Assembly: GCF_003387475.1 (NCBI RefSeq)
Contig: NZ_QUNO01000010.1
Location: 248,001-312,000, forward strand
From: Kutzneria buriramensis
GTDB taxonomy: Bacteria; Actinomycetota; Actinomycetes; Mycobacteriales; Pseudonocardiaceae
Direction of reading: 5' to 3'
Length of the DNA: 64,000 nucleotides
Below the pieces are notes generated by a model. The model ran no database searches and was not told the origin of the DNA. It saw nothing but the letters and a program-made list of their open reading frames with translations. Numbering within the stretch: position 1 is the stretch's first letter; each line of letters starts with the position of its first letter. Shown one piece after another: positions 1 to 64,000 of the stretch. The translations under genes and the position numbers were made by a program.

Positions 1-404
1 CTGGTGCACCACTCGCAGATCTTGCCTATGACGGCGAGTTCGACGGCGACGAGGTAGACGACGAAGAGCAGGCCGACGGCGACGCCGCCCAGCCGCAGCC
101 AGCGGACGGCGGGCAGCTCGGAGCGCCAGGCCCAGGGGCTGGTCAGCACGGTCATCGGCACGAAGTAGACGAGGCCGAGCACGGCGACGGGGATGCCGAG
201 GACGACCGACTGGGGGCTGGACGTCACCTGCGCGCAGTCGACCACCGAGTTGGCCTGGCAGACCAGGGTGGCGTTGTCGGTGTAGTGGCTGATGGTCATG
301 TAGATCGCCACCGCGAGTCCGGCCAGCGACAGAACGAGGGTGCTGACGACCAGCCACCTCGGATAGACGCTGGTGGACTCGGACGCCTGCGTGCCTGCGG
401 ACAT
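1..404 (-). CDS. Vitamin K epoxide reductase (VKOR) family membrane protein, C-terminus cut by window edge
   Basis: The ATG is at 404 and the frame stays open to base 1, giving about 134 visible residues. Hydrophobic segments lie near residues 17-37, 65-85 and 105-127. A cysteine pair sits at C49/C57 and a CxxC (C130-E-W-C133) follows the third segment. This is the VKOR arrangement: shuttle cysteines plus a quinone-proximal CxxC. Known family members re-oxidise DsbA-like proteins in actinobacterial envelopes, so a role in extracytoplasmic disulfide formation is inferred. The gene lies 37 bp downstream of the amidohydrolase on the same strand, but a functional link to that operon is not evident. 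The C-terminal part is missing from the window. Confidence 0.85.
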   Translation of the reverse strand, partial: MSAGTQASESTSVYPRWLVVSTLVLSLAGLAVAIYMTISHYTDNATLVCQANSVVDCAQVTSSPQSVVLGIPVAVLGLVYFVPMTVLTSPWAWRSELPAVRWLRLGGVAVGLLFVVYLVAVELAVIGKICEWCT

Positions 405-441
405 GGTCGCAGGATACGTGGATCAGGCCGACCCCCGCGGA

Positions 442-1572
442 TCAGACGGGCGCGGACAGACCGTACGCGCGGCAACAGTTGCCGGCGGAAAGGTTGACGG
501 CGGCGAGTTCGGCGTCGGCGGCGGTCATGACGTCGTCGGCGATCCAGCCGTCGACCAACCGCCCGAGTGCCCGTCGCCAGAGAACCGCGCCGAGGTGGTG
601 CAGCTCGGGCAGGCCGTAGCCGTCGGACGAGAAGCAGACCGAGCCGAACGGCGCGAGTTCCAGCAGTTCGGCGAGCACCGCGCCGGCCCTGTCGCCCACA
701 TAGGGAATGGCCAGGCCGATGTCGACGAGGACGTGCGGGAACAGGTGCGCGAGGTAGCCGGCGTGGCGGTGGAACGGCCAGGTGTGAAGCAACGCGATGG
801 TCGCGCCGGTGGATTTCGTCGCGCGGAGGAAGTCGCCGAGCAGCGCCGGGTCGGCGCGGTGGAGCCGGATGTCGTCGTCGCCGAAGCCGGTGTGCAGCTG
901 GAGCGGCACGTGCAGTTCGGCGCTGAGCCGGGCGCCGAGATGCACCAGCCAGGCGAGCAGGATCGGGTCGTCCAGCCGTTGGCCGTTCCAGCGAAGCCAC
1001 GCGCTCGCGGCCGCGTTCACCTCGACGTCCGTCGGTGGCTCGGCGGGCAGTTCGAGACCGGTCCGGTAGGCGACGACGCTCTTCAGACCGACGGCGCCGG
1101 CCCCGATCGCGTCGCGAAGGTGGATTTCGACGAAGTCGAGGAAGTCGTCTACGGACACGTCCGTCGACGCGATCCGCTCGGCGACGGACTCGAGGCGGAC
1201 CACCTCGAACGCGTCGCCACCGGCGAGTTCGGCGAAATCGGCCGGCTCGGTCAACGGCGTGTCGTCCGCACCGGTCAGACCGGTGTCCAGCAGCCAGGAC
1301 CGCACGCCGGCCGCGCGGAGCAGCTCGGTGCTGACCCGCCGCCAGCCCCATTCGCGACGACGGTCCAGATAGTCGTCGACGGAGCAGTGCGCCGGCAGCC
1401 CCAGCCGCGGCGCGCACCACCGGCGGAGCGCTCGGCCGACCATCGAGTCGAAGTTCGACGAAATCGAGGACTCCGTCAGCAAACGAGCAAACCGTTCGCG
1501 GTCGAGGTCGTCGGTGACGACGCCGTGACAGTGTTGGTCGACGAGTACGAGGTCGTCGGTCACCACCGTCAC
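442..1572 (-). CDS. Amidohydrolase (FluG N-terminal type, TIM-barrel)
   Basis: The protein has 376 residues. The GTG start at 1572 overlaps the stop of the glutamine-synthetase-like gene by 4 bp (GTGA), which favours translational coupling and fixes the start. An N-terminal DQHCHG motif resembles the metal-binding HxH of amidohydrolase-2 (PF04909) enzymes. Further likely metal or substrate positions are the His in LQLHTGFGDDD, the LLHTWPFHRHAGY segment, and SSDGYGLPE, with the late Asp typical of the superfamily. In fungal FluG an amidohydrolase like this is fused to a glutamine-synthetase domain; here the same two modules are adjacent genes. The substrate is unknown. A short tract at 1448-1480 resembles the dispersed 18-bp repeats and encodes a Ser/Asn-rich stretch. 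Confidence 0.85.
   Translation of the reverse strand: MTVVTDDLVLVDQHCHGVVTDDLDRERFARLLTESSISSNFDSMVGRALRRWCAPRLGLPAHCSVDDYLDRRREWGWRRVSTELLRAAGVRSWLLDTGLTGADDTPLTEPADFAELAGGDAFEVVRLESVAERIASTDVSVDDFLDFVEIHLRDAIGAGAVGLKSVVAYRTGLELPAEPPTDVEVNAAASAWLRWNGQRLDDPILLAWLVHLGARLSAELHVPLQLHTGFGDDDIRLHRADPALLGDFLRATKSTGATIALLHTWPFHRHAGYLAHLFPHVLVDIGLAIPYVGDRAGAVLAELLELAPFGSVCFSSDGYGLPELHHLGAVLWRRALGRLVDGWIADDVMTAADAELAAVNLSAGNCCRAYGLSAPV
1448..1480. repeat. Degenerate copy of the dispersed 18-bp repeat inside the amidohydrolase gene
   Basis: The top strand carries TCGACGAAATCGAGGA followed by a CTCCGTC tail. This closely matches the unit in the ComB-like gene (20275-20342) and in the S53 protease linker. 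On the coding strand it gives TESSISSNFDS, Ser/Asn-rich like the other in-gene copies. With under two units it could be chance. Confidence 0.35.
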
Positions 1573-2927
1573 CACCGCCAACGGGTGAGCGCGGCCAACT
1601 CCGCCGGCGACGTGTCCGCGAACCGTTCGGCCTCCGCACGGCGGACGGTCAGCACGCTGTCGTGCAAGACCTCCCCCATCGCGTCGGCGAGCACCGTCGA
1701 CGACGCGAAAGCGTTTGCGGCCGCCGACGGCGACTCCGGCAGCCGAGCGACGCCGGCGGCGATTCTGACGCTTTCCTCCATCGCGGCCGGATCGCCCGTG
1801 ACCGGCGGCGGCAGCCGCAGTCCGTCGTCGACCCCGGCGAGACCGGCGGCGATGACCGCACCGACGACCAGGTACGGGTTGGCCGTCGCGTCGAAGCACT
1901 TCACCTCGGCGTTCGCCGACGTCGCGCCCGTGCCGGTCACGCCGGTGATGAACCGGACCGCCGTCTCACGGGTCTCCCGCCCCCACGCCTGCCACACGCC
2001 CGCCCACCTCGACGGCGCCGCGCGCAGGAAGCTCGCCGGATTGCCGGCCCCGACCGCGACGAGCGCCGGCAGCTCGCGCAGCACGCCGGCGAGGAACGAC
2101 TCACCGACCGGCGGCAGCCCGAACGGTCCGCTGCCGCCGCTGAACTGGTCCACAACAGAGAGGTGCAGATGCGCCCCGCTGCCGACCGTGTCGGGCGCGA
2201 TCGTCGGCGCGAAGCTCGCCCGCCACCCGTGCAGGTGGCTGATTCGCCTGATCGTGTGACGTACCAGGGCGACGTCGTCGGCGGCGCCGACCGGATCGTT
2301 GTGCTCGACCGACAGCTCCAGCTGACCGTCGGCGTACTCGGGATGGAACTGCTCGACGGCGATGTCCTGCGCGCGCAGCGTCGCCAGCAGCTCGCGGGCG
2401 TAGTCGGCGATCTGCTCCAGCCGGATCGCGCCGTACGCCGGACCCTCGAACACCATGTCGCCGGCCGGCGTCAGCAGCGTCCACTCCGTCTCGAACGCCA
2501 TCCGCACAGCAAGGCCACGCACCTGCGCCGCCTTCACCTGCTCGGCCGCGAACGCCCGCTGGCAGCCCTCGAACCGGTCGCCCTCCTGGCGGAACTTGTC
2601 CACCGGCGCCCACGCCCAGCCCATCTGGCCGGCCAGCGGCACGATCCGGGCGAGGTCCGGCACCAACCGGAGATCGCCGTCGGGTCCGCCCAGGAACCGG
2701 CCCTGCACCAGCACGTCGTCGAAGCAGAAGGTCTCGAAGCACGGCGACGCCCCCACGCCCGATCGGGCGGCGCCCGCCAGCTTGGGCAGCGGCACCGTCT
2801 TCACCCGCGCGATGCCGGCGTTGTCCACGAAGGACAGCGCGACGACCTCGACGTCCTGTGCCCGCAGCCGCTCCACGAGCGGGTCGACCTCGGGGACTTC
2901 CGCCGGAATGGTCTCGTTGGTCGCCAT
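1569..2927 (-). CDS. Glutamine synthetase family protein (gamma-glutamyl ligase-like, FluG C-terminal type)
   Basis: The protein has 452 residues. The ATG at 2927 (MATNETIPAEV) is preferred over upstream in-frame codons. GS features are visible: an N-terminal beta-grasp region with DNAGIARVKTVPLP, and a catalytic domain containing HPEYADGQLELS and VGSGAHLHLS, the latter corresponding to the GS glycine/histidine ATP-binding motif. The C-terminal NPYLVVGAVIAAGLAG matches the end of GS-like ligases. These paralogues often ligate glutamate to amines (polyamines, ethanolamine) rather than ammonia, so a gamma-glutamylation role is inferred. The gene is first in an operon with the overlapping amidohydrolase, which could hydrolyse the product or a related amide. 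It is divergent from the Pro/Gln-rich gene across a 99-bp spacer. Confidence 0.88.
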   Translation of the reverse strand: MATNETIPAEVPEVDPLVERLRAQDVEVVALSFVDNAGIARVKTVPLPKLAGAARSGVGASPCFETFCFDDVLVQGRFLGGPDGDLRLVPDLARIVPLAGQMGWAWAPVDKFRQEGDRFEGCQRAFAAEQVKAAQVRGLAVRMAFETEWTLLTPAGDMVFEGPAYGAIRLEQIADYARELLATLRAQDIAVEQFHPEYADGQLELSVEHNDPVGAADDVALVRHTIRRISHLHGWRASFAPTIAPDTVGSGAHLHLSVVDQFSGGSGPFGLPPVGESFLAGVLRELPALVAVGAGNPASFLRAAPSRWAGVWQAWGRETRETAVRFITGVTGTGATSANAEVKCFDATANPYLVVGAVIAAGLAGVDDGLRLPPPVTGDPAAMEESVRIAAGVARLPESPSAAANAFASSTVLADAMGEVLHDSVLTVRRAEAERFADTSPAELAALTRWRW

Positions 2928-3026
2928 GTCACGAGTAGTACCCGCGACCGTGCCGGGACACCAGTCCCCCACGTGTTACCGCAGGTCGTCTGACAGACGC
3001 GGGCCCAGGCGGTAGCGTTTCGGGCC

Positions 3027-4049
3027 GTGACGTGGCCGAGCGGTGGACAGGGCTACGGGGGCAACCAGGCCGGTGGGCCGGATTCCCCGGGTCCGCAGGG
3101 AACTCCCGGATATCAGCAGCAGCCGTACGGCCAGCAGCCCCAGCAGCCCGGCTACTCCCAGCCTCCGCAGGCCGGCCACGCCCAACCGCAGCAGCCCTCC
3201 TACTCGCAGCCGCAGTACCCCGGCTATGCGCAGCAGCAGCCGCAGTACCAGCAGCCGTACCAGTCCAACTACAGCGGCTTCGGCATGTACAACCAGCCGC
3301 CGCAGGGGCCGCCGCCGCGCAGCCGCCGGATGCTGACGATCGTGCTGGTGTTCGCGGGCGTGCTCGTGCTCGCCGGCGTCGCGACGACGGTCGTGCTGCT
3401 CACCCGCAACAACCAGCCGCAGGCCGGCGACCGCACCCAGCAGGCGACCACGCCCAGCACGCCCGCCGTGCGCAAGCCGCTGGACCCGCGGACGCCGGGC
3501 TGGCAGGTCGCGGTGTCCAACCGCCGCAACGTCGCGTACGACCTGCCGAAGGATCAGTGGACCAAGGACGACGGCGACGCGATCGCCGGCATGGGCCCGA
3601 CCGACGGCGACTTCGTCACCGGCACCGGCTCGGGCTACTACATGAAGGGCTTCTGCCCCAGCCAGACCGGCGCGGTCCGCGCGGGCACGGCCGTCACCGC
3701 GAACGACACCGAGGCGCCGGCCCAGTCCGCGCCGGACACCGCCAAGCACTGGGCGACCGTCGCGTACAAGTCGGACTCCGGGCAGGCCCCTGGCCTCACG
3801 CCCGAGCCGTCCAAGCAGATCAAGGTGGCCGACGGCAAGATCGACGCCACGCTGGCGATCGTGGATGTCGCCGTGCCGGCCAGCACCAACCCCTGCTCGT
3901 CGCAGACCGCGAAGGTGTACGCGGCGGCGGTGCCGACGCAGAACGGCGGCTCGGTGCTGGTGGTGCTCTTCGCCCAGCAGGGCGTGCCGAACGCCCTCAG
4001 CGACGACGACGCCATCAAGATCGTCTCAAGCATGCGGCCCGCCGGCTGA
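3027..4049 (+). CDS. Single-pass membrane protein with Pro/Gln/Tyr-rich cytoplasmic tail
   Basis: The protein has 340 residues with a GTG start. Residues 1-95 are low complexity (PQQPGYSQPP-type units rich in Pro, Gln, Tyr and Gly). An Arg cluster and one transmembrane helix follow at about 103-127 (TIVLVFAGVLVLAGVATTVV). The remaining ~210 residues are presumably extracytoplasmic, include a few cysteines (GFCPSQ, NPCSSQ) and end in DDDAIKIVSSMRP. This design is common among actinomycete envelope proteins of unknown function (DUF8017-like), an assignment made from architecture rather than a match. The gene is convergent with proS, with about 30 bp between the two stops and no clear hairpin. 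Confidence 0.8.
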   Translation: MTWPSGGQGYGGNQAGGPDSPGPQGTPGYQQQPYGQQPQQPGYSQPPQAGHAQPQQPSYSQPQYPGYAQQQPQYQQPYQSNYSGFGMYNQPPQGPPPRSRRMLTIVLVFAGVLVLAGVATTVVLLTRNNQPQAGDRTQQATTPSTPAVRKPLDPRTPGWQVAVSNRRNVAYDLPKDQWTKDDGDAIAGMGPTDGDFVTGTGSGYYMKGFCPSQTGAVRAGTAVTANDTEAPAQSAPDTAKHWATVAYKSDSGQAPGLTPEPSKQIKVADGKIDATLAIVDVAVPASTNPCSSQTAKVYAAAVPTQNGGSVLVVLFAQQGVPNALSDDDAIKIVSSMRPAG

Positions 4050-4079
4050 TCGCCGACGGGCCGCGGAACCTCTCGGGGA

Positions 4080-5828
4080 TCAGCCCCGGACGAGCTTCAC
4101 CAGGTGCGCGACGACCTCGTCCACCGGCACGTCGCCGCGCTCGCCGGTGGCGCGGTCCTTGACCTCGACGACGCCGCTGGCCAGGCCGCGGCCGACGACC
4201 AGAATCGTCGGCACGCCGATCAGCTCGGCGTCGGCGAACTTCACGCCGGGCGACGCCTTCCGGTCGTCCAGCAGCACCTCGATGCCGGCCGCGGACAGCT
4301 CGGCGGCCAGCTTCTCCGCGCCCTCGCGCACCGCGTCGTCCTTGCCCGCGATGACCAGGTGCACGTCGGCCGGCGCGACGATGCGGGGCCAGCTGAGGCC
4401 GCGCTCGTCGAAGTACTGCTCGGCGATCACGGCGACCAGGCGCGAGACGCCGATGCCGTACGAGCCCATGGTGATCCGGATCGGCTTGCTGTCCGGGCCC
4501 AGCGCGTCCAGCCCGAATGCGTCGGCGTACTTGCGGCCCAGCTGGAACACGTGGCCGATCTCGATGCCGCGCGCCGCCACCAGGGTGCCCTTGCCGTCCG
4601 GCGAGGCGTCGCCCTCGCGCACCTCGGCGACGTCGACCGTGCCGTTGGGCACGAAGTCGCGGCCGGCGACGAGGTCCATCACGTGGTGGTCGGCCTGGTC
4701 GGCGCCGGTGATCCAGGCGGTGCCGGTGACCACGCGGGGGTCGACCAGGTAGCGCACACCGTTGTCCAGCAGCGCCTTCGGACCGATGTAGCCCTTGACG
4801 AGGAACGGGTTCGCGGCGAAGTCGGCTTCCTCCAGCATCGCGACCTCGGCCGGCTCCAGCGCGGCCTCCAGCCGCTTCTGGTCCACCTCGCGGTCGCCGG
4901 GGACGCCGATCGCCAGCAGCTCCCACTTGTCCTCGCCGGGGCGGCGGGTCTTCAGCAGCACGTTCTTCAACGTGTCGGCGGCGGTGAACTCCCGCCCGAG
5001 ACCGGCGTTGTTGAAGAAGTCGACCAGCGTGGCGATGGTCGGCGTGTTCGGCGTGGAGTGCACCTTCGCGGCGGGCTTGTCGTCGATCGACTGCGCCGCA
5101 GGCGGCGTGGTGACCACGGCCTCGACATTGGCGGCGTAGTCCGACTCCGTGCTGCGGACGAAGGTGTCCTCGCCGGTCGGCGCGACGGCCAGGAACTCCT
5201 CGGAGGCCGAGCCGCCCATCGCGCCGGAGGTCGCCTTCACCACCACGTACTCGAGGCCGAGGCGGTCGAAGATCTTCACGTACGCGTCGCGGTGCGCCTG
5301 GTAGGACCGGGCCAGACCCTCGTCGTCCAGGTCGAAGGAGTACGAGTCCTTCATGACGAACTCGCGCCCGCGCAGGATGCCGGCGCGGGGCCGCGCCTCG
5401 TCCCGGTACTTGGTCTGGATCTGGTAGAGCGTGACCGGGTAGTCCTTGTAGGAGCTGTACTCGCCCTTCACAGTGAGCGTGAACAGCTCCTCGTGGGTGG
5501 GGCCGAGCAGGTAGTCGGCGCCCTTGCGGTCCTTGAGCCGGAACAGGTTGGGGCCGTACTCGGTCCACCGGTTGGTGGCCTCGTAGGGCTCGCGGGGCAG
5601 CAGCGCGGGGAAGTGGATCTCCTGCGCGCCGATGGCGTCCATCTCCTCGCGGACGACGGCCTCGATCCGGCGCAGCACGCGCAGCCCCAGCGGCAGCCAC
5701 GAGTAGCCGCCCGGCGCGACGCGACGGACGTAACCGGCGCGGACCAGCAGCTTGTGGCTGGGCACCTCGGCGTCCGCCGGGTCCTCGCGCAAGGTGCGCA
5801 GGAACAACGACGACATCCTCGTGATCAC
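4080..5828 (-). CDS. proS: Prolyl-tRNA synthetase, bacterial type with editing insertion
   Basis: This class II aminoacyl-tRNA synthetase charges tRNA-Pro. The start is taken as the GTG at 5828 ([16 protein letters not shown]), since actinobacterial ProRS usually begins with an ITRMSSLF-like sequence; the ATG at 5816 is the alternative. The protein has 582 residues, the normal bacterial size. Motif 1 and the TSE-like region appear around [13 protein letters not shown], motif 2 in [20 protein letters not shown], and motif 3 in [14 protein letters not shown]. The central region with [14 protein letters not shown] and [10 protein letters not shown] corresponds to the editing (INS) domain of bacterial ProRS. 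The anticodon-binding domain is C-terminal ([10 protein letters not shown] onward). Confidence 0.97.
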
Positions 5829-5948
5829 GGCTCGGGCTCCTCGTGCGGGATCGATGAAAGTACAGAGCGTAGAGAACGCAGGGGCAGGGTTTCCAACCGG
5901 TTGCCGTGAACGGCCGGTTCGGACCGTTACGACGTTTACCGTCTGCGC

Positions 5949-6302
5949 ATGGCACTGAGGATCCGCATGGTCACCATCGACTGCCTGGACACGCGCAAAC
6001 TGTCGCAGTTCTGGGTCGCGGCGCTCGGCGCCGAGATCATCCACGAGGTCGACGACGGCGCCATGCTGGTTCTCGCCTCGGCGGACAACGTGGACATCGC
6101 CTTGCAGCGGGTCGACGAGCCGCGCGCCGGCAAGAACAGACTGCACATCGACCTCGGCACCCCGGACAGACCGGCCGAGGTGGCCCGGCTGGTGGGGCTC
6201 GGCGCGACGGTGATCGAGGAGTTCAAGTACCCCGGCATGGCGTGGAGCGTCATGCAGGACCCGGAGGGCAACGAGTTCTGCGTGGGCTCGCGCAACGGCT
6301 GA
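5949..6302 (+). CDS. VOC-family (glyoxalase/bleomycin-resistance-like) protein
   Basis: The protein has 117 residues, starting [20 protein letters not shown]. It shows one VOC fold: an N-terminal betaalphabetabetabeta half with the [10 protein letters not shown] signature, and a second half ending [13 protein letters not shown], where the late Glu is the usual metal ligand. The set is close to the DUF/Glyoxalase_6 proteins common in actinomycetes. These are often orphan enzymes or binding proteins, so no substrate can be given. The gene is divergent from proS (120-bp spacer) and ends 1 bp before the convergent APH-like gene. Confidence 0.85.
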
Positions 6303-6303
6303 G

Positions 6304-7254
6304 CTACCAGCGGGTGCGGTGCACGATCCAGGTCAGCGCCGCGGCCGCCGCCCGCGCCTGGTAGGGGCGTAAGCCGATGCAGCCGGGCGGCTCCGGCAGC
6401 CGGCTGGACAGTTCCCAACGGCCGGCGAGCGCGGCCGCGAACCCGGTGATCGCCCAGGCCGGCACCTTCGCGAGCACCGGCCGCCCCAGCACGAGGCGTT
6501 CCGCGTCGGCGGGGGCATGGCCGGCCATGATCAACTGCGGCACCATCGTCACGGTGTCCAGCCAGGCCGCCCCCTTGGACGGGTAGGACCAGTCCACCAG
6601 CAGCACCCGGCCGTCCTCGACGCGTCGGATCATGTTGTCCACGCGCAGTTCGTTGTGCAGCAGGGTGTCGCCCTCGGCCCACGGCTGCCAGGCCGTCTCC
6701 ATCGCGGCCAGCGAGTCCAGGTTCGCCTGCGCCCACGGATCGAGATCGCCGGCGGCCGCCGACCGCAGCGACGTCCACCCGCACAGCAGCGGCGCGAGGT
6801 CGTCGAGCACGCTCGGCACGTCGTCGAGCGGGCACGGCGTCAGCGTCCGCGACGCGCTGCCCAGCGCCGAGAGCACCGCGGCGAGGTCTGGCGACCCCGG
6901 CCGCAGGTTCGGCTCACCGCCGTCGACGTCGCTGAGGACCAACGCGATCCACTGCCCCTCGACGACATGCAGCAGCCGCGGCGACGGGACGTTGGCCGGT
7001 AACCGAGAGACGATCGACGCCTCGGACCGGTACGCGCCGGCCAGCGGATGGTCGGCGGGCAGCGCCTTGACGAACACGCGGCGGCCGTCGGCGAGCAGCA
7101 GCCGTGAGGCGAGGCCGAGGGTGAAGCCGCCGGCCTGGCTCAGCGCCCGCACCACGGGCGCGCCGATCTTGGCCTCGATGACCTCGCGCACCCGACCCGG
7201 CACGTCGGGCCAGGTCGGTCGGGTGTGCCGGGAGCCGTCGACGATGGCCGTCAC
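6304..7254 (-). CDS. Aminoglycoside phosphotransferase (APH) family kinase-like protein
   Basis: The protein has 316 residues with a GTG start at 7254. APH/choline-kinase features appear in order: an N-lobe with [14 protein letters not shown] (ATP-binding Lys in VFVKA), the catalytic loop [12 protein letters not shown], and the metal-binding [12 protein letters not shown] in place of the DFG-like aspartate segment. The canonical HxDxxxxN reads H-N-E-L-R-V-D-N here, so the first catalytic aspartate is replaced by Glu. Activity may be altered or the motif shifted. The family includes antibiotic-resistance and metabolite kinases. Nothing nearby suggests a resistance role. Confidence 0.82.
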
Positions 7255-7320
7255 GCGGGCCGCCCCCAGCAGGTCACCTGATCATCTTACGGTGACCGTG
7301 TCTGGGGTCACCCGCACGGC

Positions 7321-7878
7321 TCATGGACGGGTCCCGTCGACGGCGTCGAGCACGGCCCGCCACGGGATCGGATGCCACTCCCCCGATCGGGGCTCGGTCA
7401 GCGGCCAGACGTCCTCGCCGTCGACGAGATGCACGCCGGCGGACCTCAAGTTGGCGATATGCCCGGGCCACGCCGGATGCCGCACGTGGGCGGCGTTGAC
7501 GCACGGGAACACGACCACCTCGACGCCGTCGGTGCCGATCGCCTCCGACACCTGCGTCAACGCCTGGTTGTCGCCGAAACCGAGGGCCAGCTTGGCGACG
7601 GTGTTGGCGGTGGCCGGCGCGACGACGTACGTGTCGACCGGCGGATGGGGCTTTGGCTCACCGGGCAGCCGACTGTCGACGCGAAGGGGCAGACCGGTGG
7701 CCTCCTCGATTTCGGCGACGAGGCCCTTGTCGCGGAACCACCGGCCGGCGGTCGGCGTCAGCGTGACGCCGACCCGCCAGCCCGCGTCCAGCGCGGGCCG
7801 GACGAGCCCGTCGAACAGGCCCTCCACGCCGCCCGCGCCGGACGCGACCACGCCGAGCATCGGAGATCGTTCAGTCAC
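7321..7878 (-). CDS. Flavoprotein (DFP/HFCD family, phosphopantothenoylcysteine decarboxylase-like)
   Basis: The protein has 185 residues with a GTG start at 7878; the ATG at 7860 is an alternative and neither has a strong Shine-Dalgarno. Residues 7-20 (MLGVVASGAGGVEG) form the FMN-binding beta-alpha turn. The mid-protein segment VVAPATANTVAKLALGF is the PxTANT/K-type motif of HFCD flavoproteins, which include CoaC, EpiD and MrsD. EpiD-type members oxidatively decarboxylate peptide C-termini, but this stand-alone actinomycete subtype is of unknown function and no RiPP precursor sits beside it. It lies 9 bp after the S53 protease stop and may be co-transcribed with it. Confidence 0.8.
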   Translation of the reverse strand: MTERSPMLGVVASGAGGVEGLFDGLVRPALDAGWRVGVTLTPTAGRWFRDKGLVAEIEEATGLPLRVDSRLPGEPKPHPPVDTYVVAPATANTVAKLALGFGDNQALTQVSEAIGTDGVEVVVFPCVNAAHVRHPAWPGHIANLRSAGVHLVDGEDVWPLTEPRSGEWHPIPWRAVLDAVDGTRP

Positions 7879-7887
7879 CGATGGAGG

Positions 7888-9144
7888 CTAGAACGCGCCG
7901 ATGCCGTTCGGTGACCCCAGCCCGGTCGGGGCGTCGTACCCGGCCAGACCGGTGCAGAGGTAATCGCCGCCGCAGTACCCGTTCGTACCGCCGACCACGT
8001 CGAACAGGTCGCCGGCGTGGGTGTACAGCGAGGAGGCGTCGGAGAACTGGCCGCCGTTGCCGGCCAGGCCGATCACCCCGGCGATGAACGGCGACGACGC
8101 GCTGGTGCCGCCGACCACGATCCAGCCGGCCTGCGCGCCCAGGCCGTAGGTGTCGTAGACGGCGAGGCCGGTGTTCGGGTCGGCGACCGCCGACACGTCG
8201 GCGACCGTGCGCATCCCGCAGTTGGCGTCGTGCTGCCACGCCGGCTTCGGAACCCACGCCGAGCAGCCGCTGCCGGCTCCGGCCCAGGCCGTCTCCGTCC
8301 AGCCACGGGCGTTGTCGGCCTTGACCAGCGAGGTGCCGCCGACGGAGATCACGTTCGCCAGTGACGCCGGGAACGACGCCGGCTCGAAGCCGTAGTCGCC
8401 GCTGGAGGCGAGGATCGCGACGCCGGGATGCACGAAGTGCTTGGCGTCGGCGTTCATGCCGTTGTACTCGTCGGAGCCGTAACTGTTGGAGACGGCGCTC
8501 GCCCCCGACGCCGCGGCCGTGTCCTCGGCGGCGCCGAGGTTCGCGGTCGAGGCGGTGTCGGCCTCGACCAGCACGATGTGGCAGTCGGGGCAGGCCGCCG
8601 ACACCATGTCGACGTCCAGCGAGATCTCGACGCCCCAGCCCGGGTTGCCGGCCGGCAGCGGCGAGGCGGCCCCGCGCTGGTTCACCTTCTTGAAGCAGCC
8701 GTTCGCCGTCGTGCACGCCGGCAGCCCGAACTGCTGCCGGTAGGCGGCGAGGTCGGCTTCGACGTTCGGGTTGTCGTAGGCGTCGACGATCGCCACGGTC
8801 TGCCCCGCGCCGCCGTCCGCCGGCAATTTGTACGCACTCCGTAGCTCCGCCGGTCCGAAACCGGACGGCGTCGCGTTCGGACCGAAGCTGTGTCCGGCCC
8901 GGTAGATGGCGAAGCAGCGCGCCGTCGGAGTCGTGGTTTTCGGCGAACTCGAGAACTTCGTCGAAGTCGAGGAGTCCGTCGAAATTGAGGAAGTCGTCGA
9001 GCTCGAGGAGTTCGTTGAAGTTGAGGAGTTCGTCGAACTACAGGCTGCGTGCGTCGTGGTGTCGGGTGCGGCAACAGCCGTTGTCGCGGGTAAGCCGAGG
9101 GTCAGCAGCGCGCCGGCGAGGACGGCCGCGCGAAGTCGGTTCAT
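7888..9144 (-). CDS. Secreted sedolisin (S53) serine-carboxyl peptidase
   Basis: The protein has 418 residues. The ATG at 9144 is preceded by a GGGAG ribosome site. An N-terminal signal peptide (MNRLRAAVLAGALLTLGLP to the AVAAP cleavage region) is followed by a Ser/Thr/Asn-only linker (~residues 38-70) encoded by an 18-bp repeat array. The catalytic domain follows directly: the Glu/Asp pair of sedolisins in GVEISLDVDM, the oxyanion-region Asp in ASSGDYG, and the nucleophile in GGTSASSPF. The usual ~180-residue sedolisin propeptide is absent; the chain goes from linker to the FGPAELRSAY start of the mature domain. It sits 28 bp downstream of the 721-residue secreted protein, so the two are probably exported together. 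Confidence 0.92.
   Translation of the reverse strand: MNRLRAAVLAGALLTLGLPATTAVAAPDTTTHAACSSTNSSTSTNSSSSTTSSISTDSSTSTKFSSSPKTTTPTARCFAIYRAGHSFGPNATPSGFGPAELRSAYKLPADGGAGQTVAIVDAYDNPNVEADLAAYRQQFGLPACTTANGCFKKVNQRGAASPLPAGNPGWGVEISLDVDMVSAACPDCHIVLVEADTASTANLGAAEDTAAASGASAVSNSYGSDEYNGMNADAKHFVHPGVAILASSGDYGFEPASFPASLANVISVGGTSLVKADNARGWTETAWAGAGSGCSAWVPKPAWQHDANCGMRTVADVSAVADPNTGLAVYDTYGLGAQAGWIVVGGTSASSPFIAGVIGLAGNGGQFSDASSLYTHAGDLFDVVGGTNGYCGGDYLCTGLAGYDAPTGLGSPNGIGAF
8942..9044. repeat. In-frame 18-bp tandem repeat array encoding the S53 protease Ser/Thr linker
   Basis: Units start at 8960, 8978, 8996, 9014 and 9032, each exactly 18 bp. The typical top-strand unit is GTCGAAGTCGAGGAGTTC with 2-6 substitutions per copy. 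The coding strand reads Ser/Thr/Asn-rich (STNSSTSTNSSSSTTSS). Because the period is a multiple of three, the gene stays open. Related sequences occur at 1448, 20275, 23117, 26247, 39379 and 39605. Confidence 0.8.
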
Positions 9145-9172
9145 CGTGACTCCCTGATCAGCTCTGGCCAAT

Positions 9173-11338
9173 TCAGCTCTGGGCGGCCGGCACGGTGAAC
9201 GCGCCGAGGACGGACTGGGTCAGCGAGTTGCCCGCGACGTCGGTCGCGCTGACGCGCAGCGCGACGTCGCCGCCGGTGACGGACGCCGGGTTGGTCCACT
9301 GCGCGCGGTAGCGGCCACCGCCGAGATCGGCCTGGAACGTCGGCGTCCACGTCGCTCCGCCGTCGAACGACACCTGCACCGCCCCCTTGGCGAACGGCAG
9401 GTTCGGACCGCCCGGGGCGTGGCCGAACGTGACGACGACCTGGTCGGGGCCGGCCGGCGCGGTGCCGTCCAGACCGGCGTTGAGCTGGTAAGAGGCCGTC
9501 ACCAGCGGCAGCGCCGAACAGTCGGTCGCCTTGCCGGTGGTCGGGTCGCAGGCCCAGCCGGTCGGCACGGTCTGCGCGCCGGAGTGGGCCGAGCCGAAGG
9601 TCCACTCGCTGTGGCTCACGGTGGACTGGTGGAACCAGGCGGCGGTGCGCGTCTGGTCGTAGACGATCTTGTAATCGGCCTGGTCCGCGGGCACGGCCAC
9701 CTCGCCGCCGGTGACGTCCTTGCCGTCGATCAGCGCCTTCCCGTCGGAAAGCAGCTGGAAATGCGAGGTGGAGACGGTGCCGGTGGTCGGCGGGTCGAGG
9801 TAGAGGCCGTGGCCGTCGCTGTCCAGAACCGGCGTCAGGACGACCCGGATCGTGTCGTCCCGCCGGCAGGCGGAACAGAACCACGAGGTCACACCCTGCG
9901 CCGGCGAGGTCAGGCCCGGTGCCAGCGGACCCCGCAGCCAGTCGACAGGCGTGGTCGTCCTCGCCGCGTACTGGCGGAACGTGTCCGGTATGAAGCCGCC
10001 ACCGGTCGCCATGCCGGCGAGCAGCGCGTCCGCGTAGGAGAGGTCGGGGCCGCCGAGCACGTACTCGGTCCGCTGAAGGGGCGCGGTGAGCGGCGTGAAC
10101 TGCCCGAACCCGATGAACTCGTACGGCAGGAAGATGATTCGCGAGCTGCCCTCCAGCCGGCCCGGCTTGTCGCTGTGGTAGTTCTCCTTCAGCGTCGCCA
10201 GCTGGTCGGATGTGACCTTGTAGTGCTGGTTCGATCCCAGCGCGCCGGCGTTGTCGATCTTGAGGTCGTAGCTGTACGGGCTGGGCGCGCCGGCCGGCGA
10301 CTCGCTGTGGGTCTGCACGTTGAAGTGGAACCCCCCGACCGTCGACGGCGTGGACGGCGCGACGTAGGCCGTGCCGTTGCCGACCCCGAAGCTGTAGCCC
10401 TGCGAGCCCATGTTCTGCGCGCTGCGGACGTATTCCAGCGTCTCGGACACCAGGTTCGACGGCCGCGGCGTGCTGACGGTCACCTGCGAGGTGGCCTTGC
10501 TCGCGTCGATGGTGACTGCCTGGTCACCGGAGACGACGAAGTCCTGCACGACGACCCGCACCGAGGTGACCCGGCCGGCGCTGTCGAACGTCGGGAACCA
10601 GGCGACGATGCCGTAGTCGCCGGACGGCACGCTGACCCGCGCCTCGCCGCCGTTGCTGTACGGGAAACCGTTGAACTCGCGGCCGTCGTCGGTGTTCATC
10701 ACGCCGAGGGAGGCGTCCGCCGGCGTGTTCGCGCCGTTCACGGTGAGGATCCGGACCGTGTGCATCGGGAAGTTGGGGTGCACCTGCTGCGGCGCGCCCG
10801 CCGCGGCCAACCGCACGGAGCTGGCGGTGCCGAACAGCGGTCCGCGGGTGACGAAGTGGTTCTTCGCGTCCCGACCGGCCTGCGCTGCCAGGGCTGCGCC
10901 GAACGCCGTGCCGGACTCGGCGGTCACCTTTCCGTCCCGCACGCCCGGCGCGCTGCCCGCGACCTGGACCGGGACCTGGTCGGTGACGCCGTCCCGGATC
11001 AGCGCCGAGACGTCGAAGAGCGATCGGTCCAGCGATGTGCCGAGATACGGCAACGCGGTCGCCGGCACGACGTACAGGTCACCGTCCACCCGCTGGTTGA
11101 CGAAGTCGCCGGTCGACCCGGGACGCGGCATCACCGTCGCCGTCTGCCGACCGCCCACGTCCTGGACGACCACCCGGTCGCCGGTCACCAGCGTGACGAT
11201 GTGTGTGGAGTCCGCGCCGGTCACCGGGTCTGCCTGCGCGGTCGGCGCGAAGCCGGCCGCCACCACCGCGGCGATGCCCACCACCGCCGAAGTTCTGCGT
11301 AACCAGGGAGTTCGACGACCGCCGTCCGAATGCAGCAT
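9173..11338 (-). CDS. Secreted subtilisin-like accessory protein lacking the S8 catalytic domain
   Basis: The protein has 721 residues. The ATG at 11338 follows a GGAGGGG site. A signal peptide is present (RRTSAVVGIAAVVAAGFAP to AQADP). The next ~100 residues (HIVTLVTGDRVVV, VVPATALPYLGTSLDRSLFD) look like the N-terminal prodomain of large actinomycete secreted subtilases. The sequence then passes straight into regions resembling their post-catalytic C-terminal domains. I see no Asp/His/Ser catalytic motifs (no DTG, HGT or GTSM-type motif). A WFCSACRRDD cysteine pair and a late Ig-like domain (QVSFDGGATWTPTF, ALRVSATDVAGNS) are visible. It may be a binding or chaperone-like partner of the adjacent S53 protease; that is inference. 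Confidence 0.75.
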   Translation of the reverse strand: MLHSDGGRRTPWLRRTSAVVGIAAVVAAGFAPTAQADPVTGADSTHIVTLVTGDRVVVQDVGGRQTATVMPRPGSTGDFVNQRVDGDLYVVPATALPYLGTSLDRSLFDVSALIRDGVTDQVPVQVAGSAPGVRDGKVTAESGTAFGAALAAQAGRDAKNHFVTRGPLFGTASSVRLAAAGAPQQVHPNFPMHTVRILTVNGANTPADASLGVMNTDDGREFNGFPYSNGGEARVSVPSGDYGIVAWFPTFDSAGRVTSVRVVVQDFVVSGDQAVTIDASKATSQVTVSTPRPSNLVSETLEYVRSAQNMGSQGYSFGVGNGTAYVAPSTPSTVGGFHFNVQTHSESPAGAPSPYSYDLKIDNAGALGSNQHYKVTSDQLATLKENYHSDKPGRLEGSSRIIFLPYEFIGFGQFTPLTAPLQRTEYVLGGPDLSYADALLAGMATGGGFIPDTFRQYAARTTTPVDWLRGPLAPGLTSPAQGVTSWFCSACRRDDTIRVVLTPVLDSDGHGLYLDPPTTGTVSTSHFQLLSDGKALIDGKDVTGGEVAVPADQADYKIVYDQTRTAAWFHQSTVSHSEWTFGSAHSGAQTVPTGWACDPTTGKATDCSALPLVTASYQLNAGLDGTAPAGPDQVVVTFGHAPGGPNLPFAKGAVQVSFDGGATWTPTFQADLGGGRYRAQWTNPASVTGGDVALRVSATDVAGNSLTQSVLGAFTVPAAQS

Positions 11339-11641
11339 GGATTCCCCTCCGTCGCAGGGATACGGACGACACCCACGAAGAGGCGTCACGACGGTTCGTA
11401 CACGAGCAACCACGCGCCGTCGCGGACGCAGAACACCGTTCCACTCGGACAGACCAGTGTTGACAGCCGTGTCAGAGCCGAACGGCCGACCGCGCTGAGC
11501 TGCCCGCAGCACAGCGCCTGTGAACCCGATACACAGCAATTTCGACGAAGATGAGCACCGCACACGAAGACCACGGCCGGCGCGAATCCGAGCTGGCCTC
11601 GTCAACCGTGGATCAATGTGCATCAACATTGACCAGACTTG
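11339..11641. other. 303-bp intergenic stretch upstream of the secreted-protein operon
   Basis: It contains the GGAGGGG ribosome site of the 721-residue protein, a fragment resembling the 18-bp repeats (AATTTCGACGAAGATGAG near 11538-11555), and TTGAC/GTCAA-rich inverted repeats at 11613-11650. A 62-codon frame on the minus strand (11574-11386) is open, but nothing supports it being a gene. Confidence 0.5.
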
Positions 11642-11650
11642 TCAATGTTG
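11624..11650. promoter_or_regulatory. Perfect 10-bp inverted repeat overlapping the marR stop codon
   Basis: CAACATTGAC (11624-11633) and GTCAATGTTG (11641-11650) are exact inverted copies separated by 7 bp; the marR stop lies in the right arm. A further TCAATGT half-site lies at about 11613. This could be a MarR-family operator controlling the downstream secreted-protease operon, or a weak hairpin terminator for marR. Being AT-richer than its surroundings favours an operator. Confidence 0.5.
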
Positions 11651-12115
11651 TCCACTGAGGTCATCACTTGACTCCGCCAGCTCCTGCTCGGCGACCTCGG
11701 CCAGCCGCCGCACCAGCTTGTCGAGCTGCTGGAGTTCGTCGACCTCCAACCGGGACAGCAGCCGCCGGTACTGCGCGCTGCCGGCGTCCACCACGCTGCC
11801 GACCAACCGCCGCCCCTCGCCGGTCAGCTCCAGCAGCCGGACCCGACGGTCGGACGGGTCCTCACGGCGCGAGACCAATCCCTGCGCGGCGAGCCGGTCG
11901 ACGATGCCGGTGACCGTGGCCAGGCTCACACCCATCTCCGCGGTCAGCTCGTGGCCGGCGAGCGGACCGCGTCTGGCCAGGGTGAGCAGCACCTTGAGCT
12001 GACGCATCGTGAGGTTGAGCGACATCAAGGGGTTCGCCCGCGCGGCGCCGAAGTGGCGGCCCAGTGACCGCTGCGTCGCCGCGATGCTGGCGATGAGCTG
12101 CTCCTTGTCCTCCAT
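11642..12115 (-). CDS. MarR-family transcriptional regulator
   Basis: The protein has 157 residues from the ATG at 12115, which has a GGTAGG sequence just upstream; a GTG at 12130 is the alternative start. The winged helix is visible: MRQLKVLLTLARRGPLAGHELTAEMGVSLATVTGIVDRL (helix-turn-helix) and the wing SRREDPSDRRVRLLELT with its DxRxxRL signature. Helical dimerisation ends flank it. MarR proteins usually repress a divergent transporter and themselves in response to small hydrophobic ligands. The divergent neighbour here is an RND exporter, a typical arrangement, so repression of that gene is inferred. Confidence 0.92.
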   Translation of the reverse strand: MEDKEQLIASIAATQRSLGRHFGAARANPLMSLNLTMRQLKVLLTLARRGPLAGHELTAEMGVSLATVTGIVDRLAAQGLVSRREDPSDRRVRLLELTGEGRRLVGSVVDAGSAQYRRLLSRLEVDELQQLDKLVRRLAEVAEQELAESSDDLSGQH

Positions 12116-12221
12116 CGACCTACCGATCACCCTTCGTCACACCGTCGTGACAACACCGAACCTGCCTCCAGTGATCCGCTCGAACCTGAGAGAAGTATCA
12201 GCGAGCCGACCACACACACTG

Positions 12222-12258
12222 TTAGCCTTGGCCCGAATATTAGGGCAAGGCTAACCAA
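12222..12258. promoter_or_regulatory. Inverted repeat with DtxR/IdeR-like iron box in the marR-RND divergent promoter
   Basis: TTAGCCTTG (12222-12230) is the inverted copy of CAAGGCTAA (12246-12254). The overlapping 12240-12258 segment TTAGGGCAAGGCTAACCAA agrees at 15 of 19 positions with the consensus iron box as I recall it (TTAGGTTAGGCTAACCTAA). The site lies 34 bp before the RND start codon. Iron-dependent repression of the exporter is therefore plausible, in addition to or instead of MarR control. Confidence 0.5.
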
Positions 12259-12291
12259 TTCCGCAGAGCCGGATTTCCGCAGAGAGCTGCC

Positions 12292-15200
12292 ATGACCTTC
12301 CTGACCAGACTCAGCCTCGCCAACCGCGGCCTGGTAGCCCTGGTGGCGCTCATCGCCCTGGGCTTCGGCGCGTGGGCGATCCCCTCACTTCAGAGACAGC
12401 TGCTGCCGTCGCTGTCCTTCCCGGCCGCGGTCGTGGTCTCCCAGTACCCCGGCGCGTCCCCGGAGATCGTGCAGGACCAGGTCACCAAGCCGATCGAGGA
12501 CGCGCTGCGCAGCGTGCCCGGCCAGACCCAGATGAACTCCACGTCCAGCCAGGGCTCGTCCTCGGTCACCATGCAGTTCGACTTCGGCACGAACCTCGAC
12601 AACGCCGTCAACAAGATGTCGCAGGCGGTCAACCAGATCGCCGCCCAGCTGCCGGCCAACGTCAAGCCGAACGTGATCGTCGGCAACACCGACGACCTGC
12701 CGGTGATCGTGCTCGCCGCCTCCTCCGACGCCGACCAGCAGCAGCTGGCGGCCAAGCTGACCAGCACGGTCGTCCCGGAGCTCCAGGGCATCACCGGCGT
12801 CCGCGACGCCAGCGTCACCGGCGCGCGGGCCAAGGTCGTCACCATCTCGCTGGACAACGCCAAGCTCGCCGCCGCCGGCCTGAGCTCCACCGCCGTCACG
12901 ACGGCGCTGCGCGCCAACGGAACCCCCACGCCGGCCGGCACCCTGAACCAGGGCGACCAGACCCTGACCGTCCAGATCGGACAGCGCCTGTCCTCCGTGG
13001 ACGACGTCCGCAACCTCTACCTGACCCCGACGACGCCCGCCCTGCCGGGTCGCCCCGCGCCGCAGCCGGTCAAGCTGGGCGACGTCGCCCAGGTGACCGA
13101 GGACCTCGCGCCGGCCACCTCGCTGACCCGCACCAACGGCAAGGACAGCCTGGGCGTCTCCGTCACCAAGACTCCCGACGGCAACGCCGTCGACATCTCC
13201 AACCAGGTCCGGAACAAGATCTCCCAGCTGGAGACCGATCTCGGCAGCAACGCCAAGCTGACGGTCGTGCAGGACCAGGCGCCCGCGGTCAACAAGGCCG
13301 TCGACGGCCTGACCGAGGAGGGCCTGCTGGGCCTGGCCTTCGCCGTCCTGGTGATCCTGATCTTCCTGCTGTCGGTGCGCTCCACCATCGTCACGGCGGT
13401 GTCCATCCCGCTCTCGGTGGTCATCGCACTGATCGTGCTGTGGACCACGAAGACCTCGCTGAACCTGCTCACCCTGGGCGGCCTGACCATCGCCATCGGA
13501 CGGGTCGTCGACGACTCGATCGTGGTGCTGGAGAACATCAAGCGGCACCTCAGCTACGGCGAGGACAAGAAGCGCGCGGTGCTGGAAGGCACCCGTGAGG
13601 TCGCCGGCGCGGTCACCGCCTCGACGCTGACCACCGTCGCCGTGTTCGCGCCGATCGCCGTGGTCGGCGGCCTCGTCGGCGAGCTGTTCGCGCCGTTCGG
13701 CCTGACGGTGACGGTCGCGCTGCTGGCGTCGCTGCTGGTCGCGCTGACCATCGTGCCGGTGCTGGCGTACTGGTTCCTCAAGCCCGCCAAGGAAGGCACC
13801 GATCCGGACGAGGCGGTCCGCAAGGAGCTGCGCAGCCCGCTGCAACGCGTCTACGTGCCGGTCATCCGGTTCGCCACGCGCCGCCGCCTGACCACCGTGC
13901 TGATCGCGATCGTGGTGCTGTTCGGCACGCTCGCGATGGGCGCCGGCCTGAAGACCAACTTCCTCGACGGCTCCGGCGAGAACACCATCAACGTCTCGCA
14001 GGCGCTGCCGGTCGGCAGCAGCCTGACCACCACCGACGCCGCCGCGAAGCGCGTCGAGACGGTGATCCAGGGCGTCGACGGCATCGACAACTACCAGGTG
14101 ACGGTCGGCGCGGGCGGCGGCTTCCTCGGCTTCGGCGGCAACAGCGGCACATCCAAGGCCAGCTACGCGATCACCATCAAGGACGGCGCCGATCTCACCA
14201 CCGTCCAGAACACGTTGCGGGACAAGCTGAACGCTCTGCCCAACGCCGGCAAGATCACGGTCGGCGCCGGTGGCGGCGGCGACTTCGGCGGCAGCGGGCT
14301 GTCGGTCGTGGTGAACGCTACCGACGAGAACGTGCTGCGCACGGCGTCGGACGCCGTGCAGAAGACCATGAGCGGCATCTCGGGCGTCACCGACGTCACC
14401 AGCGACCTGGTCAACAGCGCGCCGGAGGTGCAGGTCTCGGTCGACCGGCAGGCCGCCGCCAAGCAGGGCCTGAGCGACTCGACGATCGGCCAGGCCGTGC
14501 AGGCCCAGCTGGCCGGCAGCCAGATCGCCCAGCTGACGCTGAACGGCACGTCGGAGAACGTCATGCTGCGCACCGGATCCGCGCCAGGCGACCTCGACGC
14601 GCTCAAGGCGTTGCAACTGCCGGGTGCCACCGGCGCCGTGCGGCTCGACTCCGTCGCGACCGTCCAGCAGACCAACGGCCCGACGCAGATCAAGCGCATC
14701 AACGGTTCGCGCAGCGCGACCGTGAGCGGCACCGCCGACAGCGCCAACACCGGCCGGATCAGCGCCGATCTGACGCAGAAGCTGAAGGACACCAAGCTGC
14801 CCGCCGGCGCGACGTACTCCGTCGGCGGCGTCAGCCAGCAGCAGAGCGACGCGTTCGGCAACCTCGGCATCGCCCTCGTGGTCGCCGTCGCCCTGGTGTT
14901 CCTGATCATGGTCGCGGTGTTCCGCAGCCTGATCCAGCCGCTGGTGCTGCTGGTGTCGATCCCGTTCGCGGCCACGGGCGCCATCGCGGCGCTGCTGATC
15001 AGCGGCATCCCGCTGGGCCTGCCGTCGCTGATCGGCGTCCTGATGCTGGTCGGCATCGTGGTCACCAACGCGATCGTGCTGATGGACCTCATCAACAAGT
15101 ACCGCCAGGACGGCATGAGCATCGCCGACGCGGTGGTGGAGGGCGGCCGCCGGCGGCTGCGCCCGATCCTGATGACGGCCGCCGCGACGATCTTCGCGCT

Positions 15201-15426
15201 GCTGCCGATGGCCGTGGGCCTGACGCAGAGCGGCGGCTTCATCTCGCAGCCGCTGGCGGTGGTGGTGATCGGCGGTCTGGTCAGCTCGACGCTGCTGACC
15301 CTGCTGCTGGTGCCGACGCTCTACACGATGGTCGAGAACCGCAAGGAGAAGTTCCGCAAGCGCCGCGAGGCCAAGCGGAACAAGGCCGTCGCGCCGGAGC
15401 AGCCGGAGCTCGTCGACGCCAAGTAA
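12292..15426 (+). CDS. RND-superfamily efflux permease (HAE1/AcrB type)
   Basis: The protein has 1044 residues, full AcrB length. TM1 is near residues 12-30. A large periplasmic-type loop (VVVSQYPGASPEIVQDQVTKP) is characteristic of the AcrB pore domain. TM2-6 contain GRVVDDSIVVLENIKRHL, the family motif with the proton-relay Asp pair in TM4. A second loop and TM7-12 follow, ending LVGIVVTNAIVLMDLINKYR and ILMTAAATIFALLPMAVG. No membrane-fusion or outer-membrane partner is encoded nearby, as usual for actinomycete HAE1 proteins. A strong hairpin follows the stop. Expression is likely under the divergent MarR and perhaps an iron regulator. The substrate is unknown. Confidence 0.94.
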   Translation: MTFLTRLSLANRGLVALVALIALGFGAWAIPSLQRQLLPSLSFPAAVVVSQYPGASPEIVQDQVTKPIEDALRSVPGQTQMNSTSSQGSSSVTMQFDFGTNLDNAVNKMSQAVNQIAAQLPANVKPNVIVGNTDDLPVIVLAASSDADQQQLAAKLTSTVVPELQGITGVRDASVTGARAKVVTISLDNAKLAAAGLSSTAVTTALRANGTPTPAGTLNQGDQTLTVQIGQRLSSVDDVRNLYLTPTTPALPGRPAPQPVKLGDVAQVTEDLAPATSLTRTNGKDSLGVSVTKTPDGNAVDISNQVRNKISQLETDLGSNAKLTVVQDQAPAVNKAVDGLTEEGLLGLAFAVLVILIFLLSVRSTIVTAVSIPLSVVIALIVLWTTKTSLNLLTLGGLTIAIGRVVDDSIVVLENIKRHLSYGEDKKRAVLEGTREVAGAVTASTLTTVAVFAPIAVVGGLVGELFAPFGLTVTVALLASLLVALTIVPVLAYWFLKPAKEGTDPDEAVRKELRSPLQRVYVPVIRFATRRRLTTVLIAIVVLFGTLAMGAGLKTNFLDGSGENTINVSQALPVGSSLTTTDAAAKRVETVIQGVDGIDNYQVTVGAGGGFLGFGGNSGTSKASYAITIKDGADLTTVQNTLRDKLNALPNAGKITVGAGGGGDFGGSGLSVVVNATDENVLRTASDAVQKTMSGISGVTDVTSDLVNSAPEVQVSVDRQAAAKQGLSDSTIGQAVQAQLAGSQIAQLTLNGTSENVMLRTGSAPGDLDALKALQLPGATGAVRLDSVATVQQTNGPTQIKRINGSRSATVSGTADSANTGRISADLTQKLKDTKLPAGATYSVGGVSQQQSDAFGNLGIALVVAVALVFLIMVAVFRSLIQPLVLLVSIPFAATGAIAALLISGIPLGLPSLIGVLMLVGIVVTNAIVLMDLINKYRQDGMSIADAVVEGGRRRLRPILMTAAATIFALLPMAVGLTQSGGFISQPLAVVVIGGLVSSTLLTLLLVPTLYTMVENRKEKFRKRREAKRNKAVAPEQPELVDAK

Positions 15427-15435
15427 GACAGTGCG

Positions 15436-15479
15436 AACGGCTGTGGGGGCACGGAGAACTCCGCGCCCCCACAGCCGTT
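15436..15479. terminator. Bidirectional rho-independent-type terminator
   Basis: Perfect 15-bp inverted repeat: AACGGCTGTGGGGGC (15436-15450) and its complement at 15465-15479, with a 14-nt loop. It sits exactly between the convergent stops of the RND gene (15426) and the SnoaL-like gene (15480). Confidence 0.9.
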
Positions 15480-15851
15480 TCACGCGGCCGCCGGCACCTT
15501 GTCGAAAAAGCCGCTGATGGTGCCGACCAGCCCGTCCGCGGTCAGCGACAGCACGTCGGTGCCGATGACCACCGACTCGCCGCCGCCGTCCGGCACCAGC
15601 TCCCAGCTGAACCGCAGCACGTCATGATGGGTGTCCACGTCTCCCAACGGCTGGATCCGGTGCCCGGGGAACTGCTGATGCACGCCGCCGATCACGGCGG
15701 CGAGGCCGTCGGGGCCGGCCACGTCGGCGATCGGGTCGACGAACCGGCAGTCCTCGGTGAGCAACTCGGCCGCCGCCTTGGCGCGCAGTGCACCATCGGG
15801 TTGGTTCCAGATCTCCACGTAGCGTCGCACGACAGCGTTCGCGTCGGCCAT
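15480..15851 (-). CDS. SnoaL-like / NTF2-fold protein
   Basis: The protein has 123 residues with its ATG at 15851 (MADANAVVRRYVEIWNQPDG). The N-terminal helix with YVEIWN, the acidic pocket segment LLTEDCRFVDPIADVAGPDG, and the beta-sheet segments HRIQPLGDVDTHHDVLRFSW and TDVLSLTADGLVGTISGFFD are typical of nuclear-transport-factor-2/SnoaL_2 proteins. The fold is used by ketosteroid isomerases, cyclases and many orphan small enzymes. No function is assigned. It is convergent with the RND exporter and divergent from the acetyltransferase. Confidence 0.85.
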   Translation of the reverse strand: MADANAVVRRYVEIWNQPDGALRAKAAAELLTEDCRFVDPIADVAGPDGLAAVIGGVHQQFPGHRIQPLGDVDTHHDVLRFSWELVPDGGGESVVIGTDVLSLTADGLVGTISGFFDKVPAAA

Positions 15852-15981
15852 CTTCCTCGCCTCTTCCCTGGTCCCGCTTGGTCTTCTCCACCCTGACAGC
15901 CGGACGTGCCGAGGTCGATTACCTCCGGCGTCATGGAAAAACGACTCGCGCCGGCGACGCGGCAGGCGTACGAAGTCGACT

Positions 15982-17205
15982 ATGTCCGCATCGCCGTTGG
16001 TTGCCCGCACCCTCACCGCCGAGGAGATCCCGGCGCTGTGCACCGTGGTGTCCCGCGCCTTCCAGCACGACGCCACCCCGGAGCGGAACGAGGTCGTCCG
16101 CCAACTGATGGAACCCGGCCGAACGCACGGCGTGTTCGACGGCGACGAGCTGATCGGCGGCGGCACCATGCTCGCCCGGCGCATGACGCTGCCGGGCACC
16201 GGCCCGCACCCGGTCGCGGCGGTGTCCATGGTTGGCGTCGCCCCCGATCACCATCGCCGGGGCGCGCTAACGGCGTTGATGAAGGCACAGCTGCATTCCC
16301 AGCACGGGACCGGTGACGCGTTCGCCGCGCTGTACGCGTCCGAGGGCACCATCTACGGCCGCTTCGGCTACGGACTCGCCGGCAACCGCGCCACCTACCA
16401 ACTGCCCCGGGGCGCCGAGTTTCACTCCACAGTGGACGTCAGCGACGCGCGAATCCGTGAGGTGGACAGGGAAACCGCGTTGCCGCTGATGCACCACCTG
16501 CACGGCAAGGTGGCGCCCAACCGCGTCGGCTGGCTCGACCGCAGCAAGTCGGCGTGGGAGGACTTCCTCTACGAGGACGAGAACGAGCTCCGCCGTGATG
16601 GCATCACCAGGTACCGGTACGCCATCCATCCCGACGGTTACGCCGCCTACAACGTCAAGGCGCAGTGGGGCACCCGCAAGCCCGAGAACCCCGTCTATGT
16701 CAGGGAGGTTCTCGCCACGACACCGCAGGCGTACGCGGCGCTGTGGCAGTACGTGCTCAACCTCGACCTGACGGCGTCGGTCAGCGCGGACGCCGCAGTC
16801 GACGACCCGATCGTGCACATGGTGAAGGACGCCATCGACGGCAGCCGGCAGGTCGGCGACGGTGTGTGGGTGCGGATCATCGACGTCGACCGGGCGCTCG
16901 CGCAGCGCACCTATGCCGCGCCGATCGACGTCGTGCTGGCGGTCGAGGACACCTTCTGTCCCTGGAATGCCGGCTCGTGGCGGCTGGTCGCCGAGGCCGA
17001 CGGGCCGGCGACCGTCACCCGCACCGGGGCCGAACCCGACCTCGCCCTGGGCGCGGCCGAGCTCGGCGCGATCTTCCTCGGCGGCCCGACCGTGCTGCAC
17101 CTCGTTGCCGCGCAACGCATCCGTGAGCTGACGCCGGGCACGGCGCGGGCCGCGTCGCGGGCGTTCGCCGCCGACCACCAACCACACTGCCCGGAGATCT
17201 TCTGA
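15982..17205 (+). CDS. Eis-type GNAT N-acetyltransferase
   Basis: The protein has 407 residues from the ATG at 15982, the length of Eis proteins. The first GNAT domain carries the acetyl-CoA loop VAPDHHRRGALTALM (the V/I-x-P-x-x-R-R-x-G signature). A second GNAT-like half (IREVDRETALPLMHHLHG, ENPVYVREVLATTPQAYAALW) and the SCP2-like C-terminal domain (RIIDVDRALAQRTYAAP onward, AELGAIFLGGPTVLHL) follow. The chain ends with a phenylalanine and free carboxylate (PEIF), the C-terminal catalytic base seen in Eis homologues. Family members acetylate lysines or aminoglycosides at several positions; the native substrate here is unknown. Confidence 0.92.
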   Translation: MSASPLVARTLTAEEIPALCTVVSRAFQHDATPERNEVVRQLMEPGRTHGVFDGDELIGGGTMLARRMTLPGTGPHPVAAVSMVGVAPDHHRRGALTALMKAQLHSQHGTGDAFAALYASEGTIYGRFGYGLAGNRATYQLPRGAEFHSTVDVSDARIREVDRETALPLMHHLHGKVAPNRVGWLDRSKSAWEDFLYEDENELRRDGITRYRYAIHPDGYAAYNVKAQWGTRKPENPVYVREVLATTPQAYAALWQYVLNLDLTASVSADAAVDDPIVHMVKDAIDGSRQVGDGVWVRIIDVDRALAQRTYAAPIDVVLAVEDTFCPWNAGSWRLVAEADGPATVTRTGAEPDLALGAAELGAIFLGGPTVLHLVAAQRIRELTPGTARAASRAFAADHQPHCPEIF

Positions 17206-17320
17206 CCGTCGTCTTCTGACGTCCAGCGCAGGGTGATCTTAAGGAACCCACAGGCAGGAACCGGAACCCTCGCCGTGGATCACGTCGTTGCCCCAGGTAA
17301 GCATCTGAAGGAGGAAACCT

Positions 17321-17407
17321 GTGGGCGTCTACCTCATCGCGGTGGCTGTGCTCGGCGTGCTCGGGGCCTGGTGGGCGCGGCGGTTGCCGGACGCGACCAA
17401 GGAGTAG
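17321..17407 (+). CDS. 28-residue single-helix membrane peptide
   Basis: A GTG at 17321 sits 6 nt after a near-perfect AAGGAGGAAA ribosome site. The frame reads MGVYLIAVAVLGVLGAWWAR then RLPDATKE and stops at 17407. Residues 3-18 form one hydrophobic helix, followed by WW and a positive cluster, so the C-terminus is predicted cytoplasmic. The strong ribosome site, the membrane-like composition and the placement just before another membrane-protein gene argue for a real small gene. The function is unknown. Confidence 0.65.
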   Translation: MGVYLIAVAVLGVLGAWWARRLPDATKE

Positions 17408-17514
17408 CTGTCGGTCGGGTCACACCCGCCGAGCGGCCGGCCAGGAACCGAGACGGTAGTTTCCCCGTTGTCCGATTGCGACGGATTCACCCTCGTTGGA
17501 AACCGGGAGGCACT

Positions 17515-18363
17515 GTGACCGCGCTGCTCGTCGTGATCCTCATCGTGGTGATCATCGGCGTGGCCGCCGTTCTGATGCGTCAGCGCGCGGCCGGCGGCCA
17601 GCGTCTGGAGGACGCCAAGGCCGACGCCCGCCGCTGGGTGGAGCGGCTCGGCGGCCAGGTGCTCAACCTGACCGGCACCAACGACGCCGCCAAGCAGGCG
17701 CTGGCCGACGCCGGGGAGCGGTACAACGCCGCCGGCTCGCAGATGGAGCAGGCGCGCACCGTCGAACAGTGCCGGCTGGTCACCCAGACCGCGCAGGAGG
17801 GGCTGTACTACGTGCGGGCCGCCCGCACCGCGATGGGCCTGGACCCGGGCCCCGAGCTGCCCGACCTCAACGGTCAGAGCCGCGCCGGCAAGGTCGACGG
17901 CGACCGCAGGGTCGAGGTGGAGGGGCACGAGTACGAGGCGTCCGCGCAGCCCGGAGCCGGCACGCCGCACTACTACCCCGGCGGCTATGTGGCCGGCCGG
18001 CCGGTGCCGCAGGGCTGGTACAGCGAGCCGTGGTGGAAGCCGGCGCTGGTCGCCGGCGCGTGGGGCATCGGCGCAGGCCTGCTGTTCAACGCGATGTTCT
18101 CCGGCATGCACAGCATCCCGTACGCCGTGGGCGGCTGGGACAACGGCGGCTTCGATGGTGGCCAGGGCTTCGGCGACTTCGGTGGCGACCAGGGGCAGCA
18201 GGCCGACTGGAACGGCGGGGACCAGGGCGGCGACTGGGGCAACGGCGGAGACCAGGGCGGCTGGGACGGCGGCGGCGACCAGGGCGGCGGCTGGGACTTC
18301 GGCGGTGGCGGCGACTGGGGTGGCGGTGGCGACTGGGGCGGTGGCGGCGACAACAACTGGTGA
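17515..18363 (+). CDS. Membrane-anchored protein with Gly/Asp/Trp-rich repetitive tail (DUF1542-like middle)
   Basis: The protein has 282 residues; the GTG at 17515 follows GGGAGG. Residues 2-19 are a transmembrane anchor (TALLVVILIVVIIGVAAVL). Residues 25-110 form a helical domain (DAKADARRWVERLGGQVL, NAAGSQMEQARTVEQCRLV). A Pro/Tyr-rich section (HYYPGGYVAGRPVPQGWYSE) leads to a second hydrophobic stretch (WWKPALVAGAWGIGAGLLFN). The last ~75 residues are almost only Gly, Asp, Gln, Trp and Asn (GGDQGG, GGGGDWGG units). Related actinomycete proteins are annotated only as DUF-containing membrane proteins. The 28-residue peptide is encoded 107 bp upstream. Confidence 0.82.
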   Translation: MTALLVVILIVVIIGVAAVLMRQRAAGGQRLEDAKADARRWVERLGGQVLNLTGTNDAAKQALADAGERYNAAGSQMEQARTVEQCRLVTQTAQEGLYYVRAARTAMGLDPGPELPDLNGQSRAGKVDGDRRVEVEGHEYEASAQPGAGTPHYYPGGYVAGRPVPQGWYSEPWWKPALVAGAWGIGAGLLFNAMFSGMHSIPYAVGGWDNGGFDGGQGFGDFGGDQGQQADWNGGDQGGDWGNGGDQGGWDGGGDQGGGWDFGGGGDWGGGGDWGGGGDNNW

Positions 18364-18366
18364 CGC

Positions 18367-19176
18367 TCAGGCCGCCGGCTGGCAGCTAGGGCACCAGTAG
18401 AGATTGCGGCCGGCCAACTCCTTCGTCAGCACGGGCGTGCCGCAGACCAGGCAGGGCTGACCGGCGCGGCGGTAGACGTACACCTCGCCGCCGTGCCGGT
18501 CCTGACGTGGCGCCCGGCCGGTGACCTTCGGGTCGTGTTCCGGCCGAACGGTGTCGATCCGGCCGACCCGCACCCCGTACCGCATCAACTCGACGAGATC
18601 CGCCCAGATCGAGTCCCACTGTTCGCGGTCGAGCTGCTTGCCGGACAGCATCGGGTCGATGCCGTGCCGGAACAGCACCTCGGCGCGGTAGACGTTGCCG
18701 ACGCCGGCGAGCACGGCCTGGTCGAGCAGCAATGCGGCGACCGACACCCGCGACTTCGAAATCCGCTGCCACGCCCGCTCCGGGTCGGCATCGCGACGCA
18801 GCGGGTCCGGCCCGAGCCGCGCGAACAGCGCGTCGACCTCGTCGTCGGTGAGCAGCTCGCACGCGGTCGGGCCGCGGAGATCCGTGCCGTGGGTTTCGCC
18901 GAGCATGCGCATCCGGACCATGCCGGTGACCACCGGTTCCGGACGCGCGAACTCGGTGAACGTCCCGTACAGGCCGAGGTGCACATGGACGGTCGCGTCC
19001 GGTCCGTACCGGTGCAGCAGGTGCTTGCCGACGGCCTCGGCCTTTTCGAGCACCCGGCCGTCGACCGTCGCCGAGCCGGTGAACTTGCCCTGTGGGCTGC
19101 TGACCTGCACCTTGTTACCGGCGTACCGGCGGTGGTGCAGCCGGGCGAGCCGGTGCAGCGTGTGACCTTCCGGCAT
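18367..19176 (-). CDS. Fpg/Nei-family DNA glycosylase (Nei2-like)
   Basis: The protein has 269 residues with its ATG at 19176. It begins M-P-E-G-H-T, giving the Pro/Glu catalytic N-terminus after Met removal. The helix-two-turn-helix reads AVLAGVGNVYRAEVLFRHGI. The C-terminal zinc finger has two CxxC pairs (CLVCG and YWCPSC). The set supports a bifunctional glycosylase/AP-lyase removing oxidised bases. Its start codon overlaps the rpiB stop by one base (TGATG), so the two are translationally coupled, as in the M. tuberculosis Rv2465c-Rv2464c pair. Confidence 0.95.
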   Translation of the reverse strand: MPEGHTLHRLARLHHRRYAGNKVQVSSPQGKFTGSATVDGRVLEKAEAVGKHLLHRYGPDATVHVHLGLYGTFTEFARPEPVVTGMVRMRMLGETHGTDLRGPTACELLTDDEVDALFARLGPDPLRRDADPERAWQRISKSRVSVAALLLDQAVLAGVGNVYRAEVLFRHGIDPMLSGKQLDREQWDSIWADLVELMRYGVRVGRIDTVRPEHDPKVTGRAPRQDRHGGEVYVYRRAGQPCLVCGTPVLTKELAGRNLYWCPSCQPAA

Positions 19177-19649
19177 CAGGTGGTCGGCAGCTCCGGCGCG
19201 ACCCCGGTCCGCTCGTAGTCGGCCACGATGTCGATGCGGCGCTGGTGGCGCTCGGCGTTGGAGAACGGTGTGGCCACGAACGCCTCCACGATCGCGGTGG
19301 CGTCCTCGAGGCTGTGCATGCGCGCGCCGATGCCGACGACCTGGGCGTTGTTGTGCTCGCGGGACAGCTTGGCGGTCTCGGTGTTCCACGCCAGCGCGGC
19401 GCGGATGCCGGGGACCTTGTTGGCGGCGATCTGCTCGCCGTTGCCGGAACCGCCGATCACCACGCCGAGGCTGCCCTCGTCGGCGACGACGGCCGCCGCG
19501 GTGGCGATGCAGAAGGCGGGGTAGTCGTCCTCGGCGTCGTAGACGGCGGGGCCGATGTCGACCACGTCGTGCCCGCTGGCTGTGAGGTGCTTGACCAGGT
19601 GGGACTTCAGCTCGTAGCCGGCGTGGTCGGAACCCAGGTAGACGCGCAC
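19176..19649 (-). CDS. rpiB: Ribose-5-phosphate isomerase B
   Basis: The protein has 157 residues. The N-terminus MRVYLGSDHAGYELKSHLV carries the RpiB SDHAG phosphate/sugar-binding motif. GVVIGGSGNGEQIAANKVPG follows, where in actinobacterial and mycobacterial enzymes the proton-relay residue is Glu/Ser near GSGNGE rather than the Cys of E. coli RpiB. REHNNAQVVGIGARMHS completes the active site. It interconverts ribose-5-phosphate and ribulose-5-phosphate in the pentose phosphate pathway. It is divergent from the ComB-like gene over a 79-bp spacer. Confidence 0.96.
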   Translation of the reverse strand: MRVYLGSDHAGYELKSHLVKHLTASGHDVVDIGPAVYDAEDDYPAFCIATAAAVVADEGSLGVVIGGSGNGEQIAANKVPGIRAALAWNTETAKLSREHNNAQVVGIGARMHSLEDATAIVEAFVATPFSNAERHQRRIDIVADYERTGVAPELPTT

Positions 19650-19728
19650 GGTGCAGAGTCTGCCATCCGGTGCCGGGCCGCGAGTAATTCAGCTGCCCGG
19701 AGGTGACGCACGCACCACACTCCGACGG

Positions 19729-20550
19729 GTGACCGACGACGTGTTTCGCCAGGACGGGTACCGGTTGCGCCTCGAATGGGGTGAGAACGGCGTCGCGGCG
19801 CTGGGGGCGGACTGCGCGGTGCTGGTCATCGTCGACGTGCTGTCGTTCACCACGGCGGTCGACATCGCGCTGGATCGCGGCGGCCGGGTGCTGCCCGTAC
19901 GAAGAGGAGATGTTCGTGCGATCTCCTCCGCGCGGGCGGCGGGCGCGGTCGTCGCCGGAGAACAGCGGTGGACGCTGCGGCCGTCGTCGTTGATCGACCT
20001 GCCCGCCGACACACTGCTCGCCCTGCCGTCACCCAATGGGGCGACGCTGTGCGCGCAGGCGGCCGCCACCGGCGCGACCGTCTTCGCCGCGTGTCTGCGG
20101 AACGCCGAGTCGGTCGCGCGCGAAGTCGAGAAGGTCGCCGACGGACGTCCGATCGGCATCGTGCCGGCCGGCGAGCGGTGGGGCGTCACCGCCGGACCGC
20201 TGCGCCCCGGCATCGAGGACCTGCTCGGCGCAGGCGCCGTCGCCGCCGCGCTGCTCGGCACGGCCACCAGCAAGTCGACGAAATCCAGCAGTTCGTCGAA
20301 CTCCAGAACTTCGACGAACTTCAGGCCTTCGACGAACGTCGGCGGCGCGTCGCCGGAGGCCAGGCTGGCGGCGAACTGCTACGTCAACGAAATCGAGAAT
20401 GTCGTCGAACTTCTCCGCGGCTGCGCGTCCGGACGTGAGCTGACGGCCGCCGGGCACGCCGCCGACGTCGAACTCGCCGCCGCGGTCGGCACCAGTTCGT
20501 GTGCACCGGTGCTCCGCGACGGCGTGCTGACCAACAGACTGTCTCCATGA
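19729..20550 (+). CDS. 2-phosphosulfolactate phosphatase (ComB-like) with low-complexity insertion
   Basis: The protein has 273 residues from the GTG at 19729 (VTDDVFRQDG). ComB-type features are IVDVLSFTTAVDIALDRGG (conserved Asp), LPSPNGATLCAQA, and GIVPAGERWG. The family hydrolyses 2-phosphosulfolactate in coenzyme M synthesis, but many bacterial members have no CoM pathway and an unknown substrate; that applies here. Residues ~182-204 are an insertion made only of Ser, Thr, Lys, Asn, Arg and Phe (SKSTKSSSSSNSRTSTNF), encoded by an 18-bp repeat array, before the conserved PEARLAANCY segment. The stop overlaps the next gene by 4 bp (ATGA). Confidence 0.8.
   Translation: MTDDVFRQDGYRLRLEWGENGVAALGADCAVLVIVDVLSFTTAVDIALDRGGRVLPVRRGDVRAISSARAAGAVVAGEQRWTLRPSSLIDLPADTLLALPSPNGATLCAQAAATGATVFAACLRNAESVAREVEKVADGRPIGIVPAGERWGVTAGPLRPGIEDLLGAGAVAAALLGTATSKSTKSSSSSNSRTSTNFRPSTNVGGASPEARLAANCYVNEIENVVELLRGCASGRELTAAGHAADVELAAAVGTSSCAPVLRDGVLTNRLSP
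20275..20342. repeat. In-frame 18-bp repeat array inserted in the ComB-like gene
   Basis: Units start at 20275, 20293, 20311 and 20329 with an exact 18-bp period. The first is TCGACGAAATCCAGCAGT and the next two differ at 4-7 positions. The array adds about 20 Ser/Thr/Asn residues where homologues would simply have a loop. It matches the family seen in the S53 linker. Confidence 0.75.
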
Positions 20551-21371
20551 GCGCGCGCTGGATCGAGGTCGCCGACGGAGTGCACGTCCGTCGGTACGAG
20601 GAGCTGGACCTGTCACTCGGGTTGGTCGTCGGCGACGACGCCTGCCTGGTGGTCGACACCGGCGGCGACGAGGTGCAGGGTGCCGAGTGGGCCTCGGCCG
20701 TACGCAGGGTGACGCCGCTGCCGTGGACCGTCGTGCTCACACACTCACATTTCGACCACTCCTTCGGCACCCAGGCCTTCCTGCCCTGCCCCGTGCTCGC
20801 CCATCCGAACTGCGTCGACGAACTCGTCATCGAGAGCGCCGAGGAGAAGGACAAATGGTCGGCGTACTACACCGACCAGAAGCGCCCGGAAATCGCCGCC
20901 GCCATCCGCGCCACCCGGATCGTGCTGCCGAACACGTTGGTGTCCGAACGAACGACGGTCGACCTCGGCGGCCGGATCGTCGAAATCGAGCAATTCGGCC
21001 TCGGGCACACCGACAACGACCTGGTGCTGCGCGTCCCGGACGCCGATGTCGTGTTCGCCGGCGACCTGGTGGAGAACGGCGCGCCGCCGTCGTTCCCGGG
21101 CTCGTTCCCGGCGTCGTGGCCGACGGCGCTCGCCGGGCTGCTCACCCTGACGGGTCCGGACACGGTCGTCGTGCCGGGGCACGGCGAACCCGTGGACGCC
21201 GCCTTCGTCGACCGGCAGCGGGCCGACATCGCGGCCGTCGTCGAGCTCGCGGCGGCCTTCGTGGCCGGTTCGGTCACGCTCGAGGACGTGCTCCGTGACT
21301 CACCGTTCCCGGCCGAGGCGACCCGTAGGGCCATCGGAAGGTTGACGGGGCGTAACCGTTCCGGCCGGTAA
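20547..21371 (+). CDS. Metallo-beta-lactamase-fold hydrolase
   Basis: The protein has 274 residues; its ATG at 20547 overlaps the ComB stop (ATGA). The canonical zinc motif HxHxDH reads THSHFDHSFG. Later ligands are in GLGHTDNDL, FAGDLVENG and VVPGHGEPVD, giving a binuclear-site pattern. The N-terminus VHVRRYEELDLSLGLVVGDD and the VVDTGGDE turn are typical of class-B-like MBL hydrolases. Substrates range from lactones to thioesters and none is indicated here. The C-terminal helices (VVELAAAFVAGSVTLEDVL) are an accessory found in such actinomycete proteins. Coupling with ComB suggests a shared pathway. Confidence 0.9.
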   Translation: MSARWIEVADGVHVRRYEELDLSLGLVVGDDACLVVDTGGDEVQGAEWASAVRRVTPLPWTVVLTHSHFDHSFGTQAFLPCPVLAHPNCVDELVIESAEEKDKWSAYYTDQKRPEIAAAIRATRIVLPNTLVSERTTVDLGGRIVEIEQFGLGHTDNDLVLRVPDADVVFAGDLVENGAPPSFPGSFPASWPTALAGLLTLTGPDTVVVPGHGEPVDAAFVDRQRADIAAVVELAAAFVAGSVTLEDVLRDSPFPAEATRRAIGRLTGRNRSGR

Positions 21372-21455
21372 CAGGTCCCTTCACCGAGGGCATTGCCCCG
21401 AACAGTCGATAGCCAGCGCGAGCCTGACCGACAAACTGTTACCTAACGGCTATCG
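21367..21455. promoter_or_regulatory. Two interleaved 8-bp inverted repeats upstream of the redox operon
   Basis: GGTAACAG (21367-21374) pairs with CTGTTACC (21436-21443), and CGATAGCC (21407-21414) pairs with GGCTATCG (21448-21455). The order is A-B-A'-B'. The region also carries GACAAACTGTT (21430-21440), repeated at 22979. It is a candidate regulatory region for the first FAD reductase; chance cannot be excluded for 8-bp arms. Confidence 0.35.
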
Positions 21456-21535
21456 GAGCGCGATCCGACGGCCGGGGTCACACGTGCGGTCGGGGCCGGC
21501 GTGGCGGGAACCACGCGGTGAGCGAGGACTAGTCG

Positions 21536-22867
21536 GTGAACCGACGAGATCGCATCGTCGTAGTAGGGGCTGGAACGGCGGGCTTGAGGGCCGCCGAACG
21601 GCTGCGTGAACTCAGGTTCGAGGGTGAGGTGGTGATGGTCGGCAACGAGCCACACCGTCCTTATCACCGACCTGAGCTGTCCAAGCGGTTCCTGACCGGG
21701 AGAGTGCAAGCCGACCAGCTGACGCTGGCCGCCTACACCGAGGTCGACGCACGCTGGCGGCTGAACACCGCCGCCCGCGGTATCGACACGGCCAAGCGGG
21801 CGCTACTCCTTCCGGGTGGCGAACAGCTCGCCTACGACGGTCTCGTGATCGCAACCGGCATGGAGTCCCGGCATCTGCCGGGCGCTCCGGTCAGCGACCC
21901 GCGCGTGCACCAGCTACGCACCCTTGACGACGCGACCCGCCTGCACGAGGCGCTGTCGACGGACAAGGAACCCGTCGTGGTCATCGGTGGCGGTTTCACC
22001 GGCTGCGAGGTCGCGGCCAGCATCCGCACGCTGAAGCGCCGGGTGACCGTCGTGACGGACGGCCCCGCGCTGATGGCCGGCGCGTTGCCGCCTGAGCTGT
22101 GTGACAGCATCACCCGGTTGCACCAGAGCAAGGGCGTCGGTGTGGTCCTCGGCGTCGAGGTGCTGCACTGGCTGGTGCAGGACCACGGCATCGCGATCCA
22201 CCTGTCCGACGGCCAGGTGCTGGTCGCCGGGCACGTCGTGATCGCGGTCGGCGGCCTGCCGGCGGTGTCCTGGCTGCGCGGCTCCAAGGTGCGTCACCAC
22301 GAGCTGGACGGCGTGTACTGCGAGCCGACCTGCCACGCGATCGGCGCCACCGACGTGGTGGCGGCCGGCGACGTGGCGTGCTGGCCCAACCTGCGGTTCG
22401 ACGACGCGCCCAGACGGGTCGAACACTGGCTCAACGCGGTCGAGATGGGCCGCGCGGCGGCGGAGAACCTGCTGCTGGGCCCGGCGCGGGCCACCGCGTT
22501 CACGCCGATACCGCGGTTCTGGACCGAACAGCACCGAATGAAGGTGCAGGTCGCGGGCCAGCCGCAGTTGGGCGGCGAACACGGGCGGCTCGGCGCGGGC
22601 TGCCTGGCGTCGGCACGCCGGGACGGACTCGTCGGGTTGACCACGGTCGACCGGTCGCGCGAGTTCAACCGCCTCCTGGCCGGGCTCAATGCCCGCCGGC
22701 CGGCGCCGTCCACACGGAGAAAAGGATTCCAGGAGCCGGTCGCGACCGTCCGGGAACACATGCATCGAGCAGGAGAAGCTATGCGCCCGCCGCCGAAGTC
22801 AACCCCCTTGGTGTCGAACTACCTGCCGGCCGGCGTGACGCTCACACCAACTTCTACAAGAACATAG
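21536..22867 (+). CDS. FAD-dependent ferredoxin/rubredoxin-reductase-type oxidoreductase, paralogue 1
   Basis: The protein has 443 residues with a GTG start. The N-terminal FAD dinucleotide fold is RIVVVGAGTAGLRAAERLRE, and YHRPELSKRFLTG is the FAD-binding loop of ferredoxin-reductase-like flavoproteins. A second GxGxxG for NAD(P)H appears as PVVVIGGGFTGCEVAAS, and the FAD-contacting segment is TDVVAAGDVACWPN. The protein is clearly paralogous to the product of 24044-25399 (shared HRPxLSK, RHLxGAP, RVEHWLNAxEMGRAAAENLL). It probably passes electrons from NAD(P)H to the nearby ferredoxin or membrane protein. The C-terminal ~60 residues are unlike the paralogue. Confidence 0.88.
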   Translation: MNRRDRIVVVGAGTAGLRAAERLRELRFEGEVVMVGNEPHRPYHRPELSKRFLTGRVQADQLTLAAYTEVDARWRLNTAARGIDTAKRALLLPGGEQLAYDGLVIATGMESRHLPGAPVSDPRVHQLRTLDDATRLHEALSTDKEPVVVIGGGFTGCEVAASIRTLKRRVTVVTDGPALMAGALPPELCDSITRLHQSKGVGVVLGVEVLHWLVQDHGIAIHLSDGQVLVAGHVVIAVGGLPAVSWLRGSKVRHHELDGVYCEPTCHAIGATDVVAAGDVACWPNLRFDDAPRRVEHWLNAVEMGRAAAENLLLGPARATAFTPIPRFWTEQHRMKVQVAGQPQLGGEHGRLGAGCLASARRDGLVGLTTVDRSREFNRLLAGLNARRPAPSTRRKGFQEPVATVREHMHRAGEAMRPPPKSTPLVSNYLPAGVTLTPTSTRT

Positions 22868-22978
22868 ACAACGGGATTCGTTACTTCCGCTAACCAGAAA
22901 CGAAGCAACACCCTGGCAGCTACTCCGTTCAGCCGAGCGGATTACTCCTCCAGAGGCCTGGAGGCGGCTGTCGCCACA

Positions 22979-22989
22979 GACAAACTGTT
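22979..22989. promoter_or_regulatory. GACAAACTGTT element upstream of the cytochrome-b-like gene
   Basis: The 11-mer is identical to the one at 21430-21440 upstream of the first FAD reductase, and the flanks resemble each other too (GTTACCTAAC against GTTTAACCAC). Two copies in the two leader regions of one gene cluster suggest a shared activator or repressor site. Confidence 0.4.
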
Positions 22990-23008
22990 TAACCACGACC
23001 AACGATAA

Positions 23009-23734
23009 GTGACAATCGGACATCCGACCCGGAGCATGGCCCCCACCAGGCGGCCCACCCCGTTGCTCCAGTCGGAGGACCCCGAGCTCACGGCCGTCCG
23101 GGAGGCGTCTGAGGTGTCGACGCAGTTGATTACGTTGACGCAGTTGATTACTTCGCCGACAGTGCACTCCGCGCACGATTCCGGCGTGCGCCAGGTAGCC
23201 GCGCTGTCGGCCCGGCTGGCCTATGCGTTGATGTGCCTGACCCTCGTCTGGGGAATTTTCACGGCGACCGGATGGGTCGCGAAGCTGACAGGGCGCCAGG
23301 CCGTTCGTAGCAGCCACATGATAATGGCGACGTTCACTCTCGCCTTTGGTGGACTACACGCGGCATGCTTCCTTTTCCTGACCGATTCCGACGAGATCTT
23401 CAGCTGGGTGAACCTGGTGATCCCGATCGTGGGCGGCGGGCAGCTGCGCTGGGCGTTCGGCATCGTCGGACTGGAGGTGATGACCGCGATCCTGATCTCC
23501 ACCGGGCTCGTCAAGTTCTTCGTGTACCGGAACTGGCTGCGCTTCCACCAGCTCGCGTACATCGCGGTGGGCATCACCATCGTGCACTCGTGGCTCGGCG
23601 CGGTCGCCAACGGTCACCTGTCCATCGTCTGGCTCGGCGGACTGACCCTGATGATCCCGACGGTCGTGCTGGCCGTCCTGCGTTTCGTTCCAAGCAAGAA
23701 CCTCGTCGGAGCAGGTCTGCTCAACGGCGGTTAG
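23009..23734 (+). CDS. Ferric-reductase-like / cytochrome-b-type transmembrane protein
   Basis: The protein has 241 residues from the GTG at 23009; the ATG at 23036 (MAPTRRPTP) is an alternative. About 60 soluble N-terminal residues include a duplicated hexapeptide (TQLITLTQLIT) from an 18-bp repeat. Five to six transmembrane helices follow (ALMCLTLVWGIFTATGWVAK; MIMATFTLAFGGLHAACFLF; LEVMTAILISTGLVKFF; HQLAYIAVGITIVHSW; LTLMIPTVVLAVL). His residues in the helices (SSHMIM, GGLHAA, FHQLAY, IVHSW) could bind two hemes, as in the ferric reductase-like domain. It probably moves electrons between the ferredoxin/FAD reductases and a membrane or external acceptor. Confidence 0.8.
   Translation: MTIGHPTRSMAPTRRPTPLLQSEDPELTAVREASEVSTQLITLTQLITSPTVHSAHDSGVRQVAALSARLAYALMCLTLVWGIFTATGWVAKLTGRQAVRSSHMIMATFTLAFGGLHAACFLFLTDSDEIFSWVNLVIPIVGGGQLRWAFGIVGLEVMTAILISTGLVKFFVYRNWLRFHQLAYIAVGITIVHSWLGAVANGHLSIVWLGGLTLMIPTVVLAVLRFVPSKNLVGAGLLNGG
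23117..23152. repeat. Two-copy 18-bp repeat in the cytochrome-b-like gene
   Basis: TCGACGCAGTTGATTACG (23117-23134) and TTGACGCAGTTGATTACT (23135-23152) differ at two positions only. They encode STQLIT and LTQLIT. The period and TTGAC/TCGAC core are those of the dispersed repeat family. Confidence 0.7.
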
Positions 23735-23816
23735 CGGGACACCCCCCGAACGTCCCGCCCCCACCCGCCACGCGGTTACCCCGATACCCGCCTCTTGAGA
23801 AAGGACAGCTGGCCCG

Positions 23817-24047
23817 ATGAGTCCTCGTCGCGCTCTGCACGGCAGCTCCCTGACCATCAGCGTGAACAATGGTCGCTGCCACCTCTACGGCACCTGTCAG
23901 TACGAGGCCCCGAGCCTGTTCGAACTGACCGAGGACGAGCGGCTGCGCTACGTCACCGAGGTGATCCCCGAGTACGCCGACCAGGCCCGCGCCGCCGCGA
24001 TGGCCTGCCCGATGCGTGCGATCCAGCTGTCCGGGGAGCGACTGTGA
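23817..24047 (+). CDS. 3Fe-4S-type single-cluster ferredoxin
   Basis: The protein has 76 residues. The cysteine pattern is C21-x5-C27 and C64-P65, without a fourth ligand in the first motif. This is the [3Fe-4S] ferredoxin arrangement typical of actinomycete P450 partners (LFEL after the first motif, ACPMRAI at the end). It lies between the membrane protein and the second FAD reductase, whose start overlaps its stop (GTGA), so these two proteins are translationally coupled. The likely role is as electron shuttle for the reductases; no P450 gene is in the window. Confidence 0.92.
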   Translation: MSPRRALHGSSLTISVNNGRCHLYGTCQYEAPSLFELTEDERLRYVTEVIPEYADQARAAAMACPMRAIQLSGERL

Positions 24048-25399
24048 GCGGCAGGATGGAACGGATCGTCATCGTCGGCGCCGGACTCACCGCGCTGCGG
24101 GCCGCGGAGCGCCTGCGCGAGCAGAAGTTCGACGGTGAGATCGTCATCGTCGGCGACGAGCCCTACAAGCCCTACCACCGGCCGGCGCTGTCCAAGCAGC
24201 TGGTCACCGGCAAGCTGGCCAGCAAGGACCTGTTCTTCCCGGCGTACCACGACATCGACGCGATCTGGCGGACCCGGACCCGGGCGCACAAGCTCGACCA
24301 CGGCCGGCACGTCGTGCACCTGCCCGGCGGCGAGGAACTCAAGTACGACGGCTTGATGATCGCCACCGGCGTCGAGGCCAGACACCTGGCCGGCGCGCCC
24401 CGGCACGACCCGCGCGTGCACGCCCTGCGCACGCTCGACGACGCCATCGCTATCAAGGAGACGCTGGCCCGCTCCAAGGGCCGGGTCGTGGTCATCGGTA
24501 CCGGCTTCACCGGCTGCGAGTTCGCCTCCAGCTGCCGCGAGATGAACCGCGACGTCACGATCATCGGCCGGTCCAAGACGCTGTTCGGCAAGGCGCTGGG
24601 CCCCGAACTCGGCGCGGCCATAGGCGATCTGCACCGCCGGCACGGCGTCGACCTGGCGCTCGGCGTGGACATCCGGCACTGGGCGACCGGCCCCGAGGGC
24701 GTCGCGATCGTGCTGTCGAACGAGCGGCTGATCACCGCCGCCTGCGTCGTGCTGGCCGTCGGCAGCATGCCGTCCACGGACTGGCTGGCCGGTTCCGGCC
24801 TGGTCCTGGAGGACGGCGTGCTGTGCGAGCCGACCTGTCACGTGGTCGGCGCCTCCGACGTCGTCGCCGCCGGTGACGTCGCCCGCTGGCCCAACCTGCG
24901 CTTCGACGGCGTGCCGCGGCGCGTGGAGCACTGGCTGAACGCGATCGAGATGGGGCGGGCCGCCGCCGAGAACCTGCTCGCCGGCAAGTCCCGGGCCAAG
25001 CCGTTCACGCCGCTGCCCCGGTTCTGGTCCGAGCAGCACCACGTGCGGATCCAGGCCGCTGGCATCCCGGCCATCGGTCAGCAGACGATGTACCTGAGCA
25101 CCCGGCCCAACGGCGCCGAGCGGTCCATCACTGGCTACATCCGGGCCGGCAAGCCCGTCGGCATCGTCGGCCTGAACCAGCCGCGCACGATGATCCACCT
25201 GACCCGGCAGCTGGACCAGAAGCTGCGGCCGATGGTGCCCACCACCGAGCGCGCCCGCACCCCGCGTCGCACGCCGGTGGAGAACCCGGCCTCGTCGACG
25301 GCGGAGACCTTGAGCGAGCGCACGCCCAGCAACGCCAAGATCGACGTCAACGAGCTGTCGGCCCGGCTGACGGCGCCGGCCATGCGCAACGGTCGCTGA
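24044..25399 (+). CDS. FAD-dependent ferredoxin-reductase-type oxidoreductase, paralogue 2
   Basis: The protein has 451 residues from the GTG at 24044, which overlaps the ferredoxin stop by 4 bp (the ATG at 24056 is possible). RIVIVGAGLTALRAAERLRE binds the FAD ADP moiety and YHRPALSKQLVTG is the family loop. RVVVIGTGFTGCEFASS binds NAD(P)H, and SDVVAAGDVARWPN is the second FAD motif. The domain order equals that of putidaredoxin-reductase-like enzymes, length ~400 plus a ~50-residue Pro/Thr-rich tail. It probably reduces the adjacent ferredoxin. A strong terminator follows at 25413-25437, closing the operon. Confidence 0.9.
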   Translation: MSGRMERIVIVGAGLTALRAAERLREQKFDGEIVIVGDEPYKPYHRPALSKQLVTGKLASKDLFFPAYHDIDAIWRTRTRAHKLDHGRHVVHLPGGEELKYDGLMIATGVEARHLAGAPRHDPRVHALRTLDDAIAIKETLARSKGRVVVIGTGFTGCEFASSCREMNRDVTIIGRSKTLFGKALGPELGAAIGDLHRRHGVDLALGVDIRHWATGPEGVAIVLSNERLITAACVVLAVGSMPSTDWLAGSGLVLEDGVLCEPTCHVVGASDVVAAGDVARWPNLRFDGVPRRVEHWLNAIEMGRAAAENLLAGKSRAKPFTPLPRFWSEQHHVRIQAAGIPAIGQQTMYLSTRPNGAERSITGYIRAGKPVGIVGLNQPRTMIHLTRQLDQKLRPMVPTTERARTPRRTPVENPASSTAETLSERTPSNAKIDVNELSARLTAPAMRNGR

Positions 25400-25412
25400 C
25401 GGTCACGTTTGG

Positions 25413-25437
25413 GGGCCCGTCCGGTCGGGACGGGCCC
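25413..25437. terminator. Hairpin terminator after the redox operon
   Basis: GGGCCCGTCC (25413-25422) and GGACGGGCCC (25428-25437) form a perfect 10-bp stem with a 5-nt loop, 13 bp beyond the stop of the second FAD reductase. Confidence 0.85.
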
Positions 25438-25499
25438 TCGACGGGTTCCGGGCAGGTAGCCTCTGGCCAGCACATACCTGGTGGTGGAGGCATGCGGCG

Positions 25500-26135
25500 A
25501 TGACGGGACAGTTGCGGGCGGACGCGAAGCGCAATCGCGACCAGATCCTGGCGGCCGCCCGCGAGCTCATGGTGAACCAGGGCGCCGGCGTCCCGATGGA
25601 GGAGATCGCCCGGCACGCCGGTGTGGGCGTCGGGACGCTCTACCGGCGGTTCCCCGACCGCGTCGCGCTGCTGCGCGCGCTGTCCGTGCACACCATCGAG
25701 AACATGACCGAGCTGGCTCGCACCGCGCTGCGCACCGAGCCCGACGCGTGGACCGGCCTAAGCCGCTTCGTCCGCGAGTGCGTCGCGCTCCGGCTCGGGG
25801 CGCTGCGCTCGATCGTCGACCCGGAACTTCACACCGCGCTCCGCCAGAGCGACGAACTCCGTTCGGCACGCACGGAGCTGCTGCGCATCGTGGAGCAGAT
25901 GATCGAAGCCGCCCAGCGCGACGGTTCGATGCGCACCGACGTCGGCGTCGTCGACGTGGCGATGCTGGTGTCGCTGCACCTCAAGCGACCGTTCGACGTG
26001 CCGGGCACCACGCCTGTGGACATGGACGCCCGCCTCACACAGCTGATGCTCGACGGCCTCCGCCCGTGCGCCGCCACGCCGCTGCCCGGCAGCCCCACGA
26101 CCCTCGCCGACGTCAACTGGGACGCCGACCGCTGA
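25500..26135 (+). CDS. TetR-family transcriptional regulator
   Basis: The protein has 211 residues with its ATG at 25500. The N-terminal HTH reads RNRDQILAAARELMV, then VPMEEIARHAGVGVGTLYRRFPDRVAL, the classic TetR signature. The ligand-binding half is helical with no recognisable subfamily. The gene stands alone between the redox operon terminator and a long repeat-filled spacer, so its target cannot be read from context; the redox operon upstream is one candidate. The C-terminus (PGSPTTLADVNWDADR) lacks the usual final helix and ends where the repeat-rich DNA begins. Confidence 0.92.
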   Translation: MTGQLRADAKRNRDQILAAARELMVNQGAGVPMEEIARHAGVGVGTLYRRFPDRVALLRALSVHTIENMTELARTALRTEPDAWTGLSRFVRECVALRLGALRSIVDPELHTALRQSDELRSARTELLRIVEQMIEAAQRDGSMRTDVGVVDVAMLVSLHLKRPFDVPGTTPVDMDARLTQLMLDGLRPCAATPLPGSPTTLADVNWDADR

Positions 26136-26360
26136 CCAAATCGAGCAATTCGCACGCACACGGGCAGCGCGTCCGGAGTTGACCACGTTGTCCACAGTTG
26201 ACAACTCTGTACACAGTTGACTCGGTTCAACGAAGTCCACGAGTCCGTGCGAAGTCGAGCAGTGCGTGCGCGGTCGGGAAGTTCGTGCGAAGTCGGGAAG
26301 TCCGCACGTAATCGGGCAGTGCGTGCGAAATCGAGCAGTCCGTGTGAAGTCGAGAAGTTC
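26136..26360. repeat. Intergenic repeat array: irregular 18-mers then six tandem 19-bp units
   Basis: From 26247 six consecutive 19-bp units start at 26247, 26266, 26285, 26304, 26323 and 26342; typical is GTGCGAAGTCGAGCAGTGC with 3-7 differences per copy. Upstream, 26136-26246 holds looser TTGAC/GTCAA units about 18 bp apart. The core GTCGAG(C/A)AGT resembles the in-gene arrays, but the period is 19, so no frame stays open. There are no spacers, so it is not CRISPR. Confidence 0.75.
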
Positions 26361-26410
26361 GTACGACGAGCACCACTGGGTGCGCCGACCTGCACTTCGT
26401 TGACAAAGGC

Positions 26411-26449
26411 CGGGCGCGGTCGCCGCGAGGAGTGCGGCGGCCGCGCCCG
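26411..26449. terminator. Hairpin terminator of the nitroreductase-like gene
   Basis: CGGGCGCGGTCGCCGC (26411-26426) pairs with GCGGCGGCCGCGCCCG (26434-26449), broken only by a small internal mismatch, with a 7-nt loop. It lies 60 bp beyond the minus-strand stop at 26509. Between them, 26457-26515 carries short direct copies of GACCGGTCAGGA and GGTCAGGACCAC. Confidence 0.7.
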
Positions 26450-26508
26450 AGTTCAGCGACCGGTCAGGACCACGGTCAGGACCACGACCGGCCAGCATCG
26501 ACGACCGG

Positions 26509-27138
26509 TCAGGAGAAGTCCGGCGACTCGGTCCGCGTCCGCTTGAGCTCGTAGAAGTGCGGGAAGCCGGCGAGCAGCCGGGCACCCTCGAACACCCGGA
26601 CGGCATCCTCACCACGCGGGATCTTGGACAGCACCGGCCCGAAGAACGCCACACCGTTGACGTGGATGACCGGGGTGCCGACGTCCATGCCCACCGCGTC
26701 CATGCCGGCGTGGTGGCTGGTCTTCAGCTCCTCGTCGTACTCCGTGCTGGTGGCCGCCTCGGCGAGCTCCGCCGGCAGGCCCACGTCGGCCAGCGCCAGC
26801 TTGATGACCTCGTCGAAGTCCCGGACACCCTCGTTGTGGATCCGGGTGCCCATGGCCGTGTACAGCGGCAGCAGCACATCGTCCCCGTGGTGCTTGGCGG
26901 CCGCGATGGCCACCCGCACCGGCCCCCACGCCCGGTCGAGGAAGTTCCGGTACTCCTCGGGCAGGTCACGGCCGTCGTTGAGCACCGACAGGCTCATCAC
27001 ATGGAAGGCCAGGTCGATGTCGCGCTCCTTGGCGACCTCGAGAATCCAGCGGGACGAGATCCACGCCCACGGACACGCGGGATCGAACCAGAAGTCGACC
27101 TTCACCTTCTCGTTCGCGTCGAACTGCACTGCGGTCAT
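26509..27138 (-). CDS. Mycothiol-dependent nitroreductase-like DsbA-family protein (Rv2466c homologue)
   Basis: The protein has 209 residues. A thioredoxin-like N-terminus ([20 protein letters not shown]) is followed by the helical insert and the cis-Pro region [23 protein letters not shown]. Segments such as [10 protein letters not shown] and [16 protein letters not shown] are those I recall from M. tuberculosis Rv2466c, a mycothiol/mycoredoxin-dependent reductase that activates nitro-prodrugs. As I recall it, Rv2466c has a CPWC active site; here it reads C22-P-W-A25, so the resolving cysteine is missing and a monothiol, mycothiol-linked mechanism is expected. The gene is divergent from pepN, as in mycobacteria. 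Confidence 0.92.
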
Positions 27139-27353
27139 CGGGGCATCTCCAGGGCGTCACGCGGGGCCAGCCTGTCCGGACCCGCACACCAGAGGCAACC
27201 ATCGGAGGCCGTCCGGTCTTCCCGACCGCGATTTACGCCGGATCCTCGCAGCGCGGCGACCACGTCACGTGATTGGATGCGGAGACCCCTGCCCATACCC
27301 GGTGGCGAACGACAACCACCCGGACCCCCGACATCCACAGATGAGGTGACCCA

Positions 27354-29903
27354 GTGGCCGCGCCGAACCTCACCCGCGACCAGGCCCAGCAGCGCGCGGC
27401 GCTCCTCGAGGTCCAGTCCTACGACATCGCACTGGACCTGACCGGCGACGGTCCCACGTTCGGATCGACGACTACCGTGCGCTTCCGCAGCCGCACGGCC
27501 GGCGCGTCGACGTGGATCGACCTCGTCGCGGGCGAGGTGCAGTCCGCCGTGCTCAACGGCGTCGAGCTCGACGTGTCCAGCTACCGCGACGAGGACGGCG
27601 TCGTCCTGCCGGAGCTGGCCGAGCAGAACGAGCTGGTGGTGCGGGCGCAGTGCCTGTACACCAACACCGGCGAGGGCCTGCACCGCTTCGTCGACCCGGT
27701 CGACAAGGGCGTCTACCTGTACACCCAGTTCGAGACGGCCGACGCGAAGCGCATGTTCACCTGCTTCGACCAGCCGGACCTCAAGGCGGTCTACGACGTC
27801 ACGGTGACCGCGCCGAAGGACTGGAAGGTGATGTCCAACGCGCCGTCGGCGAGCGTCGAGGAGATCGACCCGGAGACGTCCCGGCACGTCTTCGAGACCA
27901 CCAAGACGCTGTCCACCTACCTGGTGGCGCTGGTCGCCGGCCCGTACGCCGAGTGGCGGGACGAGTACACCGACGACGAGGGCAGCATCCCGCTGGGCCT
28001 GTACTGCCGGGCCTCGCTGGCCGAGCACATGGACCACGAGCGCCTGTTCACGCAGACCAAGCAGGGCTTCGACTTCTTCCATCGCGCCTTCGGCGTGCGC
28101 TACCCGTTCGGCAAGTACGACCAGGCCTTCGTGCCGGAGTTCAACGCCGGCGCGATGGAGAACGCCGGTCTGGTGACCTTCCTGGAGGACTTCGTCTTCC
28201 GCAGCCGGGTCACCCGCTACATGTACGAGCGGCGCTGCGAGACCGTGCTGCACGAGATGGCGCACATGTGGTTCGGCGACCTGGTCACCATGCGCTGGTG
28301 GGACGACCTGTGGCTGAACGAGTCGTTCGCCACCTGGGCCAGCGTGCTCTCGCAGGCCGAGGCCACCGAGTACACGCACGCCTGGACCACGTTCGCCAAC
28401 ATCGAGAAGTCCTGGGCGTACCGGCAGGACCAGCTGCCCTCGACCCACCCTGTCGCGGCCGACATCCCCGATCTGCAGGCGGTCGAGGTCAACTTCGACG
28501 GCATCACCTACGCCAAGGGCGCCAGCGTGCTCAAGCAGCTGGTGGCCTACGTCGGCCTGGACAACTTCCTGGCCGGTCTGCGGGTGTACTTCGCCAAGCA
28601 CGCGTGGGGCAACGCCACCCTCTCGGACCTGCTGGCGGCCCTTGAGGAGGCGTCCGGCCGGGACCTGTCCTGGTGGTCGGCGCAGTGGCTGGAGACCACC
28701 GGCCTGAACCTGCTGCGGCCGAAGTTCACGGTCGACGCCGACGGCCGGTTCGCCGAGTTCGCGGTGTTGCAGGGCGGCGCCCGTCCGGGCGCCGGCGAAC
28801 TGCGCACGCACCGGCTGGCGATCGGCGTCTACGACGACGACCCGACCACCGGCAAGCTGGTCCGCACCCACCGCGTCGAGCTCGACGTCACCGGCGAGCG
28901 GACCGAGGTGCCGGAGCTGGTCGGCGTGCCGCGCGGCAAGCTGGTGCTGGTCAACGACGACGACCTGACGTACTGCACGATGCGGCTGGACAACGACTCG
29001 CTGGCCACGCTGGTGGACCGGATCTCGGACATCACCGAGCCGCTGCCGCGCACGCTGTGCTGGTCGGCGGCGTGGGAGATGACCCGCGAGGCCGAGCTGA
29101 AGGCCCGCGACTTCGTCACGCTGGTGCTCGGCGGCATCCGGTCGGAGACCGAAGTCGGCGTGGTGCAGCGCCTGATGCTCCAGGCACAGACGGCGATCTC
29201 CTCGTACGCCGACCCGGCGTGGGCGCCGGAGGGCTGGCGGCGGTTCACCGACACCGTGCTGGAGCTGGCCCGCGCCGCGGAGCCGGGCTCGGACCACCAG
29301 CTGGCGTTCGTCAACTCGCTGGCCGGCTCGGCGCTGACCGACGACGTCGTCGCGGTGTTGAAGGGCTGGCTGGACGGCACCGACACGCTGCCGGGCCTGG
29401 TCGTCGACACCGACCTGCGCTGGCGGTTGCTTCAGGCGCTGACCGCGCACGGCGCGGCCGGCGACGTCGAGGTGCGGGCCGAGCTGGAGCTGGACCCGAC
29501 GGCGGCCGGTCAGCGGCACGCCGAGCGGGCGCGGGCGCTGGTGCCGACCGAGGCCAACAAGGCCGAGGCGTGGCGGCGCGCGGTGCACGACGACGAGCTG
29601 CCGAACGCCGTGAACGAGGCCATCATCTACGGCTTCTCGCACCCGAGCCAGAAGGAGCTGCTCGCGCCGTACGCCGAGCGGTACTTCGCCGACGTCGCGG
29701 ATGTGTGGCGGCGGCGGTCCAGTGAGCGGGCGCAGCCGACGGTGACCGGCCTGTTCCCGTCGTGGGCGGTGGCGGAGTCGACCGTGCGGGCGTCCGACGA
29801 GTGGCTGGCCGAGGAGCGCCCGCCGGCGCTGCGGCGGCTGGTGTCCGAAGGCCGCGCCGGCATCGTGCGGGCGCTGGCGGCCCGCGAGTTCGACCGGTCC
29901 TGA
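27354..29903 (+). CDS. pepN: Aminopeptidase N (M1 metallopeptidase)
   Basis: The protein has 849 residues with a GTG start. The GAMEN substrate-binding motif is at about residues 266-270. The zinc site HEMAH is at about 300-304, with the third ligand Glu in LWLNESFATW about 19 residues on. The C-terminal ERAP1-like helical domain completes the M1 architecture at the usual actinobacterial length (~850). It releases N-terminal residues from peptides in the cytoplasm. The adjacent divergent Rv2466c-like and convergent Rv2468c-like genes match mycobacterial order. A perfect 18-bp-stem terminator follows. Confidence 0.97.
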   Translation: MAAPNLTRDQAQQRAALLEVQSYDIALDLTGDGPTFGSTTTVRFRSRTAGASTWIDLVAGEVQSAVLNGVELDVSSYRDEDGVVLPELAEQNELVVRAQCLYTNTGEGLHRFVDPVDKGVYLYTQFETADAKRMFTCFDQPDLKAVYDVTVTAPKDWKVMSNAPSASVEEIDPETSRHVFETTKTLSTYLVALVAGPYAEWRDEYTDDEGSIPLGLYCRASLAEHMDHERLFTQTKQGFDFFHRAFGVRYPFGKYDQAFVPEFNAGAMENAGLVTFLEDFVFRSRVTRYMYERRCETVLHEMAHMWFGDLVTMRWWDDLWLNESFATWASVLSQAEATEYTHAWTTFANIEKSWAYRQDQLPSTHPVAADIPDLQAVEVNFDGITYAKGASVLKQLVAYVGLDNFLAGLRVYFAKHAWGNATLSDLLAALEEASGRDLSWWSAQWLETTGLNLLRPKFTVDADGRFAEFAVLQGGARPGAGELRTHRLAIGVYDDDPTTGKLVRTHRVELDVTGERTEVPELVGVPRGKLVLVNDDDLTYCTMRLDNDSLATLVDRISDITEPLPRTLCWSAAWEMTREAELKARDFVTLVLGGIRSETEVGVVQRLMLQAQTAISSYADPAWAPEGWRRFTDTVLELARAAEPGSDHQLAFVNSLAGSALTDDVVAVLKGWLDGTDTLPGLVVDTDLRWRLLQALTAHGAAGDVEVRAELELDPTAAGQRHAERARALVPTEANKAEAWRRAVHDDELPNAVNEAIIYGFSHPSQKELLAPYAERYFADVADVWRRRSSERAQPTVTGLFPSWAVAESTVRASDEWLAEERPPALRRLVSEGRAGIVRALAAREFDRS

Positions 29904-29911
29904 CCTCAGAC

Positions 29912-29953
29912 GCGAGGAGGCCCTCCCGGACGGATCCGGGAGGGCCTCCTCGC
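29912..29953. terminator. Bidirectional terminator between pepN and the DUF5130 gene
   Basis: GCGAGGAGGCCCTCCCGG (29912-29929) and its exact complement (29936-29953) form an 18-bp stem with a 6-nt loop, between convergent stops at 29903 and 29968. Confidence 0.92.
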
Positions 29954-29967
29954 AGTTCGGACGCGGG

Positions 29968-30453
29968 TCAGCGGCGCGGCGCCGGCCCCGCCTGGTCGGT
30001 CAGCATGCGCAGGCCGCTGACCAGGCCGCCGGCCAGGTCGCCCTCCTTGAAGGAGGCCACCATGCTCATCACGGCCAGCTTGCAGCCGCGGTCGGCCAGC
30101 CGGCGGTGCGACTCCTCGCCGGTCACGATCTCGACGGCGCGCTGCCCCGGCGACACGGCGATCAGCACCGCGAGCGTGGGCCGCGGCGTCTGCGCATGCA
30201 GCTCCTCGGCCGCCTTGCGGGTGTCGTCCCCGTCCAGCTCGCCCAGGTAGACGCTGAAGTCGAGGCCGGTCTCCCGGCTGGACAGGGTCAGCGCCTCGTC
30301 GAGCTGCGCCAGCTCCGAGGAGCGGAACGGCAGGCTCGGAGGGCTGGGCTTCTGCTCGATGGCGGCCGAGACCCGGCCGTCGGCCATCAGCGCCTCGCCG
30401 TAGGCGAGCTCCGAGTCCTCGGCGCGCCGCTGCACGATCTCACCAGTTGCCAC
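29968..30453 (-). CDS. DUF5130 / TPM-like protein (Rv2468c position)
   Basis: The protein has 161 residues from the GTG at 30453 (VATGEIVQRRAEDS). The core SSRETGLDFSVYLGEL, DTRKAAEELHAQ, TLAVLIAVSPGQRAVEIVTG and RGCKLAVMSMVASFKEGDLAGG resembles the TPM/DUF5130 fold of small actinobacterial proteins; positions 130-150 include the conserved SFKEGD. No catalytic function is known. It overlaps the upstream small membrane-protein gene by 14 bp and is presumably co-translated with it. Placement between pepN and the HNH gene matches M. tuberculosis Rv2468c. Confidence 0.85.
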   Translation of the reverse strand: MATGEIVQRRAEDSELAYGEALMADGRVSAAIEQKPSPPSLPFRSSELAQLDEALTLSSRETGLDFSVYLGELDGDDTRKAAEELHAQTPRPTLAVLIAVSPGQRAVEIVTGEESHRRLADRGCKLAVMSMVASFKEGDLAGGLVSGLRMLTDQAGPAPRR

Positions 30454-30703
30454 GGGCACCTCCTCGTGCGGTCGGCGCGGGCTCGCCGGCCTCGCCCTGC
30501 TCCAGCGCCAGGTGCGCGGAGGGGGCGTGGGCACCGATGCCCGCGGGGTTGGCGGTCCACCACACTGGCGCGTAGCCCCACTCCTGGCCTGCCTGGTACC
30601 GGGGGGTACGCGCGAACTTCGGCCACAGCGTCAGCAGCGCGATCACCCCGTACACACACAGCGGGATCAGCGCGAAGACGAGGAGGGTGTCCACGACGTT
30701 CAC
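30440..30703 (-). CDS. Small single-pass membrane protein, 87 residues
   Basis: The GTG start at 30703 gives MNVVDTLLVFALIPLCVYGV, a transmembrane helix of about residues 5-26. A basic/aromatic cytoplasmic part (WPKFARTPRYQAGQEWGYAP, VWWTANPAG) and a disordered Ala/Gly/Pro tail follow. Its last 14 bp overlap the DUF5130 gene. The PVWW-ANP motif and the overlap suggest a conserved actinobacterial pair, but the function is unknown to me. Confidence 0.8.
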   Translation of the reverse strand: MNVVDTLLVFALIPLCVYGVIALLTLWPKFARTPRYQAGQEWGYAPVWWTANPAGIGAHAPSAHLALEQGEAGEPAPTARGGARGNW

Positions 30704-31021
30704 GGGGCTTTACGGTAGCCGAGGCCGTCGCACGGCGCGTCACCGGCCGTCCTGGTCTGGGGCGATGCGCACGCCCGAACGGGCACGATCCGGGGCGAAG
30801 TGACCACACCGTTGCCGGCGACGCGGCGTGAAAGTGATCATCAGCACACACTCTTGCGGTGTAACGCGCTGCGCCGAACGGACCCCGGGTTGGCAACGCG
30901 AATGCCGCCGGTTTGGCGGCTTGTCCTGACCGGCGAATCAAGATTAGCTTTCACCTATACGGGTCTTGCGGAGCAAGGGCCTTGCCTGAACGCCACCCCG
31001 AACCTCCCAGGAGGGCACGCC
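30704..31021. promoter_or_regulatory. 318-bp leader and possible promoter of the GIRVN-repeat gene
   Basis: No gene is visible here. A GCCGCC-ggttt-GGCGGC hairpin (30904-30920) is followed by TTGTCC (30921-30926) and TAGCTT (30945-30950), an 18-bp-spaced sigma70-like pair. A perfect AGGAGGG ribosome site (31009-31015) precedes the ATG at 31022 by 6 nt. The promoter elements are tentative; the ribosome site is strong. Confidence 0.45.
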
Positions 31022-31426
31022 ATGTACACGCCGAGCCTCCCCACCACGGTCGCCGCTGTCACCCGATCGAGTGAAGAGATGCGCACCGTGCTCACTCTCG
31101 TGTCCGGCATCCGGGTGAACAAGAGCACCCTTGTCCAGCGTGGCATTCGGGTGAATGGTCTCGACGCCGGAATCCGCGTCAACCGCGACGGTGTCCGGGT
31201 TAACCGGGACGGCATCCGCGTGAACCGCTCCGCGGACCGAGCGGGCATCCGAGTCAACCGCGACGGCATCCGAGTCAACCGGGCCGCCGAGAGCCGCGAC
31301 GGCATCCGAGTCAACAGGGACGGCATCCGCGTCAACCGCGCGGCCGAGAGCCGCGACGGCATCCGCGTGAACCGGGACGGGATCCGCGTCAACCGCGACG
31401 GCATCAGGGTCAACCGCGCGGCCTGA
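31022..31426 (+). CDS. Repeat peptide with twelve G-I/V-R-V-N units (possible multi-core precursor or repeat structural protein)
   Basis: The protein has 134 residues from the ATG at 31022. Residues 1-28 (MYTPSLPTTVAAVTRSSEEM, then RTVLTLVS) look like a leader. The rest is twelve copies of GIRVN (one GVRVN), mostly as the heptad DGIRVNR with spacers such as AAESR, SADRA, KSTLVQR and GLDA. Codons inside the repeat differ synonymously between copies (CGG/CGC/CGA/AGG for Arg, GTG/GTC/GTT for Val, AAC/AAT for Asn) while the peptide is constant, so selection acts on the protein. The tail is very basic, with no cysteine and no transmembrane helix after the leader. No RiPP maturase is adjacent. It could be a multi-core precursor, a beta-type repeat fibre or a nucleic-acid-binding peptide; the function is unknown. 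Confidence 0.85.
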   Translation: MYTPSLPTTVAAVTRSSEEMRTVLTLVSGIRVNKSTLVQRGIRVNGLDAGIRVNRDGVRVNRDGIRVNRSADRAGIRVNRDGIRVNRAAESRDGIRVNRDGIRVNRAAESRDGIRVNRDGIRVNRDGIRVNRAA

Positions 31427-31448
31427 CCACCACACAGACCACACAACG

Positions 31449-31483
31449 ACGGCGGCCCGGGCAGGAAACGCCCGAACCGCCGT
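31449..31483. terminator. Hairpin terminator after the GIRVN-repeat gene
   Basis: ACGGCGG (31449-31455) plus CGGGC (31458-31462) pair with GCCCG (31470-31474) plus CCGCCGT (31477-31483), with a 2x2 internal loop and a 7-nt apical loop. It ends 42 bp before the convergent HNH gene stop and may serve both genes. Confidence 0.7.
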
Positions 31484-31525
31484 TCGTTCATCGAGAACTA
31501 CCCGATCACCTGGACGAGCTCGGGC

Positions 31526-32209
31526 TCACGCCGCGGGCTCGCCCAGGTATGGCAGCCATTGGGGGTCGGCGTCGGCCACGCCGGCGAGCAGCCGCCAGTG
31601 CGGCCCTCGCGGCGCGGTCGGCACGACCAGCAGCCTCCATCCGAGTTCGGACAGCATCTTGTCGGCCTTGCGGTGGTTGCACTTGGCGCAGCAGGCCACA
31701 CAGTTGGTCCAGCTGTGGGCACCCCCGCGCGAGCGCGGCACGACGTGATCGATAGTCTCTGCCCGCCCGCCGCAGTACGCGCAGCGGTAGCGGTCCCGGT
31801 GCATCAGCCCGGCCCTGGTCAGCGGCACCCGGCCGCGATAGGGGACACGGACGTAGCTGGACAGCCGGATCACCGAGGGCACCACGACGCTGGCAGTGGA
31901 GGAATGCAGGATCAGGCCGGCCGAGTCACCGTGCACGACCTCGGCCTTGCCGCAGACCACCAGCACCACGGCCCGCCGCAGCGGTAACGCCGTCAGCGGC
32001 TCGAACGTGGCATTGAGCAGGAGCACCCGCCTCCGCCCCCAACTGGGCCCACCCGGGGCGCCGCGCGCCCGGTCCTGGCCGACCCGGTCCGGTTCCACGC
32101 TGGATGCGTGGCCGCTGGACGTGGCCTGGGCAGGAATTTGAGACAGGGGGACCCGCGGCGCCAGCCCCGATCTGGGGGCGCCGATCGGAGTGGGTTGTCG
32201 GTCGGGCAC
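31526..32209 (-). CDS. HNH endonuclease domain protein (Rv2469c position)
   Basis: The protein has 227 residues from the GTG at 32209, preceded by GGAGGTGG; a frame extends to 32281. About 65 disordered N-terminal residues precede a beta-rich domain (RVLLLNATFEPLTALPLRRA, VPSVIRLSSYVRVPYRGRVP). The HNH core RCAYCGGRAETIDHVVPRSR...NCVACCAKCNHRKADK follows, with two CxxC zinc-binding pairs and the catalytic His of the DHVVPRS box. The protein matches the widely conserved actinobacterial HNH protein, whose biological role is unproven. The position within the Rv2464c-Rv2478c order supports orthology. Confidence 0.92.
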   Translation of the reverse strand: MPDRQPTPIGAPRSGLAPRVPLSQIPAQATSSGHASSVEPDRVGQDRARGAPGGPSWGRRRVLLLNATFEPLTALPLRRAVVLVVCGKAEVVHGDSAGLILHSSTASVVVPSVIRLSSYVRVPYRGRVPLTRAGLMHRDRYRCAYCGGRAETIDHVVPRSRGGAHSWTNCVACCAKCNHRKADKMLSELGWRLLVVPTAPRGPHWRLLAGVADADPQWLPYLGEPAA

Positions 32210-32361
32210 GCGACCACCTCCACCGGTGCAGGCATAGTCGACCACACTTGACCCGCTCAACGCACGTGTGATGCATGACATGTCATGAACCCGTCGTGAA
32301 ATCCATGGTGAACCGTGGCCTAACGGAGATGGTTTTCAACTGGGCGGCTACCCTTCGGCGA

Positions 32362-34491
32362 ATGACGGAGGCTCTCCCCCAATCGACGGCGTCCTATCCC
32401 CCGGCCGAGCGGCTGCCGCTCGTGGAGGACCTGCACGGACACGCTGTGTCCGACCCCTACCGCTGGCTGGAGGACCCGGCCGACGAGCGCACCGTCGCCT
32501 GGTCGGCCGCACAGGACACGCTCACGCGGTCATGGCTGGACGCGCTGCCGGGCCGCGAGGCGCTGCGGGGGCGCCTAGAGCGCCTGATGGCGGCCGGCAG
32601 CATCGGAACACCCGTCTGGCGCAGCGGCCGCGCCTTCTTCACCCGCCGCGACCCGGGCCAGGACCACGCCGCGCTGTGGCTGCGCGACCGCGACGGCAGC
32701 GAGCGCGTGCTGCTGGACGTCGCCGCCATCGACCCGTCGGGGCGCACCACCCTGGACAGCTGGTCGCCGAGCCGCGAGGGCGACCGGCTGGCATACCAGA
32801 TCTCGGTCGGCGGAAACGAGGAGTCGCTGCTGCACGTCCTGGACGTGGACAGCGGCGAGCTGCTCGACGGCCCGATCGACCGCTGCCGGTACAGCTCGAT
32901 CGGCTGGCTGCCGGGTGGCGAGGAGTTCTTCTACGTCCGCCGGCTGCCGACCGACCAGGTGCCCGCCGGCGAGGAGCTGTTCCACCGCCGGGTGTGGCGG
33001 CACCGGGTCGGCACGGACGCCGATCTCGACGTCAACGTGCACGGCGACGGCATGGACCCCACGTACTACTTCACGCTGTCCACATCGGAGGACGGCCACT
33101 GGCTGGTGGTCGACGGCCGCCGCGGCACCACGCAGCGCGAGGCCGTGTGGATCGCCGACCTCACCACGGACGAATTCGCGCTGACCGAGGTGCTGTCCGA
33201 CGCCGCCGGCGCGCGGTGTAACGCGTGGGTCGCTGGTGATGGCCGCCTGTACCTGCTGACGACGTTGGACGCCCCGCGCGGCCGGCTGTGCGTCACTGAC
33301 CCGCAGCGCCCCGGCAGTGAGCACTGGACGGAGTTGGTGGCGGAGGAGCCCGACTCCGTGCTGGAGAACGCCGAGTGGGTACGCCGCGACGAGGATCAAG
33401 GCGCCCTCCTCGTGTTGCAGCGCACACGACACGCAGTCTCGGAGCTGCACCTGCACGCGCCGTCGACCGGCGCGCGTGTCGGCCAAGTGCCGCTACCGAG
33501 CAAGGGCAGTCTGCACGGCATCACCATGACCGACGCACGGACCAGCGGCCGCGACGGCGTCATCTGGTTCGGCTGGACCGACTTCACGACGCCGGTGTGC
33601 GTGCGCACGTATCGCTTCGGCGCGACCGACACCGACCTGTGGGCGGCGGCGCCCGGCGCGGTGGACGTGCCGGACGTGCGCACCGAACAGCTGGAGTACA
33701 CCTCCAAGGACGGCACCGTGGTGCGCATGTTCGTCGTGTCGCCGCACGGCCGACCCAGTACGCCGCTGCCGACACTCGTGACCGGCTACGGCGGCTTCGC
33801 CATCTCACGGCGTCCCGGCTACAACAGCAGCGCGCTCGCATGGGTGCAGTCCGGCGGTGTGTGGGTCGTCGTGTCGCTGCGTGGCGGCAGCGAGGAAGGT
33901 GAGCAGTGGCACCAGGCCGGCATGCGCGACCGCAAGCAGAACGTCTTCGACGACTTCCACGCCGCCGCCGAGTACCTCATCCGTGACGGCTGGACCACGC
34001 CGGAGCAGCTGGCGATCCAGGGCGGCTCCAACGGTGGTCTGCTTGTCGGAGCGGCGTTGACCCAAAGGCCGGAGCTGTACCGCGCGGTGGTGTGTTCCGC
34101 GCCACTGCTGGACATGGTGCGCTACGAGAAGTTTCTGCTGGGCAGGCTGTGGGCGGAGGAGTACGGCAGCGCCGCCGTGCCCGAGGAGCTGGCTTGGCTG
34201 CTGGCCTACTCCCCGTACCATCGGGTGCTCGAGGAGGTCGAGTACCCGGCCGTGCTGTTCGCCGTCTTCGAGTCGGACAGCAGGGTGGACCCGAACCACG
34301 CCCGCAAGATGTGCGCAGCGTTGCAGCACGCCACCAGCGCGGACCCGACCAAGCACCCCGTGCTGATCCGTCGCGAGACCGAGGTCGGCCACGCGGCGCG
34401 CTCGGTGTCCCGCAGTGTCGCGCTCGCCGTCGACGAACTCGGCTTCCTCGCCAACGAGGTCGGTTTGGAGCTGGAGGAACCGAGTACATGA
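32362..34491 (+). CDS. Prolyl oligopeptidase family serine peptidase (S9A, oligopeptidase B-like)
   Basis: The protein has 709 residues with its ATG at 32362 (MTEALPQSTASYPPAERLPL). The N-terminal YRWLEDP signature leads into a seven-bladed propeller (residues ~75-430). The alpha/beta-hydrolase domain carries the nucleophile in IQGGSNGGLLVGAAL (Ser ~556), an Asp in ESDSRVDPNH, and the His in TEVGHAARS (~676). It cleaves short peptides after Pro or basic residues; the exact preference cannot be read from sequence. No signal peptide is seen, so it is cytosolic. The stop overlaps mscS by 4 bp (ATGA). The pair interrupts the HNH-glbO synteny. Confidence 0.94.
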   Translation: MTEALPQSTASYPPAERLPLVEDLHGHAVSDPYRWLEDPADERTVAWSAAQDTLTRSWLDALPGREALRGRLERLMAAGSIGTPVWRSGRAFFTRRDPGQDHAALWLRDRDGSERVLLDVAAIDPSGRTTLDSWSPSREGDRLAYQISVGGNEESLLHVLDVDSGELLDGPIDRCRYSSIGWLPGGEEFFYVRRLPTDQVPAGEELFHRRVWRHRVGTDADLDVNVHGDGMDPTYYFTLSTSEDGHWLVVDGRRGTTQREAVWIADLTTDEFALTEVLSDAAGARCNAWVAGDGRLYLLTTLDAPRGRLCVTDPQRPGSEHWTELVAEEPDSVLENAEWVRRDEDQGALLVLQRTRHAVSELHLHAPSTGARVGQVPLPSKGSLHGITMTDARTSGRDGVIWFGWTDFTTPVCVRTYRFGATDTDLWAAAPGAVDVPDVRTEQLEYTSKDGTVVRMFVVSPHGRPSTPLPTLVTGYGGFAISRRPGYNSSALAWVQSGGVWVVVSLRGGSEEGEQWHQAGMRDRKQNVFDDFHAAAEYLIRDGWTTPEQLAIQGGSNGGLLVGAALTQRPELYRAVVCSAPLLDMVRYEKFLLGRLWAEEYGSAAVPEELAWLLAYSPYHRVLEEVEYPAVLFAVFESDSRVDPNHARKMCAALQHATSADPTKHPVLIRRETEVGHAARSVSRSVALAVDELGFLANEVGLELEEPST

Positions 34492-35474
34492 CCGGGCAGG
34501 GCACCAACGTGGTCAGGGCGGCGAGCTGGTTCGCCGACAACTGGCCAGTGTTAGTCGCTGGGGCCATCCAGATCGCGATCATCCTGGCGATAGCCGTGGT
34601 GGTCCGGCTGGTGGTCCACCGGATGATCGACAAGTTCACTCAGGGCAACGGCGAGATGCCGCCGCTGCTCAAGCCGCTGAAGGAGCGGGCGCCGCAACTG
34701 CCCGCCCCGCAGCGGTCGGAGCGGCGCAGGCAGCGGGCCAAGACCATCGGCTCGGTGCTCAAGTCCGTGACCACGCTGCTGACCGCCGGGATCGCGTTCC
34801 TGATGATCCTCCAGCAGTTCCGGATCGACATCACGCCGATAATCGCCTCGGCCGGGGTGCTCGGCGTCGCGATCGGTTTCGGCGCCCAGTCGCTGGTCAG
34901 GGACTTCCTGTCCGGCATCTTCATGATGTTGGAGGACCAGTACGGCGTCGGCGACGTGATCGACGCCGGCCAGGCCACCGGCACCGTGGAGTCGGTCGGC
35001 CTGCGCGTCACGACGCTGCGCGACGTCAACGGAACCGTCTGGTACGTGCGCAACGGCGAGATCGTGCGGATCGGCAACTCCAGCCAGGGCTTCGCGGTCG
35101 CCGTCGTGGACGTGCCGTTCGGCCACGGCAGCGTGGACCAGGCGCTGACGATCCTCGGCGAGACCGCCGAGGCCGCGGTGGCCGAGACACCGCTGGCCGA
35201 CGACGTGATGGACGCCCCGCAGGTGCTGGGCGTGGAGAAGGTCACGTCCGAGGGCATCACGCTGCGGATGACGGTCAAGGTGCGGCCCGGGCGGCAGTGG
35301 GCCACCCAGCGGGCGCTGCGGGCCCGGATCATGGGCGCGTTCGTCGCGGCGGGCATCGAGCCGCCGTTCGTGCGCACGCCGCCCAAGATCGAGGACGAGC
35401 CCAAGAAGCCGGCGCCGGCCCGGCCGCGGCCCACCGGCTTCGACGACGCCAAGTCGTCCGACCAGGACGGCTGA
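34488..35474 (+). CDS. Small-conductance mechanosensitive channel (MscS family)
   Basis: The protein has 328 residues with its ATG overlapping the peptidase stop. TM1 is at residues ~18-42 (PVLVAGAIQIAIILAIAVVV), TM2 around 85-110, and the pore helix region IIASAGVLGVAIGFGAQSLV is the MscS Gly/Ala-rich signature. VRDFLSGIFMMLEDQYGVGD and TTLRDVNGTVWYVRNGEIVR form the beta domain. An unusual Lys/Pro/Arg-rich insert lies between TM1 and TM2 (LKERAPQLPAPQRSERRRQR). The C-terminal ~40 residues are disordered (PKKPAPARPRPTGF). It is expected to open under membrane tension in hypo-osmotic shock. Confidence 0.94.
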   Translation: MTGQGTNVVRAASWFADNWPVLVAGAIQIAIILAIAVVVRLVVHRMIDKFTQGNGEMPPLLKPLKERAPQLPAPQRSERRRQRAKTIGSVLKSVTTLLTAGIAFLMILQQFRIDITPIIASAGVLGVAIGFGAQSLVRDFLSGIFMMLEDQYGVGDVIDAGQATGTVESVGLRVTTLRDVNGTVWYVRNGEIVRIGNSSQGFAVAVVDVPFGHGSVDQALTILGETAEAAVAETPLADDVMDAPQVLGVEKVTSEGITLRMTVKVRPGRQWATQRALRARIMGAFVAAGIEPPFVRTPPKIEDEPKKPAPARPRPTGFDDAKSSDQDG

Positions 35475-35504
35475 GCGTCACGCGCGAGTGCGAGGATTGA
35501 GGAC

Positions 35505-35888
35505 GTGGGACAGCCGCAGAACTTCTACGAGGCCGTCGGCGGCGAGGAGACCTTCCGCCGCATCGTCGGCCGCTTCTACGCCGAGGTCGCCAAGGACGAG
35601 GTGCTCCGCCCGCTCTATCCGGAGGAGGACCTCGGGCCGGCCGAGGAGCGTCTGCGGCTGTTCCTGATCCAGTACTGGGGCGGCCCCCACACGTACTCCG
35701 ACCTGCGCGGACACCCCCGGCTGCGGATGCGGCACATGCCGTTCACGGTCGGCCCGATCCAGCGGGACGCCTGGCTGCGGTGCATGCGGATCGCCGTCGA
35801 CGAGGCCGGTCTGGCCGAGCCGGAGCGCCAGCAGCTGTGGGACTACCTGGAGATGGCGGCGAACAGCCTGCTCAACACCTGGGTGTGA
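35505..35888 (+). CDS. glbO: Group II truncated hemoglobin TrHbO
   Basis: The protein has 127 residues with a GTG start. [20 protein letters not shown] is the truncated-globin A-B region, and [20 protein letters not shown] with the proximal-His segment [11 protein letters not shown] is the TrHbO hallmark. The distal-pocket Trp(G8) appears in RDAWLRCM. It binds O2, CO and NO and is thought to help oxidative or nitrosative tolerance at the membrane. Downstream aglA and the upstream HNH gene preserve the glbO-aglA (Rv2470-Rv2471) order. Confidence 0.95.
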
Positions 35889-35990
35889 GGTCCTGGTGAG
35901 ATCGATCACTGGGCGGCTGACCACGGTTTTCCGGATGGCGTAACCCATCAGGGGACAACCAATCCCGGACGGATGGCAGGATGACACCCT

Positions 35991-37586
35991 GTGCGACGAT
36001 CCGCTGACGTTCATGCCGAGATCGCCGAGAAGTCGGCTTGGTGGCGCGGCGCGGTGTTCTACCAGGTGTACGTCCGGTCCTTCGCGGATTCCGACGGCGA
36101 CGGCGTCGGCGATCTGGAGGGCATCCGCTCCCGGCTGGGGTACCTGGAGCTGCTCGGGGTCGACGCGCTCTGGCTGACGCCGTTCTACCGGTCGCCGATG
36201 GCCGACCACGGCTACGACGTCGCCGACCCGCGGGACGTCGATCCGCTCTTCGGCGATCTCGCGGCGTTCGACCGCCTGGTGGCGGACGCGCACAGCTGCG
36301 GCATCAAGGTCACCGTCGACCTGGTGCCCAACCACACCAGCGACCAGCACGAGTGGTTCCAGGCCGCGCTGCGGGCCGGGCCCGGCAGCCCCGAACGCGA
36401 GCGGTACCACTTCCGGGAGGGGCGCGGAGGCGACGGTTCGCTGCCGCCCAACAACTGGACCAGTGTGTTCGGCGGGCCGGCGTGGACGCGGGTCGCCGAC
36501 GGGCAGTGGTACCTGCACCTGTTCGCGCCGCAGCAGCCGGACCTGAACTGGACCAATGCCGATGTCCGGGCGGACCTCGAGCGCAGCCTCCGGTTCTGGC
36601 TGGACCGCGGTGCCGACGGCTTCCGTATCGATGTGGCGCACGGCATGGCCAAGCCGTACGGGTTGCCCGACATGGACCCGCGGGCCGACCGCGGTTCCGG
36701 GGTGCTGCACGACAACGCGCTCGACCCGCGGTTCGACGACGACGGCGTGCACGAGATCCACCGGATGATCCGCAAGGTGCTCGACGAGTACCCCAACGCG
36801 ATGGCCGTCGGCGAGATCTGGGTCAAGGAGAACGAGCGGTTCACCCGCTACCTGCGCGCCGACGAGTTACACCTGGGCTTCAACTTCCGGCTGGTCGAGG
36901 CCGAGTTCGACGCGGATTCGGTGCGGACGGCCATCGACTCCTCGCTGGCCGCCGTGACCTACGTCGACTCGCCCGCGACCTGGACCCTGTCCAACCACGA
37001 CGTCGTCCGGCACGTCAGCCGCTACGGCGACGGAGAGCTCGGCCGGCAGCGGGCGCGGGCGATGGCCCTGGTCGAACTGGCGCTGCCCGGCGTCGTGTAC
37101 GTGTACAACGGCGAGGAACTCGGGCTTCCCAACGTCGAACTGCCGGACTGGGCGCTCCAGGACCCGATCTGGATCCGGTCCGGGCACATCGAGCGTGGCC
37201 GCGACGGTTGCCGCGTGCCGATCCCGTGGGAGGGCGACCAGCCTCCGTTCGGTTTCTCGACCGGCGCCGCGACGTGGCTGCCCATGCCGCACGAGTGGGC
37301 CCGGCTCACCGTCGAATCGCAGCTGGAGGACCCCGGCTCGATGCTGTCGCTCTACCGGCAGGCTCTGGAGCTCCGCAAGACGCATCCGGCGTTCGGCGGG
37401 GAGAACCTCGAGTGGTATGGCGCTCCGCCCGGGTGCTTCGCGTTCCGACGCAAGGGCGGCGGGCTGATCTGCGCCCTGAACACGGGGAGCGCGCCGGTGC
37501 CGCTGCCGCCGGGACAGGTGCTGCTGGCCAGCGGGCCGATGGCGGCTGATCTCCTGCCGCCGGACACGGCCGTCTGGCTGGTCTGA
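35991..37586 (+). CDS. aglA: GH13 alpha-glucosidase / oligo-1,6-glucosidase type
   Basis: The protein has 531 residues with a GTG start. The (beta/alpha)8 barrel begins WWRGAVFYQVYVRSFADSDG. Conserved region I is DLVPNHTSDQH and region II is GFRIDVAHGMA (nucleophile Asp). Region III is AVGEIWV (acid/base Glu) and region IV is LSNHDVVRH (transition-state Asp). The C-terminal beta-domain ends the protein. The family hydrolyses alpha-glucosidic bonds of maltose, trehalose or isomaltose; the substrate is not certain. It is intracellular, with no signal peptide. It is the orthologue by position of M. tuberculosis aglA. Confidence 0.94.
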   Translation: MRRSADVHAEIAEKSAWWRGAVFYQVYVRSFADSDGDGVGDLEGIRSRLGYLELLGVDALWLTPFYRSPMADHGYDVADPRDVDPLFGDLAAFDRLVADAHSCGIKVTVDLVPNHTSDQHEWFQAALRAGPGSPERERYHFREGRGGDGSLPPNNWTSVFGGPAWTRVADGQWYLHLFAPQQPDLNWTNADVRADLERSLRFWLDRGADGFRIDVAHGMAKPYGLPDMDPRADRGSGVLHDNALDPRFDDDGVHEIHRMIRKVLDEYPNAMAVGEIWVKENERFTRYLRADELHLGFNFRLVEAEFDADSVRTAIDSSLAAVTYVDSPATWTLSNHDVVRHVSRYGDGELGRQRARAMALVELALPGVVYVYNGEELGLPNVELPDWALQDPIWIRSGHIERGRDGCRVPIPWEGDQPPFGFSTGAATWLPMPHEWARLTVESQLEDPGSMLSLYRQALELRKTHPAFGGENLEWYGAPPGCFAFRRKGGGLICALNTGSAPVPLPPGQVLLASGPMAADLLPPDTAVWLV

Positions 37587-37764
37587 GCCGGGTCTGGCTG
37601 GTCCAGACTTCTGCCGACTTCCGGCGTCCCAGTGCGCCCTTTCCCGCCCTCCTGTCCCCCCGTCGCTGACCGGCCCGTCCGAATCGCTCGCTTGTTCTGC
37701 CTCGACCGGTGCCGTTCACCGGCCGTTCCGACCACGTTGACACGCGGCGGTTAGCTTGCCGGCC

Positions 37765-39591
37765 ATGACCGACTCAAGTCGTCGCAGTTTCCTGCGCGGT
37801 GCAGGGCTTATCGGCGCGGGCGTCGCGGCGACCGGCGCGCTCGGCGCCGTGTCCGCGGCCGCCGCCCCGTCCGGCTGGTGCCCCGACCCGAACGACCCGC
37901 GCTTCACGCTCGTCGTCATGCCCGACACGCAGTACCTGTTCGACGAGGACCGCGGCGACGCCGCACCGCTGGACGCCTCTCTGCGCTACGTGCTCGACGG
38001 CGGCGATGACAACGTTGTCTTCCTGTCGCATCTCGGTGACCTCACCGAGCACGGCGAGGCCGGCGAGATCGCCCAGATCGGCCACTCGTTCCAGGCGCTC
38101 GACCGCAACCGGGTCGGCTACAGCGTGCTGGCCGGCAACCACGACGTGAACTCGTCCACCAACGACCAGCGCGGCGGCACGCCGTGGCTGTCGACGTTCG
38201 GCCCGCAGCGATTCCGCAGTTCGCCGACGTTCCGGGGTTCGTCGAAGGACGGCTACAACAGCTACCACGTGTTCCGCGCCGGCGGCCGCGACTGGCTCGT
38301 CCTGGCGCTGGACTGGCGGCTCTCGCCGGCCGGCTTCGACTGGGCGCGGTCGGTCATTCGGCAGCACCCGAAGACGCCGGTCATCCTCACCACCCACGAA
38401 CTCGCCTACGCCGACGACTCCGGGCAGGCCAGCCTCTCCGACTACGGCCAGCAGCTGTGGGACCAGCTCATCAGCGACAACGACCAGATCTTCCTCACCC
38501 TCAACGGCCACTTCTGGCCGCCGGGCCGCGCCGTGCTGCGCAACAAGGCCGGGCACGACGTCCACGTGCACATCACCAACTACCAGGACCATTTCTACGG
38601 CGGCAGCGCCATGATCCGGCTCTACCGCTTCGACCTGGCCCGCAACGTGATCGACGTGTCGACCATCTCGCCCTGGCTGCTGGCCCAGAACTCGTCGCGG
38701 TTGAACGAGCTGGACCGGCGCGAGATCGAGCTGACCGGTCCGGTCAACCGGTTCACGCTCGACATCGACTTCACCGCCCGGTTCAGCGGCTTCGCCCCGG
38801 TGCCGCCGCCGGTCGCCCGGCCGGCGAGGGACGTGCTGATTCCCGGCACGCTCGCCTACTGGCGGTTCGACGGCGGTCCGACCGCCGGCACGCCGGTCGC
38901 CGACGGACTGGTGCAACGCGACCTCTCGGGTCACGGCAACGACCTGACCCGCGTGACGATGCCCGGCAGCAATGCGTCCGCGCTCAGCTGGTCCGCCGAC
39001 TTCCACCCCGGCGCCCCGGCTCACGGCAGTCTCCGGTTCGACGGCGGCAAGAACCCCGGCCACGGCGCGTACCTGAAGACCGTCGACAACGCACCGCTCA
39101 ATTCCGCCGACTTCCAGCACGGCTACACCATCGAGGCCTTCGTCAAGGTCCCCGGCGACTTCAAGAACGGCCTGCACGCCTGGTGCGGCATCTTCTCCCG
39201 GCTTTGCCGCGGCGGTGATGCCGGCAAGACCGGCGACGACCCGCTCGAGCCGGCCGCCACCCTGGCGCTGTCCGACGGCGCCCAGTTCCAGTGGGCCGTC
39301 TTCCCTCTCAACCAGAACGGCATCTCCACCTGCTGGGGCCACGAGCTGCCACTCGACCAGTGGTGGCACGTCGCCCTAGTCAATGATGGTCAACACTCGT
39401 CAATGTTCGTCGAGGGTTGTCAAGTGTTGAGGAATCCCAGGACCCCAGCCGTCGGCATCTCCGGCACAGGCAACTGGCTGCTCGGCGCCTACGACTACGA
39501 CCGCACCGTCGACCAGGGCTTCTACGGTTGGATCGGCGACGTCCGGATCGTCAACCGAGCCCTCTCCACGCACGAGTTCATGCTCCGCTGA
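37765..39591 (+). CDS. Tat-exported metallophosphoesterase with C-terminal LamG-like domain
   Basis: The protein has 608 residues with its ATG at 37765. The signal is twin-arginine type: SSRRSFLRGAGLIGAGVAAT with an AAAAP cleavage site. The calcineurin-like domain (~residues 40-300) carries the metal motifs in order: MPDTQYL (D-x-Q variant of DxH), LGDLTEHG, AGNHDV, TTHE and NGHFWP. Residues ~370-600 are a laminin-G/concanavalin-like jelly roll (TLAYWRFDGGPT, YTIEAFVKVPG, WHVALVND, GWIGDVRIVNRAL). Extracellular phosphodiesterase or nucleotidase activity on a bound polymer is inferred. The segment at 39379-39432 uses AT-rich codons unlike the rest of the gene. Confidence 0.9.
   Translation: MTDSSRRSFLRGAGLIGAGVAATGALGAVSAAAAPSGWCPDPNDPRFTLVVMPDTQYLFDEDRGDAAPLDASLRYVLDGGDDNVVFLSHLGDLTEHGEAGEIAQIGHSFQALDRNRVGYSVLAGNHDVNSSTNDQRGGTPWLSTFGPQRFRSSPTFRGSSKDGYNSYHVFRAGGRDWLVLALDWRLSPAGFDWARSVIRQHPKTPVILTTHELAYADDSGQASLSDYGQQLWDQLISDNDQIFLTLNGHFWPPGRAVLRNKAGHDVHVHITNYQDHFYGGSAMIRLYRFDLARNVIDVSTISPWLLAQNSSRLNELDRREIELTGPVNRFTLDIDFTARFSGFAPVPPPVARPARDVLIPGTLAYWRFDGGPTAGTPVADGLVQRDLSGHGNDLTRVTMPGSNASALSWSADFHPGAPAHGSLRFDGGKNPGHGAYLKTVDNAPLNSADFQHGYTIEAFVKVPGDFKNGLHAWCGIFSRLCRGGDAGKTGDDPLEPAATLALSDGAQFQWAVFPLNQNGISTCWGHELPLDQWWHVALVNDGQHSSMFVEGCQVLRNPRTPAVGISGTGNWLLGAYDYDRTVDQGFYGWIGDVRIVNRALSTHEFMLR
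39379..39432. repeat. Three 18-bp TTGAC/GTCAA-flavoured units inside the LamG-coding region
   Basis: GTCAATGATGGTCAACAC, TCGTCAATGTTCGTCGAG and GGTTGTCAAGTGTTGAGG follow each other without gaps. The stretch uses AAT, GAT, GGT, CAA, TCA, TGT, TTG and AGG codons that are rare in neighbouring genes. Similarity to the other arrays is by period and GTCAA core only, so the assignment is tentative. Confidence 0.35.
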
Positions 39592-39604
39592 CGAAGACCC
39601 CGAC

Positions 39605-39730
39605 TTCACCGAACTCCTCGATTTCGCCGACCACCTCAACCTCGTCGCCACTGCTCGCTTTCGCACACAGCTCGGCAACATCGTTGAAGTCGGCACCGTC
39701 GTTGAAGTCGGCATCATCGATCAGTTGAGC
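39605..39730. repeat. Seven degenerate 18-bp units after the metallophosphoesterase gene, in a 363-bp spacer
   Basis: Units start at 39605, 39623, 39641, 39659, 39677, 39695 and 39713. The fifth and sixth are nearly identical (AACATCGTTGAAGTCGGC and ACCGTCGTTGAAGTCGGC). The first (TTCACCGAACTCCTCGAT) matches a sequence at about 39931-39952. One frame stays open through the whole array (DFTELLDFADHLN...VEVGTVVEVG) but has no start codon. The remainder of the spacer, 39731-39930, shows no gene. Confidence 0.6.
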
Positions 39731-39954
39731 TGACCGGCCTTCTCAACCACGCAGGTCAGCCAACCACGCCGGTCAGCTCGGCGGCGTCCGCCATCGCGGT
39801 CGCTGCTGAGCTGCCTGGCGTCGTTCAACCGATGCGGATTGCTCTCGGCCGGCCCGCAGTCGTCCATCGAGCTCAACCTGCCCTGCCCACCTGACTTCAT
39901 CGATTAGCCAGCGTTCGACGACCAGCTGTACTTCGCCCGAACTGCTCGATTTCG

Positions 39955-40590
39955 TCAGACCAGCAGTGGGAGCAACGCGTGACGTCGGCGGACCACCGCG
40001 CCGAACATGGCGTCAATCCGCAACCACGAGTCGGTCGCAGTGACGCGCACATCGCCGCCCGTGTCGCCGCCACCGAGGAAACCCATTCCGGACAGCGCGA
40101 ACAGACAACGCAGCGGAATTTTCACGTCCAACCCGCTGCCACTGACCGTCAGCACCGTCTGGTCCAGCAGCGACGCCGGCGGTGTCCCATGCGGACCCGA
40201 GTTCTCCCGCGCGACCGCAACGCCCTGGTCGGCCAACTCTGTCACCACGGTCACCGGCAGGTTGTCGACCTGCTTCCAGCCGTCCGCCGGCGGCAGCGCA
40301 CTGCGCCACAGCAGATCCTTCGACGCGCCCGGATCCACCCGATCGCCACGCAGAATCGCCAGGCCGGACAGCAATTCGCTGCCCGCCACGGCCACGTCGG
40401 AGGGCGTGACCGAGCCGGCTACCGACCGCGTTGCCAAGACGTCGAACGGTGTCGCCACCCAGGCCTCGACCCGGTCTTCGGCACGGGCCCGCAGCCGCAC
40501 GATCCCCTGCTGGTCCAGACGGACAGCTCGGGCTACGAAGGCGCCGAGGTCGTCACGCTCGGACGTGTCGGCGAAAACCAACTCAGCCAC
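39955..40590 (-). CDS. Conserved actinobacterial protein (Rv2474c position, EspG-like)
   Basis: The protein has 211 residues. The GTG at 40590 (VAELVFADTSERD) is chosen because GGAGG lies 6 nt upstream; a longer frame begins at 40626. It overlaps the thioesterase gene by 8 bp. Regions DDLGAFVARAVRLDQQGIVR, GATPFDVLATR-like VATPFDVLATRSVAGSV, and GWKQVDNLPVTVVTELADQG give a mixed alpha/beta protein resembling the EspG/secretion-associated fold seen in many actinomycetes, which is a weak call. Size (211 against ~217) and order (Rv2474c-Rv2475c-Rv2476c) support orthology to Rv2474c. The function is unknown. The 3' end (39955-39975) touches repeat-like DNA. Confidence 0.75.
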   Translation of the reverse strand: MAELVFADTSERDDLGAFVARAVRLDQQGIVRLRARAEDRVEAWVATPFDVLATRSVAGSVTPSDVAVAGSELLSGLAILRGDRVDPGASKDLLWRSALPPADGWKQVDNLPVTVVTELADQGVAVARENSGPHGTPPASLLDQTVLTVSGSGLDVKIPLRCLFALSGMGFLGGGDTGGDVRVTATDSWLRIDAMFGAVVRRRHALLPLLV

Positions 40591-41020
40591 GTGCGCCTCC
40601 GGAATGCCAGCTCGCGAGAAAGTCACGCTCCGCGTCGGTCAACCGGCGGGGTCGCGTCTCCTCGACGTCGTACGCGCAGATCAACGTCTCCGCGGTGACC
40701 GCGACGGTCGACGAACCGTTCCCACCAATGCGCACGGAATAGTCCAGAACGAACGAGGAAGCCTTCAGATCGCGCACCGACATCTCGATGTCGACCGATC
40801 CTCCGTCGAACACCAGCGGAACGCGATAGTCCACGGCCAGTTTGACCACGACCATGCCCCGGGACATGTCCAGCAGGCCCTGTCGGGCCGCCTCGGTGAA
40901 CACGAGGGCGACCCGCGCCTCTTCGAGAAGGGTGACCGTGTTCGCGTGGTTGACGTGCCCGTAGGCATCCATGTCGGACCACCGCGGTCGCACCTGCGCG
41001 ACGAAGACACCCAACGACAA
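40583..41020 (-). CDS. Hotdog-fold acyl-CoA thioesterase (Rv2475c position)
   Basis: The protein has 145 residues. The start is a TTG at 41020, with a second TTG at 41014 that has better spacing (8 nt) from GGGAGG; either is possible. RPRWSDMDAYGHVNHANTVT is the 4-hydroxybenzoyl-CoA thioesterase motif, with the catalytic Asp in WSDMDAYGHVNH. LLEEARVALVF and VVVKLAVDYRVPL complete the 4HBT fold. It likely hydrolyses acyl-CoAs of unknown chain type. It is followed by the Rv2474c-like gene with an 8-bp overlap. Confidence 0.92.
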   Translation of the reverse strand: MSLGVFVAQVRPRWSDMDAYGHVNHANTVTLLEEARVALVFTEAARQGLLDMSRGMVVVKLAVDYRVPLVFDGGSVDIEMSVRDLKASSFVLDYSVRIGGNGSSTVAVTAETLICAYDVEETRPRRLTDAERDFLASWHSGGARG

Positions 41021-41158
41021 CGCCTCCCTGGCTGATGCCCAGATCCAGCATTCGATCCTACTCAGCCAGCTCCGCGGCCATTTTCCGGACAGCAGCCACT
41101 GACGAGCGAGGCTCCGCGAGCGATGCGCACCCGCGGAGCCTCCATTCGTCCACCGATC

Positions 41159-44100
41159 TCAGCGGATCATGCTGCGCACCTGCCGCGCCGCCACCGACAG
41201 CGTCGCCAGGTCGAGCCGGCCGACCCGGCCGATCTCCTGGAGCGCCGCCCGCGCCCGGCTCAGCCGCGACGCGTTGGACTGCTCCCAGTTGGCGATCTTC
41301 GCCTCGGGGCTCTCGCCGGGGTCGCTGTGCCGGAGCACGTCGAGAGTGATGGCCCGCAGCGAGTAGTACAGGTCGTCCCGCAGCGCCAGGCGGGCCAGCG
41401 CGTGCCAGCGGTTGCCGCGTTCCAGCGCGCTGACCGAGCTGAGCATCTGGTCGATGTTCAGGTGCTCGGAAAGCGCGTAGTACAGCTCCGCGGTTTCCTG
41501 GTGTGTGCGCTCGACGCCGAGGCCCTCGCGCTCCGCCAGCTCCGCGACCTCGCTGGTGTCCAACAGGCCGTACGAGTAGAGCAGCGCTGCGACCCGCTCC
41601 GCCAAGTCCTTCGGCGCACCCTGGTCGATCAGCCGCTTGGCGTGGTCGACGACGATCTCCCGCTCACGCCCCCTCAGCAGCGTCAACGCCTGCGGCGCCA
41701 GCTCGCTGACCACCTTGGCGAAGCGGTTGATCTCCGCGCCCACGGCGAGGGGCTGGGGCCGGTTGGACAGGAGCCACCGCGACGCGCGGTCGAGCAGTCG
41801 ACGCGTCTCCAGCATCAACGCGTCCTGTAGGTCGGTGGAGACCTTGTTGTCCAGCTCGTCGATCTCGCGCCAGATCTGGGGCAGGCCGAACACGTTCGTC
41901 ACCACCGCGTACGCCCGGACCGCGTCCGTCGCGCTCGCGCCGACTTCCTCCGCCAGCCGGAACGCGTACGAGATGCCGCCGCCGTCGACGACCTCGTTGA
42001 CCAACAGCGTCGTCGTGATCTGCTTGCGCAGCGGGTGCGAGCCGATCGCGTTGACGAACTGATCCCGCAGCTTGGTCGGGAAGTACTCCGGCAGCCGGCG
42101 GGCGAAGACGTCCGACTCGGGCAGGTTGCTGGCGAGCACCTCGTCCTTGATCGCCAGCTTGACGTGCGCGAGCAGCGTGGCCAGTTCCGGCGAGGTCAGA
42201 CCCTCGCCGGCCTTCTCGAGCGCCTTGAACTGCATGGCGGACGGCAGTGCTTCGAGGCGACGGTCGAGCCCGTGGTTGGCCTCGAGGTCGTCGACCAACC
42301 GTGCGTGCACCGACAACATCGGGGCCGCGTGCGCACGGCTGACGCCCAGCACTGCGTTCTGCCAGTAGTTGTCGCGGAGCACCAGCGTGCCGACCTCGTC
42401 GGTCATCTCCGCCAACAGCGCGTTCCGCTGCTCCCGGTCCAACTGTCCTTCGGCGACGAGGTGGTCCAGCAGGATCTTGATGTTGACCTCGTGGTCGGAG
42501 CAGTCGACACCGGCTGAGTTGTCCAACGCGTCGGTGTTGACCCGGCCGCCGGCCCGCGCGAACTCGATCCGGCCGCGCTGCGTCAACCCCAGGTTGCCGC
42601 CCTCGCCGATGACCTTGACGCGCAGGTCGGCGCCGTCGACACGGACCGCGTCATTCGCCTTGTCGCCAACCTCGGCGTGCGACTCCGCCGCCGACTTCAC
42701 GTACGTGCCGATGCCGCCGTTCCACAGCAGGTCCACCGGCGCCAGCAGGATCGCCTTGATCAGTTCGGTCGGTGCCAGCTGCTCGACGCCGTCGTCGATG
42801 CCCAGGGCCGCCTTGACCTGCGGGCTCAGCGGAATCGACTTGGCCGTCCGCGGCCACACCCCGCCGCCCTCGCCGATCAGGGACCGGTCGTAGTCGTCCC
42901 ACGATGAACGCGGCAGCTCGAACAGGCGCTTCCGCTCGGCGAAGGACGGCGCCGCCACGGGGTTGGGGTCGAGGAACACGTGCCGGTGATCGAACGCGGC
43001 GACCAGCCGGATGTGCTCGGACAGCAGCATGCCGTTGCCGAACACGTCGCCGGACATGTCGCCGACGCCGACAACCGTGAACTCCTGCGTCTGAGTGTCG
43101 ACACCGAGCTCGCGGAACGCCCGCTTGACGCTTTCCCACGCACCCTTGGCGGTGATGCCCATCTGCTTGTGGTCGTAGCCGACCGAACCGCCGGAGGCGA
43201 ACGCGTCGCCGAGCCAGAAGCCGTACTTGCCGGCGACCTCGTTGGCGATGTCGGAGAACGTCGCGGTGCCCTTGTCGGCCGCGACGACCAGGTAGGTGTC
43301 GTCATCGTCGTACCGAACAACCTGCGGAGCAGGCACGACCGTGCCCGCGTCGAGGTTGTCGGTCAGATCGAGGAGCCCCGAGATGAACATCCGATAGCAG
43401 GTGATGCCCTCGGCCAGGAACGCCTCGCGGTCAAGGCCCGGGTCGCCCTTCGGCGCCGGCGGCCGCTTGAGCACAAATCCGCCCTTGGCGCCGACCGGGA
43501 CGATGACGGCGTTCTTCACCGCCTGCGCCTTGACCAGGCCCAGGATCTCGGTGCGGAAGTCTTCCCGCCGGTCGGACCACCGGAGGCCACCGCGGGCGAC
43601 CGGACCGAACCGTAGGTGCACGCCCTCGAACCGGGGCGAGTACACGAAGATCTCGAACCGCGGCTTCGGGTCCGGCAGCTCCGGCAGCGACCGCGAGTCC
43701 AACTTGAACGCGAGATACGGCCGGACATCGCCATCGGCGCTGCGGACGAAGTAGTTCGTCCGCAGCGTGGCGTTGATCAGCGACAGCAGCTGACGCAGGA
43801 TGCGGTCGGCGTCGAGGCTGGTCACCTCATCGATCAGACCGGTGATCTCGGTGGTCAGCGCGCCGACGACAGCGGTGCGGGTGTCGTCCGACAACGCCGG
43901 GTCGAACCGCGACTCGAACAGTCGCACCAGCGCCTCGGCGACGTTCGTGTAGCGCAGGACCGCGTCCTCGATGTAGTCCTGGCTGTAGGTGATGCCGACC
44001 TGCCGAAGGTACTTCGCGTAGGCCCGCAGCACCGAAGCCTGCCGCCAGCCGAGTCCGGCGCGCAGCACGAGAGCGTTGAAGCTGTCGACCTCCGCCTCGT

Positions 44101-46129
44101 CGCGCCAGGCCGCGGCGAACGCTTCCTGGAACAGCACGCGAACGACATCCAGGTCCTGGGTGGCCAGCCGTTCCAGAACCGCCTGTTCCATACGCAGACC
44201 GAAGTCGAAGATCCAACACTGCGTGCCGTCCTCGCGGTGGATCTCGTACGGACGCTCGTCGACGACCTCGACGCCCATCCGCTGGAGCACCGGAAGCACC
44301 TGCGACAGCGTCACCCGCGCACCGGCCAGGTACAGCTTGAACCGCCGCTCCCCCGGTTCGGCGTCCGCCGGCAGGTAGAACGACATGTCCAGGTCGCCCT
44401 CGGACAGGCGCTGGATGCGTCGCAGGTCGGCAAGACCTTCGGTGGCAGTGAAGTCTTCCTTGTAGCTTTCCGGGAAAGCCATCGCGAAACGCTGGCCCTG
44501 CTCGGTTGCCGACTCCGCACCGAGCTGGTTGGCCTGCTCCGAGATCTGCTCGGGTTCGTTGTGCTCGGACAGGATCGCGTCGGCCATCCTGTCGTCCCAG
44601 TTGCGGGTCGCCTCGCCCAGCAGAGCCTGAATGTGAGCAGCATTCAGCTCGGTCGCCTCGCTCGGCTCCGTGTGCACCATGAAGTGCACGCGGGCCAGCG
44701 GGCTCTCGCCGATGAGTGCGCTGTACTCCAGGTTCTTGCCCTGAAGCTCCGCCAGCAGCACCTCCTGCATCGCCAGCCGCGACGTCGTCGTGTAGCGGTC
44801 CCGCGGCAGGTACACCAGGCAGGAATAGAAACGCCCGTACGGGTCGCGCCGCAGGAACAGCCGCAGCCGACGGCGTTCCGCCAGGGCGAGCACACCGGTG
44901 GCGATGTCGTACAGCGTGTCGGCGTCGGTGGAGAAGAGTTCGCTGCGCGGGTAGTTCTGGATGACCTCGAGCATCTTCTGGCCGGAGTAGGACTCCAGCG
45001 GGAAGCCCGCCCTGTGGATGACGTTGCGGACCCGACGGCTGATCACCGGGATGTCCAGCACGTCCTCGTGCAACGCCGAAGTCGTGAACACGCCCAGGAA
45101 CCGGTGCTCGCCACTGACATTGCCGTCGGCGTCGAACGTCTTCACACCGACGTAGTACGGGTACATCGAGCGGTGCACCGCGGACGGCGCGCTCGCCTGG
45201 GTCAACACCAGCAGTTCCGGCGCCAGCGCCTGCGCCGCCGTGTCCGGGCCAGCGGTCAGGCTCCGTGCTGCAAGGCTGTCCTGGCGCAACACACCCAGTC
45301 CGGAGGCCAGGACCGCGCGCAGCGCCGGCTCTTCGCCGCCGGCCGGATCGGCGACCAACTCGTACTGGCGATAGCCGATGAAGGTGAAGTGCCCCTGCGC
45401 CAGCCACCGCAGCAGGCTCGTACCGTCGGAGATCTCCTCCGCGTCGAGCGCCGGCGGCGCCTTCTCCAACTGGTCGGCGAGCTGACCGGCCATGCCGGCC
45501 ATCTTGTCGGTGTCCTCGACGACCTCGCGGACGTCGTTGACCACGGAGATGAGCCGGTTCTCCAGCTCGCGACCGCGATCCGCGTCGGTGATGAGGTCGA
45601 CCTCGATGTGCATCCACGACTCGGCGAGGGTGTCCGCCGGCGGATCCCCCGGATCCGCCTCGGGAAGCACCTCGCGGAGCTCACCCGTCACGTCCCGGCG
45701 AACCACCACGATCGGGTGCACGACGCGGTGCACCTGGATCCCGCTGCGGATCAGCGCCGACGAGATCGAGTCGACCAGGTAGGGCATGTCGTCCGTGACG
45801 ATCTGCACGACCGTCACCGGGCACGCCCACCCGTCCTGGGACTTGGTCGGGTTGATGATGCGGACCACCGGGCGGCCGGGGACACGGTTGTCCGCCAGCT
45901 GGTAGGTGGATCGCACCGCTCCGACCAGGTCGCTCGGGTCGTCGTCGATGACTTCCTCGGCGGGCACGTAGCGGTAGTAGAGGCGGATCAGTTCTGCGAG
46001 TTCCGGAGCGGCGGCGACCGCGCCGCCGATCAGCTCGTCGCGTACCTGTTCGGGACTGTCCAGCCGGTCTTCGCGGCTCACGCCGGCGGCGGCGGTCGCA
46101 GGGCGGGACGGGGCTCCAGTCGGGGTCAT
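41159..46129 (-). CDS. gdh: NAD-specific glutamate dehydrogenase, large (GDH-180) class
   Basis: The protein has 1656 residues from the ATG at 46129, which follows a GAGCCGCC region; the frame extends further upstream but without conservation-like sequence. The N-terminal ~700 residues are the ACT-like/regulatory region of GDH-180 enzymes. The catalytic domain shows the dehydrogenase core, with VKNAVIVPVGAKGGFVLKRP (catalytic Lys), GYDHKQMGITAKGAWESVKR, and the Rossmann segment VVGVGDMSGDVFGNGML. It deaminates glutamate to 2-oxoglutarate with NAD+, feeding nitrogen and TCA balance. Position and length match M. tuberculosis Rv2476c (~1620 residues). Long antisense frames over it are composition shadows. 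Confidence 0.96.
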   Translation of the reverse strand: MTPTGAPSRPATAAAGVSREDRLDSPEQVRDELIGGAVAAAPELAELIRLYYRYVPAEEVIDDDPSDLVGAVRSTYQLADNRVPGRPVVRIINPTKSQDGWACPVTVVQIVTDDMPYLVDSISSALIRSGIQVHRVVHPIVVVRRDVTGELREVLPEADPGDPPADTLAESWMHIEVDLITDADRGRELENRLISVVNDVREVVEDTDKMAGMAGQLADQLEKAPPALDAEEISDGTSLLRWLAQGHFTFIGYRQYELVADPAGGEEPALRAVLASGLGVLRQDSLAARSLTAGPDTAAQALAPELLVLTQASAPSAVHRSMYPYYVGVKTFDADGNVSGEHRFLGVFTTSALHEDVLDIPVISRRVRNVIHRAGFPLESYSGQKMLEVIQNYPRSELFSTDADTLYDIATGVLALAERRRLRLFLRRDPYGRFYSCLVYLPRDRYTTTSRLAMQEVLLAELQGKNLEYSALIGESPLARVHFMVHTEPSEATELNAAHIQALLGEATRNWDDRMADAILSEHNEPEQISEQANQLGAESATEQGQRFAMAFPESYKEDFTATEGLADLRRIQRLSEGDLDMSFYLPADAEPGERRFKLYLAGARVTLSQVLPVLQRMGVEVVDERPYEIHREDGTQCWIFDFGLRMEQAVLERLATQDLDVVRVLFQEAFAAAWRDEAEVDSFNALVLRAGLGWRQASVLRAYAKYLRQVGITYSQDYIEDAVLRYTNVAEALVRLFESRFDPALSDDTRTAVVGALTTEITGLIDEVTSLDADRILRQLLSLINATLRTNYFVRSADGDVRPYLAFKLDSRSLPELPDPKPRFEIFVYSPRFEGVHLRFGPVARGGLRWSDRREDFRTEILGLVKAQAVKNAVIVPVGAKGGFVLKRPPAPKGDPGLDREAFLAEGITCYRMFISGLLDLTDNLDAGTVVPAPQVVRYDDDDTYLVVAADKGTATFSDIANEVAGKYGFWLGDAFASGGSVGYDHKQMGITAKGAWESVKRAFRELGVDTQTQEFTVVGVGDMSGDVFGNGMLLSEHIRLVAAFDHRHVFLDPNPVAAPSFAERKRLFELPRSSWDDYDRSLIGEGGGVWPRTAKSIPLSPQVKAALGIDDGVEQLAPTELIKAILLAPVDLLWNGGIGTYVKSAAESHAEVGDKANDAVRVDGADLRVKVIGEGGNLGLTQRGRIEFARAGGRVNTDALDNSAGVDCSDHEVNIKILLDHLVAEGQLDREQRNALLAEMTDEVGTLVLRDNYWQNAVLGVSRAHAAPMLSVHARLVDDLEANHGLDRRLEALPSAMQFKALEKAGEGLTSPELATLLAHVKLAIKDEVLASNLPESDVFARRLPEYFPTKLRDQFVNAIGSHPLRKQITTTLLVNEVVDGGGISYAFRLAEEVGASATDAVRAYAVVTNVFGLPQIWREIDELDNKVSTDLQDALMLETRRLLDRASRWLLSNRPQPLAVGAEINRFAKVVSELAPQALTLLRGREREIVVDHAKRLIDQGAPKDLAERVAALLYSYGLLDTSEVAELAEREGLGVERTHQETAELYYALSEHLNIDQMLSSVSALERGNRWHALARLALRDDLYYSLRAITLDVLRHSDPGESPEAKIANWEQSNASRLSRARAALQEIGRVGRLDLATLSVAARQVRSMIR

Positions 46130-46295
46130 TTTCAGGCGGCTCCACGCTATCCGGCGCCTCGGTGCGCCGGGACCGGGGTCCACACTAGATGGGCCGCCAC
46201 ACCGCAAACGCCTAGGGGTTGCAGCTGAATCGAACCTTGTGACGGGAGCCACCAACTCACGTTCGCAGGTTACTGGCGAGTTGCCTTTCGCCTGG

Positions 46296-49200
46296 TCAGC
46301 GTTCCGGTGGCGTCCACGTCCAGTCCGACCAGTTGCGTTCCGGCTCGACGGGCCGCGGGTCACGGTCGACCACCGGCCGGTCCTCACGGAACGGCGCGGG
46401 GGCCCAGTCGCCCAGCCCCGATGTGCCGGTGCGCGGCGGCTGGTCCTCTCTGCCCGAAAGCACCCAGTCGGACAACATCGGTGGTTCGGACGAAGTACGC
46501 GGCACGTCGATCCGGTCGTCCGGTTCGGGCTGCCGATGCCGCGACCCTGACGGTTCCGACTGCCAGTCGTACCGGTCGACCGTCGGCGTCGGTTCAGTGA
46601 CAGCCCGCGTCGCCGCCGGCTCGTCCTCGAAATGCGTGTGCACGGCGTGTTCGGTCGACTCGAACGCGACCAAAGCCTCGGCCAGAAGATCCGCCAACTC
46701 CGACCTGGGCCGTCGACCTTCGGTCACCGGGACCGGCTCATCCGCAGGCCGATCGGTCACGGCGTCACGGTCGTTGGTGGTTGTCGCCACGGCAGCAGCC
46801 GGCCCGGAAACGGCGTCCTGCTCAGGCTCGACGACGGCGTCCCGGCCAACAATCTCGTGCGGCATGCCGGCGCGGGTGGTGAACGGAACCGTGCTGGACT
46901 CCTGAACACCGCCGCCCGTGCCTGGCCGATCGTCACGAAGGCCTGACGTATCCGTTGCCGCAGCTAATCCCTCGTCGCCTACCTGCGCAGCGTCGGCCGG
47001 CTCCGGCAAGGAGGGCTTTGCCGGCGTGTGCCCATCTGCGGACGGCACCTCGCTAACGCGACTCGACGGCGGCTCAAGCCGCCAACGACCCGAATCAGCA
47101 CGAAGATCGTCGACGATCTCGCTGCGTTCAATCGACTCAGCACGACGACGCCGACCCGGACTGGCCGGCCGCTCCTGAAGTGGCTTGACCGTCTGCTCCA
47201 CCGCGGCAGGAGTCTCGGGTTCGGCGGCTTCCGGCGCTCGCCGACGCCCACCAGTACCGGCTGCGGCCAGCAACTCCACCAAGGAAGCAAGACCTGGACG
47301 GCTCGCGTCGTCGTTGGCGTGCCGCGACTGCGGGGCCTTCTCCGCCTTGGGTACCCGGTCCTCAGCCCGACGCCGTCCACCTGTCGACTCGGGCTGCGGT
47401 GACTCCACCGTGTCCGTGGTCGTCTCACCCGAATTGCGGAAAAACGCAGCCAGCGCACCAGGTTCCTGCGAACGCTCTCGTTCCGAGACTTCGGTCCCAT
47501 CAGAGAACAGGCTCGCCGAGTTCGCGACATCCACTGGCGTGGAACCCACACCGGCGTTGCCCATCCGCCAACGGTCGGCTGCCTGCGCCCAGGCCGTCGA
47601 CAAGCCCGCAGACTGCTCGTCGGCTCGCCTCGATCTGCGACGAGGCAAATCGTCCGACGTTGCCCGTGCCGGACGGGGCACGGGGGCCGGCCGTTCGACC
47701 AGAACCTCCGCCGCTGGTCCATTCCCGTGGCTGCTCAGGCTGGGCGCGTTGGTGTCGCCGTCACTCCTTGCCTGCGACAGCGCCTGATCCGCATCCGTCA
47801 GCAGCGCATCACCGCCACTACCCGGCCGATATTCGGCGACGCCAGCGGTCATCGTGACCGACAAACGAGGTGCGATATCGGACCTGAGTGCTTCCGCCCA
47901 CTGTTGCGCTTCGTCACGGGTCGTATGAGGCAGAAGCACTGCCAGCTCGTCCCCGGCGGTTCGCCCGACGGCCGCCTTGCCCGGAGCCGTGTCGCGCACA
48001 CGATCCGCGATCTTGTGCATGACCTGGTCGTCAACGGAGACCGCATTGCTGCTCGCAGCCGCGACATCGACGTCGAGGAGGACCAGGGACAAGGCGTGGT
48101 CGATGTAGCCACCGTTCACAACGGCGTCGATCTGTCGACGGAGACCATTGCGGTCCAGCAGATCATTGACCGGGTCGATACCCGGGCGCGAGCCAACCGC
48201 CTGTTGCCTGATCAAGCTCGGCAGCTGCTCCTTCAGCGCGGTGCTTTCACGGTGCGCGGCCGCGAATTCCTCGGCAAGCTTCGTTCGAACGGTGTACAAG
48301 GCGGCTGTCCGACGCCGCTCAGCCGTGTGCGCCCCGCGTAGGCAGGTCAACGCCTCCGATAGCTGCCCGGCCATCTCGTGCACATGCGACAACGCCAGCA
48401 TGCTCTCGGACAGCAAAAGATCAAGCTGATGCCGCCCGGCGCTGTCCGCGACGTCAAGAAGCAGGTCGTTCGCAATGTTGGTTCGTCCAGCCGGCAGATG
48501 GACACGTGTCGCCAACGCCAACTTGAGCCAACCGACAGACGCCGCTGACGGTGCCCGTACCGGCTGCTCAAGCAGCTCCTGCGCCGCCGCCACGGCGTCC
48601 GGCAACTGCTCGGCATCCATCAATGCGCATACGAGTTCCAACACCAACCGACTGGCGACGTGCCCGGAGTCCGCCGCCCGGTCGCTCAACTCGCCGAGCA
48701 GTGCCAAGCCTTCACGCGCCGCGTCGATCGCCGCTTTCAAATCGCCCCAGCGACGATGCTGCCGCGCTGCCGAGGCGCGCAGCAATGCCCGGAAGATCAA
48801 TTTGGTGTCGTCGCCGAGGTCAGCGTCCGTACGGTAGAGCTGCTCGGCCTGATCCAGTGCGTCGGTGAGCTCCTTGCTCCGTCCGATCAGCACCAGGCAG
48901 TCCGTCAGCGCAACGAGGGCGGACGCTCGAATCTCGGTCGGCACGCCCTCGGCGCGCAGGACGGGCTTGAGCACACCAAATCCAGTGAGCGGGACGCCTG
49001 CGGCGCGGGCACAGCTCGCCAACTCGACCCGGAGACGCCAAGCGAGCTCGGCGTGATCGCCGCCCTCGGCGGCCTTGAGAGCCGCGATCGCGCGCTCGAC
49101 CGCCTGAACGCCCTTGTCGAGCCGGTTGAGGGCGAACACCGCGAGTGTCTCCGCCCTCAACCGCTCCGACTCGTCGCGCCGACCGTTGGCGAGTGCGGAG

Positions 49201-49313
49201 GCCCGCTCGCTGAGCACCAGGCTCAGCTCCGGAGCCTGCCAACGCAGCTGCCAGGCAGGCACGCTGAGCGTGCCGACCTCCGCATCTGCCTGCGCCTCAC
49301 CACTGCCGGCCAC
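46296..49313 (-). CDS. Degenerate GGDEF-domain protein with TPR-like N-terminus and long disordered tail
   Basis: The protein has 1005 residues with a GTG start 13 bp after the ettA stop, so it is probably co-transcribed with ettA. Residues 1-370 are helical TPR-like repeats (ERASALANGRRDESERLRAE; DALDQAEQLYRTDADLGDD). A GGDEF domain follows (~370-530): DPVNDLLDRNGLRRQIDAVV, LSLVLLDVDVAAASSN, and the signature as GRTAGDELAVLLP. The signature is A-G-D-E-L instead of GGDEF, and a metal-ligand Asp is present (LLDVDV). Cyclase activity is doubtful, and c-di-GMP/GTP sensing is possible. The last ~470 residues are low complexity, rich in Glu, Pro, Ser and Arg, with recurring RRRRAE/GRRR motifs. Confidence 0.85.
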   Translation of the reverse strand: MAGSGEAQADAEVGTLSVPAWQLRWQAPELSLVLSERASALANGRRDESERLRAETLAVFALNRLDKGVQAVERAIAALKAAEGGDHAELAWRLRVELASCARAAGVPLTGFGVLKPVLRAEGVPTEIRASALVALTDCLVLIGRSKELTDALDQAEQLYRTDADLGDDTKLIFRALLRASAARQHRRWGDLKAAIDAAREGLALLGELSDRAADSGHVASRLVLELVCALMDAEQLPDAVAAAQELLEQPVRAPSAASVGWLKLALATRVHLPAGRTNIANDLLLDVADSAGRHQLDLLLSESMLALSHVHEMAGQLSEALTCLRGAHTAERRRTAALYTVRTKLAEEFAAAHRESTALKEQLPSLIRQQAVGSRPGIDPVNDLLDRNGLRRQIDAVVNGGYIDHALSLVLLDVDVAAASSNAVSVDDQVMHKIADRVRDTAPGKAAVGRTAGDELAVLLPHTTRDEAQQWAEALRSDIAPRLSVTMTAGVAEYRPGSGGDALLTDADQALSQARSDGDTNAPSLSSHGNGPAAEVLVERPAPVPRPARATSDDLPRRRSRRADEQSAGLSTAWAQAADRWRMGNAGVGSTPVDVANSASLFSDGTEVSERERSQEPGALAAFFRNSGETTTDTVESPQPESTGGRRRAEDRVPKAEKAPQSRHANDDASRPGLASLVELLAAAGTGGRRRAPEAAEPETPAAVEQTVKPLQERPASPGRRRRAESIERSEIVDDLRADSGRWRLEPPSSRVSEVPSADGHTPAKPSLPEPADAAQVGDEGLAAATDTSGLRDDRPGTGGGVQESSTVPFTTRAGMPHEIVGRDAVVEPEQDAVSGPAAAVATTTNDRDAVTDRPADEPVPVTEGRRPRSELADLLAEALVAFESTEHAVHTHFEDEPAATRAVTEPTPTVDRYDWQSEPSGSRHRQPEPDDRIDVPRTSSEPPMLSDWVLSGREDQPPRTGTSGLGDWAPAPFREDRPVVDRDPRPVEPERNWSDWTWTPPER

Positions 49314-49326
49314 GTCGATTGCCGCC

Positions 49327-51003
49327 TCAGTCCCGTGTCAGCTTCCGGTAGGTCACTCGATGCGGACGCGCCGCGTCGACACCCAGTCGGTCGACCTTGT
49401 TCTTCTCGTAGCCCTCGAAGTTGCCCTCGAACCAGAACCACTTCGCCGGCTGCTCCTCGGTGCCTTCCCAGGCCAGGATGTGCGTTGCGACGCGGTCAAG
49501 GAACCACCGATCGTGGGAGATGACCACAGCGCAGCCGGGGAACTGCTCCAGGGCGTTCTCCAGCGAGCCGAGCGTCTCGACGTCGAGGTCGTTCGTCGGC
49601 TCGTCGAGCAGGATCAGGTTGCCGCCCTGCTTGAGGGTCAGCGCCAGGTTGAGGCGGTTGCGCTCACCACCCGACAGCACACCGGACGGCTTCTGCTGAT
49701 CGGCGCCCTTGAAACCGAAGGCACTCACGTACGCCCGGGACGGCATTTCCGTCTGACCGACCTGAATGTGGTCGAGACCGTCGGACACGATCTCCCAGAC
49801 CGTCTTCTTCGGGTCGATGCCGGCGCGGTTCTGGTCGACGTAGGACAGCTGGACGGTCTCGCCGATCCGGACGTTGCCCGAGTCGGGCTTCTCCAAGCCG
49901 ACGATGGTCTTGAACAGGGTCGTCTTACCGACGCCGTTCGGTCCGATCACGCCGACGATGCCGTTGCGCGGGAGGTCGAACGACAAGCCGTCGATGAGGA
50001 CACGGTCGCCGAAGCCCTTGCGAAGGTCGTTGACCTCGACGACCACGCTACCCAGACGCGGGCCCGGAGGGATCTGGATCTCTTCGAAGTCGAGCTTGCG
50101 GTTCTTCTCGGCTTCGGCGGCCATCTCCTCGTAGCGCTGCAGACGGGCCTTCGACTTGGCCTGCCGAGCCTTGGCGCCGGACCGGACCCAGTCCAGCTCG
50201 TCCTTGAGGCGCTTCTGGAGCTTGGCGTCCTTCTTGCCCTGGACGGCGAGGCGTTCGGCCTTCTTCTCGAGGTACGTGGAGTAGTTGCCCTCGTAGCCGA
50301 TCACGCGCCCGCGGTCCACTTCCATGATCCACTCGGCCACGTTGTCGAGGAAGTAGCGGTCGTGGGTCACGGCCAGGACAGCACCCGCATAGCCGGCGAG
50401 GTGCTGCTCGAGCCAGAGAACGCTCTCCGCGTCCAGATGGTTGGTGGGTTCGTCGAGGAGTAGCAGATCGGGCTTGCTCAGCAGGAGCTTGCACAGCGCG
50501 ACCCGACGTCGCTCACCACCGGACAGTTGGGTGACGTTCGCGTCGGGCGGCGGGCATCGGAGGGCATCCATGGCCTGCTCGAGCTGGGAGTCGACGTCCC
50601 ACGCGTTGGCATGGTCGAGCTCCTCCTGGAGCTTGCCCATCTCCTCCATGAGCTCATCGGAGTAGTCCGTGGCCATGAGCTCGGCGATCTCGTTGAAGCG
50701 GTGCAGCTTCACCATGATCTCGCCAACGCCTTCCTCGACGTTGCCGAGGACGGTCTTCTCCTCGTTGAGGGGCGGTTCCTGCATGAGGATGCCCACGGTG
50801 TAGCCCGGGCTGAGGAAGGCCTCGCCGTTGCTCGGCTGGTCAAGGCCAGCCATGATCTTCAAGACGCTCGACTTGCCCGCGCCGTTCGGGCCGACGACAC
50901 CGATCTTGGCGCCGGGGTAGAACGCGGTGGTGACGTCATCGAGGATGACCTTGTCCCCATGCGTCTTGCGCGCCTTTTTCATGGTGTAGATGTACTCGGC
51001 CAT
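49327..51003 (-). CDS. ettA: Energy-dependent translational throttle protein (ABC-F)
   Basis: The protein has 558 residues with its ATG at 51003 (MAEYIYTMKKARKTHGDKVI). It carries two ABC domains: Walker A GPNGAGKSS and GPNGVGKTT, signatures LSGGERRR and LSGGERNR, and Walker B plus catalytic Glu in LLLLDEPTNHLD and LILLDEPTNDLD. An EttA-type arm is visible, with KRLKDELDWVRSGAKARQAK as linker. It has no membrane domain. EttA binds the ribosomal E site and gates the first elongation step according to ATP/ADP. It is the orthologue of M. tuberculosis Rv2477c by position, with ssb upstream and gdh downstream. Confidence 0.96.
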   Translation of the reverse strand: MAEYIYTMKKARKTHGDKVILDDVTTAFYPGAKIGVVGPNGAGKSSVLKIMAGLDQPSNGEAFLSPGYTVGILMQEPPLNEEKTVLGNVEEGVGEIMVKLHRFNEIAELMATDYSDELMEEMGKLQEELDHANAWDVDSQLEQAMDALRCPPPDANVTQLSGGERRRVALCKLLLSKPDLLLLDEPTNHLDAESVLWLEQHLAGYAGAVLAVTHDRYFLDNVAEWIMEVDRGRVIGYEGNYSTYLEKKAERLAVQGKKDAKLQKRLKDELDWVRSGAKARQAKSKARLQRYEEMAAEAEKNRKLDFEEIQIPPGPRLGSVVVEVNDLRKGFGDRVLIDGLSFDLPRNGIVGVIGPNGVGKTTLFKTIVGLEKPDSGNVRIGETVQLSYVDQNRAGIDPKKTVWEIVSDGLDHIQVGQTEMPSRAYVSAFGFKGADQQKPSGVLSGGERNRLNLALTLKQGGNLILLDEPTNDLDVETLGSLENALEQFPGCAVVISHDRWFLDRVATHILAWEGTEEQPAKWFWFEGNFEGYEKNKVDRLGVDAARPHRVTYRKLTRD

Positions 51004-51292
51004 GGGCGCGATCGTAGAGCGACGCGGAGTGGACCAGAACCTCGGTAGCCACGAACGGCTGGGACGGGTCACCCAAGTTGACGCGAACGTGGAACGTCCA
51101 GGATGTCCCGTACCGCCGTTCAGCCCATCTCACCTGCGGTGACGACCCGTCCGAGCACCGCGACGGACGGTGTGCACCCACGGCAGGGTGGCGGAGCTCA
51201 CTCGCGTAGGCCCGCAATGGTCCAGTCGACGGGACAGTCGACATGGACGCATGTGGGCGCGAGGGCCGTGTCGGCCGACGCGCCCACCCGTC

Positions 51293-51754
51293 TCATACCG
51301 CGACCGCGGACAACGGCGGCGGCAGCGGATCGCCGCTGAGCTGGTCGAGGTCGACCGACCGCAGGTATGAAGGGATGACGTCGTCAGCCCTGGTGCGCTG
51401 GGCATCGGCGGTGCAGAACGCCAGGTTGGGCCCGATCGCGTTCGCGTCGATCTTGACCACGGTGCGTTTCTCCCCATCCTTCTCGTACTCATCGACCTGA
51501 AGCCTGCCATTTACGATGACCGGGTCACCCTTCTTCAGAGACGCGGCAGCACCGTTCGCGAGCCGCCTCCATCCCGTGACCCACACGAATAGTTTGTTAC
51601 CGTCGGCCCACGACTCTGTCTTCTTGTCGAAACGACGCTCAGTCGACACCACTCCGAAACCAACGAAGGGGCTTCCATCCTGAGCGTTGCGCAGGACGAC
51701 GTCCGTGGCGACGTTGCCCACGACCGTAACCGTTGTTCCAAACACTGATCCCAT
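51293..51754 (-). CDS. ssb: Single-stranded DNA-binding protein paralogue (Rv2478c type)
   Basis: The protein has 153 residues with its ATG at 51754 (MGSVFGTTVTVVGNVATDVV). The OB fold spans residues 1-110: FGVVSTERRFDKKTESWADG, LFVWVTGWRRLANGAAASLK, KGDPVIVNGRLQVDEYEKDG, TVVKIDANAIGPNLAF. The C-terminus (PPPLSAVAV) lacks the acidic D-D-D-I-P-F tip through which the essential SSB recruits partners, so this is the accessory paralogue rather than the housekeeping SSB. Its 5' region contains two DnaA-box-like sequences within an interleaved inverted repeat. Confidence 0.93.
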   Translation of the reverse strand: MGSVFGTTVTVVGNVATDVVLRNAQDGSPFVGFGVVSTERRFDKKTESWADGNKLFVWVTGWRRLANGAAASLKKGDPVIVNGRLQVDEYEKDGEKRTVVKIDANAIGPNLAFCTADAQRTRADDVIPSYLRSVDLDQLSGDPLPPPLSAVAV

Positions 51755-51860
51755 CCTTCGCGATAGAAATCCGACGGGCGGGCTTGCACACCCCGCCGTC
51801 GACCAGCGACACCAGCACTGTGCACACCAAGCTTCCACATCGGAAGCCGGCGTCCCACAG

Positions 51861-51909
51861 CCTGTGGATAACTCAAGATCGACAAAAACTATCCACAGGT
51901 CGATCTTGA
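51861..51909. promoter_or_regulatory. Interleaved perfect inverted repeats with two DnaA-box sequences (pseudoknot topology)
   Basis: CCTGTGGATA (51861-51870) pairs with TATCCACAGG (51890-51899), and TCAAGATCGAC (51873-51883) pairs with GTCGATCTTGA (51899-51909). Both are perfect and they interleave (A-B-A'-B'), so an RNA copy could fold as an H-type pseudoknot; as DNA it offers inverted binding sites. TGTGGATAA (51863-51871) is an exact DnaA box complement and CTATCCACA (51889-51897) a one-mismatch box. The segment lies between ssb (minus) and the DUF222-like gene (plus), 107 bp before the ssb start. Confidence 0.6.
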
Positions 51910-52042
51910 ACCAGTAGCGATCCAACAAGAAAGTGGTATACGCACCCTTTCCGGGAACCGCATCGCCAGAAGAATCCGACACAGTTGCGAACGACACGCC
52001 AAAGCTTTAGCGTGAAAGGTACCGACACCCCAGGAGTAGCCA

Positions 52043-53098
52043 ATGCAAGAAATCTTCAACGAACCTGACCTACTGGCCGAGGCGATGAATCTCACCGAAG
52101 GCGATCACACAGACGGAGAACTCGTCGAGATGGTGAAGAAACTTGTCCGCATGGAGTCGGCTGTACGAGCAGCCCTGAGCCAGACCGTGGCTGTCGCGAT
52201 CTCGCAGGGCGCACAGGAGAGCGCCGGCCACGCCACAGTCGCGGACCTGCTGCGGACCGAGTGCCATCTCTCTGGCCGCGAAGCCAACGAGCTTGCACTG
52301 TCTGCCGTCAGACTCCGCGAGCAGCTCCACCACACATTCGTGGCATTGCAGTCCGGGCTGATCACTTGGGCGCATGCGACGACGTTGGTCCGCTCAGTCG
52401 ATCGACTGGGCACCGACACGGTTCAGGAGTTCGAACGCGACTGGATCGAACTCATCGCCAGCCGGACCAGCCCCGAGGCGCTGCAACGCGTCGTGCATAC
52501 ACATCACGTTGAAAGGGTCGGCTACCCGTCGCCGAACACCGAGTCCCAGATCGACAGGCAGCAAGCCACTTTCTCGGGCGCTCGGGAGGAGAACGCCAGC
52601 ACTTCGACGGACGTCCCCGAGGCCGTGAGCAGGGGCTCCGAATCGGCAAGTCATGGATGTGCCGATGTGGACAATCCGGCGCAGGACTGGTGTACCGATG
52701 CCTCTGTCCACAAGGAACCACAGGGACTTACCGACTTCCCCAAGCCGTCCCAGCCCGAACACGACCGGGAGGCGTCGCCAGCCACGCCACTTACGACAGA
52801 ACGACAGGCCGCAGCGACATTGACACTTTCGAGTGACAACGACGAGATCGCAGTCGCACAACGAACGACACCGACCAGCGGATGCAGGCACACCGGCTGC
52901 GCGGCCGAGGCATCACTCCGAGAGGTCTCGTTCACGGTGCGCTGGCTTGACGGCGGTCGGTCGAGCTTTCTCGGCTATGGCCTGCTCTGCGACGAACACT
53001 GCGGTGCCCTCGCGAGTTGCTCGGTCGACCGGATTCGGGTCGGGCATAGCACCATGATCAGGACGATCGGACCGGCTCTGGTCACTGACGCCGCCTGA
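52043..53098 (+). CDS. DUF222/13E12-like protein without HNH domain
   Basis: The protein has 351 residues with its ATG at 52043. Residues 30-160 are helical and resemble the DUF222 domain of actinobacterial 13E12-repeat proteins (SGREANELALSAVRLREQLH; ALQSGLITWAHATTLVRSVD). Such proteins normally end in an HNH nuclease, which is absent here. Residues 165-280 are polar, Ser/Thr/Glu-rich and probably disordered. A short C-terminal domain carries possible zinc ligands (GCRHTGC, LLCDEHCGALASC). Codon use is less GC-biased than in neighbouring genes, consistent with a mobile or fast-evolving origin. The function is unknown. Confidence 0.7.
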   Translation: MQEIFNEPDLLAEAMNLTEGDHTDGELVEMVKKLVRMESAVRAALSQTVAVAISQGAQESAGHATVADLLRTECHLSGREANELALSAVRLREQLHHTFVALQSGLITWAHATTLVRSVDRLGTDTVQEFERDWIELIASRTSPEALQRVVHTHHVERVGYPSPNTESQIDRQQATFSGAREENASTSTDVPEAVSRGSESASHGCADVDNPAQDWCTDASVHKEPQGLTDFPKPSQPEHDREASPATPLTTERQAAATLTLSSDNDEIAVAQRTTPTSGCRHTGCAAEASLREVSFTVRWLDGGRSSFLGYGLLCDEHCGALASCSVDRIRVGHSTMIRTIGPALVTDAA

Positions 53099-53158
53099 GC
53101 AACTGAGAGGTTGCTGTGAACAATCGCGGCAGCGGCAGATGTCGGTGAGGATGACCTC

Positions 53159-53839
53159 ATGCGTGTCCTGGTCGTTGACGACGAACCCGCGGTCCGCGAG
53201 TCCATCAGTCGCAGCCTTCGGTTTGAGGGGTATGAGGTGGAGCTCGCCGCGGACGGCGAGTCTGCTCTCAAGTTCCAGGCGGCCAGGCCGGCGGACGCGG
53301 TTGTCCTCGATGTGATGATGCCGGTGATCGATGGGCTGGAGACATGCCGTCGCCTGCGGGCGACCGGCGACCGTGTGCCAGTGCTGATGCTAACCGCACG
53401 CCGCGCCATCGGCGATCGGGTGACCGGCCTCGATGCTGGGGCGGATGACTATCTCGTCAAACCGTTCGCACTCGAGGAACTACTCGCCCGGTTGCGCGCC
53501 CTACTACGTCGCACCGACACCGGCGGGAGCGAGAAGCTTGTGTTCGGCGATCTGGAACTGAACGTCACCGCGCGCACAGTGCTCCGGGGCGATCGTCAGA
53601 TCGAACTGACCCGCACCGAATTCGACCTCCTTGAGTTGCTGCTGCGGCATCCACGGCGGGTGCTGTCGAGGTCGGTGCTGTTCACGGAGGTGTGGGGGTA
53701 CGACTTCGGTACGGGCTCGAACAGTCTGGACGTGTACATCGGCTACCTGCGTCGAAAGCTGGAAGCGCATGGTGAGCCCCGCCTCGTGCACACTATTCGT
53801 GGGGTCGGCTACGTGCTCAAGGAGTCGGAGAACGCGTGA
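53159..53839 (+). CDS. OmpR-family response regulator (MprA-like)
   Basis: The protein has 226 residues. In the receiver domain the acidic pair is D7/D8, the phospho-acceptor is D51 in VVLDVMMP, the Thr region is LMLTARR, and the conserved Lys is K101 in DYLVKPF. The winged-helix effector has [20 protein letters not shown] and [13 protein letters not shown]-like [18 protein letters not shown], ending [10 protein letters not shown]. The stop overlaps the kinase start by 4 bp (GTGA), giving a coupled pair. Target genes are unknown; the downstream TetR-ABC operon is one possibility. Confidence 0.95.
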
Positions 53840-55233
53840 AGGGACGACGACCGTCGCTGCGCCGGCGCCTCGGCGTCGTGTCGGCGGCCGCGGTCGCGGT
53901 CGCCGTGATCGGCGTTTCCGTCGCTGCTTGGCTGCTGCTTCGCGACCAGCTCAGCGATGTGGTGAGCGAACGCCTTGATCGCCAGGTGGGCTACGCGGTC
54001 AAGATGGACTCTGCCGGCATGCGATCCACGGTACAGAGCAGCGGACCCGACACGCCGCTGTATCAGACGGTCTTCCCGGACGGATCGTCGTTGACGCCCG
54101 TGGGTCAACCGTCCATTCCCGTGTCTGCGACCGACCGGCAGGTCGCTCGGCGAGAGCTGTACGACACCCACGAGAACGTCAAGATCAATGGCACGTCCTA
54201 TCAAGTCCTGACGCGCTGGATCCACACCAAGCAGACCGGCCCGAACGGACACGCGGTCCAGATCGCCATCGATCTGAGCGAGATGAACGGCACCCTCGCG
54301 AACTTCGGCCTGATACTCGCGTTGACTGGCGGTGTCGGCATCGCGGCGGCCGGCGTACTCAGCTATTGGTTGACGCGCGCGGGCCTCCGACCAGTTGATC
54401 GCGTGGTAGCGGCGGCCGAGCACGTGGCAAGCACGCAGGATCTCAGTGCGGCGGTAGCCGTTGATCAACAAGACCCTGACGAAGTGACACGCGTCGCGGA
54501 GAGCATGAACTCAATGCTCAACGCGCTCGGCGCTTCGCGCGATGCTCAGCGCCAGTTGGTGGAGGACGCAAGTCATGAGTTGGCGACACCGCTGACTAGC
54601 TTGCGCACCAACATCGATCTCTTGCTGCGGGCCGAGAATCATCCTGAGCGACGCCTCGAGTCGGCGGACAAGCAGCGGCTCCTTCAGGATGTTCAGGCAC
54701 AGATGCACGAGCTTGATCATCTGATCGAGGAAGTCGTCGAACTGGCACGGGATCCGCGGACCGGCGAGGAAGTCGAGGAGATCGATCTGGCCGAGGTGGT
54801 GCGCTCGGCGATGACGCGCGCCAGGGCCAGGACGCCTCAGGTGAGCTTCACGCTCATGGAAACTCCGGCGGTGGTCCGGGGACAGGCGAATGCTCTGGAG
54901 CGCGCGGTCCTGAACCTGTTGGACAACGCCGCGAAGTGGGGTCCGCCCGGGATTCCGGTCGAGGTGCTGGTGCGGCAGTGGGGCGCGAGCGCCGAGGTGA
55001 AGGTGTCCGATCGAGGCCCGGGGATCGCGGAGGACGATCTGGAGCGGGTCTTCGAGCGGTTCCACCGTACGAAGGAGGCCCGGCAGATGCCGGGTTCGGG
55101 GCTTGGCCTGGCGATCGTCCGGCAGGTGGTGCAGGGGCATGGTGGTCGGGCGTGGATGAGCCGCCGGGACGGCGGCGGCACCGATGCATGGATACAGCTT
55201 CCGCAGGTGGGACCAGCGGCGACGGCGTTATGA
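53836..55233 (+). CDS. Membrane sensor histidine kinase (MprB-like)
   Basis: The protein has 465 residues with its GTG overlapping the regulator stop. TM1 is at residues ~14-34 ([20 protein letters not shown]), followed by an extracytoplasmic sensor of about 125 residues. TM2 is near 156-178 ([20 protein letters not shown]), then a HAMP domain. The dimerisation helix carries [17 protein letters not shown] (His ~246); the usual HELRTPL has Ala in place of Arg. The ATPase domain shows N box [10 protein letters not shown]1 [13 protein letters not shown], and G2 [13 protein letters not shown]. The sensor ligand is unknown. Confidence 0.95.
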
Positions 55234-55267
55234 GTGATAACTCATTGCGTGAGTGAGTCCACACTCA
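55230..55267. promoter_or_regulatory. Two palindromic half-site pairs, candidate TetR operator
   Basis: ATGAGT-gata-ACTCAT (55230-55245) and TGAGTG-agtcca-CACTCA (55250-55267) share the TGAGT/ACTCA half-site. They lie between the kinase stop and the tetR start, where an autoregulatory operator for the TetR-ABC operon would be expected. Confidence 0.6.
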
Positions 55268-55279
55268 TATGCTGGGCCC

Positions 55280-55957
55280 ATGTCCACCGAGTCACCCCCA
55301 CGCCGTCGGCGCGCTCCGGCGATGAGCACGGAGGACCGGCAGGAGGCCATCGCCATCGCGGCGATTCCTCTGCTGGCCGAGCACGGCATGCACGTCACCA
55401 CCGGGCAGATCGCCAAGGCGGCGGGGATCGCGGAGGGCACGATCTTCCGCGTCTTCAAGGACAAGCAGGAGTTGCTGGATTTCTGTGTCCTGCGGGCTTT
55501 TCGGACGCGGGAGCTGATCAACCGGATGAAGGCGATCCCGGCTGATCAGCCGCTGACGGACCAGTTGATCGACGCAATGACCATGATCGACGACATGGCG
55601 GCCCGGTTGGGGACGCTGATGCACACGTTGGGCGCCACCGGCTATCGCCCGGACGAGTCCAAGCACAAGGAAGATGCCAAGGCCGGCGACGGAAAGCCGC
55701 CGATGCTGGACGAGTTCGAGCGGGCGACGGCGGCGCTCGCCGAGCTGTTGTCGTCGAGTCGCGATGAGCTGCGGCTGCCGGCGGATCGGGCCGCGGGCTA
55801 TCTGATCGGCCTGACCTTCATGACCAGGATGCAAGCGGTCCGGACGGCACGGACCGAACAGACGGAGCAGGAGTCGTTCGTGGCGGAGATCGTCGATCTC
55901 TTCATGAACGGCGCCGTCGCCAACGGGGCGGAGCAAGGGGGAAAGGACCTGCAATGA
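55280..55957 (+). CDS. TetR-family regulator of the adjacent ABC exporter
   Basis: The protein has 225 residues with its ATG at 55280 (MSTESPPRRRRAPAMSTEDR). The HTH is RQEAIAIAAIPLLAEHGMHV with TTGQIAKAAGIAEGTIFRVFKDKQELLDF. The C-terminal half is a variable ligand-binding helical domain. The stop overlaps the ABC ATPase start by 4 bp, so regulator, ATPase and permease form one operon. Drug-induced derepression of its own exporter is the usual arrangement. Palindromic sites just upstream are candidate operators. Confidence 0.94.
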   Translation: MSTESPPRRRRAPAMSTEDRQEAIAIAAIPLLAEHGMHVTTGQIAKAAGIAEGTIFRVFKDKQELLDFCVLRAFRTRELINRMKAIPADQPLTDQLIDAMTMIDDMAARLGTLMHTLGATGYRPDESKHKEDAKAGDGKPPMLDEFERATAALAELLSSSRDELRLPADRAAGYLIGLTFMTRMQAVRTARTEQTEQESFVAEIVDLFMNGAVANGAEQGGKDLQ

Positions 55958-56895
55958 CCGAAGTGATGATCGAAGCGAGAGGCGTGAGCAAGGTCTTCGG
56001 CAGTGTCACGGCACTGGACGATGTGAGCATCTCAGTGCCGCGTGGAACAGTGCTGGGGCTGCTGGGGCACAACGGAGCCGGCAAGACGACGTTGGTGAAC
56101 GTCCTGACGACGCTGCTCAAACCGACGTCGGGGTCGGCCTCGGTGGCGGGTCTCGACGTGGTGAGTCACGGAGACCAGGTGCGTGGGCGGATCGGCCTGA
56201 CCGGCCAGTTCGCCTCGGTCGACGAGAACATGTCAGGTTTCGACAACCTGGTGCTGATCGCGAGGCTGTTGGGGGCGACCAAGAAGCAGGCCTCGGGGCG
56301 GGCCGACGAGTTGCTGGCGACGTTCGACCTGACCGAGGCTCGGGATCGCCCGGCGAAGACGTACTCGGGCGGCATGCGGCGGCGGCTGGACCTGGCGGCG
56401 AGCCTGGTCGGCCGGCCGGACGTCATCTTCCTCGACGAGCCGACGACGGGGTTGGACCCCCTGAGCCGGATCGGGTTGTGGGAGATCGTCGAGGGCTTGG
56501 TGGGCGACGGGACGACGGTGCTCTTGACGACGCAGTACCTGGAGGAAGCCGACCGGCTGGCTGACACGATCACGGTGCTGTCCAAGGGAAAGGTGGTCGC
56601 GGCCGGCACGGCTGCGGAGCTGAAGGCCGGTGTCGGCAAGCGCACGGTGAGCGTCGTCCTGGCCGAGCCGGAGGACGCCGCGACGGCGTTGAACGCGTTG
56701 GCGAAGGCGGGGCTGCACCCGGTCCACGACAAGGCGCGGCACTCGGTGGCGACGCCGGTGGAGAAGTCGACCGATCTGGCGACCGTGGTGCGGGCACTCG
56801 ACGAGGTCGGGGTCGAGGTCGGCGAGTTGGCGCTCACGGAACCGACGCTCGACGACGTTTATCTGGCCGTCAACAGCGAAGCTCCGGCCGCCTGA
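55954..56895 (+). CDS. ABC transporter ATP-binding protein (DrrA-like)
   Basis: The protein has 313 residues. Walker A is LLGHNGAGKTTLVNVL, the Q-loop is in GLTGQFASVDENMSG, and the signature is TYSGGMRRRLDLAASL. Walker B with catalytic Glu is DVIFLDEPTTGLDP, and the H-loop segment is LTTQYLEEAD, where Gln replaces the usual His as in DrrA-type proteins. The C-terminal extension (VVRALDEVGVEVGELALTEP) is the DrrA regulatory tail. It powers export of a hydrophobic drug or natural product with the permease encoded next. Confidence 0.94.
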   Translation: MTEVMIEARGVSKVFGSVTALDDVSISVPRGTVLGLLGHNGAGKTTLVNVLTTLLKPTSGSASVAGLDVVSHGDQVRGRIGLTGQFASVDENMSGFDNLVLIARLLGATKKQASGRADELLATFDLTEARDRPAKTYSGGMRRRLDLAASLVGRPDVIFLDEPTTGLDPLSRIGLWEIVEGLVGDGTTVLLTTQYLEEADRLADTITVLSKGKVVAAGTAAELKAGVGKRTVSVVLAEPEDAATALNALAKAGLHPVHDKARHSVATPVEKSTDLATVVRALDEVGVEVGELALTEPTLDDVYLAVNSEAPAA

Positions 56896-56917
56896 CTCGG
56901 ATGAGGGGGATATTCCA

Positions 56918-57769
56918 ATGACCACAACGGTTCAAGCCACGGCGGCGACGGGGGAAGTGCCGCGCCGCAACGACCTGGGCTGGCGCGGCAGCAGCTTCGC
57001 CACGCAGGTCTGGGTGCTCACGCAGAGATCGCTCAACACGTTCCTGCGTGACCCACGGATGCTGTTCTTCAGCCTGTTACAGCCACTGGTGATGCTGCTG
57101 CTGTTCAGCCAGGTCTTCGGCGGGATCAGCCAGCTGGGCAGCATGCACCAGTGGGGCTCCTACATCAACTACCTGCTGCCGTCGACGTTGGTGACCACGG
57201 CGATGACCTCGGCGATGAGCTCAGGGGTCGGGTTGCTGACCGAGATGTCGAACGGGGTCATCGCCCGGTTCCGGTCGATGCCGGTCAGCCTGTTCGCGGT
57301 TCTGCTGGCGCGAAGCCTGTCGGACACGGTGCGCATGGCGATCCAACTGGTCGTCATGCTTATCGCGGCAGCGTTGCTGTTCGGCTTCACACCGGCCGGC
57401 GGCATGCTGGGCGTGGCAGCGGCGCTATTGGTGTCGCTTGTCGTCGGCTGGGGCCTGGGCTGGTTGTTCCTGGCGATCGCGACCTGGGTCAAGAAGGCCG
57501 AGACGATGCAGGCGGTGGCCTTCCTGACGATGTTCCCGCTGATGTTCGGCTCCAGCGCGTATATGCCGGTGTCGACGATGCCTGGCTGGGTGCAGGTGAT
57601 CGCCAACGTGAACCCGCTCAGTTACGCGATCTTCGCGTCGCGGGGCCTGGCGACGACGATCTGGGAAGCCAACCCCGCATACACCCTGATCGCCTCGCTG
57701 GCGATCTCGGGCGTGATCGCCCTGGTAGGCGGCCTGATCGCGACGCGGAACTTCCGCCGCACGAACTGA
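56918..57769 (+). CDS. ABC-2 type permease (DrrB-like)
   Basis: The protein has 283 residues and starts 22 bp after the ATPase stop behind a GAGGGGG site. The soluble N-terminus ends RSLNTFLRDPRMLFFSLLQP, then six transmembrane segments follow. The ABC-2 signature region is SNGVIARFRSMPVSLFAVLL, with the intracellular helix common to DrrB-type permeases. VNPLSYAIFASRGLAT precedes the last helix. A strong terminator follows. No biosynthetic genes are nearby, so the natural substrate is unknown. Confidence 0.93.
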   Translation: MTTTVQATAATGEVPRRNDLGWRGSSFATQVWVLTQRSLNTFLRDPRMLFFSLLQPLVMLLLFSQVFGGISQLGSMHQWGSYINYLLPSTLVTTAMTSAMSSGVGLLTEMSNGVIARFRSMPVSLFAVLLARSLSDTVRMAIQLVVMLIAAALLFGFTPAGGMLGVAAALLVSLVVGWGLGWLFLAIATWVKKAETMQAVAFLTMFPLMFGSSAYMPVSTMPGWVQVIANVNPLSYAIFASRGLATTIWEANPAYTLIASLAISGVIALVGGLIATRNFRRTN

Positions 57770-57779
57770 TCCGAACGCG

Positions 57780-57817
57780 GACGACCCCGTCGGCGGTGGT
57801 GTGCCGACGGGGTCGTC
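57780..57817. terminator. Bidirectional terminator after the DrrAB-type operon
   Basis: GACGACCCCGTCGGC (57780-57794) and its exact complement (57803-57817) form a 15-bp stem with an 8-nt loop between convergent stops at 57769 and 57927. Confidence 0.9.
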
Positions 57818-57926
57818 GTGTTTCCGATGCGAGCTCGGACCGGGTAGTGGCCCGGGCTCGGTCGGGCGCCGCCGGTTGAGCGGGCCGTCTTCTGGTAGGT
57901 CGCCGGAACGGGGCGGCGACGGAGGA

Positions 57927-59966
57927 TCAGTCGGACTTGGTGGACCCACCGGGTTGGCTCATCTGCCGGAGCATGGCGTTGTACGCGTTGAGGTCGGCGT
58001 CGCCGTCGCTGTCGGCGCGACGGTCGGCTCGGCGGGCGGCACGCTCGTCGGTGCGGGCCCACTGGGCGAGCAGCGCGAGCATCACGACGAGCAGCGGCAA
58101 TTCGCCGGCGGCCCAGGCGATGCCGCCGCCGAGGCGCTGGTCGGAGAGCTCGCTGGTGACCCAGGGCAGCGCCAGCGACCGGTAGAAGTTCTGGCCGATC
58201 ACGGTCTGCATACTCATGAGGATCACGCCGAAGAAGGCATGGAAAGGCATGGAAGCGAAGACCATGCCCAGGCGGCCGAGCGGCGGTAGGCGGCGCGGCG
58301 CGGGGTCGACGCCGATGACGGGCCAGTAGAACAGGTACCCGACCAGGAGGAAGTGGGCGTTCATCACGAGGTGCGCCCAGTGGTAGTTGAGGGCGGCGTC
58401 GAACAGACCGGAGAAGTACAGCGCGTAGAACGAGCCGACGAAGAGGACCAGAGCGACGACCGGGTGGGTGAGCACGCGGGCGACGGGCGAGTGCACGGCG
58501 GCGAGCAGCCATTCGCGCGGGCCGGGGGCTCCATCCTTGCCGGCGGTGGGCAGGGCGCGGAGCGCGAGGGTCACGGGACCGCCGAGGGCGAGCAGCGGCG
58601 GGGCGAGCATGTTGAGCATCATGTGGCTGCCCATGTGCACGCTGAACATCGCAGCCGAGTAGCGGCCGATGCCGGACGACGTGGCGAGGAGCACCGTCAA
58701 GCAGCCGATGACCCACGCAACGGTGCGGCCGACGGGCCAACGGTCGCCGCGTCGCCGCAGTCGACGGACGCCGAGCAGGTAGACGACCATGCCGAGGATG
58801 GCGGCGGTGCCGTAGACGAGGTCGAAGCGCCAGTCGAACAGGAGCCGGAGCACGGTTGGCGGACCGTCCAGCGGGTAGCCGATGAGCCGCTCGATGTCGC
58901 CGACGGCACCGTAGACGTCCTGCGGCGGAGGGGTTCGGGCCAGCGCGGAGGCGACGCCGAGGGTGACGAACATGATCAGCACTTCGATGCCGGCGAGCCG
59001 GATGAGGGCATGGCCGGAGCCACTGGCGACCACGGCCTTCACGCTGCGTTCGCGCTGGAAATAGCCGATGACGCCGAGCACGACGAGCAGGGCGATCTTG
59101 GCGAGGACTAGCAGGCCGTAGGAGGTGCTGAACAGGTCGGTGACGGGCAGCCGGACGAGTGCGTTGACGACGCCGGAAGCGGCCATCACGATCCAGCACA
59201 CCAGGGCGACCTTGGAGAAGCGGCTGGTGGCAGTGCCGAGGTCGGCGCCGCGCCGGCGGGCGTGGGCGAGCAGCGCGACCAGGCCGCCGACCCAGATGGC
59301 GGCGGCCATGAGGTGGTACAGCAGGCTGTTGGTGGCGAGGTCGTGGGAGCCGCCGGCGGAGGAGTGGCCGCTGGCGGCGACGGGCACCAGTCCGATCAGG
59401 GCGACGACGAACAGGCTGGCGGTCCAGCCCCAGGACAGCGCGAAGAAACAGCCGATGGCCAGCACGAACGCGATGACAGCGGTGAGAACCCACGCCTCGG
59501 CCTGCTCGACGATGTTGATGCTGCTGAACAGCACGCTGGGGTTGAGCATGAAGCTGACGGGCTTGCCCTCGGCGTCGGCGAGGGTGAACGGCACCTCGAG
59601 CAGAGCGCCGACGCACCAGACGACGGCGGACCACCCGGCGGTGCGCAGCGCGGCGTAGCCGTCGACGGCGAGTCGGCCGGTCCGCTGCGGGGCGACGAGG
59701 AAGGCGGCGAGCAGCAGAGCGCCGACGCACACAGTCGAGGCGGCCTCGGTGAGCACCCTCACGACGGTGATGCCGTATCGGGTGATCGCGCCGGGATCGG
59801 GCAGGCCCAGGTTCGTGTACAGCAGCTCGCTGCCGGAGAACAGCGTCAGCACGGCCGCTACCAGCGCGGCGATGACGGTACTGATCAGCAGCAGCGGGAG
59901 CATGCCGGCGGGTCGGCGAACCTGCGCGCCGGGCGTTGGCTCGGCGGTCACGACGTCTTCGGCCAC
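57927..59966 (-). CDS. Fused CopD / cytochrome c oxidase assembly (CtaG/caa3) membrane protein
   Basis: The protein has 679 residues. The N-terminal half has about nine helices resembling CopD copper-resistance proteins (LLYHLMAAAIWVGGLVALLA carries the CopD His-x5-W-x-G motif). The C-terminal half is caa3_CtaG-like (GRYSAAMFSVHMGSHMMLNM, LAPPLLALGGPVTLALRALP, PFHAFFGVILMSMQTVIGQN), with the conserved Met/His-rich copper ligands. Fusion proteins of this kind are common in actinomycetes and are linked to copper delivery to cytochrome oxidase. It starts 27 bp after the stop of the MFS gene on the same strand, so co-transcription is possible. Confidence 0.93.
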   Translation of the reverse strand: MAEDVVTAEPTPGAQVRRPAGMLPLLLISTVIAALVAAVLTLFSGSELLYTNLGLPDPGAITRYGITVVRVLTEAASTVCVGALLLAAFLVAPQRTGRLAVDGYAALRTAGWSAVVWCVGALLEVPFTLADAEGKPVSFMLNPSVLFSSINIVEQAEAWVLTAVIAFVLAIGCFFALSWGWTASLFVVALIGLVPVAASGHSSAGGSHDLATNSLLYHLMAAAIWVGGLVALLAHARRRGADLGTATSRFSKVALVCWIVMAASGVVNALVRLPVTDLFSTSYGLLVLAKIALLVVLGVIGYFQRERSVKAVVASGSGHALIRLAGIEVLIMFVTLGVASALARTPPPQDVYGAVGDIERLIGYPLDGPPTVLRLLFDWRFDLVYGTAAILGMVVYLLGVRRLRRRGDRWPVGRTVAWVIGCLTVLLATSSGIGRYSAAMFSVHMGSHMMLNMLAPPLLALGGPVTLALRALPTAGKDGAPGPREWLLAAVHSPVARVLTHPVVALVLFVGSFYALYFSGLFDAALNYHWAHLVMNAHFLLVGYLFYWPVIGVDPAPRRLPPLGRLGMVFASMPFHAFFGVILMSMQTVIGQNFYRSLALPWVTSELSDQRLGGGIAWAAGELPLLVVMLALLAQWARTDERAARRADRRADSDGDADLNAYNAMLRQMSQPGGSTKSD

Positions 59967-59993
59967 GTAGTTGAGGGTAGGCCGCGACGCAGC

Positions 59994-61196
59994 TCACATC
60001 GTCGGCGCACTGACGGCAGGCGGTGCGCATTCCCGACGTCGGGTGCGAATCACCAATACGACCGCCGGCACGATGAGCGCCGCGATGACGGCGGCGGCGC
60101 CGAGCGCGAAGCCGAGGCCGCTCCACTGGGCGAGTTGGCCGAGCAGCGGCGGACCGCCGAGGAAGCCGGCGTACGCGATGGTGGTGACGAAGCCGATCTC
60201 GCGCTCGCCGCCGGTGCCGTCGGCACGACGACCGGCGGCGCCGGCCAGGCTCATCGTCACGGGGAACGAGTACGCGAGCCCGACTCCGGCGAACGCGAAG
60301 CCGACGTACGCGACGACGGAAACCGGAACTGTGACGGCGGCGAGAAGTCCGACGGCGGCGAGCGATGCGCCGAAAACGAGCATTCGGTACGGCCCCCACC
60401 GGCGCTCGACACGTTCGCCGGACAGGCGGGTCAGGGCCATGGCGATGGAGAAGACGGAGTAGCCGGCGGCGGCGAGGGAATCGGGCACGCCGCGGTCCTT
60501 GACGAGGAACAACGCGGTCCAGTCCGCCGATGCGCCCTCGGCGACGGCGGAGAACAGGGCGATCAGGGCAAGCAGCCAGAGCACCGGGCGCCGAGCGGGC
60601 GACGGACCGCCGACGACAATGTCACCCGATCGGGCGCGGGACCGCTCCCCTGCCTCGGCCGGCAGCGACGTGAGGACGAGTGCGACGGCGGCGACGCCGA
60701 GGACCGCCAGGATCAGGAACTGCCGCAGCGGACTCCACTGCACGGCGGCGGCGAACGCGGCCACCAGCGAGCCGACGAGTCCACCGACGCTGAAGCCGGC
60801 GTGGAACACCGGCATGAGCGGACGGTTAAGCAATCGCGTAACTGTTACGGCGGCGATGTTCATCGAGACGTCGAGCAGACCAACGGTCAGCCCGAGGACG
60901 AACAGCACGAGCCCGAGTTGCAGCGGCGACGTCGTCAGCCCGAGAACCGGTAGGACGACGAAACCGGCGACTGCGCCGAGGACCATGACAGCCCGCGAGC
61001 CGAAGGCAGCGCAGAGTCGACCGGCGATGGGCGCGGCGACGATGAGTCCGACGCTCACGCCGAACAGGGACAACCCGAGCCCGGCGGGGGTGGCGCCGAC
61101 CTGCGCGGCGAGCGCCGGCACGCGCGCGGCCCACGAACCGAACACGACTCCGTTGAGCACGAACACGAGGAACACAGCGGTGCTCTTGGCCAGCAT
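59994..61196 (-). CDS. MFS transporter (YbjJ-like)
   Basis: The protein has 400 residues with its ATG at 61196 (MLAKSTAVFLVFVLNGVVFG). Twelve hydrophobic segments are visible. VFGSWAARVPALAAQVGATP is a start typical of the YbjJ/fucose-permease-like MFS subgroup. The cytoplasmic loop 2-3 motif A is degenerate (PIAGRLCAAFGSRAVMV). Loop 6-7 contains AEAGERSRARSGDIVVG. The substrate is unknown. It is divergent from a LacI regulator across a perfect 26-bp palindrome and is very probably repressed by it. Confidence 0.92.
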   Translation of the reverse strand: MLAKSTAVFLVFVLNGVVFGSWAARVPALAAQVGATPAGLGLSLFGVSVGLIVAAPIAGRLCAAFGSRAVMVLGAVAGFVVLPVLGLTTSPLQLGLVLFVLGLTVGLLDVSMNIAAVTVTRLLNRPLMPVFHAGFSVGGLVGSLVAAFAAAVQWSPLRQFLILAVLGVAAVALVLTSLPAEAGERSRARSGDIVVGGPSPARRPVLWLLALIALFSAVAEGASADWTALFLVKDRGVPDSLAAAGYSVFSIAMALTRLSGERVERRWGPYRMLVFGASLAAVGLLAAVTVPVSVVAYVGFAFAGVGLAYSFPVTMSLAGAAGRRADGTGGEREIGFVTTIAYAGFLGGPPLLGQLAQWSGLGFALGAAAVIAALIVPAVVLVIRTRRRECAPPAVSAPTM

Positions 61197-61220
61197 CCGT
61201 ACCCCCTTCGACTGGATACG

Positions 61221-61246
61221 ACTGTACTGAAGCGCTTCAGTACAGT
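61221..61246. promoter_or_regulatory. Perfect 26-bp palindrome, LacI-family operator
   Basis: The half-site ACTGTACTGAAGC (61221-61233) is followed directly by its exact complement (61234-61246), with the central CpG (AAGCGCTT) typical of LacI/PurR operators. It sits 25 bp upstream of the MFS start and 44 bp upstream of the lacI start, so it can control both divergent genes. Confidence 0.9.
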
Positions 61247-61289
61247 CCAGTGAGTCAGATCGCCCTTCCGCGCCAACTACGCTCTCCCT

Positions 61290-62372
61290 GTGGACACCGA
61301 GCAAACCCGACGACCGACCCTCGACACGGTCGCGCGTGCCGTCGGCGTCTCCCGGGCCACGGTGTCCAACGCCTACAACCGGCCCAACCAGCTCTCCGCG
61401 GGCCTGCGGACGCGCATCCTCGAGGTCGCCGACCGCCTCGGCTACCTCGGCCCGGACCCGGTCGCGCGCAGTCTGGCGACGCGCAAGTCGGCGGCGGTCG
61501 CCTTCATGCTGCGGTCCGGGCTGTCCAGCGCGTTCTCCGACCCGGCGCTGACGATCATGCTCGACTCGCTGGCCGCGACGGTCGACGGCCGCGACCACGC
61601 GCTGGTCCTGCTGCCCGGTAACGAGTCCGGCGGTCCCCGCCCGGACAGCGTCGCCCGAGCGCAGGCCGACGTGGTCGTCGCGTACTCGCTGCCGGACACC
61701 GCGCCGGCGCTGACCGCGGTCCGCCAGCGCCGACTGCCGATGGTGGTCGTGGACCAACCAGCGACGGGCGGCACGGCGCGCGTCGAACTCGACGATTTCG
61801 GCGGGACACAGGCGGCCGGGCGTTATCTGACCGAACTCGGCCACCGTGACTTCGGAGTGATCTCACTCACGCTCCAGCCGGACGGTCGGTCCGGCCCGGC
61901 GGAGCCGGAACGCCGGACGGGTTCGCCTTTTCGGGTGACCCGCGAACGCCTGAGCGGTTATATCGACGCGCTCACAGCAGTCGGCGTCGCACCGGAGTTG
62001 GTCCCGGTCTGGGAGGCGGCGAGCAGCGACCGCGAGCAGGGCCGAACCGGAGCCCGCTGGCTGTTGCAGCAAAACCCCAGGCCAACGGCGATCGTGTGCA
62101 TGTCGGACGAACTGGCTCTGGGCGCCCTCCAAGCGGCCCGTGACGCCGGACTCTCGGTGCCGACGGACGTCTCCGTCGTCGGCTTCGACGACACACCGGC
62201 CGCCGGAGTCGCGGACCCGCCGCTGACGACGGTCCGACAGCCCCTCGTCGAGAAAGGCCGGCTCGCCGGCGAACTGGCACTGACTCTCCTGGACGGCGGC
62301 AGACCCAGCAGACCCGTACGGCTCGACGTCGACCTGGTGGTGCGCGCATCCAGCGCGGCCCCGATCCGGTGA
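61290..62372 (+). CDS. LacI-family transcriptional regulator
   Basis: The protein has 360 residues with a GTG start. The HTH is PTLDTVARAVGVSRATVSNAYNRP, and the hinge helix SLATRKSAA follows. The periplasmic-binding-like core has the usual landmarks: VVVAYSLPDTAPALTAVR, FGGTQAAGRYLTELGHRDFG, ICMSDELALGALQAARDAGL, and SVVGFDDTPAAGVADPPLTT. The regulator presumably binds the intergenic palindrome and represses itself and the MFS exporter until an effector, probably a carbohydrate or nucleoside, is bound. Confidence 0.94.
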   Translation: MDTEQTRRPTLDTVARAVGVSRATVSNAYNRPNQLSAGLRTRILEVADRLGYLGPDPVARSLATRKSAAVAFMLRSGLSSAFSDPALTIMLDSLAATVDGRDHALVLLPGNESGGPRPDSVARAQADVVVAYSLPDTAPALTAVRQRRLPMVVVDQPATGGTARVELDDFGGTQAAGRYLTELGHRDFGVISLTLQPDGRSGPAEPERRTGSPFRVTRERLSGYIDALTAVGVAPELVPVWEAASSDREQGRTGARWLLQQNPRPTAIVCMSDELALGALQAARDAGLSVPTDVSVVGFDDTPAAGVADPPLTTVRQPLVEKGRLAGELALTLLDGGRPSRPVRLDVDLVVRASSAAPIR

Positions 62373-62519
62373 ACCCGAACACGGATTGACAACGCCGAGT
62401 ACAGAAATCGGCACCCACGGTGGTTGTCCATATCGTGATCATCCGAATGAGGGTCGACCGGAAACGACTGCGAGACTTCAAGCGATGTACCTCACGGGGC
62501 GTGCAGCCGCATGCCCCAA

Positions 62520-62592
62520 GCCTCCGTAGCTCAGCGGACAGAGCGAGTGACTTCTAATCACTTGGTCGCAGGTTCGAGTCCTGCCGGGGGCA
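62520..62592 (+). tRNA. tRNA-Arg (anticodon UCU)
   Basis: A 73-nt cloverleaf. The acceptor arms GCCTCCG (62520-62526) and CGGGGGC (62585-62591) pair with one G-U. The D-stem is GCTC/GAGC, the anticodon stem AGTGA/TCACT with loop CTTCTAA (anticodon 62553-62555), and the T-arm GCAGG-TTCGAGT-CCTGC. Base 62592 is the discriminator A. CCA is not encoded. It reads AGA/AGG codons, which are rare in this GC-rich genome. Confidence 0.96.
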
Positions 62593-62602
62593 CAGGCGAT
62601 TG

Positions 62603-62641
62603 GGCGATCCATGCCGGCAGAACGCGCGGGCATGGATCGCC
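62603..62641. terminator. Hairpin terminator after tRNA-Arg
   Basis: GGCGATCCATGCC (62603-62615) and its exact complement (62629-62641) form a 13-bp stem with a 13-nt loop, followed by TTTT at 62648-62651. A second hairpin, CTGGGGGC/GCCCCCAG, lies at 62652-62670. Confidence 0.8.
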
Positions 62642-62670
62642 TGCCGGTTTTCTGGGGGCCGAGCCCCCAG

Positions 62671-63170
62671 ACCCCACGCCGGGGGCAAGCCTCCGGACCC
62701 CCACCTGGGCTGAGCCGGATGTGGTGAGTACCAACCGGTTGGCCAACAACGGGCGAACAGTCGACTTGTCGCCGGACACAGAAATGTGATGGCGGCCATA
62801 AATTCTAGGCGTAGCCAAATGAACACGGTAAGCCACAGAAGTGGGTGTCACGTAGGGTGACCAGCTGATACTTCTCGGCGACGCCCGGTTGGATTGGTTT
62901 CACGCGATGGTGGCCAATACCGCGGCAAGCGACGTCCGTTCGGCGGAAGAGTTCGGGGTCCGTTAGTTCACACGAGAAAGCTATTCGGCGTAACGGCGGG
63001 TGGGTGCCGAATTGCGAATCGGCGGCGCGGTCGGCCGGGAACACGGGCCCGGACCGGCGGTTGCGAGGCTTCCGGGGCCCTTGCAGTTGTTTGACTGATG
63101 AGGGCTCGGGCGGTCGGGGCCGATGCTGGACGTCGGGAACACAACCCCTGCACCGTGAGAAAGAAGCCCC
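62671..63170. other. About 500 bp of spacer without a convincing gene
   Basis: GCCGGGGGCA of the tRNA 3' end (62583-62592) recurs at 62678-62687. The rest is less GC-rich than the surroundings. A minus-strand frame (63341-62805) is open but has no ribosome site or recognisable product. The last ~50 bp lead into the decayed hydrolase. Confidence 0.4.

Positions 63171-64000
<830 letters not shown>

Follow-up and report, generated by a model that had tools for sequence, protein, structure and literature searches.

An unnamed pentapeptide-array gene found in most sampled genera of the Pseudonocardiaceae

Why would a bacterium keep a small gene that repeats a single pentapeptide a dozen times? Such a gene lies in the window, the 64,000-nucleotide stretch of Kutzneria buriramensis DNA analysed here (contig NZ_QUNO01000010.1), and its features are collected in Table 1. 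An earlier note on this DNA described a ribosome site AGGAGGG, a leader-like start of about 28 residues, twelve copies of GIRVN or GVRVN, and four Arg, three Val and two Asn codon types, all of which we recovered. Eleven units are GIRVN and one is GVRVN; the Arg codons of the units include CGC5/CGG3/CGA3/AGG1, Val at unit position 4 is encoded by GTC7/GTG4/GTT1 and Asn by AAC11/AAT1. Unit spacings range from 7 to 12, the array not being hexameric, and the protein ends in NRAA. The hairpin that the note had given to the gene as its own terminator is present, but it lies between two convergent genes and need not belong to the array gene.

Table 1. Positions of the array gene and associated features in the window
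Feature	Positions	Strand	Basis or detail
Putative -35 region CTTGTC	30920..30925	+	CTTG 28-30 nt before site in 111/147 aligned loci; -35 role putative
Putative -10 region TAGCTT	30945..30950	+	TAnnnT just before conserved site
Conserved single-copy 22-nt site TTTCACCTATACGGGTCTTGCG	30949..30970	+	overlaps putative transcription start (about 30957)
Ribosome-binding site AGGAGGG	31009..31015	+	six bases 5' of ATG
Array gene	31022..31426	+	ATG 31022, stop 31424-31426, 134 aa; orthologues found by protein search
N-terminal leader, 28 residues	31022..31105	+	sequence reading
Twelve GIRVN/GVRVN units and spacers	31106..31414	+	first unit from 31106, last from 31400
C-terminal tail RAA	31415..31423	+	orthologues often end (D/E)(F/Y/L)(A/S/T)LAA, ssrA-tag-like
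Hairpin separating the convergent genes, probably a bidirectional terminator	31445..31488	.	-28.2 kcal/mol, z -3.6
HNH-endonuclease-family gene, constant convergent neighbour	31526..32281	-	Pfam and orthologous loci

The neighbours in the window, as identified by Pfam, are an Rv2466c-like nitroreductase, an M1 aminopeptidase (PepN), DUF5130, the HNH gene, an S9 peptidase, an MscS channel and a truncated-type globin, an order that we take to resemble Mycobacterium tuberculosis Rv2466c-Rv2470. These neighbours, and an HNH gene convergent with the array in 145 of 148 distinct orthologues, support the earlier note in its reading of a conserved gene neighbourhood. Of the three orthologues without an adjacent HNH gene, two are truncated where the locus ends and the third (L195, Saccharomonospora saliphila) has lost the gene from this place; in L195 no HNH gene was detected beside the array although the locus extends 3.5 kb downstream and includes the globin gene. 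A small frame with a hydrophobic start (30440-30703, minus strand, 87 aa) lies on the 5' side of the array gene and is transcribed away from it; it has no Pfam match and is kept in 112 of the 148 loci, a count limited by the shortness of many loci.

Kutzneria is a member of the Pseudonocardiaceae by taxonomy. In a search of 60 genomes with the window protein, four of six same-genus genomes gave strong matches to orthologues, with E values of 6e-43 or better, and three divergent arrays came from other genera; the remaining two Kutzneria genomes carry shorter GVRVN forms, reached via the upstream site. Array orthologues were found in Kutzneria, Amycolatopsis, Lentzea, Saccharopolyspora, Saccharothrix and other genera. 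The orthologue set comprised loci with CACCT....GG, at most five mismatches to the site and an ATG or GTG frame with at least two units 40-140 nt on, and merging identical proteins left 148 distinct orthologues; 18 site-bearing loci lacking a frame were dropped, nine from unrelated bacterial or archaeal records and the other nine mostly cut by the locus end. Of 120 family genomes searched with a profile independent of the site, 84 have arrays, and 78 of these 84 also carry the site with at most three mismatches. When the HNH locus was read in 11 genomes of the family in which the site had not been matched, seven had no array and four had a variant (L097, L098, L100 and the mini form L103). The mini form (2489-2605) encodes 31 residues, with four GVRIN units after the first seven and a degenerate site approximately 130 nt upstream. 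In other families of the order the array was absent from the HNH locus in all nine genomes. The presence of orthologues at the same place in many genera puts the array gene far beyond chance and rules out the adverse case named by the earlier note, that no related genome would hold a homologue. Judged from these sequence comparisons, it is a vertically kept, single-place family gene in most genera sampled.

A scan of named genomes for the site gave at least 118 stretches, and among the 80 matches listed, 68 were from Pseudonocardiaceae genera or their close kin (Actinopolyspora and Halopolyspora), one was titled Nocardia sp. and 11 bore the names of unrelated groups. One of these 11, titled Candidatus Melainabacteria (L187), is probably a mislabelled bin from the window's family. 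Kutzneria viridogrisea (G004, e.g. L017) gave 37 weak array matches, apparently to another dispersed repeat in a chance frame. A candidate at the end of an IMG/VR contig (L361 3001-3489) was rejected as a low-complexity RVTRGT/RGN repeat with only a superficial likeness to the arrays.

The 22-nt site upstream of the gene, with the pattern TTTCACCT[GA]T[AC][CT]GG.[CT]CTTGC across the family, was identified in 216 of 297 family genomes (at most three mismatches), representing 37 of 46 genera, and is almost always single-copy. In a sample of 394 genomes from the class, three carry it with at most two mismatches, and two of the three belong to the family. The invariance of its CACCT and GG is partly by construction because the locus filter required them; fairer evidence comes from the TTT and CTTG of the site, which lie outside the filter and are 0.99-1.00 conserved between flanks of low information, and from the comparison with the profile search (78/84). 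The other CTTG, the one 28-30 nt ahead of the site, and the TAGCTT-like bases adjoining the site suggest a housekeeping promoter, with transcription probably starting at the purine of TTTCACCT[R]T.

Across the family the unit follows the consensus [GS][TVI]R[VI][TSNHE], each genome having its own version. By protein, the 148 orthologues are of type GTRVT (76), SVRIT (30), GVRIS (25), GIRVN (5), GVRVT (3) and GVRIH (3), with GVRVN (2), GTRIT (2), GVRIE (1) and GVRIN (1) being rarer. Among units defined by the pattern [GSD][TVI]R[VI][TSNHEV], which leaves degenerate units uncounted, 2415 of 2428 are identical to the commonest unit of their own protein, and 137 of the 148 proteins have only one such unit. 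Copy number ranges from 2 to 60 per protein (median 14), and the leader is 25 residues long, the mode, in 62 orthologues. Unit spacing differs between lineages, from 6 to 9 and beyond; a spacing of six, i.e., a one-residue spacer, is the commonest (1084 of 2280 gaps).

The earlier note had argued from codon changes that the repeats are old and selected as protein, and this proved to hold well beyond the window. Pairwise comparison of the window units gave pS 0.52 and pN 0.022, the latter biased low because the units were picked by the consensus pattern. A test set free of this bias was provided by 49 orthologues in which the entire array stays in a single six-residue phase; of their 671 hexamers, 3 depart from the consensus. 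In these the core median was pS 0.581 and pN 0.011, with pS exceeding pN in 49 of 49, as against spacer values of pS 0.681 and pN 0.588; thus the cores are held, and the spacers and codons drift. The ten unit types need 13 changes on an HNH tree (a quick FastTree of 141 of the 148 loci), against a minimum of nine, so that by this reconstruction whole arrays change type together and rarely. Such whole-array switching, with a single kind of unit in most proteins, is what would follow if the unit is read by one partner or through homotypic stacking.

A separate protein of 76 residues with a signal-like start and three to five SVRIT units (L338 2696-2923, minus strand; L341-L344), presumably exported, was found in four of 249 genomes searched, all of one genus (g27, taken as Kibdelosporangium). 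The main arrays are of type GTRVT in three of these four genomes, the three that were read. In L338 it lies beside frames named by eye as beta-lactamase-like, response-regulator, histidine-kinase and VanX-like. A stop or a frameshift interrupts the reading frame in some copies.

The C-termini of the orthologues are far from those expected by composition. LAA ends 60 and AA ends 88 of the 148, compared with expectations of about 0.02% and 0.7%, respectively, and the commonest ends are DFSLAA, DFALAA, DYTLAA and DYALAA. These resemble the tmRNA tags predicted by ARAGORN in relatives: 30 of 30 end in LAA, and in 29 of them F or Y stands two positions ahead of this ending. A C-terminal Ala-Ala, one criterion for a ClpXP C-degron, is carried by the window protein (RAA) and by the same 88 orthologues, which are predicted substrates; the other 60 proteins, including most GVRIS types, lack it, so the putative degron is not universal. 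According to one report, the C-terminal Ala-Ala of Streptomyces sigma-AntA is needed for degradation by ClpXP, replacement with Asp-Asp blocks degradation, and 67 of 71 sigma-AntA orthologues end in Ala-Ala (PMC7142297). Another describes degradation of GFP-ssrA, ClgR and PopR by Streptomyces ClpXP1P2 (PMC9765437). The upstream site, the ssrA-like tail of orthologues and the joint, lineage-specific change of units were all passed over by the earlier note and came to light here.

One-residue spacers in 42 distinct strict-hexamer runs repeat at a lag of three units (0.473 vs 0.348, z 5.9) and at lag 6 (z 3.0), but not at lag 2 (z -7.6), all z values being inflated by related genomes since the runs are non-independent. 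Third codon positions in these runs have no lag-3 repeat (z 1.2), which argues that a three-unit, 18-residue order is kept at the protein level in strict-hexamer arrays. A coil of the left-handed beta-helix likewise comprises 18 residues, or three hexads. The period is absent from the SVRIT and GVRIS types.

The explanation we favour, if tentatively, is that the gene encodes an array protein, cytosolic and short-lived, whose beta-strand motifs stack, bind one co-evolving partner, or do both. A short leader would be followed by 2-60 copies of a beta-strand pentapeptide joined by variable spacers, and the strands would stack or be presented many at a time to a partner recognizing the exact pentapeptide of the lineage. 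A dedicated regulator at the 22-nt site over the putative transcription start may set when the protein is made, and ClpXP would remove it in the many orthologues ending in AA or LAA. The product would then be a transient multivalent scaffold or titrant with a capacity set by copy number. Several observations sit less easily with this short-lived array: some arrays have just two or three units, too few for a rod alone; the L098 form has units without a recognizable site; and AlphaFold2 models are weak, with pLDDT 59 and pTM 0.42 for the window protein and pLDDT 62 and pTM 0.56 (five-model means down to 39.5) for the Amycolatopsis rifamycinica orthologue, although both place short strands on most units between disordered ends.

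It is possible, if unlikely, that the protein is instead a multicopy peptide precursor, its leader and identical cores being cut, perhaps by Clp or another peptidase, into penta- or hexapeptides that serve as a lineage-specific signal or, when modified, a product. Yeast alpha-factor precursors and multi-core RiPPs have a leader, many identical cores, and variable spacers and copy number. A precursor would explain the leader of fixed length in many lineages, the identical, lineage-specific cores and the copy number as well as a short-lived array does, and the free spacers fit it too. The listed leaders, however, have no secretion signal obvious to the eye, and no maturation or export gene was found among the constant neighbours, which by Pfam and in the orthologous loci are housekeeping genes. 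Moreover, the predominant one-residue spacers leave little room for a cut site, and the ssrA-like tails suggest disposal.

A rigid beta-helical rod, structural or akin to a DNA mimic, is unlikely; hexamer arrays would form a left-handed beta-helix and octamer-like arrays a trimeric beta-spike. A profile of 19 GTRVT arrays gave 16 weak matches among solved structures at E up to 10 (best E 0.0033), all of which we take to be left-handed beta-helices, and eight of ten matches to a single array were, again weakly, of this fold. The GVRIS profile had one match, a VgrG spike (E 0.02), two of eight SVRIT matches were VgrG-type (E 0.014 and 0.072), two of five matches to the window protein were fibre proteins, and Foldseek with the window model placed VgrG and the phi92 spike at the top (E 1.1-2.7). 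None of the structure matches is significant, however, and a reversed-array control drew at least three beta-helix proteins among 11 weak matches, so part of the hexamer-type signal is composition and period. For the window protein the top match is to a fucosyltransferase (E 0.0032), no hexapeptide-repeat model was found for it (Pfam up to E 1) or for two GTRVT/GVRVT orthologues (NCBIfam), and the lineage-to-lineage variation in unit spacing also speaks against a rod. Among the three guesses of the earlier note, beta-structure is nevertheless the best supported, if weakly, by the strand models, the spacer period and the weak beta-helix matches.

In another reading, which we consider quite unlikely, the array is a ClpXP-fed store holding a pentapeptide signal particular to the lineage (GTRVT, SVRIT, GVRIS, GIRVN, and others), which a co-evolving receptor would read. 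With its synthesis regulated at the conserved site, the array would be cut in the cytosol, starting at the ssrA-like tail, to release dozens of peptide copies; we know of no such peptide-signalling route described in bacteria. An arginine-rich protein binding nucleic acid or another polyanion, also among the earlier guesses, is very unlikely. GTRVT types do have a net charge of +11 to +21 per 100 residues, but 24 of the 30 orthologues of the SVRIT type carry a negative net charge while sharing the site, place and unit plan, which disfavours a general cationic nucleic-acid role. It is highly improbable that what counts is the RNA, or the process of translating it, and not the protein: the start-site region is conserved and the tail would dispose of the product, but codons drift to pS 0.58 with residues kept, the next downstream gene is convergent, and no Rfam model reached its threshold across 30700-31560, where the best hit (E 0.041) lies on the opposite strand.

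The earlier statement that no known family fits still stands, with no model over cut-off in Pfam for the window protein, no NCBIfam model for that protein or for two of its orthologues, and no convincing family in PHROGs or PADLOC, whose anti-phage defence models it did not match. A literature search on the unit strings and topic returned nothing on the array gene, within a reach that left out most subscription papers and all preprints. The gene appears to be new as a protein family and architecture, and its mechanism may prove to be of a known kind. It is an unnamed gene carried by most sampled genera of a family whose antibiotic producers are well known, and it comes with its own tools: the 22-nt site is bait for a putative regulator and the uniform pentapeptide bait for a putative partner, the ssrA-like tail predicts a half-life changeable by one substitution, and the whole-array unit switches between lineages form a natural series in which co-variation could point to that partner.

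Several known systems can be set beside the array protein. Pentapeptide-repeat proteins such as MfpA and Qnr are built of units with the consensus A(D/N)LxX, which are absent from the array, and the Pfam Pentapeptide model does not match the window protein. Left-handed beta-helix proteins (DapD, GlmU, and gamma carbonic anhydrases) have six-residue units with a beta-branched or aliphatic pair, as in the array, and share the 18-residue period with strict-hexamer arrays as well as weak profile matches. In contrast, the array has a central Arg in every unit, near-identical units and no catalytic part, and the window protein departs further in its wider spacings and want of a Pfam match over cut-off. 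Trimeric beta-spikes (VgrG and the phi92 spike) bear a weak, non-significant sequence or model resemblance to the SVRIT, GVRIS and GIRVN types, but the array gene has no hub or injection genes beside it. Yeast alpha-factor and multi-core RiPPs are like it in leader, identical cores and variable spacers and copy number, and differ from it in secretion signal (judged by eye), maturation gene (among constant neighbours) and the ssrA-like tail. Sigma-AntA, ClgR and PopR, which are transcription regulators, and other actinobacterial ClpXP substrates (PMC7142297, PMC9765437) have the same C-terminal Ala-Ala as 88 of the 148 array proteins, the predicted substrates.
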